This document shows, one piece after another, positions 1 through 41,223 of a stretch of DNA of 41,223 bases. The notes below the pieces were generated by a model, which was not told the origin of the DNA, searched no databases, and saw nothing but the letters and a program-made list of their open reading frames with translations. Source of the stretch: Candidatus Sulfotelmatobacter sp. (GTDB lineage: Bacteria > Eisenbacteria > RBG-16-71-46). The DNA lies in the NCBI GenBank assembly GCA_035498555.1, contig DATKAB010000126.1:1-41223 (forward strand). The letters run 5' to 3'. Made by a program: the position numbers and the translations under genes. How positions within the stretch are numbered: position 1 is the first letter of the stretch; each line of letters starts with the position of its first letter.

Positions 1-297
1 CAGTGGCGGCACTGGAAGCGCTGGACACGATGAGGGGAAGCGAGACGGGAGAAGAATCCCGAGCGGACCCAGCGCCAGCCGATCCCGCTAGTGCGGTGGT
101 GGCAACAGGATGGGTTGGGGCAGAATGGGGGCGAGAAGCGATCCGCTGGCGACATGCAGGGTCAGTCCCTGCACGTCCTGCACCATCACCAATCTTCGGA
201 GCATGACCCAAGTCGAGCCGGCTGGTATCCTGTTCGCCCCACGGACGGCCGACCACCTGCACCGCATTCGACTCTACTCATGCTCCGGAGACCGCCC
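1..297. other. Non-coding or unresolved left edge
   Basis: I see no convincing gene here. The first 31 bases, read in frame 1, encode a short Trp/Arg/Lys-rich stretch ending at a TGA (29-31... frame QWRHWKRWTR then stop), which could be the last residues of a gene that begins outside the window, but ten residues cannot support that. The rest is the leader of the secreted protein starting at 298. No tRNA and no clear sigma-70 promoter were recognised. Confidence 0.4.
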
Positions 298-1053
298 ATG
301 AAACCGACGAATACCCCGGTATTGCTGCTCGTGCTGAGTGCGCTCGCGCTCGGCGCACCCACGGCCCGCGCCGATGAAGACCTGATTCCCCCCAAGGTGC
401 TGGTAAGACACTTTCCCGAGGGTCTCTTTTGCCCGCTGCCGATTTCCATCTCGTTCGTGACTCCGGCAACCGACGTCGTCGTCCACTTCGACGCGCTCGA
501 GTTCGCGGATGACAACGGCACTCCGAAGTGGACCCAGCAGTTGATCGACGACGTGTCCATCGCTCCGACCTCCGTGGTCGCGGCGCACTTTGGACCGGCA
601 CCCGACGGGCAACCGAGACAGAGCTGCTACGTGGACGACCCCGACAACTTCCCGGTGAACTACTTCTACTTCAATGCTCCGGGCGTGACTCCGACGTATC
701 TCGAATTGTTCGACACCGACCCGACGGCGCGCGGATGGGACATGACTCACGGTGCATACTTCGACAACACGCGCAGCGGGTCGCGCGACGCGGTCGGAGA
801 CACCGACACATCCGGTGGCGCGCTCGGGCTCGGCGACGGCACCAGCCCTCCCGCGCCCAACGTGACCAAGAGCACCTCGGTCCACATCGAGGGGCTCTCG
901 ATCGGTCAGAGCTACGATCTGGGCGCGTGGTGGTATGCGGGCTTCGCGCGCTTCCCGCACGACGTCACCTACCTCACGATCTCGATCACCACGACCGGCG
1001 GCACGCCGGTGGCCAGGAAGAGCTGGGGCGGACTGAAATCCAAGTACCGCTAG
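298..1053 (+). CDS. Secreted protein of unknown function
   Basis: The 251-residue product opens with a clear Sec signal peptide: a Lys near the N-terminus, a Leu/Val/Ala core and an A-R-A-D cleavage region around residue 22. I chose the ATG at 298 because it puts the signal peptide at the N-terminus and has GGAG about 8 nt upstream; the frame stays open upstream to 91, but that part does not look like protein. The mature part has two cysteines (in LFCPL and QSCYV) that could form a disulfide, many aromatic residues and Thr/Ser-rich beta-like segments, resembling the beta-sandwich domains of secreted proteins. I do not recognise a family. Its stop codon overlaps the stop of the convergent CHAT gene by 4 nt through a CTAG palindrome. 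Confidence 0.7.
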   Translation: MKPTNTPVLLLVLSALALGAPTARADEDLIPPKVLVRHFPEGLFCPLPISISFVTPATDVVVHFDALEFADDNGTPKWTQQLIDDVSIAPTSVVAAHFGPAPDGQPRQSCYVDDPDNFPVNYFYFNAPGVTPTYLELFDTDPTARGWDMTHGAYFDNTRSGSRDAVGDTDTSGGALGLGDGTSPPAPNVTKSTSVHIEGLSIGQSYDLGAWWYAGFARFPHDVTYLTISITTTGGTPVARKSWGGLKSKYR

Positions 1054-4000
1054 AGCCCGCTAATCACGAACCCAGCCCAGTAGAACGGGTCGGCCCACTT
1101 CGGGTCGGCCCGTAGTTTCTTCTTGGCGTCGCGAAGCGCGATCGCGTCGTCGAGCGAGCCGCCGTGCTTCTCGGCGCCGGCGATCAGCCGAAACAGCTCG
1201 CCCACCAGCTCGCCGCTCGAACGGTCTTCGACGGGCCACAGGCTCGCCACGACGCGCCTCGCGCCGGCGGCGAGGAAGCCACGCGACAGCGCGAAGGTGC
1301 CCTCGCCCGCCACGCGCGGGCCGCGCGCCGTCTCGCACGCCGACAGCACGGCGAGCTCGCAGTCGAGCGGCAGGCGGTGGATCTCGAACAGCTCGAGCAG
1401 CCCGTCGTCGTCCGCGGACGCGATCGAGTCGGGCGGCGCGAGCACCAGACCGGCGAGCAGGTTCCGCCCCGAGTCGTCGACGAAGCCGTGCGTGGCGAGA
1501 TGCAGAAAGCGACGCCCGGGAAGCGCGGCGCGCACCGCGGGTTCGCGAGCGGCGGCGCCCTCGATCACGCGGACGCGATCGTCTCCGAACGCGGCGCGAA
1601 TCGCCTCGGTCTCGAGCTTCGAGCCGGGCAGCGGCGCCCACGTGCGGCCGGACGTCGCGCGAACCGTCGAGGACGCGGCCGAGCCCGGCCGATCGAAGGC
1701 CACATTGGTCACGCTCACGACCTCGGGCCGCGCGGCGTCGCTCGCGCTCGCATTCCGCCCGCGCCTCTCGAGCGCCAGCAGCGAGGTCGCCGACGGGCCA
1801 TAGACGATCGCCGGCGCGTCGTCGAGCCAGTAGCGGGTGCCGCTCCTGCCCTCGCGCACTCGGGTGACCAGCGCTTCGAACGCGATGAGATGCAGCGCGC
1901 CGTCCGGAACCAGCACGACGACACGCGACGAGCGCAGCGCTGGCCGAACCGAGGTCGGAACCAGCGCGTTCCACAGCGCGTGGAGCCGCCGCTCGCAGGA
2001 ATCCGGACCTTCGCGCGAGCGCAGGCTCAGCTCGACGTAGCCGCCGCTGCGCGTGCCGCTCAGCAGTTCGGCAATCCCGATTGCCGAATCGGGAAACGAC
2101 GACGTACGGCGGCCGGTCACGATGCGCTCGAGCTTTGCTTCGCTCAGCTCCCCCGCCGGCACCCCGAGCACATGGGCGTCGGCGTCGTCGAGCTTCAGCG
2201 CCAGCGCGGTCGGACGGCCGGAGTGAGGGATCACGAACAATCGCGACGCCGCGACGCCGACATGATAAACGACCAGCGTTCGTCCCGCGGTCACGAGGTC
2301 GCGCTGGATCTCGCCGGCGGGCGGCGTACGGCCCTCGGCGCTCAGCACTCCGCGCCATAGCGGGCTCGCGTCCTCGATGCGCCGCCGCGCAAGCGCCAGC
2401 TCGATCGCGGCCGAATCGCGGGTGACGCCGAGGCGCGACACCGATACCAGCCGCTCGCTCGCCGACAGCGCCGGGTCGGCCTCGGCGTCCTGGATCGCGC
2501 GCTGCGCCGCCGCGAGCGCGCCTTCCGCCGAATGTTCGGCCGCGGCGAGCGGTGCCAGGATCTCGGGCGGAATTCCAGCGCGCACGTCGACGCCACTCGA
2601 GGCGATCTGGTCGAGCAGCACCCGCGCCCGCCCGCGCTCGTGAGTCTCGAACGCGCCGGCTACGTCGCCCGCGTCGAGCTGCCACGTCATCAGTTCGTCG
2701 TAGCGCGCGAGCTGCTGCGCCACGAATCCGGCGCGCGTCTCGTCGCCGCCACCGCGCCACAGGCGCAACGAATCGATCGCCGCGAGCGCGACGCGCATGT
2801 CGGAGATCGCCTCCTTGCGCTGTCCGCGGTGCGCCTCCCATTCGGCGCGCAGCGCGTAGGCGTCGAGCCGCGACTCGGGATAGGCGCGCGTCGAATCGAG
2901 GATCGCGAGCGCGCGGCCCAGCAGCGCGCCGGCCGAGCTCGCCGCCGGATCGGCCACCAGCCGTGCGCGTGCCTGATCGACTAGCGTGAGCCCGACGTCG
3001 GGGTGCGAAGCGCCCAGGCGGCTCTCGCGAATCGCGAGCGCGCGGGCGAACAGGGACTCGGCGCCGCTGGCGGAACCGGATTCGAGGCTCAACCGCCCGC
3101 GGTCTTGCAGATTTTGCGCCATCATCGGATGGTCGGTGCCCAGCGTCTTCTCGACGATCGCGCCCGCCTCACGGAACAGCGAATCGGCGCGCGCATTTCG
3201 ATGGAGCGCCTGGGCGTTCACCGCAGCCTGGTTGAGGTAGAACACCAGATCCGGGTGGTCGGGCCCGAGCGCGCTGCGAGCACCGGCCAGCGCGTCGCGA
3301 TAGAGCGGCTCGGCCGCTTCGTACCGGCCCTGCAACCGCCGCACTTCGGCCAGATTGAGCTGGGCGGTCGATCGCGAGGCGGCGTCCCCGCCCGAGGCCT
3401 CGAACGTGGCGAGCGCGGTGGCGAGCAGCGGCTCGGCCTCGTCGTAGCGCCCGACGTCCTTGTAGAGCCCGGCGAGATTGTTGGTGAGCGCCCAGCGAAC
3501 CGGATCGCCTTCGCCGAGCCGGGCGCGCGCGATCGCGAGCCCGGCGCGGAAGCGCGCCTCGGCCGAATCGATGCGCCCTTCGACGCGGGCCAGCTCCCCG
3601 AGATTGTTGTAGCCGTCGGCGAGACGTCCGGCGTACTTCGGCCCCAGCTGCGCGTAGATGCGAACCGAATGCTCGAGCGGCGGTTCGGCGGCCGCGACGT
3701 CGCCGAGCTGGAGGTGGAGCGAACCGAGCTGCCGTAGGCTGTTGGCGGTGGCGGGATCGCGCTCGCCCAGCTTGCGCAGCCGGATGTCGGCAGCACGCGT
3801 GGCGAGCGGCACCGCCTCGCTCCAGCGACCCTGATAGTCGAGCAGCGTCGAGAGCGTGGCCAGGCTCGACGCCACCTCGGGACTGTCGGCTCCGAAAGCG
3901 CGCTCGCGCCGCGCCAGCGCGCCGCGGAACAGCGGCTCGGCCGCGCTCATGGCCTCGGGAGTCCCGAGACGGAACAGTTGGAGCCCGAGACTGTCGAGCA

Positions 4001-4196
4001 CCTGGGCGGCGCGCGCCGCCGGCAGCGCCTCGGTGCGCTCGCGCCTTCGCACCAGCGAATCGGCGAGCGCCGAGGCCTGCGCGACATGACCCTGCTCGAG
4101 CTCGGTCCGGAACTGGCGCTCGAGCGCCGCGGGAGAAGGCGTTCCGCGAGCCGCGCCGGAGAGAATCAGCGCGGCCAGGAGCAGCGCGTGCGTCAC
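1050..4196 (-). CDS. Exported TPR-CHAT protein (caspase-like fold)
   Basis: This 1048-residue protein combines a Sec signal peptide (hydrophobic residues 3-16), a long array of tetratricopeptide repeats of the kinesin-light-chain type (about residues 40-480, with recurrent AEPL-F-ALA and LG-DHP signatures), an alpha-helical linker, and a C-terminal CHAT domain (about 690-1045). The CHAT catalytic dyad appears intact: His903 in LATHG and Cys954 in LSACET, the usual positions in this caspase/gingipain-related family. CHAT-TPR proteins are peptidases or scaffolds in several bacterial signalling and immunity settings; the substrate here is unknown. The start is a GTG, 7 nt after the PP2C stop, so the two are likely cotranscribed. 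The signal peptide predicts a location outside the cytoplasm, away from the phosphatase. Confidence 0.88.
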   Translation of the reverse strand: MTHALLLAALILSGAARGTPSPAALERQFRTELEQGHVAQASALADSLVRRRERTEALPAARAAQVLDSLGLQLFRLGTPEAMSAAEPLFRGALARRERAFGADSPEVASSLATLSTLLDYQGRWSEAVPLATRAADIRLRKLGERDPATANSLRQLGSLHLQLGDVAAAEPPLEHSVRIYAQLGPKYAGRLADGYNNLGELARVEGRIDSAEARFRAGLAIARARLGEGDPVRWALTNNLAGLYKDVGRYDEAEPLLATALATFEASGGDAASRSTAQLNLAEVRRLQGRYEAAEPLYRDALAGARSALGPDHPDLVFYLNQAAVNAQALHRNARADSLFREAGAIVEKTLGTDHPMMAQNLQDRGRLSLESGSASGAESLFARALAIRESRLGASHPDVGLTLVDQARARLVADPAASSAGALLGRALAILDSTRAYPESRLDAYALRAEWEAHRGQRKEAISDMRVALAAIDSLRLWRGGGDETRAGFVAQQLARYDELMTWQLDAGDVAGAFETHERGRARVLLDQIASSGVDVRAGIPPEILAPLAAAEHSAEGALAAAQRAIQDAEADPALSASERLVSVSRLGVTRDSAAIELALARRRIEDASPLWRGVLSAEGRTPPAGEIQRDLVTAGRTLVVYHVGVAASRLFVIPHSGRPTALALKLDDADAHVLGVPAGELSEAKLERIVTGRRTSSFPDSAIGIAELLSGTRSGGYVELSLRSREGPDSCERRLHALWNALVPTSVRPALRSSRVVVLVPDGALHLIAFEALVTRVREGRSGTRYWLDDAPAIVYGPSATSLLALERRGRNASASDAARPEVVSVTNVAFDRPGSAASSTVRATSGRTWAPLPGSKLETEAIRAAFGDDRVRVIEGAAAREPAVRAALPGRRFLHLATHGFVDDSGRNLLAGLVLAPPDSIASADDDGLLELFEIHRLPLDCELAVLSACETARGPRVAGEGTFALSRGFLAAGARRVVASLWPVEDRSSGELVGELFRLIAGAEKHGGSLDDAIALRDAKKKLRADPKWADPFYWAGFVISGL

Positions 4197-4203
4197 CTCG
4201 CGA

Positions 4204-5109
4204 TCATTCCACCGCGAACTGCGCCACGATCACCGTGACGTTGTCGCGCCCGCCGCTCGCCAGCGCCAGATCCACCAGCCCCTGGCAGGCGGTGACGCTG
4301 TCGGGACGCGCGCCCAGCACGCCGAGGATTTCCTGCTCACCGGCCATGTCGGTGAGCCCGTCCGAGCACAGCAGCAGGCGATCGCCGTGCTCCAGGCGCA
4401 GGTGGTGCAGGTCGCCGCTCAGCTCCATCGGCGCGCCGATCGCGCGGGTGAGCATGTGACTCATCCGGTGCGCCGGCACCGCCTCCTGAGGGATCACCCC
4501 GAGATCCGCGTACTGCTGCGCCACGGTGTGATCGTGCGTGATCTTCTTGAGCTGACCGCCGCGCACCAGGTAGGCCTTCGAGTCCCCGACATGCAACACG
4601 AACAGATCCGCGCCGACCGTATAGGCGCCGGTCAGGGTCGTTCCCATGCCCTCGAGCTGTGCGTCGGAGTCCGCCTCGGCGCGAAGTGAAGCGTGCACGG
4701 CCGCCAGATAGCCGCGCGATCGCGACAGCAGGTCCTGGATCTCCTTCTCGCGCGTGGTCGGATCGTCGAGGTTGAGCGCCCAGCGCGGCGAGCGAAGGAT
4801 GAGCTGGAGGGTCTTCACCAGCGCGCCGCGGCTGGCCACCTCGCCGGCCTGATGCCCCCCCATGCCGTCCGCCACCACCATCAGGTGACCGGTGTCGTCG
4901 AAACGCGACGGCAGCTCGCTCTCGGGGATATTGCTGGTGACGCGCTCGAGGTAGCGGCCGAGTCGGAAGACGATGTACGAGTCTTCGTTCGACCGCCGCA
5001 CCAGACCCTGATGAGAGAGCGCGGAGATATCGGCGTGCACGCGCGGCGGCCGGCGATCGGCCTCGTCGGCGGGGGTGGCGGAAGAGCGCGCGGCATCGGA
5101 AGGATTCAT
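4204..5109 (-). CDS. PP2C-family protein Ser/Thr phosphatase
   Basis: This is a 301-residue metal-dependent PPM phosphatase, expected to remove phosphate from Ser/Thr residues in the cytoplasm using two Mn/Mg ions. The family motifs appear in order: SNEDS (residues 40-44), VADGMGGHQAGE (79-90, metal ligand Asp81 and the following Gly), GTTLTGA (156-162), HVGDSKAYL (173-181), LCSDGLTD (248-254, Asp250) and GGRDNVT (286-292, Asp289). I placed the start at the ATG at 5109 because the longer frame would overlap lysC and its extra residues look non-coding. It sits 70 nt downstream of lysC and 7 nt upstream of the CHAT gene. Phosphatases of this type usually oppose a Hanks-type kinase, but no such kinase is in the window. 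Confidence 0.93.
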   Translation of the reverse strand: MNPSDAARSSATPADEADRRPPRVHADISALSHQGLVRRSNEDSYIVFRLGRYLERVTSNIPESELPSRFDDTGHLMVVADGMGGHQAGEVASRGALVKTLQLILRSPRWALNLDDPTTREKEIQDLLSRSRGYLAAVHASLRAEADSDAQLEGMGTTLTGAYTVGADLFVLHVGDSKAYLVRGGQLKKITHDHTVAQQYADLGVIPQEAVPAHRMSHMLTRAIGAPMELSGDLHHLRLEHGDRLLLCSDGLTDMAGEQEILGVLGARPDSVTACQGLVDLALASGGRDNVTVIVAQFAVE

Positions 5110-5179
5110 CGCGGACGACCTCGCGACCGGTGGCGGTTCGTGTCCACCATGGTACGGGCCGGTCGCTGCCGCCACAAGC

Positions 5180-6532
5180 TCAAGCTCGCGCCTCGACGGT
5201 GGGCTCGACGTCGAGCCCGAGGCCGCGATGCAGCAGACGCACGGTCTTCTCGGCGTCTTCCTCACGCACCACGAACGACAGGTTCACGCGCGAGGCCCCC
5301 TGCGAGATCATCTCCACGCCCACCCCCACACCGCCGAGCAGAGTGAACACGTGCCCGGCGAGCCCGATGCGCTGCGGCGCGCCTTCGCCCACCACCGCCA
5401 CCACCGCCAGATGCCGGCGCACCTCGACCCGACCGATGCCCTCCAGCTCGGCCAGCGCGGCCTCGAGCCGCGACTCGTCCTCGATCGTGACCGAGATCGA
5501 GACCTCCGAGGTGGTGACCAGATCGACAATCATGTGATGGCGCCCGAACACCTCGAACACCCGCGCCAGAAATCCGTGCGCGAGCAGCATCCGGCTCGAA
5601 GCGATGGTGACCGCGGTAATTCCCTTCTTGCTGGCGATCGACTTCACCCGCCAGCTCTCCGCCGCCAGGGTGGCGGCCGCGGTGATCAGCGAGCCCTGCT
5701 CGCCGGGCGCGGTGGTGTTGAGGACGCGGACCGGGATGTCGCGGTCGATCGCGGGCAGCAGCGTCTTGGGATGCAGCACGCGCGCTCCGAAGGTGGCCAG
5801 TTCGCTGGCCTCCGCGAACGACAGGCGAGGCACCGGGCGCGCCTCGGGCACCAGCCGCGGATCGGCCGACATCATGCCGCTGGTGTCGGTCCAGATCTGG
5901 ATTTCCTGGGCGCCCAGCGCGGCGCCGAGTATCGCTGCGCTGAAGTCGGAGCCGCCGCGCCCAAGCGTGGTGACGCGGCCGTCGCGGGTGCGGCCGAGGA
6001 AGCCGGTCACCACCGGAACCGGCGGGCGCGACGCAAGGCCGCGGCGCAACAACCCCGCGGACTCGGGCAGCGGGTGCGCGGCGCCGAAGCGATCGTCGGT
6101 CACGAGCCCGGCCTCGCCCGCTTCGACCGCACGCGCGCTCAGCCCCGCGCGCTCGAGCCCGGCGGCGAAGATCGCGGCCGAGAGCCGCTCGCCGTGCGAG
6201 AGCACGCGATCGCGAATCTCGCCGGTCAGGGCGCCCGGACTCGCGCCCCACGACGCGTGATCGGCGCGCCAGGCGTCCAGCTCGCGCCGGATGCTCTCAC
6301 CACTCAGGCCCACGTCGAGCGTGAATGCCAGGTGGCGGTCGATCAGCGCGGCCGAGAGCCGGACGCGCGCATCCGGGTCGCGAGCATATTCGGCCAGCAG
6401 ATTGGTGACGCCGCTGAGCGCGCTCACCACCACCACCGGATCGCGCGGCGCGGCCTGCGCCACCCGTTCGAGGGCGGTCCCGAAGTGCGCCGGAATCCCT
6501 ACCGATGTGCCGCCGAACTTGAGGATCACCAT
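5180..6532 (-). CDS. lysC: Aspartate kinase (aspartokinase)
   Basis: This enzyme phosphorylates L-aspartate with ATP, the first step to lysine, threonine, methionine and, in many bacteria, diaminopimelate for the cell wall. The 450-residue length matches monofunctional LysC/AK-III enzymes. The N-terminus carries the nucleotide/aspartate signature KFGGTSVG (residues 5-12), and the middle has the substrate-site motif TLGRGGSDFSAA. The C-terminal third (about 300-445) forms a tandem ACT regulatory pair, with KKGITAVTIAS opening the first, so feedback inhibition by an amino acid is expected, though which one cannot be read off. It is the first gene of a minus-strand cluster with the PP2C phosphatase and CHAT protein; I see no pathway link between them. 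The ribosome binding site is weak. Confidence 0.95.
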   Translation of the reverse strand: MVILKFGGTSVGIPAHFGTALERVAQAAPRDPVVVVSALSGVTNLLAEYARDPDARVRLSAALIDRHLAFTLDVGLSGESIRRELDAWRADHASWGASPGALTGEIRDRVLSHGERLSAAIFAAGLERAGLSARAVEAGEAGLVTDDRFGAAHPLPESAGLLRRGLASRPPVPVVTGFLGRTRDGRVTTLGRGGSDFSAAILGAALGAQEIQIWTDTSGMMSADPRLVPEARPVPRLSFAEASELATFGARVLHPKTLLPAIDRDIPVRVLNTTAPGEQGSLITAAATLAAESWRVKSIASKKGITAVTIASSRMLLAHGFLARVFEVFGRHHMIVDLVTTSEVSISVTIEDESRLEAALAELEGIGRVEVRRHLAVVAVVGEGAPQRIGLAGHVFTLLGGVGVGVEMISQGASRVNLSFVVREEDAEKTVRLLHRGLGLDVEPTVEARA

Positions 6533-6649
6533 GACGCCCAGCCTAGCATGCCGCGGTGTAGTCTCTTCATGGAAGACGCGTCACGCCGCCGCCGATCGAT
6601 CCGTAGAAGGCTCGGTCCGAACGACGAGACAACCTTCCCGGGGAGCCGA

Positions 6650-7438
6650 ATGAAGCCGCAGCGATCCCAACCCGACGAACCACGGCTGCGAGTGGTGATC
6701 AAGCATCACCTGCTCGTTCGGCTCTCGCATTGGATCCACTTTCCGCTGCTCCTGGGACTGATCGCGAGCGGGCTCTCGATCTACTGGGCCGCCCCGGTGT
6801 TCCAGCACGCCTTCGACCCGGCGACCCGCAGCCGCGACTACGTGTCGGACCTCGGCATCCTGCTCTCGCGCGGATTCGGCGCCGGGGCGGGCGATCCGCG
6901 CAACTGGGTCTACGACCATTGGAGCCTCGGACCACAACAGCTCGCGATCGCGCTGCGGTTCCACTGGGCGCTGGCCTATCTGTTCATGGGGAACGGGGCG
7001 CTCTACCTGATCGGACTGGTGGCCGGTGGCGGCTGGCGCGCCCTGCTGCCGCGCGGGTCGGATCCCGCCGAGGCGCTGGCGATGCTGCGCTACTACGCCG
7101 GGGTGATCCCGATGGCGATCCTGCGCCGGCCGTGGCCGCATCCCGAGGTCCGCTTCAAGTACAACGCGCTCCAGCGCTCGGCCTACTTCTCGATGCCGAT
7201 CCTGGGCACGCTGGCGATGCTCTCGGGCTGGGCCATGCACAAGCCGGTCCAGATCGGTTGGCTGGAACTCCTGTTCGTCAACTACGACGGCGCGCGCATC
7301 GTCCACTTCGCCTGCATGCTGGCCCTGGGCGGATTCATCGTGCCGCACGTGGTGCTGGCGATCGCGGATGGATGGGACACGGTCCGCTCGATGGTGGTGG
7401 GCTGGTCGAAACGAGTGAAGGCTCCCCGGCATGGATGA
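6650..7438 (+). CDS. Membrane cytochrome b561-like heme subunit
   Basis: The 262-residue protein has four main hydrophobic segments, each near histidines typical of di-heme cytochrome b561/formate-dehydrogenase-gamma proteins: RLSHWIHF near residue 25, RFHWALAY about 105, and a C-terminal HFACML segment followed by VPHVV. It would pass electrons between the quinone pool and a partner redox enzyme across the inner membrane. The ATG at 6650 has GGGAG 4 nt upstream; the frame remains open upstream, but that sequence is antisense to lysC. The stop overlaps the start of the molybdopterin gene by 8 nt, so the two are almost certainly a complex. This resembles the YedYZ/MsrPQ arrangement in logic, but the membrane partner is of the b561/FdnI type rather than MsrQ. 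Confidence 0.85.
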   Translation: MKPQRSQPDEPRLRVVIKHHLLVRLSHWIHFPLLLGLIASGLSIYWAAPVFQHAFDPATRSRDYVSDLGILLSRGFGAGAGDPRNWVYDHWSLGPQQLAIALRFHWALAYLFMGNGALYLIGLVAGGGWRALLPRGSDPAEALAMLRYYAGVIPMAILRRPWPHPEVRFKYNALQRSAYFSMPILGTLAMLSGWAMHKPVQIGWLELLFVNYDGARIVHFACMLALGGFIVPHVVLAIADGWDTVRSMVVGWSKRVKAPRHG

Positions 7439-8492
7439 CCGAGAACCCGTGGCTCAGCCTCCGGCATCCGCCTCCGAGCCGGCGCCGGAGAGCGACCCGA
7501 CGCCAGCCGAGCAGCCACCCGACGCTCAGGCGCCGCCGGCCGAGCAGCCACCCGACGCTCAGGCGCCGCCAGCCGAGCAGCCACCGGCGCCACCGGCGCC
7601 GCCCGCTGCTCCCGCGGCGCGCCGCGCGCCGCTCTTCGAATGGCTCGCCGAACGCCCCGAAATCGAGGTCGAAGTGCCGGCCCGAAGTCTCCGCGCGCGG
7701 AGCCGTCGCGACTTCCTGCTGTTCGCCGCCGGCGCCGCGGTGACCGCGGCCGGGGCGTGGTGGCTCCTGCCCGACCGCACGCGCGCGCATCTCTTCCCCA
7801 CTTCTCACGATCGGCTCGACACGCTGAGCGCCCGGGTGGGACTCAGCCGCGCGAACCGCGAGCGGTCACTCGATCGCGCGTTGACCTTCGACGACGACGT
7901 CGCCGAAGCGCTCTACTCGCGAAATCGCCGGGTGCGGACCTACTCGATCGCGGACGTGACCGCGCTCAAGAACAACTATCACGGAGTGACACCCGGTCCC
8001 GGGATTCTCGACGGATGGGCGTTGAGGCTGTCCGGTCTCGCCTCGGCCGAATCGGCGCGCGTCACCCTGCCGCAGCTCCTCGCGCGATTCACCCTGCGGG
8101 GTCAGGTGACGCGACTGGTGTGCGTCGAGGGCTGGAGCGCAATCGCGTGGTGGGGAGGGATCCGCTTCGCCGACCTGCTCGCCGCGTTTCCGCCGGCGCC
8201 GGGCGCGCGCTGGGCCGCGCTGCGCTCGACCGTGAGCCTGGACGAGCGTGGCGGGCCGGAGCCCTACTACGTCTCGATCGATCTGGAGACCGCGCGGCAT
8301 CCGCAGACGCTGCTGGCCACCCACTACCGCGGGCAGCCCCTGACGCTTGCGCACGGCGCGCCGCTGCGACTGGTGGCGCCGATGAAGCTGGGCTTGAAGA
8401 ACATCAAGGCGATCACCGACATCGCTTACTCGATGGATGAGCCGGCGGACTACTGGAACGAGCGCGGCTATTCGAAGTACGACGGCCTGTAG
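7431..8492 (+). CDS. Tat-exported molybdopterin oxidoreductase (sulfite oxidase/YedY fold)
   Basis: This 353-residue protein has a twin-arginine motif SRRDFLLF (residues 91-98) followed by a hydrophobic stretch, so it should be exported folded with its cofactor. The catalytic region matches the sulfite-oxidase/MsrP family: Cys231 in RLVCVEGWSAIAWWGG is the expected molybdenum ligand, followed by a family-typical KLGLKNIK near the C-terminus. The substrate is not predictable; periplasmic methionine sulfoxide or another oxoanion are options. Unusually, about 90 residues precede the Tat motif, including a tandem 11-residue Pro/Glu/Ala repeat. A shorter start at the GTG at 7674, with GAGG 5 nt upstream, would give a normal Tat leader. 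I kept the ATG at 7431 because it overlaps the upstream stop and suggests coupling. Confidence 0.85.
   Translation: MDDREPVAQPPASASEPAPESDPTPAEQPPDAQAPPAEQPPDAQAPPAEQPPAPPAPPAAPAARRAPLFEWLAERPEIEVEVPARSLRARSRRDFLLFAAGAAVTAAGAWWLLPDRTRAHLFPTSHDRLDTLSARVGLSRANRERSLDRALTFDDDVAEALYSRNRRVRTYSIADVTALKNNYHGVTPGPGILDGWALRLSGLASAESARVTLPQLLARFTLRGQVTRLVCVEGWSAIAWWGGIRFADLLAAFPPAPGARWAALRSTVSLDERGGPEPYYVSIDLETARHPQTLLATHYRGQPLTLAHGAPLRLVAPMKLGLKNIKAITDIAYSMDEPADYWNERGYSKYDGL
7503..7585 (+). repeat. 33-bp in-frame tandem repeat, about 2.5 copies
   Basis: Two near-identical 33-base units (7503-7535 and 7536-7568) differ at one base, and a third partial copy follows to about 7585. They encode PAEQPPDAQAP in tandem within the N-terminal extension of the molybdopterin oxidoreductase. 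The whole-codon unit keeps the reading frame if copies are gained or lost. Confidence 0.9.
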
Positions 8493-8519
8493 ACGGAACC
8501 GTCGGCCGCCGCGCGACCC

Positions 8520-10355
8520 CTAGCCCTTCTCGCGCTCTTTCTTCCTCGCCTCTTCCATCGCCTTGCGCAGCGCGATCGCCATGGAGGTGAGCTCACCTTC
8601 GACCGGTCGCGAGGAAATGATCATCGGCCGGCCACCCTCGGAGCGGCCGCGCTCTTCGCCCGAATCGCGGCGATGATCTCGCGAGCGGTCGAATCCTTGA
8701 CGCTCCTCGCGATCCGGCCGCCCTCCGCGGCTGCCCTCACGCCGCCCGCGTTCGCCGCCTTCGCGACGACTGGAGGATTCGCCACGCGGGCGCTCTCCGC
8801 CCGCAGCGCCGCGCCGCGGCCGACCTACCTCCTCTTCACCGCGCCGCGGAGCTCCGCCTTCTCGACGGCCGCGCTCGCCGCTCTCGCGGCGGGGCCGCTG
8901 AGCTTCGCCCGCGGGCAGATCCACACCCTCCCCGTGCGGACTCGGCGAATCGGCTGCCGGCACGGCCGGCGTCACCCCTTCGAGGCGCAGCCGAATCTTC
9001 CCGGCGCGCGGCTCGAGAATCTCGACTCGCACGGTCTTGCCGAGCGGGAACGCGGCCGCGAGATCGGCGTTGCGCGGCTGACCGGATTCCTCGCGAGGGA
9101 TCATCCCGGTCGCCCGCGGCCCAAACTCGGGAAGATCGACGAACACGCCGAACGGCCGGACCCCCGACACGCGGCCCTCGACGACTTCGCCCGGCGCCGG
9201 CGTTCGCGGCGGCGGCAGCCCTTCGGCGAGCGCATCGCGGATCGAGAGCGAGATGCGGCGCTTGTCGGGCTCGACCGAGCGCACCACCACCTCGACCTTC
9301 TGGCCGGGCTTCAGGACTTCCTTCACGTGGCCGACGCGCTGCATCGCGGCTTCGGAGACGTGCACCAGCCCATCGATGCCGGGCGCCAGATTGACGAATG
9401 CTCCGAAATCGGCGAGGCGCGCCACGGTGCCGCTGACCCGCTGGCCTGGAGCGAAGCGGCCGGCAGCGTCCTGCCAGGGATCCGGCGCTGCCGCCTTGAT
9501 CGAGAGCGCGACGCGCGGCTTGCCGTCCTTGCCCTTCTCGATCCGCAGCACGCGAACTCGAACCCGGTCGCCGGGCTTCAGCGCCTTGCTCGGGTGGCCG
9601 ATTCTCTCGTGCGAAATCTCGGACACGTGCACCAGCCCGTCGAGTCCGCCGAGGTTGACGAACGCTCCGAAATTTTCGAGCCGCGCGACGGTGCCCTCGA
9701 GCTCGTCGCCGGGCTTGAGATGGGCGAGCAACTCCTTCGCCTTTTCCTGCTCGCCGCGCCGCAGCAGCTGGCGGCGCGACAGCACGGCGCCGCGCCGGCC
9801 CTCTTCGACCGCGGTCACCAGGAACTCGAGCGTTTTCCCGACATAGGCGGAAGGATTGTCACAGAACCCCAGCTCGATCTGGGACACCGGGCAGAATCCG
9901 CGCGCCCCTCCCAGATCCACGGTCAGCCCGCCGGCATTGAGTCCCGTCACTCTCCCGCTCACGGGCACGCCGGAGGATTTGGCCTCGCGCAGCCGGCCGA
10001 GCGCGGCGCCGCTCTTCGAGGGCATGACCGCGCCCAGGGTGAGCGGCTCCCCGGCCTGGACCACGAACAGCTCGAGCGTGTCGCCGACCGCGATCCTGGG
10101 CTTCCCTTCCGCGTCGCGGAATCCTTTCAGGTCCGCGACCGCCTCGCCCCGGCCGCCGTAGTCGAGCAGCGCGTGTTCCTCGCCAATCGAGACGACCTTC
10201 GCGCTCACCTTCTGGCCCACGCGATATTCGGGTGAGGGATCGACGGCGGCAGGTGCCGGGCGCCGTTCGAACTCCTCGAGCGCTTTCGCGAACTCCGCGG
10301 ACGGCGCCTCGGTGTCCGCGTCGGAACCGTTCGGGGGTGGTGTTTCTGAGCTCAT
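8520..10355 (-). CDS. Five-S1-domain RNA-binding protein with charged Arg/Gly tail
   Basis: The 611-residue protein contains five S1/OB repeats at about residues 46-112, 130-197, 215-289, 303-375 and 388-461. Repeats 3 and 4 are the most canonical (GAFVNL...DGLVHVSEIS), like ribosomal protein S1, while 1 and 2 are diverged like the ribosome-docking repeats of S1. The tail (462-611) is low complexity, rich in Arg, Gly, Glu and Asp with GGERGRRE-type motifs, and ends in an amphipathic Glu/Lys helix. It probably binds mRNA, either as the main S1 (RpsA) or an S1-like translation/RNA-decay factor; the unusual tail keeps me from naming it rpsA. It is transcribed alone, convergent with the oxidoreductase and divergent from the HEAT gene. 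Confidence 0.87.
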   Translation of the reverse strand: MSSETPPPNGSDADTEAPSAEFAKALEEFERRPAPAAVDPSPEYRVGQKVSAKVVSIGEEHALLDYGGRGEAVADLKGFRDAEGKPRIAVGDTLELFVVQAGEPLTLGAVMPSKSGAALGRLREAKSSGVPVSGRVTGLNAGGLTVDLGGARGFCPVSQIELGFCDNPSAYVGKTLEFLVTAVEEGRRGAVLSRRQLLRRGEQEKAKELLAHLKPGDELEGTVARLENFGAFVNLGGLDGLVHVSEISHERIGHPSKALKPGDRVRVRVLRIEKGKDGKPRVALSIKAAAPDPWQDAAGRFAPGQRVSGTVARLADFGAFVNLAPGIDGLVHVSEAAMQRVGHVKEVLKPGQKVEVVVRSVEPDKRRISLSIRDALAEGLPPPRTPAPGEVVEGRVSGVRPFGVFVDLPEFGPRATGMIPREESGQPRNADLAAAFPLGKTVRVEILEPRAGKIRLRLEGVTPAVPAADSPSPHGEGVDLPAGEAQRPRRESGERGRREGGAPRRGEEEVGRPRRGAAGGERPRGESSSRREGGERGRREGSRGGRPDREERQGFDRSRDHRRDSGEERGRSEGGRPMIISSRPVEGELTSMAIALRKAMEEARKKEREKG

Positions 10356-10547
10356 GGCGGGTAGCTACGATACCGCGATCGGGGATCGGCGGCCAATCGC
10401 ACCGGGCCGAGCCACGCCCCCGCCGCGGGTCGGGCGGCGCGCCGGGCACCTCCCTCGCTCAAGCGGGCGGGAGGGCTTGCCGATACCGGTTCCGATGGCC
10501 GTCTCGATCTCGAGTCGGCCTTCATTGCCCCGGCCGGAGGGGCCACG
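10356..10547. promoter_or_regulatory. Divergent intergenic region, S1 gene and HEAT/HD-GYP operon
   Basis: These 192 bases separate two divergent starts, so both promoters should lie here. I cannot identify convincing -35/-10 boxes. The only clear signal is a GGAGG/GGGG Shine-Dalgarno stretch (about 10536-10542) ahead of the HEAT gene at 10548. Confidence 0.35.
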
Positions 10548-12380
10548 ATGGAACCGCACGTCACTCCCGAGCCCGAACAAGATCTTTCCGAGCTGACGCC
10601 CGAGGAGGCCGCAGTCGCCCGGGCCGCCGGCGCCTGGGTTCGGCAGCTGGCCCGTACGCTCAAGACCTGCCGGCTCTACGATCGGTTCAATCCCACCGTG
10701 CTCCGGTTCCGCGAGGATCTGGCCACCGGGCTGACGCGATTCCTCCGGGAACACGGGGCGCTGACCCTCACGTTCACGGCCAACGACGTCCAGTGGGGCC
10801 GGGCCTCTCTCTATCCCGCGAAGTCACGCGAAGACAACCTGGCGCTGCCGTTCTTCCGCGATGGCATTCGCAGCATCACCTTCGAGCCGGGCATTCCCTC
10901 GCGCGAGCTCGAGGCTCTGCTCGACATCGTGCTGCAGCTCACGGGACGATCGGCCAGCGACGACGACATGGTGACGCGCATCTGGGAGGCTTCGCTCGAT
11001 CACATCGAGCTCGGGTGCGTTTCGGTCGTGGGCGACATCGAGACCGGGGGAGGCGACGCGCCGGCCGAGAGCGGAAGCCTGATGCCCTGGCCGCATCAGG
11101 CGAGCGGCGGGGCGGCCGGGCTTGCGGCCACCGCGCCACCGGCGTCGGCCGCCCGGACCGACATCGCGCCGCCGGGGATCGCCGGCGTCGAGCTCCCCGA
11201 GGGCAGGGACCCGAACGACGACGACATCCTGGCTCCCGAGGCGCCGACCCGGTCCGACGACCGCATCATTGGCGCGCCCACCCGTGACTTCGAGCAGTCG
11301 TTCGCCGAGCTGGACACCCGGTCGTCCGCCGAGCTGACGCGTTTCCGGCTCGAGAGCGAAGCCGAGTCGGCGCAGCCGCTCGAGCATGCGGTGCTCGACG
11401 TGCTCACGGACTGTCTGTACGTATGTTCGACGCCCGCCGATCGGGCCGAACTGGGTCGCTATCTCCCGCGCGTGCTGCGCGAATCCGTCGCGCTCGGCGA
11501 GTGGAGCGAAGCCCGCCGCTGTCTGTCGCTGCTTCAGCTGTGTGGGAGCAGCGAGTGGTCGCTCGACGGTTTCACCGCCGAGCTGGTCCAGCCAACCTCG
11601 ATTCCGTCGCGTCAGGCGATTTCTCGCGTGGATCAGCAGGAGGCGTCCGAAGTCGAAGCGTTCATCGAGTTCGGGCGCATGCTGGGGCCGGCGGTGTTCG
11701 ACTGGTGGATGCGCGTGATCGCAGAGAGTCAGCAGCAGCGCGTCCGGCGCGCGGTCTGCCAGGCGGTGAGCGTGCTGATGCGCGACAACCCCGAGCGCCT
11801 GGCGCCGTGGCTCGCCGACGAGCGCTGGTACGTGGTCCGCAACGCGGTTGCGGTCCTCGGCGACATCGGGGGCTCCGCGATCGTCGGACTCCTGCGCCCG
11901 ATCGCACGCCACGCCGACCGGCGGGTCCGGCGCGAGGTCGTCAACGCCCTGGCGCAGGCCGACCTGACGGCCGCGCGCCCGCTCCTGCTCGAGATGCTGC
12001 CGGACTCACGAGGTCAGATCTTCAGCTGGCTGCTGAAGCAGCTCTCCGGCCGCCGCGATCCCGAGGTGGCCGGGACCGCGCTCCGCCTGATGCGCGAGGA
12101 ACACTTCCTCGAGCGACCCGTGGAAGAGCGGCGCGCGATCTACATGACCATCGGTTCGACCGGAGACGACCAGGTGCTCTCGACACTCGAGCAGGAGCTG
12201 CACGGAGGTGGCTGGTTCTCGAAGGTGTTCGATCTTCACCGCCAGGAGATCGCCCGCTGCATCGCGCGACTCGGAACGCCGGCCGCGCGCGAAGTCCTCG
12301 AGCGCGGCACTCATTCGCTCAAGCCCCAACTGAGGAAAGCCTGTCTCGACGCGCTGGCCACCGGACCGAACCATGACTGA
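10548..12380 (+). CDS. HEAT-repeat protein with an N-terminal module shared with the HD-GYP neighbour
   Basis: The 610-residue cytoplasmic protein has three parts. Residues about 25-135 form a folded module with the pattern RLYDRFNP...ALTLTFTANDVQWG...FFRDGIRSITFEPGI. Residues about 140-260 are a Pro/Ala/Asp-rich linker. The C-terminal part (about 398-600) contains HEAT-like helical repeats (RRAVCQAVSVL, YVVRNAVAVLGDIGG, RRVRREVVNALAQ), a protein-interaction scaffold. The N-terminal module has the same pattern as the start of the next gene, whose ATG overlaps this stop by 8 nt. The start has GGAGGGG about 8 nt upstream. I do not recognise a named family for the whole protein. A role as scaffold or partner of the HD-GYP protein is inferred from the overlap and the shared module. 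Confidence 0.83.
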   Translation: MEPHVTPEPEQDLSELTPEEAAVARAAGAWVRQLARTLKTCRLYDRFNPTVLRFREDLATGLTRFLREHGALTLTFTANDVQWGRASLYPAKSREDNLALPFFRDGIRSITFEPGIPSRELEALLDIVLQLTGRSASDDDMVTRIWEASLDHIELGCVSVVGDIETGGGDAPAESGSLMPWPHQASGGAAGLAATAPPASAARTDIAPPGIAGVELPEGRDPNDDDILAPEAPTRSDDRIIGAPTRDFEQSFAELDTRSSAELTRFRLESEAESAQPLEHAVLDVLTDCLYVCSTPADRAELGRYLPRVLRESVALGEWSEARRCLSLLQLCGSSEWSLDGFTAELVQPTSIPSRQAISRVDQQEASEVEAFIEFGRMLGPAVFDWWMRVIAESQQQRVRRAVCQAVSVLMRDNPERLAPWLADERWYVVRNAVAVLGDIGGSAIVGLLRPIARHADRRVRREVVNALAQADLTAARPLLLEMLPDSRGQIFSWLLKQLSGRRDPEVAGTALRLMREEHFLERPVEERRAIYMTIGSTGDDQVLSTLEQELHGGGWFSKVFDLHRQEIARCIARLGTPAAREVLERGTHSLKPQLRKACLDALATGPNHD

Positions 12381-13818
12381 GCCGACGGGCGCTGAATCCC
12401 CGCGCGATCTCGACGCCGCCCGCGAGACCGCCTTCGGCCTGGAAGTGGTGTTCAGGCTGCACGGGCTGCTGCGCGCCGCTCGTCTGTACGCACCCACCCA
12501 CCAGACCTTCCAGCGCCATCTCGACGAGATGATCGCCGTCGTCGAGTCGGGCGACGAAGACGAGACTTCACTCGCCGGCATGGGCGAGATGTTCTACGTC
12601 AACGGGGCCCGCATTCGGCCTCAGGCATCGCAGTATCCTCTGTTTCAGAGCCTGCTCTCGGAGTTCGAGTCCCGGGCCCTGGGCGCGATTCGGTTCATGA
12701 AGGGAGTCACCCAGGACGAGGTGAGGACGTTCGTCCAGCTCTTCACTTCGGCCCGAACCGCTGAGCAGTTCGAGCAGATGCCGGAGGCGGTCGCCGAGGC
12801 CGGGGTACTCCACATCGTGCCGGTGCGGATGCGCGATCTGCGCACGTCCCAGCTGACACCGGTCGAGGATCAGCCGCTGGACCGGAGCGAGCGAGCGCGC
12901 GCACGCCAGAACTTCTGGCGGGCGGTGGTGGGCACGCGCAGCATTCTGCTCCGGGCCTCGCAGACCGGCCGACCGGCGCTTCGGCAGGCCAAGCGGGTGG
13001 TGCAACCGATCGTCGACAGCATCATGAAGAACGAGTACTCGATCATGGGCCTGGCCGCGCTGCGCAGCCATGACGAGTACACATTCGCGCACTGCGTGAA
13101 TGTGAGCGTGCTGTCGGTGCGCATGGGCCAGGTGCTCGGTCTGTCGCGCGCGGCGCTCGCCAATCTGGGCGTGGCCGCGCTCCTGCACGATCTGGGCAAG
13201 CTCGCGATCGCGACCGACGTGCTGCAGAAGCCGGGGCAGCTCAACGACGCGGAGTGGGATCAGGTACACCGCCATCCGCTGGTCGGAGTGCTGATGATCT
13301 CCCGCATGCCGGGGCTCTCCCCGCTGACCCTCGAGGCGATGCGGGTCAGCCTGCAGCACCACATGAACGTGGACCATACCGGCTACCCGGGGCTCGAACG
13401 CCCCGCAGCGCTGGCCACGTTCTCGCGCATCGTGGCGGTGGCCGACTTCTTCGACGCGATCACCGCGCATCGCGCCTACCGGGCGCGGCCCTACACCGGG
13501 TTCGAGGCGCTCCGTCACATGATGGGGCCGGACCGCACGCACTTCGATCCCGCGGTGCTGTGGGCGCTGGTCCAGGGCATCGGCCTCTATCCGGCCGGCT
13601 CGGTGCTGCGCACCCGCTCGGGCCATCTGGCGATCAGCACCGCGCCGAACCCGCGCGATCTGCGCCGCCCGGTCTGCCGCATCCTCGCTCGTCCCAACGG
13701 CGAGTCGCTGCTCGATCGCACCGAGACCTGGAACCCGATGCCCCCGGAGGAGTCGGTGGCCCACGTGCTCGAGCCCGGCGAGCATCCGTTCGACGTGAAC
13801 GAGCTGCTGGCGGCCTGA
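12373..13818 (+). CDS. HD-GYP domain protein (c-di-GMP phosphodiesterase-like)
   Basis: The 481-residue protein has an N-terminal module (about 25-150) like that of the preceding HEAT protein, then an HD-GYP domain (about 215-400). The HD core is intact: HDEYTFAHCVNV and HDLGK (His272, Asp273, Lys276). The GYP signature is altered: His329-His330 are followed by Met331 where a metal-binding Glu is usual, and Asp334 is followed by His335 instead of Gly, although GYP (337-339) is kept. HD-GYP proteins hydrolyse cyclic di-GMP to pGpG or GMP; some degenerate forms only bind. No receiver or membrane segment is present, so input probably comes through the N-terminal module or the HEAT partner. Its stop lies 1 nt from the stop of the convergent permease gene. 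Confidence 0.88.
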   Translation: MTEPTGAESPRDLDAARETAFGLEVVFRLHGLLRAARLYAPTHQTFQRHLDEMIAVVESGDEDETSLAGMGEMFYVNGARIRPQASQYPLFQSLLSEFESRALGAIRFMKGVTQDEVRTFVQLFTSARTAEQFEQMPEAVAEAGVLHIVPVRMRDLRTSQLTPVEDQPLDRSERARARQNFWRAVVGTRSILLRASQTGRPALRQAKRVVQPIVDSIMKNEYSIMGLAALRSHDEYTFAHCVNVSVLSVRMGQVLGLSRAALANLGVAALLHDLGKLAIATDVLQKPGQLNDAEWDQVHRHPLVGVLMISRMPGLSPLTLEAMRVSLQHHMNVDHTGYPGLERPAALATFSRIVAVADFFDAITAHRAYRARPYTGFEALRHMMGPDRTHFDPAVLWALVQGIGLYPAGSVLRTRSGHLAISTAPNPRDLRRPVCRILARPNGESLLDRTETWNPMPPEESVAHVLEPGEHPFDVNELLAA

Positions 13819-13819
13819 G

Positions 13820-15043
13820 CTACTCGTACCTCAACGCTTCGATCGGATCGAGCGAGGCCGCACGCCGCGCCGGCCAGACGCCGAACAGGATGCCGACTGC
13901 GGCCGCGAACGCGAACGCGATGATCACCGAAGAGGCGCCGACGTCGGTGTTCCACTGGAACGTCTGATGCAGGAAAATCGCGGCGCCGGCGCCGAGGCCC
14001 ACGCCGATCGCCCCGCCCATCATGCACAGCACCACCGCCTCGATCAGAAACTGAAGCAGGATGTTGAGCTGAGTGGCGCCCAGCGCCTTGCGGATGCCGA
14101 TTTCGCGGGTGCGCTCGGTCACCGAGACCAGCATGATGTTCATGATGCCGATGCCGCCGACCAGCAGGCTCACCGCGGCGATGCCGGCGAGCAGCAGGCT
14201 GAAGACCTGAGTGGTCTCGCCGAGCGTGTTCAGGAAATCCGACTGGTTGCGGATCGTGAAATTGTCGTCCTGTCCCGGACGGAGCTTGTGCTCGCGCCGC
14301 AGGATCCGATCCACTTCGGCCATGGTGACCGGGATCTCCTCTTCGGACGGGGCGAGCAGGTTGATCGACCGCAGCCGGTCGCTGCCGATCAGCCGGTAGC
14401 GGGCGGTCTGGATCGGCACCAGCACCTGATCATCGGGGTTCTGGAATCCGGCGCCCTGGCCCTTCGACGCCAGCACGCCGACCACTTCGAACTGTTTGTC
14501 GTCGATGCGCACGAAGTCGCCGACGATCGCGTCCGCCGAGGGCAGCCCCAGATCGTCCACCACCTGCTGGCCGAGCACCGCGACCCGCCGCCGCGCGGCG
14601 TCCTCGGCGTTGGAGAACATCCGACCGGTGGCAATCGAGAAATTGCGTACCTCGAGATAGTTGGCCGTGGTGCCGGTGATGGTGGTGCTGGTGTTGTGGT
14701 TCGCGAACTCGACCTGGAGCTGGCGAGAAAGCTCGGGCTGGAGCGCCAGCACGTGCGTCGCGCGCTGGCTGATCGCATCGGCATCCTCGAAAGTCAGCGG
14801 TGCGCGATCGGTGGACGAGGCGATGCCACCGCCCGCTCGCGCCTGACCGGGACTCACGCTGAGCAGCGTGGTGCCGAGCGCCGCGATGCGCTCCTTGACC
14901 GAGCGCTGGGCGCCGCTGCCCAGCGCGACCATCGCGATCACCGCGGCCACCCCGATCACGATGCCGAGCATGGTGAGGAACGAGCGCAGCTTGTTGGCGC
15001 GAAGCGCATCGAGCGCCACCCGAAGCGTTTCGGTGACCATCAT
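13820..15043 (-). CDS. MacB-like ABC transporter permease (FtsX fold), no ATPase domain
   Basis: The 407-residue protein has the MacB permease layout: a first TM helix near residues 20-42 (TMLGIVIGVAAVIAMVALG), a large periplasmic domain (about 45-280), then three TM helices including GIGIMNIMLVSVTERTREIG and a conserved REIGIRKALGA motif. It would drive mechanotransmission in a tripartite efflux or secretion system. E. coli MacB carries its ATPase in the same chain; here it is absent, as in LolCDE-style split systems, and no ATPase gene lies in the operon. I chose the ATG at 15043, 1 nt after the adaptor stop and 7-8 nt after GGAGGAGGA; a second ATG follows at 15040. Confidence 0.9.
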   Translation of the reverse strand: MMVTETLRVALDALRANKLRSFLTMLGIVIGVAAVIAMVALGSGAQRSVKERIAALGTTLLSVSPGQARAGGGIASSTDRAPLTFEDADAISQRATHVLALQPELSRQLQVEFANHNTSTTITGTTANYLEVRNFSIATGRMFSNAEDAARRRVAVLGQQVVDDLGLPSADAIVGDFVRIDDKQFEVVGVLASKGQGAGFQNPDDQVLVPIQTARYRLIGSDRLRSINLLAPSEEEIPVTMAEVDRILRREHKLRPGQDDNFTIRNQSDFLNTLGETTQVFSLLLAGIAAVSLLVGGIGIMNIMLVSVTERTREIGIRKALGATQLNILLQFLIEAVVLCMMGGAIGVGLGAGAAIFLHQTFQWNTDVGASSVIIAFAFAAAVGILFGVWPARRAASLDPIEALRYE

Positions 15044-15044
15044 C

Positions 15045-16670
15045 TCAGCGTCCTCCTCCACCGGCGCCGCCACCGCCGCGGCCACCGCCGCCACCTCCAC
15101 CGCCGCCGGCGCCCGGCAGGCCAGTGCCCATGCGCTGGCGCAGACGATCCTGATCCTGCTGGCGCTTGGCCTGCTGCTCGGCCACGCTCAACATCACCAC
15201 CTGCTCGCCCTCCTTGAGACCGCCGAGCACCTCGCAGTAGTCGAAATTGCTGATGCCGAGCCGCACCACCCGCGGCTCGAGCGCGCCGCTCGGAGTCTGC
15301 ACGAACGCGACCTGCGCGCGGCTGGCGCGGCCGTTGCGACCGCCCATCCCGGCGAATGCGCCCGCGCTCCCTCCGCCGCCTCCGAAGCCGCCGCCGGCGC
15401 CGCCCGCGCCGCCACCGAATCCGCGCGCGCGCGTCGAGTCCCGACCGCCCCCGAATCCGCCGCCCGCGAACCGGAGGCGCCGGAGCGAATCGCCTCCCGC
15501 TCCACCCCGCCCGCCGCCGGCGCGTCCACCCCAGCCACCGGCCGCGCGCATCGAATCGCGACGCGCCGCCCAGCGTCCGCCGCCCGGGTCCGAGGCCCCG
15601 AAAGCAGTCGGCGCGCCGGCCGAGTCCCGGCGCGCGCTCGGGGCAAAGTCGGCGAGCTGGCGCTGGATCTCGGCCTTCACCGAATCCGCATCGAGGCCGA
15701 GCGCCGTGGCGACCGCGGGGATCTCGCGCGCGGTGCGCACCGCATCCACCGGGATCGCCAGCGCGTTGGGACGATCGTCCACGATCATCGAGACCTCGCC
15801 ATTCATCCCTGGCAGCAGCAGCCCCTGCTCGTTGACGATCGAGATCAGCACCGGGAACTGAGTCACCGACTGCTGCACCACCGCCTGCGGCTCGATCTTC
15901 TCGACCGTTCCCTGGAACGGCCGATTCGGGTACGCGTCCACCGTCACGGTCGCGGGATGACCGATTCGGACGTTGCCGATATCGCTCTCGCTGACGAACG
16001 TGCGCATGCGGATGCGCTGCAGATCGGCCATGGTGAGCAGCGAGGTGCCGCCGGTCACCGACAGCGTCGCCGACGAGATCACGGTGCCCGCGGTCACCGC
16101 CTGGGACAGGATGGTGCCGCCGATCGGAGCCCTGACGGTCGCGTCGTCACGCGCCTGACGCGCCAGCTCGAGATTGGTGCGCGCGGTGACCAGCGCAGCC
16201 TGTGCGTTGGCGAAGTCGAGGATCGCGCTCTCGTGCTCGTCGGCGGTGATCACCTGCTGGGCGAACAGATCGTCGGAACGCTTCTTCTGCGCCGTCGAGA
16301 TGTCGAGCTTGGCCTGCGCCGCGTGGAGGGCCGCCTCAGCCTGGTCGTACTGGTTCTTCACGTTGACCGGATCCACCTGGGCGAGCAGATCGCCCTGTTT
16401 CACCACCGAGCCCACCTGCACCGGCATCTTGATGATCTCCCCCGACGCTTTCGACTTGATCTCGACCAGATCGATGGGCTCGACCGTCCCAGTGGCGTCC
16501 ACGGTGACCGAGATGTCCTGGCGCGAAACCGGCTCGACCGAAATGAACGCGCTGGCCTTGTGCGCGGAGCGGAGGCGAGGCAGCAAGAAGAGTGCGGCGG
16601 CGATCGCCACCACCGCCGCGCCCCACACATAGGGCTTCCGGAGCCAGCCGCGTTTCGCTTCGATGCTCAA
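15045..16670 (-). CDS. MacA/HlyD-family periplasmic adaptor with Gly-rich insertions
   Basis: The 541-residue protein begins with one TM anchor (about 15-32), then the membrane-fusion-protein fold: a lipoyl-like half motif (GTVEPIDLVEIKSKASGEI), a coiled-coil hairpin (about 100-190), the second lipoyl half and a beta-barrel. It should bridge the MacB-like permease and the TolC channel. The start is TTG with AGGAG 6 nt upstream; no in-frame ATG is nearby. Two features are odd: a Gly/Arg/Asp-Ser-rich segment around residues 360-455 with repeated DS(M/L/T)R motifs inside the membrane-proximal part, and an almost pure Gly tail in the last 20 or so residues. These are unlike standard MacA (about 370 residues) and explain the extra length. 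Confidence 0.88.
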   Translation of the reverse strand: MSIEAKRGWLRKPYVWGAAVVAIAAALFLLPRLRSAHKASAFISVEPVSRQDISVTVDATGTVEPIDLVEIKSKASGEIIKMPVQVGSVVKQGDLLAQVDPVNVKNQYDQAEAALHAAQAKLDISTAQKKRSDDLFAQQVITADEHESAILDFANAQAALVTARTNLELARQARDDATVRAPIGGTILSQAVTAGTVISSATLSVTGGTSLLTMADLQRIRMRTFVSESDIGNVRIGHPATVTVDAYPNRPFQGTVEKIEPQAVVQQSVTQFPVLISIVNEQGLLLPGMNGEVSMIVDDRPNALAIPVDAVRTAREIPAVATALGLDADSVKAEIQRQLADFAPSARRDSAGAPTAFGASDPGGGRWAARRDSMRAAGGWGGRAGGGRGGAGGDSLRRLRFAGGGFGGGRDSTRARGFGGGAGGAGGGFGGGGGSAGAFAGMGGRNGRASRAQVAFVQTPSGALEPRVVRLGISNFDYCEVLGGLKEGEQVVMLSVAEQQAKRQQDQDRLRQRMGTGLPGAGGGGGGGGGRGGGGAGGGGR

Positions 16671-16690
16671 AGCATGCTCCTCTCCCGCAC

Positions 16691-16718
16691 GATTCCCGTT
16701 CTCGCGCGAATCGGGATC
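16691..16718 (-). repeat. Imperfect hairpin between the TolC and adaptor genes
   Basis: The arms GATTCCCG (16691-16698) and CGGGATC (16712-16718) can pair with one bulge, overlapping the stop codon of the TolC gene. It could modulate relative expression or processing inside the operon. It is short and lacks a U-tract, so I do not call it a terminator. Confidence 0.3.
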
Positions 16719-18015
16719 ACAACGCCCGCCCCAGCAGCGCTTCGAGCTGCGCTCGCGCCACGCGCAGATCGTAGCGAGCCCGGATCAGGGCCTGTCGCGC
16801 CTGGTCGAGCGTCGCCTGCGACGTGAGCAGGTCGAGCAATGTCGAGGTCCCCACCGAGTAGCGCTGCTGCTGCGTGCGCAGGTCCTCTTCCGATGCGGCC
16901 ACGGTGAGAACCTGGGCCGCCAGCTTCTCCTCGGAGGTGTGAAAGACCCCCAGGTCCTGGATCGCGCTCTCCTGCGCCGCGAGCCGCGCGTCGCGCAGCT
17001 GGGCCTCGGCGTTGGTGAGCGCCACGTCGGCGCGAGTCACCTGCTCCTCGCGCTGCAGCTGATCGAACACCGGCAGCGACATCGAGAAGCGTAGCGAGCC
17101 CGAGTAGGTCAGGTCGCCGCTCCATGGGCTGAAATCGCCGCTCGTGCCGCTGCCGCCCCGTGAATAGCTGGCGGTGATCGTGGGCAGATAGGCCGCCCAC
17201 GCGCTGTTGCGCGCGGCGCGCGCCGAGGTCACCGCGGTCTCGGCCGAGTGCACGGCCGGGCTCTCGCCGGCGAGCTTGAGAATGGCGTCGTCCTCGAGCG
17301 CGAGCCCCGGTCGATCGAGAGTGTCCGCGGCCATTGCCGTCACCGGATAGGGCGTGGCCACCATGCGGGTGAGCGTGGCGTTGGCGACCTCGAGATCCGA
17401 CCTCGCCTGAAGCAGCGCGATCTGCGCATTGCGGATCTGGATCTCGGCCCGCAGCGAATCCGAGCGCGTCGCGGTTTGCGCGCGCAGCCGCACGATCGCG
17501 GCTTTGTACTGCTCCTGCGCCTGCCCGAGCTGGGCTCGAGCCGCCGATTCCGACTCGATCGCCGCCAGCGAGTTGAAATACTGCTGCTGGACGTCGAGCC
17601 GCACCATGTAGGTCTGCTCCACCAGCCCCACGTCGGCGGCATCGGACTGGGCGTGCGCCTGTTTCAGATCGAAGATGCGCCGGCCACCCGCGAACAGCGT
17701 GACGTTGGCGCCCATCCCGATGTTGGTGGACCACGGCTCGGTGGGAAGGATCACCACCTGGCCGTTCTCGACCACGGTGCGCGGCCCCTGCGCGGGAAGC
17801 TGGCGAGTGGTTCCGGAGCTGAGCGTGAAACTCGGAATGAACGCCGCGTAGGCCGATCGGACGCTGGCGGCCGCGGTGCGCTGCTCGCCGATCGCCTGCA
17901 CCACCGCGGGCGAGTTCTTCTGCGCCAGTTCGATCGCCTGGTCGAGCGAGATCGGGCGCGGCAAGGAGTCCGCGCCCGCCATCGCCAGCAACGCCGAGGC
18001 GGCTGCAATCAGCAT
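16717..18015 (-). CDS. TolC-like outer-membrane efflux protein
   Basis: The 432-residue protein has a signal peptide and the duplicated outer-membrane-factor architecture: repeats opening with PISLDQAIELAQKNSPAV (about 22-39) and a second half around residues 215-400, each with long Ala/Gln-rich coiled-coil helices and a short beta segment. It would form the trimeric channel for the adjacent MacA/MacB-like complex and perhaps for the divergent RND pump, which has no channel gene of its own. The start ATG at 18015 has GGAAGGGAG about 10 nt upstream. It lies 41 nt after the Gly-rich protein gene and 46 nt before the adaptor gene, consistent with one operon. Confidence 0.9.
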   Translation of the reverse strand: MLIAAASALLAMAGADSLPRPISLDQAIELAQKNSPAVVQAIGEQRTAAASVRSAYAAFIPSFTLSSGTTRQLPAQGPRTVVENGQVVILPTEPWSTNIGMGANVTLFAGGRRIFDLKQAHAQSDAADVGLVEQTYMVRLDVQQQYFNSLAAIESESAARAQLGQAQEQYKAAIVRLRAQTATRSDSLRAEIQIRNAQIALLQARSDLEVANATLTRMVATPYPVTAMAADTLDRPGLALEDDAILKLAGESPAVHSAETAVTSARAARNSAWAAYLPTITASYSRGGSGTSGDFSPWSGDLTYSGSLRFSMSLPVFDQLQREEQVTRADVALTNAEAQLRDARLAAQESAIQDLGVFHTSEEKLAAQVLTVAASEEDLRTQQQRYSVGTSTLLDLLTSQATLDQARQALIRARYDLRVARAQLEALLGRAL

Positions 18016-18056
18016 GAACGATCGCTCCCTTCCACATGCGATCCAATCATTCCGAT

Positions 18057-18920
18057 TCAGCCTCCAACCCGGTCATAGACGCGCTTCACGTCCACGGGGG
18101 GCATCAGCCCATGCATGTCGAGATGGATCTGGATCACGAGCCGCTCGCCGTCGTCCTCGAGCGTGAAGGTCTGCAGCAGCGTCGAGCCGCGCCAGCTCGG
18201 GCGCTGCACCTGCAGCGCCTCGTCCAGCCAGCGCCCGGGCGCCACCTGCACTCTGCCACCCAATCCGGCCGTGTCGGGGGCCGAGCCATTGACCGTCACC
18301 TGAACCACGATGGCACCCGTCGAGTCCGCGAGGTTCAGAATTCCCCCGTTCTGCTTGATGGTCATCAGTTCGGGAAGTGGGCCCGGTGTCCGCGGAGGCG
18401 GTGCCGGGCTCTGGCCGCCGTCGGACGACTCGCCCCCCTCGCTCGACTCCGAGCCGCCGCCACCAAAATGAACTCCGCCTCCGTGGTGCCCGGTCCCGTC
18501 CGATCCCATGTCGCTGCCCCCGTCGCTGCCGCCGCCCCAGCCGCCACCCGAATGGCCGTGACCACCGCTGCCATGCATGCCGCCACCGCCTCCGCCACCT
18601 CCCCAGCCGCCGTGGCGCCCGCCTCCGCCGCCGTGCCCCCCGCTTCGCGGTGGCTCGCCGCTCAGGGCCAGATCGAGCCGCCAGGTGCCGGAGAGGTCGA
18701 ATGGGGCGAGTCCGGCCGCCGCGCGCGCGGCCGAGTCGGGCCCCGCCGTGGCCCCGAGGGTGGTGTCACGGTCTCCGCCTGGAATCGAAGCGGTCCTGGG
18801 AGCCGAAGCGCTCGCGGGCGGCGCGAGGTTCGGGGAAGGGGTCGCGGTGCCGCCCGCGCGCGCGCTTGCCACGGCCAGCAGCGACAGAGCGGCCGCAGTG
18901 CCTGCGATTCGCCGGATCAT
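18057..18920 (-). CDS. Exported Gly/His-rich low-complexity protein, first gene of efflux operon
   Basis: The 287-residue protein has a signal peptide (MIRRIAGTAAALSLLAVASARA). A mature segment follows with LSGTWRLDL (about residue 80), then an extended Gly/His/Ser-rich region (about 95-175) with GGHGGG, HGHSGGG and GHHGGG motifs, and a folded C-terminal domain (about 195-285) with beta-rich sequence (LMTIKQNGGILNLADSTG, TLLQTFTLEDDGERLVIQI) ending in VDVKRVYDR. The C-terminal part resembles domains seen in proteins that sense or bind envelope ligands, but I cannot name it. The Gly/His stretch may bind metal ions. I chose the ATG at 18920, with GGAG 6 nt upstream, because it gives a clean signal peptide. 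It leads the TolC-adaptor-permease operon and could be its substrate or accessory factor. Confidence 0.78.
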   Translation of the reverse strand: MIRRIAGTAAALSLLAVASARAGGTATPSPNLAPPASASAPRTASIPGGDRDTTLGATAGPDSAARAAAGLAPFDLSGTWRLDLALSGEPPRSGGHGGGGGRHGGWGGGGGGGGMHGSGGHGHSGGGWGGGSDGGSDMGSDGTGHHGGGVHFGGGGSESSEGGESSDGGQSPAPPPRTPGPLPELMTIKQNGGILNLADSTGAIVVQVTVNGSAPDTAGLGGRVQVAPGRWLDEALQVQRPSWRGSTLLQTFTLEDDGERLVIQIHLDMHGLMPPVDVKRVYDRVGG

Positions 18921-19212
18921 CGGAACTCCAGGTGCAAACCTCTGGCCGCTTGAACGGAGCCTGCTGCACTCGGCGAGCTCCGATCCGGGGTGGCGACCTC
19001 GACCTTCTGAGTAGAACCTACGCAGCGATTGTGGCAGAGATGTGATCAACGCGGGGCAAATTCGGGGAGCTGTCAGGGAGAAACCACTCAGACACCACAT
19101 CTCTACCCAAACCCGCGCATACGCTACATTTGTCACCCGGCCAGGGGTGACCCCGACGAATCGCGCCCGGGAGGGGCGCCTGTTCGATTCCAACCGAGGC
19201 CGCCAGGAAGCC
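18921..19212. promoter_or_regulatory. Divergent control region between the two export operons
   Basis: These 292 bases separate the Gly-rich/TolC operon (minus) from the two-component/RND operon (plus). The central part, about 19016-19135, is noticeably richer in A and T than the flanking DNA, as expected for divergent promoters. I cannot fix -35/-10 boxes with confidence; CATACGCTACATTT at about 19118-19131 is the best -10-like stretch for the plus operon. A perfect dyad lies just downstream, at 19132-19151. Confidence 0.45.
19132..19151. promoter_or_regulatory. Perfect 7-bp inverted repeat, candidate operator or leader hairpin
   Basis: GTCACCC (19132-19138) and GGGTGAC (19145-19151) are exact inverted copies around a 6-base spacer. 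The dyad lies about 60-80 nt upstream of the response-regulator start and just after an AT-rich -10-like stretch. It could be a dimer binding site or a hairpin in the 5' leader. OmpR-family regulators more often bind direct repeats, so the binder may be another protein. Confidence 0.5.
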
Positions 19213-19899
19213 ATGAATCAGACGGTTCTGATCATCGAGGACGATGCCCGCATCGCGGACCTGATCGAGAAGAATCTGCAATCGGCGGGATTCGATTGCC
19301 ACGTGTCGCCCGACGGAGGTCGAGCGCTGGCGGATTTCACCAGGCTCAAGCCCGCGCTGGTGGTGCTCGATCTCGGGCTGCCGGGAATCGACGGGCTCGA
19401 GGTCACGCGCCGCATTCGGAAGGAAAGCGACGTGCCCATTCTGATGGTGACGGCGCGGACCGGCGAGAGCGACAAGCTCCTCGGGCTCGAGATCGGCGCC
19501 GACGACTACGTGACCAAGCCGTTCAGCACTGCGGAGCTGGTGGCGCGGGTGCGGGCCCTGTTGCGGCGCTATAGCGGCACGGTCACCGAGCGGGTGCTCG
19601 AGCTGCATGGCCTCAGGATCGATCCGGGCCGCCGCACCGTCGAGCGCGACGGGCAGCCGATCCCGCTCACCACGCTCGAGTTCGATCTCCTCTACTTCCT
19701 GGCCGCCCGGCCCGGGCGGGTCTTTAGCCGCGAATCGCTGATGCAGCAGGTGTGGGGCAGCGACCGGATCGTGGACGATCGTTCGATCGACAGCCTGGTG
19801 AGTCGCGTGCGCCGCAAGCTCGAGGGTGAGTCGGCGCGCCCGCGCTTCGTGCAGACGGTGTGGGGCGCTGGATACCGGTTCGCGGAGTCCGAGAATTGA
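19213..19899 (+). CDS. OmpR/PhoB-family response regulator
   Basis: The 228-residue protein has an N-terminal receiver domain (about 4-115) with phospho-acceptor Asp53 in VVLDLGLPG, acidic pocket Glu9-Asp10-Asp11 and switch Lys102 in VTKPF, and a C-terminal winged-helix DNA-binding domain (about 130-225) with the family pattern LTTLEFDLLYFLA...VWG...TVWGAGYRF. I chose the ATG at 19213, where AGGAAG precedes and the receiver domain starts at once. Its TGA overlaps the TTG start of the kinase, so the pair is translationally coupled. It probably controls its own operon and perhaps the divergent efflux operon, as BaeSR does for mdtABC in E. coli; the ligand is unknown. Confidence 0.94.
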   Translation: MNQTVLIIEDDARIADLIEKNLQSAGFDCHVSPDGGRALADFTRLKPALVVLDLGLPGIDGLEVTRRIRKESDVPILMVTARTGESDKLLGLEIGADDYVTKPFSTAELVARVRALLRRYSGTVTERVLELHGLRIDPGRRTVERDGQPIPLTTLEFDLLYFLAARPGRVFSRESLMQQVWGSDRIVDDRSIDSLVSRVRRKLEGESARPRFVQTVWGAGYRFAESEN

Positions 19900-21347
19900 A
19901 GCGCGACTCACGGCACAGCCTGTTCTGGACCATCGCCGGGTTGTTCATTCTGGTGGCGGTGGTCGGAACGCTGCTGCAGGCCCTGGTCGCGGTCGCGGTG
20001 CTCGGCCCCCTCTCCCAGAGCGAGGACCGATCGCGCGTCGAGGTCGCCCTGAACGGCCTGATCTCGGAGCTGGTGACGGTGCTGCCGATGTCGCCCACCT
20101 CCATCGATACGCTGCTCGAGCGCCATCGCCGCACGCTGCTGCCTCGCGCGCCGTGGTTGTTCTTCCGCCAGTCGAACGGCGTCGTGTACTCGAATCCGCC
20201 CGGCCGCGAGCGCTTCGCCCGCGGCATACTCGACGGCACGCACGTGCCTCCTCCCACCACCGACCCCGCTGGGCACGCCGTCAATTGGAACCGACTCGAG
20301 CTGCTGGCGCGTGAACCGGTGATGCGCGGGTCGGAACGCCTCGGCGAGCTGGTGGCGATTCGCCCGGTACGGCCGGACGACACCTCCGGATCGCTCGGCC
20401 GGCTCACGCCTCTCCTTTTCCTTCCGATCGCGCTCATCCTCTCGATGGCGGCGGCGCTGGTGCTCCTGCGACTCCTGGTGCGCCGGCTCCGCGCCATCGA
20501 GACCCTGGCCGCGCGGGTCGCCGAAGGGGACCTGTCGGTGCGCATCGCCGATCCGAGCGGCGACGAGATCGGCCGGCTGGCCGAACGACTCGACCACATG
20601 GCGCAGAGCCTGTTCGAGGCGCGCGAGCGTGTCGAACAGAGCGATCGCCAGCGCCGCCAGCTGTTCGCCGACATCACCCACGAGCTGGCCACGCCGCTCA
20701 CCTCCATCCGCGGCTATGCCGAGACGCTGCTCGATCCGCAGGTGAACGTCTCGGGCGACGAGCGCGGCCGCTTCGTCCGCGGCGTGCTGGAGGAGGCGCG
20801 AAGGCTCGATCGGCTGATCCGCGATCTGTTCGATCTCGCTCGGCTCGAGGCCGGCGCGACTCAGCTGCAGCGCGAGCGGCTCGACTGGGTGGCGCTCTGT
20901 CGCAATACCGCCGAGCGTTTCTCGGCTCGTTTCTCCGACGCCGGTCTGCGCATGGAGTGGGGTGAAACGATTCCCGAAGCCTGGATCCACGCCGACGGCC
21001 ATCGCATGGAGCAAGTGTTGGAGAACCTGCTCGGCAACGCCCTTCGCTACGTCCCGGTCGGAGGCAAGGTCGCACTCTCGCTCACCGGCACCAACGGCGC
21101 CGGCACCTATCGGCTGCGGGTGGACGACGATGGCCCCGGGCTCAGCAATGAAGAACTCTCCCACGTGTTCGAGCGCTTCTACCGGGCACCCGGCGCGCGC
21201 GGCAGCGCCTCCCGCGACGGCGGCGGCTCGGGTCTCGGGCTCGCCATCGTGCGGGAGATCGTGGAGCGGCACGGCGGCTCGGTGCGCGCCGAGGCCACTC
21301 GTCCACACGGCCTGGCCATCACCATCGAATTGCCGCGGCAGCGTTGA
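19896..21347 (+). CDS. Membrane sensor histidine kinase
   Basis: The product (483 residues from the TTG at 19896) has TM1 at about 10-36, a periplasmic sensor of about 130 residues, TM2 at about 171-195, a HAMP domain (195-250), HisKA with phospho-acceptor His262 in ADITHELATPL, and an HATPase_c domain with N box (VLENLLGNALRY), G1 (DDGPGL) and G2 (GSGLGLAIV). I prefer TTG at 19896 over the upstream ATG at 19860 because it overlaps the regulator stop as TTGA, has GGAG about 9 nt upstream, and removes residues that lie within the regulator gene. It phosphorylates the response regulator encoded just before it. The sensor domain is not one I recognise; envelope stress or toxic compounds are reasonable signals. 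Confidence 0.92.
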   Translation: MKRDSRHSLFWTIAGLFILVAVVGTLLQALVAVAVLGPLSQSEDRSRVEVALNGLISELVTVLPMSPTSIDTLLERHRRTLLPRAPWLFFRQSNGVVYSNPPGRERFARGILDGTHVPPPTTDPAGHAVNWNRLELLAREPVMRGSERLGELVAIRPVRPDDTSGSLGRLTPLLFLPIALILSMAAALVLLRLLVRRLRAIETLAARVAEGDLSVRIADPSGDEIGRLAERLDHMAQSLFEARERVEQSDRQRRQLFADITHELATPLTSIRGYAETLLDPQVNVSGDERGRFVRGVLEEARRLDRLIRDLFDLARLEAGATQLQRERLDWVALCRNTAERFSARFSDAGLRMEWGETIPEAWIHADGHRMEQVLENLLGNALRYVPVGGKVALSLTGTNGAGTYRLRVDDDGPGLSNEELSHVFERFYRAPGARGSASRDGGGSGLGLAIVREIVERHGGSVRAEATRPHGLAITIELPRQR

Positions 21348-21396
21348 AAAGTACCCCGATGATCTCCCGGCCGATTCGCCCGATCGGAGCCCACTC

Positions 21397-22524
21397 TTGA
21401 ACGTGAGCGCACACTCGCGCCTTTTCGGTTTCAGGTTCACCGGTCCCACGCTTGCCGCGATTCTGATGACGACGGGTTGCGCGAGCGCCACCAAGTCCCG
21501 TGCGCCGCGCGTTCCCGTGGCGGTGGCGCGCGCCGAGTCGCGCTCCGTGCCGCTCACCCTCGCCGCCACCGGCACGGTCGAGCCGATTCAGACTGCCGCG
21601 GTGGGTTCGCAGGTCGGCGGCGTGGTCACTCGTGTCGCCTTCCGCGAAGGCGACGAGGTCGGCCAGGGCCAGGTGCTGTTCGAGCTCGACCCCCGGCCGT
21701 TCCGGGCCGCCCTCGAGCAGGCGGAGGCCACGCTCCAGAAGGATCGCGCCCAGTACGAGAGCGCGCGGCTCGAAGCCGATCGTGCCGCCAAGCTGGTCGA
21801 CCAGAACCTGATTTCGCAATCGGAATGGGACCAGGACCGCGCCACTGCCGAAGCCGCCGCGGCCTCGGTGCGCGCCGACTCCGCGGCGGTGATCACGGCG
21901 CGGCTGAATCTCCAGTACGCCTCGATCGAGGCGCCGATCTCGGGCAAGACCGGGCAGCTGATGGTGCATGTCGGCAACCTCATCAAGGCCGCCACCAGCG
22001 ACCCGCTGGTGGTGATCAATCAGATCCACCCGGTCCGGGTGCATTTCACGGTGCCGGTCGGCGACGTGCCGCTGGTGCAGCGCTATCGCGACAACCATCC
22101 GATGGTCGAGGTGCGCATCCCCGATTCCGACACCACGGTCCGCCGGGGCGCGTTGGTGTTCGTCGACAACGCGGTGGACGCCACCACCGGAACCTTGTTG
22201 CTGAAGGGTGAGTTCGAGAATCGAGACCGGGCGCTGGTGCCGGGACAGTTCGTGGACGTGCAGCTGGTGCTCGACGTGCAGAAGAACAAGGTGGTGGTTC
22301 CCGCTCCCGCGGTGAGCCGCGGCCAGCAGGGCGCGTTCGTCTACGTGCTCAATGCGGATTCCACGGTCGCGCCGCGTCCCGTCCAGGTGGAGCGTTCGAC
22401 CGACGAGCTGGCGGTGCTGGCCGGCGGCGTGGAGCCGGGCGAAACGGTGATCACCGACGGTCAGCTGCGCCTGTCGCCAGGCGCGAAAGTCTTGGTGAGA
22501 GCCGCGAAAGGCGGTACGCCATGA
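21397..22524 (+). CDS. RND efflux periplasmic adaptor, probable lipoprotein
   Basis: The 375-residue protein is a MdtA/AcrA-type membrane fusion protein. Its N-terminus has a short hydrophobic segment ending LMTTGC, which resembles a lipobox, though the Thr at -3 is not ideal. Then come a lipoyl half (GTVEPIQTAAVGSQVGG), a coiled-coil hairpin (about 105-170), the second lipoyl half (YASIEAPISGKTGQL), the beta-barrel (VHFTVPVGDVP) and a membrane-proximal domain. No ATG fits; TTG at 21397 has GGAG 7 nt upstream, with a GTG two codons later as the alternative. The stop overlaps the RND pump start by 4 nt (ATGA). It should link the pump to an outer-membrane channel. Confidence 0.9.
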   Translation: MNVSAHSRLFGFRFTGPTLAAILMTTGCASATKSRAPRVPVAVARAESRSVPLTLAATGTVEPIQTAAVGSQVGGVVTRVAFREGDEVGQGQVLFELDPRPFRAALEQAEATLQKDRAQYESARLEADRAAKLVDQNLISQSEWDQDRATAEAAAASVRADSAAVITARLNLQYASIEAPISGKTGQLMVHVGNLIKAATSDPLVVINQIHPVRVHFTVPVGDVPLVQRYRDNHPMVEVRIPDSDTTVRRGALVFVDNAVDATTGTLLLKGEFENRDRALVPGQFVDVQLVLDVQKNKVVVPAPAVSRGQQGAFVYVLNADSTVAPRPVQVERSTDELAVLAGGVEPGETVITDGQLRLSPGAKVLVRAAKGGTP

Positions 22525-25500
22525 ACCTCTCGGCCCTCTTCATCCAGCGCCCGGTCATGACCACGCTGGTCATGATCGGCGTGCTGCTGTTCGGCATCGT
22601 CGGCTACACCCAGCTGCCGGTGAACGATCTGCCGAACGTGGACTACCCGGTCATCTCGGTGAACGCCAACCTCTCCGGCGCGAGTCCGGAAACCATGGCC
22701 TCGGCGGTGGCGACCCCGCTCGAAAAGCAGTTCACGACCATCGCCGGCCTCGATGCCATGACCTCGTCGAGCGCCCTGGGCACGACCAGCATCACCCTGC
22801 AGTTCACGCTCGATCGCAGCATCGATGCGGCCGCGCAGGACGTCCAGTCGGCGATTGCCAAGACGCTGCGCTCGCTGCCCACCGGCATCGTGCCGCCCTC
22901 CTATCAGAAGGTGAATCCCGCCGATCAGCCGATCCTCTACCTGGCGCTCACCTCGCCGCTGCTGTCGCTCCAGCAGCTCGACGGTTACGCCGAGAACATC
23001 CTGTCGCAGCGGATCTCGATGGTGTCCGGGGTGGCGCAGGTGTCGGTGTTCGGGGCTCAGAAGTTCGCGGTGCGGATTCAGATCGACCCGCGTGCGCTCG
23101 CCTCGCGAGGCATTTCGCTCGAGCAGGTGTCGGACGCGATCAACAACGCCAACGTCAACCTGCCGACCGGCATCCTGTGGGGGCCGAATCGAACCGCCAC
23201 GGTGCAGGCCAACGGCCAGCTCTCGAACGCGAAAGAGTTCGGCGAGGTGGTGGTGGCGGTGCGGAACGGCGCCCCGGTGCGGCTGCGCGATCTGGGCGAC
23301 GTGCGGGACGACGTCCAGAACAACAAGGTGGCGAGCTGGTACCACGGCGAGCGTGCCATCGTGCTGGCCGTCCAGCGCCAGCCCGGCACCAACACCGTCG
23401 CGGTGGCGGGCGCGGTGCTCCAGCTGCTGGACCGGCTCCGACCGCAGTTCCCGGCCTCGGTCGAGATCCACACGCTCTATGACCGTTCGGAGTCCATCCG
23501 CCGCTCGGTGAGCGACGTTCAGTTCACCCTCCTGCTCACGCTGGTGCTGGTGGTGCTGGTGATCTTCCTGTTCCTGCGCAATCTGCCGGCCACCGTGATT
23601 CCGAGTCTCGCGCTCCCGCTCTCGGTGGTCGGCACGTTCGCGGTCATCAAGCCCCTTGGTTACAGCCTCGACAACCTGTCGCTGATGGCGCTCACCCTGT
23701 CGGTGGGCTTCGTTGTGGATGACGCCATCGTCATGCTCGAGAACATCCACCGGCACATGGAAATGGGGAAGCCGCCCATGCGCGCGGCGCTCGACGGCTC
23801 GCGCGAGATCGGCTTCACCATCCTCTCGATGACCGTCTCGCTGGTGGCGGTGTTCATTCCGGTGCTCCTGATGGGCGGGCTGCTCGGCCGGCTGTTCCAC
23901 GAGTTCGCGGTCACCATCAGCGTGGCGATCCTGGTGTCAGGATTCGTCTCGCTGACGCTGACCCCCATGCTGTGCAGCCGGTTCCTCAAGCTCGACCACG
24001 CCAGCGGCCATGGCCGTACGTACCAGGCGATCGAGGGCGCCTACGACCGCTCGCTGGCCTTTTACGAGCGAACGCTGCGCTGGGTGATGGACCACCGCCG
24101 TACCGCCCTGGCGTTCTCGCTGGGCATCCTGCTCGGCACCGTGGTGTTGTTCATGATCGTGCCCAAGGGATTCATTCCGAGCGAGGACACCGGTCGCATC
24201 AGCGGCACCACCGAGACCGCCGAAGGCACCTCGTTCGACGCGATGGTCACGCACCAGCGCGAAATCGCGGCGGTCATTTCGCAGGATCCGAACGTCGAGA
24301 CCTTCATGTCCTCGGTAGGCGCGGGCGGGCCGACCTCCTCGGTCAATCAGGGCCGCCTGCTCCTGCGCCTCAAGCCCCGTAACCGGCGCAAGCTCTCGGC
24401 CGACGACATCATCCGCGAGCTGCAGCCGAAGCTGGCGCGCGTGCCGGGGATCCGCGTGTACCTGCAGAACCCGCCTTCGATCAGCGTCGGGGGACGTTCG
24501 TCGAAGAGCCAGTACCAGTTCACGCTCCAGACCTCGGACATCAACGAGCTCTACGACAGCTCGAACCAGCTGCTGGCCAGGCTCCAGGACGTTCCACAGC
24601 TGCAGGACGTGACCAGCGACCTGCAGATCAAGAACCCGCAGGTGTCGGTCAATATCGATCGCGACCGGGCGGCGGCGCTGGGCGTCTCGGCGAACGACAT
24701 TGAGCAGGCGCTCTACGACGCCTACGGGTCGCGACAGGTTTCCACGATCTACACCGCCGACGACCAGTACTGGGTCATCCTCGAGCTGAAGCCGGAATTC
24801 CAGCGTGATCCCACCGCACTCGGCAACCTCTACGTGCCGTCGAAGAATGGGGATCTGGTCCCGCTCGGCGCGGTCGCCACGCTTGCTTCCGACGTTGGTC
24901 CCCTGACCGTGAACCACCAGGGCCAGTCCCCGGCGGTGACGATCTCGTTCAATCTGAAGCCCGGCGCCTCCCTGGGCGCGGCGGTGGACGCGGTGCAGCG
25001 AGTGGCCCGCGAAACGCTGCCTTCCAACGTCAACACCAACTTCAGCGGCACCGCCCAGGTCTTCCAATCGAGCCAGCAGGGTCTGTTGTGGCTGTTGCTG
25101 CTGGCGGTGCTGGTGATCTACCTGGTGCTCGGCATCCTGTACGAGAGTTTCATTCACCCACTCACGATTCTCTCGGGTCTCCCGTTCGCGGGCTTCGGCG
25201 CGCTCCTCACGCTGGTCATCTTCCGCACCGACCTCAGCATCTATGCGTTCGTCGGCGTGATCATGCTGATCGGACTGGTGAAGAAGAACGCGATCATGAT
25301 GATCGACTTCGCGCTCGACGCCGAGCGCGAGCAGGGCAAGTCGGCGCGGGAAGCGATCATCCAGGCATGCACCGTCCGCTTCCGGCCGATCATGATGACC
25401 ACCATGGCGGCCCTGATGGGCACCTTGCCGATCGCGGTCGGCCTCGGCGCCGGCTCGGAATCACGCCGGCCGCTCGGGCTCGCGGTGGTCGGCGGACTCG

Positions 25501-25658
25501 CCTTCTCGCAGGTCGTCACGCTCTACGTGACGCCGGTTTTCTATACCTATCTCGACGCCTTCCAGCGCCGGCTCTCGCGTGGTCGCTCGGCCCCGCGCCA
25601 CCGCGCCGGCTCGAGCAGCGAACGCGTGGAGCAGCCCCAGGTTCAGTCGGCCGGCTAG
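22521..25658 (+). CDS. RND (HAE1/AcrB-type) multidrug efflux pump
   Basis: The 1045-residue inner-membrane pump has the standard RND layout: TM1 near residues 10-28, a porter/docking loop, TM2-TM6, a second large loop and TM8-TM12. The proton-relay residues are present: the Asp pair at 400-401 in VVDDAIVMLE and Lys921/922 in GLVKKNAIMMIDF, so proton-driven export is likely. The overall sequence is closest to MdtB/MdtC-like pumps, with TM1 motif LPVNDLPNVDYPVI. It is a single pump gene, translated together with its adaptor and controlled by the two-component system upstream. No outer-membrane channel follows; the TolC-like protein of the divergent operon is the obvious candidate. Substrates (drugs, bile-like compounds, metals) cannot be told from sequence. 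Confidence 0.95.
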   Translation: MNLSALFIQRPVMTTLVMIGVLLFGIVGYTQLPVNDLPNVDYPVISVNANLSGASPETMASAVATPLEKQFTTIAGLDAMTSSSALGTTSITLQFTLDRSIDAAAQDVQSAIAKTLRSLPTGIVPPSYQKVNPADQPILYLALTSPLLSLQQLDGYAENILSQRISMVSGVAQVSVFGAQKFAVRIQIDPRALASRGISLEQVSDAINNANVNLPTGILWGPNRTATVQANGQLSNAKEFGEVVVAVRNGAPVRLRDLGDVRDDVQNNKVASWYHGERAIVLAVQRQPGTNTVAVAGAVLQLLDRLRPQFPASVEIHTLYDRSESIRRSVSDVQFTLLLTLVLVVLVIFLFLRNLPATVIPSLALPLSVVGTFAVIKPLGYSLDNLSLMALTLSVGFVVDDAIVMLENIHRHMEMGKPPMRAALDGSREIGFTILSMTVSLVAVFIPVLLMGGLLGRLFHEFAVTISVAILVSGFVSLTLTPMLCSRFLKLDHASGHGRTYQAIEGAYDRSLAFYERTLRWVMDHRRTALAFSLGILLGTVVLFMIVPKGFIPSEDTGRISGTTETAEGTSFDAMVTHQREIAAVISQDPNVETFMSSVGAGGPTSSVNQGRLLLRLKPRNRRKLSADDIIRELQPKLARVPGIRVYLQNPPSISVGGRSSKSQYQFTLQTSDINELYDSSNQLLARLQDVPQLQDVTSDLQIKNPQVSVNIDRDRAAALGVSANDIEQALYDAYGSRQVSTIYTADDQYWVILELKPEFQRDPTALGNLYVPSKNGDLVPLGAVATLASDVGPLTVNHQGQSPAVTISFNLKPGASLGAAVDAVQRVARETLPSNVNTNFSGTAQVFQSSQQGLLWLLLLAVLVIYLVLGILYESFIHPLTILSGLPFAGFGALLTLVIFRTDLSIYAFVGVIMLIGLVKKNAIMMIDFALDAEREQGKSAREAIIQACTVRFRPIMMTTMAALMGTLPIAVGLGAGSESRRPLGLAVVGGLAFSQVVTLYVTPVFYTYLDAFQRRLSRGRSAPRHRAGSSSERVEQPQVQSAG

Positions 25659-25682
25659 GCGGTTCCGGCCTCCGGCCCCAGG

Positions 25683-25719
25683 GGCGCGTCCCGATCCCGC
25701 AGGACCGGGGCGCGCCTTT
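25683..25719 (+). terminator. Intrinsic terminator-like hairpin after the RND operon
   Basis: An 11-bp stem (25683-25693 with 25706-25716, including one G-U pair) has a 12-nt loop and is followed by TTT at 25717-25719. It starts 25 nt after the RND pump stop. The T-run is short, as is common in high-G+C genomes, but stem strength and place fit a Rho-independent terminator. Confidence 0.65.
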
Positions 25720-25826
25720 CCCTATCCCGCAAGCGATCTCTCAAGTTTCGCGGCGGGGTTCCGATACCGACTGGGCAGTCCGCGGCACCGTCGTTCGCCC
25801 CCTACCGATCGGCCCGGGAACCCCGC

Positions 25827-27404
25827 ATGTCGGCGCCCCCCTCCAGTCCGCGCAAGAACATCACGCAGATCCTGATCGAGGCCGGCGTGGTGACCGAGCC
25901 GCAGGTCCAGGCCGGACTCGAGCGGCAACGCGCCACCGGCAAGCGCATCGGCGAGACCCTGGTCGAGCTCGGCTACGTCTCCGAGGAGGACATCGCCTGG
26001 GCGCTGGCGCGCCAGCTCGGTCTCTCGTTCGTGGACGTACGCGCCGACACCCTCGATCCCGAGCTGGTGAAATCGTTTCCCGAATCCACGCTGCGCCGGC
26101 TGCAGGTGGTGCCGCTGGTCCGTTCCGATGAACAGCTGGCGCTGGCCGCCGCGGACCCCACCGACCCTGATCTGGTGCGGGAGCTGGAGCGTCTGACCGG
26201 CGTCGCGGTGTCGTGCGTGGCTTCGACTCCGAGCGCCATCGAGCGGGCACTCGACGCGGTGTGGGGCTCGCGGCACTCGCGCCGGTCGCATCCGGCCCCC
26301 GCGCCGCCGCTCGCGCAGGCGGCGAAGGGCGCGGCACCCCACTTCGACGTGGTGTGGGACAAGTCAGGCGACACCTTCTTTCAGTTCCATCTCAGCCGCG
26401 CGACGAGCGCCGGCGCGCACGAAGTGCATTTTCTGGGCTCTCAGAGTTCCCTGCGCGTGCTCCATCGTGTCGGCGCCGTGCTCCAGAAGGTCGCCGACGA
26501 ACCCGCTCAGCTCGCCGAGCTGGTGCTGGCGCGGCTCGAATCGCTGGGGATGCCGCCCGCCGGGGAGGGGAGCAGCCATCGCGTGCAGGCGCTCGAGTGC
26601 GAGATCGGCGGGATGGAGGGCGAGATCCTGGCTTCGCGGCTGGTGACGAACGGCCGGCTCTCCGTGACGGTCCGGTTGCTGCGCGACCCGACCGACCACG
26701 CGACCCTCGATTCGCTCGGGCTCGAGGCGATCGACCTTGCCCGCCTGCGCGCGGTGGCGGCCGAGCCCGCCGGCCTGGTGCTGGTCTCGGGGCCGACCGG
26801 TTCGGGCTGCAGCACGACGCTCGCGGCGCTGCTCCGGGAGCTGCCGACCGAGGACCGGCGCTGGCTGGTGTTCGCGAACCACCATCGACGGTGGAACTCG
26901 GGATCCGGACTCGTCGAAGTCGTGAGCGGGCGGCTCGCGCGCCACTGGAGCGGCATCGCGGTCGTGCAGGGGGCCGACGGACTGGTGCTGGACGACGGCC
27001 TCAGCGGCAAGCGGGTGCGCCGCGTGCTGGGCAGCGCGACTCATGCGCGCTGGGTGCTGGCGCGCACCGACTGGGAAGAGCCATTCGCGCTGCTCGAGGC
27101 GATGAGCGCGACCCCCGAGGGGCGCGCATTGCTCTCGCGGCGCTGGCACGCCGTGATCCAACAGCGGCTGGTGAGCGTCGCGAACTCCGGCGGCGCCTCA
27201 TCCGGCGGCGCGGCACGGCGAGCGGTGTTCGCGCCGCTGTTCGCGACCGATGCGATGCGCGCCGCGATCCTTCGCGGCGCGAACGCCGGAGAATTACGAG
27301 CGCTCGCTCAGGCCGACGGCTTCCGGTTGCTTCCCGACCGCGTTCGGGACCTGGTTGAGCGCGGCGAGCTGGATCCGGGCGACGCGGCGCGGGCGGTGAG
27401 CTGA
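25827..27404 (+). CDS. GspE/PilB-like pseudo-ATPase with MshEN domain
   Basis: The 525-residue protein begins with an MshEN domain (about 10-150), matching the c-di-GMP-binding consensus: LIEAGVVTEPQVQ then RIGETLVELGYVSEEDIAWAL with Arg40, Gly42 and Gln63. The rest follows the type II/IV secretion ATPase fold (about 175-515), but its catalytic sites are lost. Walker A reads GPTGSGCSTT with Cys328 (codon TGC, 26808-26810) in place of the essential Lys. The Walker B region reads DGLVLDDGLSG instead of GEIRD. The HisBox is gone, and so is the CxxC zinc site of GspE/PilB. It still reads as a full-length gene, so it is probably a regulatory, non-hydrolysing subunit. It overlaps pilT by 1 nt. Confidence 0.87.
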   Translation: MSAPPSSPRKNITQILIEAGVVTEPQVQAGLERQRATGKRIGETLVELGYVSEEDIAWALARQLGLSFVDVRADTLDPELVKSFPESTLRRLQVVPLVRSDEQLALAAADPTDPDLVRELERLTGVAVSCVASTPSAIERALDAVWGSRHSRRSHPAPAPPLAQAAKGAAPHFDVVWDKSGDTFFQFHLSRATSAGAHEVHFLGSQSSLRVLHRVGAVLQKVADEPAQLAELVLARLESLGMPPAGEGSSHRVQALECEIGGMEGEILASRLVTNGRLSVTVRLLRDPTDHATLDSLGLEAIDLARLRAVAAEPAGLVLVSGPTGSGCSTTLAALLRELPTEDRRWLVFANHHRRWNSGSGLVEVVSGRLARHWSGIAVVQGADGLVLDDGLSGKRVRRVLGSATHARWVLARTDWEEPFALLEAMSATPEGRALLSRRWHAVIQQRLVSVANSGGASSGGAARRAVFAPLFATDAMRAAILRGANAGELRALAQADGFRLLPDRVRDLVERGELDPGDAARAVS

Positions 27405-28687
27405 TGGCGATCGACCTCACCGCGATTCTCGCCTTCGCCAAGGACCAGGGCGCTTCCGACGTACACATCGTGCCCGGCATGGCGCCGGTGCTTCGCCTGC
27501 GCGGCGAGACCCGGCCGCTGGAAATGGCGCCGCTCTCACCCGATGCCACCCGGGCCGCGATCTACGACCTGATGAACGACGAGCAGAAGAAAGTGTTCGA
27601 AGAGCGCCACGACCTGGACTTTGCCTTCGAAATCCCCGGGCTCTCGCGCTTCCGCGCCAACGTGCTGGTGCAGCGGCAGGGCGTCGGCGCGGTGTTCCGG
27701 CTCGTGCCCTCGCAGGTGAAGTCGCTCGAGGAGCTGGCGATGCCGCCGGTGCTGCAGCAGCTCTCCCAGCTCGAGCGCGGGCTGGTGGTGGTGACGGGCC
27801 CGACCGGATCGGGCAAATCCACCACGCTGGCGGCCATGGTGGACTGGATCAATTCGAACGAGCGGCTGCACATCCTGACCATCGAAGACCCGATCGAATT
27901 CGTGCATCAGCCGAAGAAGTCGGTGGTGACCCAGCGCGAGGTCGGCCCGCACACGCAGTCGTTCAGCAACGCACTGAAAGCCGCGCTGCGCGAGGATCCC
28001 GACGTGATCCTGGTCGGCGAGTTGCGCGATCTCGAGACCACCCAGCTGGCGATCACCGCCGCCGAGACCGGGCACCTGGTGTTCGGAACCCTGCACACCA
28101 ACTCGGCGTCGAAGACGATCGATCGAATCATCGACATATTTCCGTCGGGTCAGCAGGCGCAGGTGCGCACGATGCTCTCGGAATCGATCGAGGGCGTGGT
28201 GGCGCAAACCCTGCTGCCCGCCAAGGACGCCAAGGGCCGGGTGGCGGCGCTCGAGGTGCTGGTGGGGGTGCCGGCGCTGCGCAATCTGATTCGCGAGGAC
28301 AAGACCGCGCAGATCCTCTCGGTGATCCAGACCGGCGCGCAGCACGGCATGATCAGCCTCGATCAGCACCTGCGCGAGTTGGTGATGCAGGGCCGCCTCG
28401 CCCGCGAGGTGGCGATGAAGCGCTCTTCGAATCCCAAGCTGTTCGAGCAGCCGGCGCCGACCTCGACGGTCTCGGCCGGAGTCGGTTCCGGCTTCGAGCC
28501 CGCAACGCCGGCCGCGGGCGTGGCGGCGCGCCCGCCTGCGGCGCCGGCGGCCGGCGCTCCCCGCCCTGCGGCTCCGTCTGCGGCCGGCGCGGCTCGTCCG
28601 GTGGCTCCACCCGCGGCTCGCCCGCCCGCCACCGGCGGCATGGGGCCGCCGACGCCCCCCAAGAAACCGGGATTCTTCGGCCGATGA
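27404..28687 (+). CDS. pilT: Type IV pilus retraction ATPase PilT
   Basis: PilT is the hexameric cytoplasmic ATPase that depolymerises type IV pili and powers twitching motility and DNA uptake. The protein has the PilT N-terminal PAS-like domain (about 1-100; ASDVHIVPGMAP), Walker A GPTGSGKSTT (132-141), Asp box (TIEDPIEFVH), Walker B (DPDVILVGELRD), His box (TGHLVFGTLHTNSA) and the retraction signature LRNLIRED near the C-terminus of the core. All catalytic residues look intact. At 427 residues it is longer than typical PilT (about 345) because of a Pro/Ala-rich tail after residue 355. The ATG overlaps the preceding TGA by one base (TGATG) and the next start overlaps its stop by 4 nt. Confidence 0.95.
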   Translation: MAIDLTAILAFAKDQGASDVHIVPGMAPVLRLRGETRPLEMAPLSPDATRAAIYDLMNDEQKKVFEERHDLDFAFEIPGLSRFRANVLVQRQGVGAVFRLVPSQVKSLEELAMPPVLQQLSQLERGLVVVTGPTGSGKSTTLAAMVDWINSNERLHILTIEDPIEFVHQPKKSVVTQREVGPHTQSFSNALKAALREDPDVILVGELRDLETTQLAITAAETGHLVFGTLHTNSASKTIDRIIDIFPSGQQAQVRTMLSESIEGVVAQTLLPAKDAKGRVAALEVLVGVPALRNLIREDKTAQILSVIQTGAQHGMISLDQHLRELVMQGRLAREVAMKRSSNPKLFEQPAPTSTVSAGVGSGFEPATPAAGVAARPPAAPAAGAPRPAAPSAAGAARPVAPPAARPPATGGMGPPTPPKKPGFFGR

Positions 28688-29808
28688 CGCTCGACGAACT
28701 GCTGCGACAGGTCCGCGAGCGCCAGGGTTCGGATCTCTATCTCACCGCCGAGGCGCCGGCCCTGGTGCGGGTGGACGGCGCCACGATCGCGGTGACCGAG
28801 CGTCCGGCCACCGCCGACGAGGTCGAAGCGCTGATTCGCGCCGCGCTCTCTCCCGCCGACCAGGCGGAGTTCGAGCGGACCCACGAGCTCAACACCGCGC
28901 GCATGATCAAGGGCGTCGGGCGTTTTCGACTCAATGTCTTCAGGCAGCGTGGCCAGGTCGGGCTGGTCGCGCGCATCATTCCGATCCGGCTGCCGACCGC
29001 GGACGAGCTGGGCCTGCCGAAGGCGCTGCTCGGGCTGGTGATGCAGAAGCGCGGTCTGGTGTTGGTGACGGGTGCCACCGGCGCCGGCAAGTCCACCACG
29101 CTGGCGGCGTTGGTCGATCATCGCAACCGGAACACCCGCGGCCATATCCTGACGATCGAAGACCCGATCGAGTTCGTGCACGAACATCAGGGCTGCGTGA
29201 TTACGCAGCGCGAGGTGGGCGTCGACACCGCCTCGTTCGCCGCGGGCCTGAAGAGCGCCCTGCGCCAGGCGCCCGACGTGATCCTGATCGGCGAGATGCG
29301 CGACTCCGAGACGGTCGAGGCGGCGATGCACTTTTCGGAGACCGGGCATCTGGTCCTCGGAACGCTGCACGCCAACAACGCGAATCAGGCGGTGGAGCGA
29401 TTCCTGAACTTCTTCCCGGCCGAGCATCAGGCGCAACTTTACGCGCAGCTCGCGCTCAACCTGCGCGGCATCGTGTCGCAGCGGCTGATTCCGCGAACCA
29501 GCGGCGAGGGCCGCGTCGCCGCGATCGAGGTGATGCTGAACACGCCGCGCGTCGCCGATCTCATCGCCAAGGGGGAGATCGGGGCCTTGAAGACCGCCAT
29601 CGAGGACAACGCGCTGGACGGCTCGCAGTCGTTCGATCAGGCCCTGTTCGAGCTCCTGCGCCGCGGCGAGATCACGCAGGATGAGGCGCTGCGACAGGCG
29701 GACAGCGCCAACAATCTGCGCCTGCGTATCAAGATGTCGGCCGGCGGCGCTCCCGCCACGGGCGCGCCCCAATTCGCGATTCGCAAGGAAGAAGACGAGG
29801 CGGCGTAG
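28684..29808 (+). CDS. pilU: PilT/PilU-family retraction ATPase paralogue
   Basis: The 374-residue protein is a second retraction ATPase. It has the N-terminal domain (GSDLYLTAEAPALVRVDG), Walker A GATGAGKSTT (130-139), TIEDPIEFVHEHQGC, QREVGVDTASF, Walker B APDVILIGEMRD and TGHLVLGTLHANNANQ. The GATGxGKST form, the VGVDTxSF signature and the length agree better with PilU, the accessory retraction ATPase that works with PilT, than with PilT. It overlaps pilT by ATGA, so the two are made together. A hairpin follows the gene. The symbol is assigned by family resemblance and neighbour, and a PilT2 naming would be equally acceptable. Confidence 0.88.
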   Translation: MTLDELLRQVRERQGSDLYLTAEAPALVRVDGATIAVTERPATADEVEALIRAALSPADQAEFERTHELNTARMIKGVGRFRLNVFRQRGQVGLVARIIPIRLPTADELGLPKALLGLVMQKRGLVLVTGATGAGKSTTLAALVDHRNRNTRGHILTIEDPIEFVHEHQGCVITQREVGVDTASFAAGLKSALRQAPDVILIGEMRDSETVEAAMHFSETGHLVLGTLHANNANQAVERFLNFFPAEHQAQLYAQLALNLRGIVSQRLIPRTSGEGRVAAIEVMLNTPRVADLIAKGEIGALKTAIEDNALDGSQSFDQALFELLRRGEITQDEALRQADSANNLRLRIKMSAGGAPATGAPQFAIRKEEDEAA

Positions 29809-29828
29809 GCTCTCCTCCACGCCGGCAG

Positions 29829-29853
29829 GGGCGGGCGATTCCCGCGCCCGCCC
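29829..29853 (+). terminator. Terminator-like hairpin after the pilus ATPase operon
   Basis: A perfect 9-bp all-G+C stem (GGGCGGGCG at 29829-29837, CGCCCGCCC at 29845-29853) with a 7-nt loop starts 20 nt after the pilU stop. No T-run follows, so it may block 3' exonucleases or assist Rho rather than act alone. Confidence 0.45.
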
Positions 29854-29896
29854 GAGACGCCCGGTCCACACCCCGGGGCATTCATGAAGGGAAAGC

Positions 29897-29915
29897 GCCT
29901 GGCCGCCGGCCAGGC
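29897..29915. repeat. Second strong inverted repeat in the pilU-F420 gap
   Basis: GCCTGGCC (29897-29904) and GGCCAGGC (29908-29915) form a perfect 8-bp stem with a 3-nt loop, 44 nt after the hairpin ending at 29853. The remaining bases up to 30074 hold no supported gene; a short frame at 29884-30141 runs into the next gene in another frame and has no protein-like character. Confidence 0.5.
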
Positions 29916-30074
29916 ACGCACATCCCGACACGTCTGGCGATCGCCGCAGGCCCACAATTCTCAACTCGCCGGCATCTCCAGCGCCTCACGCGACATCCAA
30001 TGCCGCGCGGGAGCAGTGTCGCACGCCGTCGCGCTCTTGATGGAATCGAGCGAATCATTGCCGGGGAGAGGCTC

Positions 30075-30725
30075 ATGGCCACGAAGGTCGGCGTACTCGG
30101 ATCGGGAAAAGTCGGCGAAGTTCTGGCGAACGGCTTTCTGAAGCATGGCTACGAGGTGATGCGAGGAAGCCGCGACCCGGCCAAGCTCGCCGCCTGGAAA
30201 TCGGGAGCCGGAGCGAGCGCTTCGACCGGCACCATGGCCGACACCGCGAGATTCGGCGAGATCGTGGTGCTCGCCGTGAAGGGCACCGCCGCCGAAGACG
30301 CCGTCCGGCAAGCCGGCCCCGCAAGTCTCGCCGGCAAGGTCGTGATCGACGCCACCAATCCGATTGCCGACGCGCCGCCCACCAACGGCGTGCTCCACTA
30401 CTTCACGACGCTCGAGCAGTCACTGATGGAACGCCTGCAGCGCCTCGCCCCCGACGCGCGGTTCGTCAAGGCGTTCAATTCGGTGGGCAACGCCTTCATG
30501 GTCAATCCCGACTTCGCCGGCATCAAGCCAACCATGTTCATCTGCGGCAACGACGCCAATGCCAAGGCCCGGGTGCAGGACGTGCTGGCGAAATTCGGCT
30601 GGGAGTGGCAGGACATCGGCGGCGTCGAGGGCGCTCGCGCCATCGAGCCGCTGTGCATCCTGTGGTGCGCGCCGGGATTCAACAGCGGCCAGTGGAATCA
30701 CGCCTATAAAGTCTTGAGAAAGTAG
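30075..30725 (+). CDS. F420-dependent NADP oxidoreductase family protein
   Basis: The 216-residue protein has an N-terminal Rossmann fold with GSGKVGEVLANGFLKHGYEV (about 9-28), the GxGxxG pattern of dinucleotide binding, followed by GSRDPAKLAAW, which in relatives contacts the NADP phosphate. The middle (VVLAVKGTAAEDAV, GKVVIDATNPI) and the FVKAFNSVGN motif are typical of the F420:NADP oxidoreductase-like family, which includes many bacterial proteins that act on substrates other than F420. It probably reduces or oxidises a small molecule with NADP(H); the substrate is unknown. The ATG at 30075 follows GGGGAGAGG; upstream in-frame codons look non-coding. It is transcribed alone. Confidence 0.85.
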   Translation: MATKVGVLGSGKVGEVLANGFLKHGYEVMRGSRDPAKLAAWKSGAGASASTGTMADTARFGEIVVLAVKGTAAEDAVRQAGPASLAGKVVIDATNPIADAPPTNGVLHYFTTLEQSLMERLQRLAPDARFVKAFNSVGNAFMVNPDFAGIKPTMFICGNDANAKARVQDVLAKFGWEWQDIGGVEGARAIEPLCILWCAPGFNSGQWNHAYKVLRK

Positions 30726-30748
30726 TTCCCGGCCTTGTCTCTCGGGAA
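30726..30748. terminator. Weak hairpin between convergent genes
   Basis: TTCCCG (30726-30731) pairs with CGGGAA (30743-30748) across an 11-nt loop immediately after the stop of the plus gene. A second 6-bp G+C stem follows (30753-30758 with 30767-30772). Either could terminate the converging transcripts, but neither has a T-run. Confidence 0.3.
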
Positions 30749-30778
30749 GTAAGCGCGCGGGTTCGGGCGCGCCGGCCG

Positions 30779-32305
30779 CTACTTCCTGAGCTTTCCCCAC
30801 TCCGCGCCAAGGCGTGAGAGCAACACCGCCGCGCGCTTCGCCTGGCTCTGCAACGTATTCAGGCGCGCGGTCTCGCCGGGCGAGTGCGCGCCGTCGCCCT
30901 TGAGCCCGACGCCGTCCATCGCCATCCCGACATGGAAGGCGGTGAACGAGACGTCGGCGGCGCCGGCCCGCATGGGGTCGCTGGCTTCGACCGGACCGAA
31001 TCCGAGATCCCGGCTGGCCTGGTCGTAGAGCGAGAGCATCTGCCGGTTGCCGTCGGTCGGGGACAGCGGCGGATACTCTTCGTCGAACGTCAGGGTCGCA
31101 CGGGTGCGCGGCAGATGCGCGGCGACGATCGCATTCATGGTCTGCTTCACGCGCTCGCGCTGATCGATGGCGAGAGCACGCAGATCGCCGTGCGCGATCG
31201 CGCTGTCGGCGACCACGTTGTTCTTGCCGAACGCAGTGCCGCGGCTGGCGACCGAATCCCAGGCCACCTCGGTGCCGCCGAGAATCGTGCCGGGGCTGAA
31301 GGTCAGATTCGGCTGCGCCTGCAGCGAATCCCGGAAGGTCTCGAGGATCCGCACCGCCTCGAAGATCGCGCCGGCACCCACGTCGTCGCGGAAGATCTGC
31401 GACGAATGGTAGGTCGTGCCGCCGGTCGCGAGCGTCCACGAGCTCGAGCCACGCCGCGCCACCACCGCGGTGCGCGGATCCCCGGAGCCGTCCTCGAAGC
31501 CAATGGCGACGTCGGCGGTCTCAGCGAGTTGATGCAGATCTCGGCGAGCGAGGTCGAGCGGCAGGCCGGCCCGCTCCTCGTCGCCGCCCAGATAGACGCT
31601 GAGGTTCATGTGGTCGAGCGCGCCGGTCGATTTCAGCGCCTGGAGCGCGAGCAGCATCACCACGTCGCCACCCTTCATGTCACAGACGCCCGGGCCACTC
31701 GCCGTCGAATCGGTGAGCTTCTCGTAACGCTGGAACGGGCTGTCCTTCTCGAACACCGTGTCGATGTGCCCGATCAGCAGGATGTGGGGAACGGCCATCG
31801 TGTCCTGACTCGCGCCCTTGATGTCTCGCACTCCCGGGCGCCGGCGAGCCGGTTCCGGTCGTGCGGCCGCGCGCTTCGCGATCAGATTGCCGGCGCGATT
31901 CCAGCTCGAGCCGTCACTCCATTCCGTCGTGAAGCCGAGCTTCTGCAGCTCGGGCTCGAACATCTTCCCCACTTCGCGCACGCCCTCGAAATTCATGGTG
32001 CCGCTGTTCTGGTTGACGGCGCGCTCGAGCAGCGCAAATGCCGCCGGCAGCCCCTTGTCCACAGCTTCCACCAGCTTCTTTTCGTCGCCCGAGAGGGCCG
32101 TCGGCGCCAGCTCTTTCTCCTTCGGGGCCGAGGCGCTCTGCTTGCGCGGCGCGGAAATCGAGGCGCCGGCCTGCGCCTGGGGCACCGCCGCGATCACGAC
32201 GAGCGCCGCGGTCAGGAGAACCCCGAGCGAATGGCCTGCGGGCGTGGAACGCACGTGGTTCGCGCGCCCCGAGTGGGTGCGCCGATCCTCTGAGTCTGGA
32301 GTCAT
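30779..32305 (-). CDS. Secreted M20-family metallopeptidase
   Basis: The 508-residue protein is a zinc peptidase of the M20 (glutamate carboxypeptidase/ArgE/DapE) family that removes C-terminal or acyl groups from small peptides. An N-terminal segment of about 25 residues precedes a hydrophobic signal core (LGVLLTAALVVIAAVPQAQA), so export is likely. Expected metal and catalytic residues are visible: His and Asp in LIGHIDTVF, bridging Asp in GPGVCDMKGG, Glu-Glu in GGDEER, Glu/Asp in GFEDGSGD, and the last His in GDGAHSPGE. The dimerisation lid lies between about residues 270 and 395. A short Arg/Pro-rich insertion precedes GHIDT. It is divergent from the DUF6165 gene. Confidence 0.9.
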   Translation of the reverse strand: MTPDSEDRRTHSGRANHVRSTPAGHSLGVLLTAALVVIAAVPQAQAGASISAPRKQSASAPKEKELAPTALSGDEKKLVEAVDKGLPAAFALLERAVNQNSGTMNFEGVREVGKMFEPELQKLGFTTEWSDGSSWNRAGNLIAKRAAARPEPARRRPGVRDIKGASQDTMAVPHILLIGHIDTVFEKDSPFQRYEKLTDSTASGPGVCDMKGGDVVMLLALQALKSTGALDHMNLSVYLGGDEERAGLPLDLARRDLHQLAETADVAIGFEDGSGDPRTAVVARRGSSSWTLATGGTTYHSSQIFRDDVGAGAIFEAVRILETFRDSLQAQPNLTFSPGTILGGTEVAWDSVASRGTAFGKNNVVADSAIAHGDLRALAIDQRERVKQTMNAIVAAHLPRTRATLTFDEEYPPLSPTDGNRQMLSLYDQASRDLGFGPVEASDPMRAGAADVSFTAFHVGMAMDGVGLKGDGAHSPGETARLNTLQSQAKRAAVLLSRLGAEWGKLRK

Positions 32306-32308
32306 GGC

Positions 32309-32323
32309 CGGGCATCATGCCCG
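32309..32323. promoter_or_regulatory. 15-nt odd palindrome beside the M20 start codon
   Basis: CGGGCAT and ATGCCCG flank a single central C, three bases upstream of the M20 start codon in the 69-nt divergent gap. It might be an operator or a leader hairpin affecting translation start. Chance occurrence in G+C-rich DNA is possible. Confidence 0.35.
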
Positions 32324-32374
32324 CTTGCCGCATCCCTAGTCCAGCGCCTAACCTGAGGCTCACTGCGAGGTCCC

Positions 32375-32761
32375 ATGCTGCTCAACGTCCCCACGGCGCC
32401 GGGCGAGTTCCTCGACCGGCTCACGATTCTCGAAATCAAGTCCGAACGCATTCGCGACGCGGCGAAGCTCGCCAACGTGCGGCGCGAGCTGGAGCTGATG
32501 CGCGCCACCTGGGCGGCCTCGCCCCTCTCGAAGCGCGATGTCGCGAAGCTGGTCGCCGAGTTGAAGAGCGTGAACGAGACGCTGTGGGAGATCGAGGATC
32601 GCATCCGGCGCAAGGAGGCCGAGCGGGTGTTCGACTCGGACTTCGTCGAGCTGGCGCGCTCGATCTATCGCACCAACGATCGCCGCGCGGCGATCAAGCG
32701 CGAGCTGAACGTCGCGCTTGGCTCGGAAGTGCTCGAGGAAAAGTTCTACACGCCGTACTAG
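32375..32761 (+). CDS. DUF6165-like small protein
   Basis: The 128-residue soluble protein matches my recollection of DUF6165: an N-terminal VPTAPGEFLDRLTILEIKSER motif region, DAAKLANVRRELE, then long Glu/Arg/Lys-rich helices and a conserved end EKFYTPY preceded by SIYRTNDRRAAIKRELN. It looks entirely helical, possibly coiled-coil. DUF6165 members often lie near glycosyltransferase or surface polysaccharide genes, but none is here. The function is unknown. The ATG has GAGG 5 nt upstream. The family name is from memory of the pattern and should be checked against Pfam. Confidence 0.75.
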   Translation: MLLNVPTAPGEFLDRLTILEIKSERIRDAAKLANVRRELELMRATWAASPLSKRDVAKLVAELKSVNETLWEIEDRIRRKEAERVFDSDFVELARSIYRTNDRRAAIKRELNVALGSEVLEEKFYTPY

Positions 32762-32774
32762 CCGGCGGCGCCGG

Positions 32775-33941
32775 TTACTTCACCGAGAACGGCAGCGAGA
32801 GATCGGTGGTGTCCCAGCGCAGGTGGAGCACGCCGGCTTGGGGACGGTTCGGCACCGTGGCGATCCCGATCGTGAAGATCTCGAGCGGGGACTTCATCGA
32901 GCTGCGAGTGAGGGGAAACTGCGCCACATCCCGTGCGGGATCGTGCTCGGTGCCCCACTGGCCGGTCTGCGAGTTGAACACCAGCGCGTACTCATCGCCG
33001 GTGACGCGCGTCCACAGCGTGTACTTGCCCGCCGCCAGCGTCCGGCCGTCGATCACGAGATCGCGATCGGTCCAGAACTGGGTGGCGGCATTGGCGCCGG
33101 TGCGCCACAGCGTGTCGCCCAGCACGCCGTGATCGAAGATCACGCGCCCGCGCTTCGAAGGACGTCCGTAGTCCAGCTTGAGGTCGGCCACGCCGATCGA
33201 CACCCGCAGCGTGTCGCGCGAAGAGACCGCCGGACCGAAGGCGCCGCCCTTCGCGTCCACCGCGGCGAAGTGCGCGGCGATCGCGTTGAGATCCGCGTCG
33301 GCCACGCGTTGCACGGTGTGCTTGATGGTGCTGGTCGTGGCATCGAGCTTCTGCAGCCGGCCCCGCGCATCGGCCAGGAGCAGGTAGCGGCCGGGCGGGA
33401 GAACGGTGCGTACCGTGTCACCGCCGCCGCGAGTCGCCGAGAACCGGCCGGTCGCGCCGCCCACCGGGCCGACGAGATTCAGGCCCATGGTGTCGCGCCC
33501 CGACCGGCGCAGCCCGGCGAGCCACAGCTCGAACAGGCCGTAGGAGTCGGGCATCGAGAGGAACGCGTGCGCCAGCGGCCAGCTGCGCATCACCAGGGTG
33601 TCGCGCTTCTCCCCCGCGTACATCGAGTCGGGGGTGGCGCGAACGAAGATCGTGCGCGGCGTGCCGTTCACTCCCGGCGGCGGACCGAAGGTGAAGATCG
33701 CGTGATCGGGCGAGCCGTCGGGGCGAAGCGACACCACGTAGTCGAACACCGTGGTGCGCGGGACGCGCCGCACCACTTTGCCGGTCATGTGGTCGGCGAA
33801 CCGCTGGATCTTCTCGACCGAAATGGTGTCGGTGCCGAGCCGGGTGATGAATACGCCCGAACTGACCGCCTGCTCCGCCGAAGGCATCGGCGCGTTCTGC
33901 GCGGTGGCCAGCGAGACCACCAGCATGGCCGCAAACATCAT
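32775..33941 (-). CDS. Exported DUF2911 protein
   Basis: The 388-residue protein has a signal peptide (FAAMLVVSLATAQNA). A large N-terminal region (about 20-255), with much beta-sheet (VFDYVVSLRPDGSPDHAIF), leads to a C-terminal DUF2911 domain (about 270-385) recognisable by DYGRPSKRGRVIF, WRTGANAATQF, LAAGKYTLW and GQWGTEHDPARDV. DUF2911 proteins are common in Bacteroidota and Gemmatimonadota-like genomes and have no established activity. The adjacent start ATG doublet (33941/33938) follows AGGGGGG. It begins 16 nt after the stop of the aminotransferase gene, so the two are probably cotranscribed, although no functional link is evident. Confidence 0.88.
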   Translation of the reverse strand: MMFAAMLVVSLATAQNAPMPSAEQAVSSGVFITRLGTDTISVEKIQRFADHMTGKVVRRVPRTTVFDYVVSLRPDGSPDHAIFTFGPPPGVNGTPRTIFVRATPDSMYAGEKRDTLVMRSWPLAHAFLSMPDSYGLFELWLAGLRRSGRDTMGLNLVGPVGGATGRFSATRGGGDTVRTVLPPGRYLLLADARGRLQKLDATTSTIKHTVQRVADADLNAIAAHFAAVDAKGGAFGPAVSSRDTLRVSIGVADLKLDYGRPSKRGRVIFDHGVLGDTLWRTGANAATQFWTDRDLVIDGRTLAAGKYTLWTRVTGDEYALVFNSQTGQWGTEHDPARDVAQFPLTRSSMKSPLEIFTIGIATVPNRPQAGVLHLRWDTTDLSLPFSVK

Positions 33942-33957
33942 CGCCCCCCTGCGAGCG

Positions 33958-35157
33958 CTACGCCCGCTTCGCCACCGCTTCGCCGAGCCGCTCGATGTCG
34001 GCGGGCTCGATGTAGACCTGTGCCGAGATCCGGAGCCAGACCCGCCCCCGGATCGCGTGGACCTGCACTTCGATTCGATCTTCGAACAGCAGCGCGTCAC
34101 GGAGCCGCTGGGCATCTTCTCGAGTGCTGCCGATCGAGGATGGCGCCGGCACCGTGATCATCGCCGCGATCATGGACTCGGGCGTTTCCACCGTGGTGCC
34201 CCAGCGCCGCGTGAGGATGCGGCCGGTCTCCATGGCCAGCGCGTGCTGATACCGGCGCATCTCGTCGAGGCCCAGGTCGCGCATGAATTCGAGGCCGGCC
34301 GGCGCGGCGAGGTAGGAAGTGTTGTCGCGCGTGCCGACCATCTCGAACTCTTCGAGGAAACCCTTGCCGTAGCCCCAGGAGATGACGCTCGGGTGAAGCC
34401 CGGCCTGGCGGTCGGCCCGCGCCCACAAGAACGCGCAGCTCCGCGGCGCGCACGCCCATTTGTGGAGATTGGCCACGTACCAATCGACGCCCAGCGACGG
34501 CACGTCGAGGTCGAGCTGACCGGGCGCGTGCGCCGCATCCACCAGCATCGCGACGCCACGGGCACGGCAGCGCTCGGCGATCGCGCGAATCGGCATGACC
34601 AGCGCGGTCTCGGACGTGATGTGATCGACGACCAGCAGCCGGGTGCGCGGTCCGATTGCGGCGGCGATGGTCTCGACGCAGGTCGCGGGATCCCCGACCG
34701 GATAGGGCATCTCGATGCTGCGCACGGTGGCGCCGCGCAGCTCGGCGGCGTGGCGGGCGGCATGGGTGACCGCGCCGTAGTTGAGCTCGGTCACCAGGCA
34801 TTCGTCGCCGCGCTCGAACGGGAACGAGTGCAGCACGGCGTTCGCGCCGGTGGTGGCGTTCTCGACGAACACGACGTCCTCGGGCCGCGCGCGAATGAAC
34901 TCGGCCACCGGTCGCATGGCGACGCGTAGCCGCGGCGGTTCCTTGCGCGCCGGGCTCTGCCCCATCGACAGCTCGCGCAGCAGGAAGCGCGCCGGTTCGC
35001 GCTCGATCTCGTCGCGGAGGTGCTGCTGCGTTTCGAGCACGCGCCTTGGCGTGACGCCCACCGTGCCGTGATTGAGGTAGAGCATCGCCGGGTCGAGCGG
35101 CCACAGGTCGCGCACCGCGCGCCCGAAGCGCGCCGGGGCGTCTTTCTGGAGGGTCAT
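33958..35157 (-). CDS. PLP-dependent class V aminotransferase (isopenicillin-N-epimerase-like)
   Basis: The 399-residue enzyme has the fold-type I pattern of the class V family: LNHGTVGVTPRRVLE near the N-terminus, NATTGANAVL (100-109) for the phosphate, LVDAAHAPGQ with Asp207 contacting the pyridine ring, and Lys233 in ANLHKWACAP as the Schiff-base lysine. This arrangement, with NLHKW, fits isopenicillin N epimerase-like and cysteine-desulfurase-like relatives such as ergothioneine C-S lyase EgtE; the real substrate may be a sulfur-containing or aromatic amino acid. No neighbouring biosynthetic genes help. It lies 97 nt downstream of the spermidine-synthase-like gene on the same strand and 16 nt upstream of the DUF2911 gene. 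Confidence 0.88.
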   Translation of the reverse strand: MTLQKDAPARFGRAVRDLWPLDPAMLYLNHGTVGVTPRRVLETQQHLRDEIEREPARFLLRELSMGQSPARKEPPRLRVAMRPVAEFIRARPEDVVFVENATTGANAVLHSFPFERGDECLVTELNYGAVTHAARHAAELRGATVRSIEMPYPVGDPATCVETIAAAIGPRTRLLVVDHITSETALVMPIRAIAERCRARGVAMLVDAAHAPGQLDLDVPSLGVDWYVANLHKWACAPRSCAFLWARADRQAGLHPSVISWGYGKGFLEEFEMVGTRDNTSYLAAPAGLEFMRDLGLDEMRRYQHALAMETGRILTRRWGTTVETPESMIAAMITVPAPSSIGSTREDAQRLRDALLFEDRIEVQVHAIRGRVWLRISAQVYIEPADIERLGEAVAKRA

Positions 35158-35230
35158 GGGAGATCCCGGGTCGAAGTGTCGAGCTGGCCGTGCGCCGCCA
35201 GCATCCGAAGCGGCACTCTAGCGCATCTGG

Positions 35231-35257
35231 GAGGCCGCGGCCTCGGCCCCGGCCTCA
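35231..35257 (-). repeat. Inverted repeat after the spermidine-synthase-like gene
   Basis: A perfect 14-nt palindrome (GAGGCCGCGGCCTC, 35231-35244) is part of a larger possible stem, GAGGCCG (35231-35237) with CGGCCTC (35250-35256), touching the stop codon at 35255-35257. It may protect or end the upstream transcript before the aminotransferase gene; no T-run is seen. Confidence 0.4.
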
Positions 35258-37603
35258 TCGCTCGGAGGTTTGCCTTGGCGGATCCCGCGCCAACAGCACC
35301 ATCGCCAGAGCGTAGACCGCCCCGGCACCCAGCAGCACCGCGCTGAAGTTCATGAGCATCGCCCCGAGCACCGCCGCCACCGAACCGATCACGCTGCCAC
35401 AGCCGTTGGCCGCCCAGCCCCACGCGATGATTCCGGGCGCGCGTCCGCCCAGCCGCCGCACCGCGAGCGGGAACGGCATGCCCATCACGAATGCCAGCGG
35501 CGCGATCACCAGCAGCGCCGCGCCGGCGCGCACCGGCAGCGCCAGCGGCAGCCACAGCGGCACGAGCCTCGGCAGCACCACCGCCACGAACCCGATCGAG
35601 ACCAGCAGGGCGCCAAGCAACGGCATCGCGAGCCCCGGACCCGCCGGCCGCCGATCCACCCAGCCCGCGCCGAGTCCCGAGAACAGCAGAATCGCGAACA
35701 GCACCAGCGTCACCGAGTAGGTCGGATGGCCGAGCAGCAGCGCCAGCCGCTGCATCAGCACGACTTCGACCGCGATATAGGCGACCCCGAGCGCCAGGAA
35801 GTACGCCAGCCATCGCCAGCGCTGCGCAGGCGGCGCCGCGCCCGCGAGCAGCGGCACCGCCAGCAATCCCGCCGACAGCACCACCGCCAGCGCCAGCGCC
35901 GTGAGCAGCACGATCTGGGCGACCGGGATCGCCAGCGGCTCGAGGAAGCCGCGGCCGGTGAAGTGGCGCAACGCGCCGAGCCGGACGCGACTCCAGCGCG
36001 TCATCTGGAAGAAGAACGGGCTGTCGTCGGAGACCGGCGCGAGCGCGAAATCGGTGGCGGTATAGAAGCTCCTCGGATCGCGCGTGCCGAGGAACGCGCC
36101 GAAGAAGCTGGTGTCGGACGGGGCCAGGGGATCGTGCTGGAGCTGGCGTTGCGGATCGGCGGCGACGAAGGCGCGCGCCGCGGACACATCGGCGTCGGTC
36201 AGCGGCTCGGGGCTCACCAGCACCAGCGAGCGAAGCCGCTCCTCGATCACCATGACGTGACGCGAGGGTTCCCGCACTCCACGCCGCTCGAGCGCCGCGC
36301 GGATCAGCGAGACCAGGCGCGGCGCCTCGTAATACCAGCGGGTGATGGCGAGCAAGCCGTGGGGCGCGAGGTGATCGAGGAACGTGCTCATCGCTTCGAC
36401 GGTGTAGAGGTAGTTCTCGGACAGGCTGTAGGCGCCCGACGCGCTCGCCGCCCAGGTGTCGATGAGCGTGATCTGGATCACGTCCTGGCGCGCGCGGCTC
36501 CTGGCCATCCAGCTCCGCCCTTCGTCGCGCACCAGTGTCACGCGCGGATTGGCGAACGCGTAGGCCACCGTCTCGCCATAGCGATGTGTGACCAGGTCGA
36601 TGATCACCGGATTGATCTCGACCGCGGTGATGCGCGCGGCGTCCAGCGCCAGCGCGTTCTGCACGTCGATGCCGCCGCCCGAGCCGATCACCACCACCGA
36701 GCCGCCGCGGCGCAGGGCATAGGGCAGCGCGCTCACGTCGGCGAGAGCCGTGGCGGCGGTGCGCGGCGGCGCGATCGGGGTGGCGGCGCCGGCGTCGAGG
36801 AAGATCATCGGCGAAGCGTTCGGGCGATCCACCACGTCCACGCGCGCCAGCGGGCTCCAGGTCGTCGAGGCCAGCCGCCCGCCGCGATCACGAACCTCCT
36901 GCACCACCGGTTTGCTGTCGTCGAGCCGCACGTCGGGCAGCAACGCGGGCCAGAGCAGCAGCGGCAGGTGGAGCAGCGCGACGCCGCCGCTGAGCATCCG
37001 CGCGCGTCCGGGCGGCGCCATCAGCCAGGCGGCGATCGCCCCGAGCGCCGCCGAGAGCGCGATCGCGCCGCGGGCGCCGAGTGCCGGCAGGGCCACGAAC
37101 ACCAGCAGCGTCCCCAGCGCGGCGCCGGCCAGATCGAACGCATAGAGCCGGCCGGCGCGCTCGGGCCAGCGGCCGAGCACGCGTGCCACCGTCGAGCCGA
37201 AGAAGAAGAACGGCAGCGCCAGCAGCAGGTCGTCGAGCAGGAACCACAGCACCTGCGCCGGCTGCTGCAGGATGCGGAACGGGGAGAACGGGATGACGCT
37301 CGCCCCGAGATGGGCGCCGATCGCGGTGAGCGCGAACAGCAGCGGCGCCGCCCACGGCATGGCCGAGGCGCGCGAGCCGGACGTCGCCGATCGGCGATCG
37401 GCGATCGCCATCGCGACCCCGCTCGCGCCGATGCCGAACAGCGCGACCGAGACGACCAGGAAGGCGAAGTGGTACCAGATCGCGGCCGAGAAGATGCGGA
37501 CGAAGGTGACCTGGAACAGCAGCGCCCCGGCGGAGAGCGCGAACAGTCCGGCGTAGGCGCGGCGCGGCGGATTCAGCGCCGCATCGGCAGGCGTGACCGC
37601 CAC
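35255..37603 (-). CDS. Membrane spermidine-synthase-like (fused MFS/SpeE) protein
   Basis: The 782-residue protein has an N-terminal block of TM helices (about 15-240), a soluble methyltransferase/aminopropyltransferase-like domain (about 275-540) with the nucleotide motif VVVIGSGGGIDVQNAL and following acidic AVEINP, and a C-terminal block of at least six TM helices (about 560-775). This architecture is the large uncharacterised 'spermine/spermidine synthase domain with MFS-like membrane regions' group; it may make a polyamine or methylate a lipid-like substrate at the membrane. The chosen start is GTG at 37603, with GGGAG 5 nt upstream; the frame stays open upstream to 37909, but that sequence contains the small gene described next in another frame. 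Confidence 0.85.
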   Translation of the reverse strand: MAVTPADAALNPPRRAYAGLFALSAGALLFQVTFVRIFSAAIWYHFAFLVVSVALFGIGASGVAMAIADRRSATSGSRASAMPWAAPLLFALTAIGAHLGASVIPFSPFRILQQPAQVLWFLLDDLLLALPFFFFGSTVARVLGRWPERAGRLYAFDLAGAALGTLLVFVALPALGARGAIALSAALGAIAAWLMAPPGRARMLSGGVALLHLPLLLWPALLPDVRLDDSKPVVQEVRDRGGRLASTTWSPLARVDVVDRPNASPMIFLDAGAATPIAPPRTAATALADVSALPYALRRGGSVVVIGSGGGIDVQNALALDAARITAVEINPVIIDLVTHRYGETVAYAFANPRVTLVRDEGRSWMARSRARQDVIQITLIDTWAASASGAYSLSENYLYTVEAMSTFLDHLAPHGLLAITRWYYEAPRLVSLIRAALERRGVREPSRHVMVIEERLRSLVLVSPEPLTDADVSAARAFVAADPQRQLQHDPLAPSDTSFFGAFLGTRDPRSFYTATDFALAPVSDDSPFFFQMTRWSRVRLGALRHFTGRGFLEPLAIPVAQIVLLTALALAVVLSAGLLAVPLLAGAAPPAQRWRWLAYFLALGVAYIAVEVVLMQRLALLLGHPTYSVTLVLFAILLFSGLGAGWVDRRPAGPGLAMPLLGALLVSIGFVAVVLPRLVPLWLPLALPVRAGAALLVIAPLAFVMGMPFPLAVRRLGGRAPGIIAWGWAANGCGSVIGSVAAVLGAMLMNFSAVLLGAGAVYALAMVLLARDPPRQTSER

Positions 37604-37620
37604 GGCACTCCCGCGAGTAG

Positions 37621-37797
37621 TCAGTGGTGGGAGTGGCCCTCGTGCGATTGGGACTTGGACAAGATCTGCTCGCGCTTCCTGCTCAGGAGGCCGACTGCGA
37701 CGAACAGCACCACCAGCACCGTGACCCAGAACGCGGCGTAGACCGAAAACACCTTCTGGAGCGCGGGGACGAGCCCCGGTTCGGCTTCGAGCAGCAC
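37621..37797 (-). CDS. Small single-TM protein with His-rich C-terminus
   Basis: A 58-residue protein reads from a GTG at 37797: MLLEAEPGLVPALQKVFSVY, then a single TM helix (AAFWVTVLVVLFVAVGLLS, about residues 21-39), a positive stretch (RKREQ) and a polar tail ending HEGHSHH. A strong GGGAGGG lies about 8 nt upstream, and the gene ends 17 nt before the GTG of the spermidine-synthase-like gene, so it looks like the first gene of that operon. The positive-inside rule puts the His-rich end in the cytoplasm. The length and pattern recall CcmD-like small membrane proteins, but there are no cytochrome-maturation genes nearby. The function is unknown. It is short enough to be missed by most gene callers. 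Confidence 0.68.
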   Translation of the reverse strand: MLLEAEPGLVPALQKVFSVYAAFWVTVLVVLFVAVGLLSRKREQILSKSQSHEGHSHH

Positions 37798-37907
37798 GTG
37801 GGATTCCCTCCCTGTGGATCCAGCGGCAGGAGACTCGGACAGGCGCCACGCAGTCTAGCGAGGCTTGACGCTTCCCGCCAGCCGGTTGGGTGCAGTAGAT
37901 TTCCCGC

Positions 37908-39206
37908 ATGAGCCACTACCTTGAGACCCGACGCAAGCGCGTCGCCGACGCCTGGAATCTCACCGACGAGTTCGTGCTGCTCGGGGCCGGCGAGCCGATC
38001 GGGATTCCCGGCGGCGCCGACCAGACCTATCCCTTTGTCGCCCACTCCGACTACTTCTATCTCACCGACCGCGAAACCGTCGGCGGCGTGCTGGCCTTCG
38101 ATCCCAAGGAAGGCTGGACCGACTTCGTTCCCGACGTCACCGAGGCCGAGCGGATCTGGGAAGGGCGCACCGATTCGCCCGGGACGTCGCTGCAGATCCT
38201 GCCCGGCTGGCTGGCGGCGCGGCGCGGTCGGCCGCTGGTGATGCTCGGCGTCCCGCTGGCCGGCTTGCGCGGCGAGGCGGCGCGCACCGACGAGCTGGGC
38301 GAAGCGCTGATGCACGCGCGGCGTCCCAAGGACGCGGTCGAAATCGAGCGCATGAAGCGCGCGGCGGCGGCGACCGCGGCGGGCTTCGCGGCGGTCGAGC
38401 GGCTGATCCGCCCGGGCGCGAGCGAGCGACAGATCCAGATCGAGCTGGAGGCCGAGTTCTTCCGCCACGGCGGGGACCGGCCCGCCTACGGCACCATCGT
38501 CTCCGCCGGCTCCAACACCGCGGTGCTCCATTTCACGCCCGGTGGGCGCAAGCTGCGCGAGGGCGACCTGCTGATGATCGATGCCGGCGCCGAGGTGTCG
38601 CGTTACGCCGCCGACGTGACGCGCACCTGGCGCGCCGAGAGCGGCGCGTCGCCGGGCACCACCGATGCCGGTTTCTTCCGCGAGCTGTATCAGGTGGTGC
38701 TGGGAATCCTCGAGCGCGGCGTCGCCCGCTGCACTCCCGGCACCGAGTGGCGCGACGTCCATCTCGCCGCCTGCCGCGAGGTCGCCGAAGGCCTTGCGCA
38801 TCTCGGGATTCTCAAGGGCTCGGCCGATTCGCTGGTCGAACGCGACGCGCACGCGCTGTTCTTCCCGCACGGGCTCGGCCACATGGTGGGGCTCGGCGTC
38901 CGCGACGCGAGCGGCTATCTGCGTGGCCGCGTGCGCAGCACCCGGCCGGGGCTCAAGAACCTGCGCACCGATCTGCCGCTCGAGCCGGGCTACGCGATCA
39001 CCGTCGAGCCCGGCATCTATTTCATGCCGCCGCTCTTGAAGGACGCGGCGCGGCGTGCTCAGTACGCCGATGCGGTCGACTGGTCTCGGGTCGACGAGCT
39101 GCTCGAGTTCGGAGGCATCCGGATCGAGGACGACGTGCTGGTCACCGAGCAGGGTCCGGAGAACCTGACGGTCGCGATCCCGCGCGACCTCGCGCCGGTG
39201 CGGTAG
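37908..39206 (+). CDS. M24B metallopeptidase, Xaa-Pro aminopeptidase family
   Basis: The 432-residue enzyme has an aminopeptidase-P-like N-terminal domain (about 5-140; FVAHSDYFYLT matches the AMP_N signature) and a pita-bread catalytic domain (145-432). The five metal ligands of the M24 family are present: Asp225 (MIDAGAE), Asp236 (AADVTRTW), His325 (FFPHGLGHMVG), Glu367 (VEPGIYF) and Glu407 (GGIRIEDDVLV). It should remove an N-terminal residue before proline in cytoplasmic peptide turnover; Xaa-Pro dipeptidase activity is also possible. No signal peptide. It begins 110 nt from the divergent small TM protein and ends 27 nt from the convergent PEP carboxykinase stop. Confidence 0.93.
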   Translation: MSHYLETRRKRVADAWNLTDEFVLLGAGEPIGIPGGADQTYPFVAHSDYFYLTDRETVGGVLAFDPKEGWTDFVPDVTEAERIWEGRTDSPGTSLQILPGWLAARRGRPLVMLGVPLAGLRGEAARTDELGEALMHARRPKDAVEIERMKRAAAATAAGFAAVERLIRPGASERQIQIELEAEFFRHGGDRPAYGTIVSAGSNTAVLHFTPGGRKLREGDLLMIDAGAEVSRYAADVTRTWRAESGASPGTTDAGFFRELYQVVLGILERGVARCTPGTEWRDVHLAACREVAEGLAHLGILKGSADSLVERDAHALFFPHGLGHMVGLGVRDASGYLRGRVRSTRPGLKNLRTDLPLEPGYAITVEPGIYFMPPLLKDAARRAQYADAVDWSRVDELLEFGGIRIEDDVLVTEQGPENLTVAIPRDLAPVR

Positions 39207-39209
39207 CTC

Positions 39210-39228
39210 GCCGGCGCGGGCGCCCGGC
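39210..39228. terminator. Short G+C stem between convergent genes
   Basis: GCCGG (39210-39214) and CCGGC (39224-39228) form a 5-bp stem in the 27-nt gap between the convergent M24 peptidase and PEP carboxykinase genes. It may help bidirectional termination, but it is weak. Confidence 0.25.
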
Positions 39229-39233
39229 CGCTC

Positions 39234-41042
39234 TCAAGCGTTGGCGTCGACCTTGGCGGCGTGGAGCCGCTGCTCGAGCGTCGCCAGCTCGTCGCTGAGC
39301 CCCTGCGGCAGGTGCTTGCCGAAGCGCTCGAAGTGCTCGCGGATCGCGATCAGCTCGCTGCTCCACGCCTCGATATCGACGCGCAGGAGCTGGTCGATCG
39401 CGCCGGGCGTGATCTTGAAATTGCTCGTGTCCAGCGCGCCGGGCGCGGGCACCAGGCCGATCGGGGTCTCGACCGCCTGCCCGCTGCCGGTCACGCGTTC
39501 GAACACCCACTTGAGCACGCGGCTGTTGTCGCCGTAGCCGGGCCACAGGAACTTGCCGTCGTCGCCCTTGCGGAACCAGTTGACGTGATAGATGCGCGGC
39601 AACTTCGTGGCGTCGGCGCGCGCCCCGATCCTGAGCCAGTGCGCGAAGTAGTCGCCCATGTGGTACCCGCAGAATGGGAGCATGGCGAACGGATCGAAAC
39701 GCAGCGCGCCGACCTTGCCGGCGGCGGCGGCGGTGGTCTCGCTGCTCATGATCGAGCCGATGAACGTGCCGTGCTGCCACGAGCGCGACTCGTAGACCAG
39801 CGGCACCACCGTCGCGCGGCGGCCGCCAAACAGGATCGCCGAGATCGGCACCCCGTTCGGGTCCTCCCACGACGGCGAGATCACCGGACACTGGCGCGCC
39901 GGTGAGGTGAAGCGGGCGTTGGGATGCGCGGCCTTGCGGCCACTCTTCGGCGTCCAAGGGCGACGCAGCCAGTCGCTCAACTCGGCGGGCGGGGCTTCGG
40001 TCATCTCCTCCCACCAGATGTCCTGTTCGGCGGTGAGCGCGCAGTTCGTGAAGATCGAATTGCCGGCCATGGTCGCCATGGCGTTCGCATTGGTGCGCGA
40101 GCTGGTGCCCGGGGCGACGCCGAAGAAGCCGGACTCGGGATTGATGGCGTGGAGTCGGCCGTCAGGGCCGAACTTCATCCACGCGATGTCGTCGCCGATG
40201 GTCTCCACTTTCCAGCCCGGCAGCGTCGGCTGCAGCATGGCGAGATTGGTCTTGCCGCAGGCCGATGGGAAAGCTGCGGCAATGAAGATCTTGCGCCCCT
40301 CGGGATGGGTGAGTCCCAGGATCAGCATGTGCTCGGCGAGCCAGCCCTCGTCACGCGCCTGCACCGAAGCGATGCGCAGCGCATGGCACTTCTTGCCGAG
40401 CAGCGCGTTGCCGCCATAGCCCGAACCGAACGACCAGATCTCGCGGGTTTCGGGAAAGTGGGTGATGTACTTGTTGGCGGCGTTGCACGGCCAGGGAACG
40501 TCGGGAGCGTTGTCGGCCAGCGGTGCTCCGACCGAATGGAGCGCGCGCACGAACTCGCCATCGCCGCCCAGCGCTTCGAGCACCGTCTTCCCGACCCGAG
40601 CCATGATGTGCATGTTGGCGACCACGTACGGGGAGTCGGTCAGCTCCACGCCGATCTTGGCGATCGGCGAGCCGATCGGCCCCATGCTGTAGGGAATGAC
40701 GTAGAGCGTCCGTCCCTTCATCGCGCCGGTGAAGAGCTGGGTCAGATGGGCGCGCATCTCGGTCGGCTCGCGCCAGTGATTCGTGGGGCCCGCCTCTTCC
40801 CGCGTCCTGGAACAGATGAAGGTGAATTCCTCGACTCGCGCCACATCGGCCGGGTCCGAGCGCACGAACACGCTGTTGGGACGCCGGTTGGAATCCAGCC
40901 ACTGGGCCGTGCCGCCCTGCACCAGCAGCTTGAGCATCCGCTGGTATTCCTCGGGCGAGCCGTCGCACCACACCACCTGGTCGGGCTGGCAGAGCAGCGC
41001 CATGTCCCGAACCCAGGACTCGAGCCGCGAATGTGCCGTCAT
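39234..41042 (-). CDS. pckG: Phosphoenolpyruvate carboxykinase (GTP)
   Basis: The enzyme converts oxaloacetate and GTP to phosphoenolpyruvate, GDP and CO2, the first committed step of gluconeogenesis. The 602-residue length fits the GTP-dependent family (about 600-620), not the ATP form (about 540). Diagnostic motifs are [15 protein letters not shown] (204-218), the P-loop FPSACGKTN (258-266) with the reactive Cys262 specific to GTP enzymes, and the ETIGDDIAW and GVAPGTSS metal/substrate segments. [18 protein letters not shown] is also characteristic. I chose the ATG at 41042 because family members begin near this point; the extra upstream codons look non-coding. There is no strong Shine-Dalgarno. 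It is transcribed alone. Confidence 0.96.
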
Positions 41043-41136
41043 GATGGTGCGGCAGTCTAGCGGATGGGGTCTCGCCCGGAAAAGCCGGCCGGAAAAGGCG
41101 CTCCAGACCGACCGCCGGAGTGCCGAAAACTCCGTC

Positions 41137-41165
41137 GACCCCGCCGGGCCGGGCTCGACGGGGTC
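41137..41165 (-). terminator. Possible terminator of a gene beyond the right edge
   Basis: GACCCCG (41137-41143) pairs with CGGGGTC (41159-41165) around a 15-nt loop. Read on the minus strand, it is followed within about 7 nt by TTTT, so it could end a minus-strand gene that lies beyond the window, before the PEP carboxykinase promoter. The other bases of 41043-41223 hold no supported gene. Confidence 0.35.
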
Positions 41166-41223
41166 CACCCCCCTCTTCCAGGGATGGGAGTCTCTTTGGC
41201 CCTGTCACGACAGCTGCTCCTGA

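Follow-up and report, generated by a model that had tools for sequence, protein, structure and literature searches.

A conserved PilB-type pseudo-ATPase encoded next to pilT in Candidatus Eisenbacteria

The window, a DNA stretch of 41,223 nucleotides, encodes a protein that belongs to the T2SSE superfamily by fold and descent and is almost certainly a conserved inactive ATPase. The earlier note had described it as a conserved pseudo-ATPase, and this description holds throughout the family: the non-Lys residue in the P-loop, the losses at the catalytic positions, the synteny with pilT, and the purifying selection—the latter as judged by dN/dS of close pairs—are family-wide. In this little-studied phylum, whose members are uncultured, the protein has long been retained beside the genes of retraction motors and is probably a regulator or adaptor and not a motor. 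On balance, we favor the view that it controls the adjoining PilT as a regulatory adaptor, independently of ATP. This function is inferred, as are the absence of ATPase activity, the docking site, a physical contact between the protein and PilT, and whether the effect is positive or negative.

Fold and family of the pseudo-ATPase

The gene, its domains, and its two downstream neighbors are listed in Table 1. The reading frame begins with ATG and, as the earlier note had read it, is free of stops through 525 codons. In Pfam, the MshEN match covers residues 64 to 150 (PF05157, 71.5 bits at a cut-off of 23.1); the NCBIfam model NF053729 scores 63.4 bits (cut-off 38). The T2SSE match (PF00437, 64.7 bits, cut-off 24.9) ends at residue 345, just past the P-loop, and the equivalog cut-offs of NCBIfam are missed (TIGR02538, 116.9 of 675.65; TIGR02533, 87.5 of 630.25). 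The best profile match in the PDB is PilF (6f8l, E 1.9e-68). An AlphaFold2 model (37 sequences) features every domain through the C-terminus at a pLDDT of 85.8, with values below 50 only at residues 1 to 3, 151 to 174, and 455 to 461. In Foldseek, this confident model matches GspE, PilF, and PilB best, and the fold match spans about 385 residues.

Table 1. Features of the pseudo-ATPase gene and its operon in the window
Feature	Position	Strand	Remarks
Pseudo-ATPase gene, 525 aa	25827..27404	+	PilB/GspE fold with N-terminal MshEN domain
MshEN/N1D domain, residues 12-150	25860..26276	+	PF05157 71.5 bits, NF053729 63.4 bits; dN/dS 0.07-0.11 (closest pairs)
N2D domain, residues about 181-285	26367..26681	+	Arg283 (PilB R286 finger) retained; R257 and R271 equivalents lost
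Degenerate P-loop GPTGSGCS, residues 322-329	26790..26813	+	Cys328 codon TGC at 26808-26810
Former Asp box, residues 350-354	26874..26888	+	ANHHR replaces EDPVE; Mg-binding Glu lost
Rewritten Walker B, residues 384-390, DGLVLDD	26976..26996	+	Invariant Asp389 at the Gly position of the motors
Rewritten His box, residues 407-416, ARWVLARTDW	27045..27074	+	Family-wide invariant Arg408 and Asp415-Trp416
pilT, intact retraction ATPase	27404..28687	+	Start overlaps the pseudo-ATPase stop (TGATG)
pilU-like intact ATPase	28684..29808	+	Overlaps pilT by 4 bases

Orthologues with 35 to 43% identity occur in 13 of 47 Candidatus Eisenbacteria genomes and fall into two families: five of these genomes are among the 20 in the family of the window, and the remaining eight belong to one other family of the class, f5. 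Their scores (a match of E at most 1.1e-78 in each) stand well apart from those of the ordinary PilB/GspE paralogues (E at least 1.5e-62), and the nearest orthologue of the window gene is 43% identical to it. A tree built from 63 proteins places all members in one clade (SH-aLRT 100) with a long stem (2.55), next to all PilB/GspE and apart from PilT; long branches are flagged in this tree, and the exact sister group is therefore unsure. The named records are Candidatus Eisenbacteria MAGs except for one labeled Latescibacterota and one labeled Rokuibacteriota. The gene of the latter (L045, QHRS01000098.1, labeled Candidatus Rokuibacteriota) is 99.4% identical to the copy in the Eisenbacteria MAG G008, so that the label or the binning of L045 is probably wrong. 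Beyond these records, a scan of 84,980 species, limited to two peptide patterns, turned up no such relative.

The N-terminal domain is the most constrained portion of the protein and passes the NCBIfam model of the c-di-GMP motif. MshEN domains that bind c-di-GMP carry two motifs, (R/K/L)LGxx...Q (PMC11731258). In the pseudo-ATPases, motif 2 is largely retained, and motif 1 has no Gly at position 3 in any of the 12 members, 10 of which also lack the R/K/L at its first position; binding of c-di-GMP, as predicted from these residues, is therefore doubtful. With motif 1 degenerate, a c-di-GMP receptor by motif was rejected as a candidate.

Active site and selection

The degenerate Walker A motif noted earlier, GPTGSGCSTT with Cys328 encoded by TGC, is present at that place in the window sequence. 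A Walker A Lys (GxxxxGK[ST]) is found in 0 of 12 intact members—the window's own protein included—compared with 42 of 42 ordinary PilB paralogues. Since these 12 come from independent assemblies and are all devoid of the Lys, its absence is neither chance nor a read error. The position carries Cys in the window protein and in L010, Thr in L011, Arg in L012, and Gly in L045 and all seven intact f5 members; Gly also occurs in the second frame of G008 and in the G037 fragment. Hence, the absence of Lys is conserved but Cys itself is not, and as the residue varies across the family, no Cys chemistry is implied; a conserved Cys chemistry was rejected on these grounds. The earlier note was right to consider a read error unlikely, but its figure of at least two base changes from Lys to Cys falls short: all three codon positions differ. 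From the distribution of these residues, the ancestral residue at this position was probably Gly (GGN), and GGC to TGC is one base change.

The other positions were compared using the residue roles and numbers of Geobacter metallireducens PilB (PMC5424180), counted on the sequence alignment. The reported loss of the Walker B Glu is confirmed, VLDDGLSG occupying the place of GEIRD. Family-wide, Asp stands at the Gly position (12/12), the position of the catalytic Glu (E395) holds Asp in seven members, Gly in four, and Glu in one—a replacement in 11 of 12—and the RD is lost. The equivalents of E357 (Mg), T411, H413, and H420 are missing from all 12 members, as is the tetra-Cys site, in agreement with the missing CxxC zinc site of the earlier note. 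In comparison, all 42 PilB paralogues have the Lys, GE(I/V/M)RD, the His box, and the four Cys. The His box was said to be gone; its histidines are indeed absent, but the segment is not simply lost and reads G-R-hhh-(A/V)-R-(T/V)-D-W, with the Arg, Asp, and Trp invariant. Thus numbered, all 12 members share Asp389 (Walker B Gly of the motors), Arg408 (H413), Asp415 (H420), and Trp416; Trp374, Arg433, and Arg439 are also invariant, and Arg345 is nearly so. The pattern of conserved residues indicates that the active site is rebuilt and not randomly decayed.

A rebuilt site of this kind might still bind or hydrolyze nucleotide in an unorthodox manner by means of Asp389, Arg408, and Arg325, the last being present in many P-loops. 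An acidic residue of the Walker B type has reappeared and is invariant, and the Gly-Pro of the P-loop and the backbone of Gly327 are mostly retained. However, the P-loop Lys position varies freely among Cys, Thr, Arg, and Gly, the catalytic Glu position is as scattered as given above, and the Mg-binding Glu and both His are lost, which renders such residual binding or turnover very improbable.

Close pairs of the family are under purifying selection. The closest f5 pairs (L014, L015, and L016) have a dN/dS of 0.17 to 0.23 compared with 0.09 to 0.12 for their PilT; by domain, the ratio is 0.07 to 0.11 in MshEN and 0.27 to 0.30 in the C-terminal part. In the window's own clade, L045 and G008 yield 0.11 from very few changes, and the ratios of pairs with the window gene (0.62–0.84) come from sequences too divergent to use, the nearest orthologue being 43% identical. 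The earlier note had named homologues with GSGKST and GEIRD, or a dN/dS near 1, as signs against a conserved pseudo-ATPase; the orthologues carry neither motif, and the close pairs range from 0.11 to 0.23. A decaying pseudogene or an assembly artefact could be suspected from the high divergence of the RecA domain, from the rate of the whole protein—about twice that of its PilT—and from a 4-base deletion at the P-loop of G008. The near-identical L045 is intact at this site, though, and the intact frame of 12 members, the low dN/dS of close pairs, and the new invariant residues leave this explanation with next to no probability. Read error and pseudogene were both rejected in view of the intact orthologues and the purifying selection in close pairs.

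Operon context and co-occurrence with PilT

The operon with two intact retraction ATPases that was described earlier is found as such: pilT and pilU follow directly downstream with head-to-tail overlaps, and both retain GxxGxGKS, GE(L/M)RD, and the His boxes. Upstream, an RND efflux gene stops 168 bases ahead of the pseudo-ATPase start; a search around the operon for sigma-70 promoter-like sites gave none. The gene order in the window's family is pseudo-ATPase–pilT–pilU, and in f5, it is pseudo-ATPase–pilT–unknown–HAD hydrolase with pilU absent. Of the synteny to be checked, the link to pilT holds across the family, whereas that to pilU does not extend beyond the window's own family, unrelated genes following pilT in f5; pilU as an obligatory partner was rejected because of these operons. 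The pseudo-ATPase adjoins its PilT in all members with readable flanks except G012, and the stop/start overlap of the two genes is present in most members. The additional gene of the f5 operons (L128:9600-10394 and homologues) encodes a conserved protein of about 250 to 300 residues with no Pfam match, followed by the HAD hydrolase. In G008 (L127:2849-8297), a histidine kinase and a response regulator lie directly upstream of pseudo-ATPase–pilT–pilU and a second response regulator lies downstream, hinting at two-component control.

Among the 47 genomes, the cognate PilT occurs in 13, the pseudo-ATPase in 13, and both in 12, that is, in 12 of the 14 with either (Fisher p = 3e-9, kinship uncorrected). 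This co-occurrence tracks two clades, and the effective sample is small. The two exceptions are G012, whose assembly contains the pseudo-ATPase but no cognate PilT, and G013, which has PilT and PilU with no pseudo-ATPase found and a contig that ends within pilT. Outlying (sister) PilTs of the same group occur without a pseudo-ATPase in G025 and G031.

The operon linkage and the co-occurrence would also suit a mixed hexamer, in which the pseudo-ATPase and PilT (or PilU) subunits share a ring, break its symmetry, and set the firing sites. Nine of 12 members retain the arginine finger of the R286 type, which acts on the nucleotide of the neighbor (Arg283 in the window's protein), and the N2D and RecA domains are modeled confidently. 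However, the equivalents of R271, the other arginine finger, and R257 are kept in only 2 and 1 of 12 members, respectively, and these positions are lost along with the His-box and T411 contacts, all of which belong to the packing-unit interfaces of PilB. Moreover, the pseudo-ATPase is of the PilB type and not of the PilT type, f5 members are devoid of the C-terminal helices, and PilT and PilU each form separate homohexamers (PMC6821130). Given that these interface residues are lost and that PilT and PilU assemble apart from each other, we do not favor a mixed ring and consider it distinctly unlikely, although the one arginine finger is kept.

Elsewhere, the window genome contains one operon of the pilB-pilT-pilC type and one of the pilB-pilC-pilin-pilM type, the non-motor names in both being read from gene order, size, and first residues. 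The pseudo-ATPase hence accompanies a working system and does not replace it. With active operons of this kind present, the dead PilB-like protein might act as a decoy or brake on extension by competing with PilB for PilM or PilC, its link to PilT reflecting only coregulation in a "pilus off" state. Conservation is strongest in the docking domain N1D, and protein inhibitors of PilB are known, for example, CpiA (PMC8213720). Nevertheless, the gene is linked to one PilT lineage and not to pilB, and a decoy for extension is fairly unlikely.

A different orphan PilT (GPPG[ST]GKS) followed by a recurrent gene is found in the window's own genome (C9, L149:4710-7135) and in L145, L146, and L148; in the window's own genome, this recurrent gene is a DUF4388 gene.

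Proposed mechanism and known systems

The N-domains of active PilB and GspE dock on partners of the PilM/GspL type. In the favored role as an adaptor of PilT, the conserved MshEN/N1D would dock at the pilus base, at the site used by these active N-domains. The rewritten RecA core, with no canonical ATP turnover, would hold one fixed conformation, and this conformation would recruit, gate, or brake PilT—itself devoid of an N1D—as well as PilU where present. To our knowledge, it is poorly understood how the access of PilT to the base of the pilus is gated. More tentatively, PilB-derived pseudo-motors could be type IV pilus components of a new class, in which the ATP site has become a fixed binding surface (Asp389, Arg408, and Asp415-Trp416) and a docking domain of the PilB type puts a dedicated PilT under separate control, independent of ATP turnover. 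If confirmed, the docking and scaffold roles of a pilus motor would be separable from ATP turnover, and the pseudo-ATPase would be a natural dominant regulator.

The pseudo-ATPase shares the domain order N1D(MshEN)-N2D-RecA with the extension ATPases PilB/GspE (PilF, MshE). Unlike these, it is devoid of the Walker A Lys, the Asp-box Glu, the His-box His, and the tetra-Cys, and it forms its own clade. PilT and PilU are its operon partners and belong to the same superfamily, the zinc Cys motif being absent from both types; in contrast to the pseudo-ATPase, they have no MshEN and keep all catalytic motifs.

In Vibrio cholerae, an ATPase-dead PilT still supports PilU-driven retraction (PMC6762196, PMC11656802). 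This is a similar precedent, showing that a dead motor subunit can still be needed for pilus function; however, the V. cholerae proteins were engineered by point mutation from a true PilT, whereas the pseudo-ATPase is natural, conserved, and of the PilB type. CpiA, the PilB inhibitor of Acinetobacter baylyi (PMC8213720), is a possible functional analogue in that it halts a pilus motor to which it binds, but it is without homology to any known domain, and its target is PilB. In the titles and abstracts of the open-licence literature, no natural conserved pseudo-ATPase of the PilB/PilT family was found.

The Walker A Lys has apparently been lost a second time, independently, in a PilB-like protein of a different family, f10 (L023, L155:4652-6568, G046:C169). 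This protein reads GPAGSGTT with GELRD kept and matches T2SSE over its full length at 387.8 bits.
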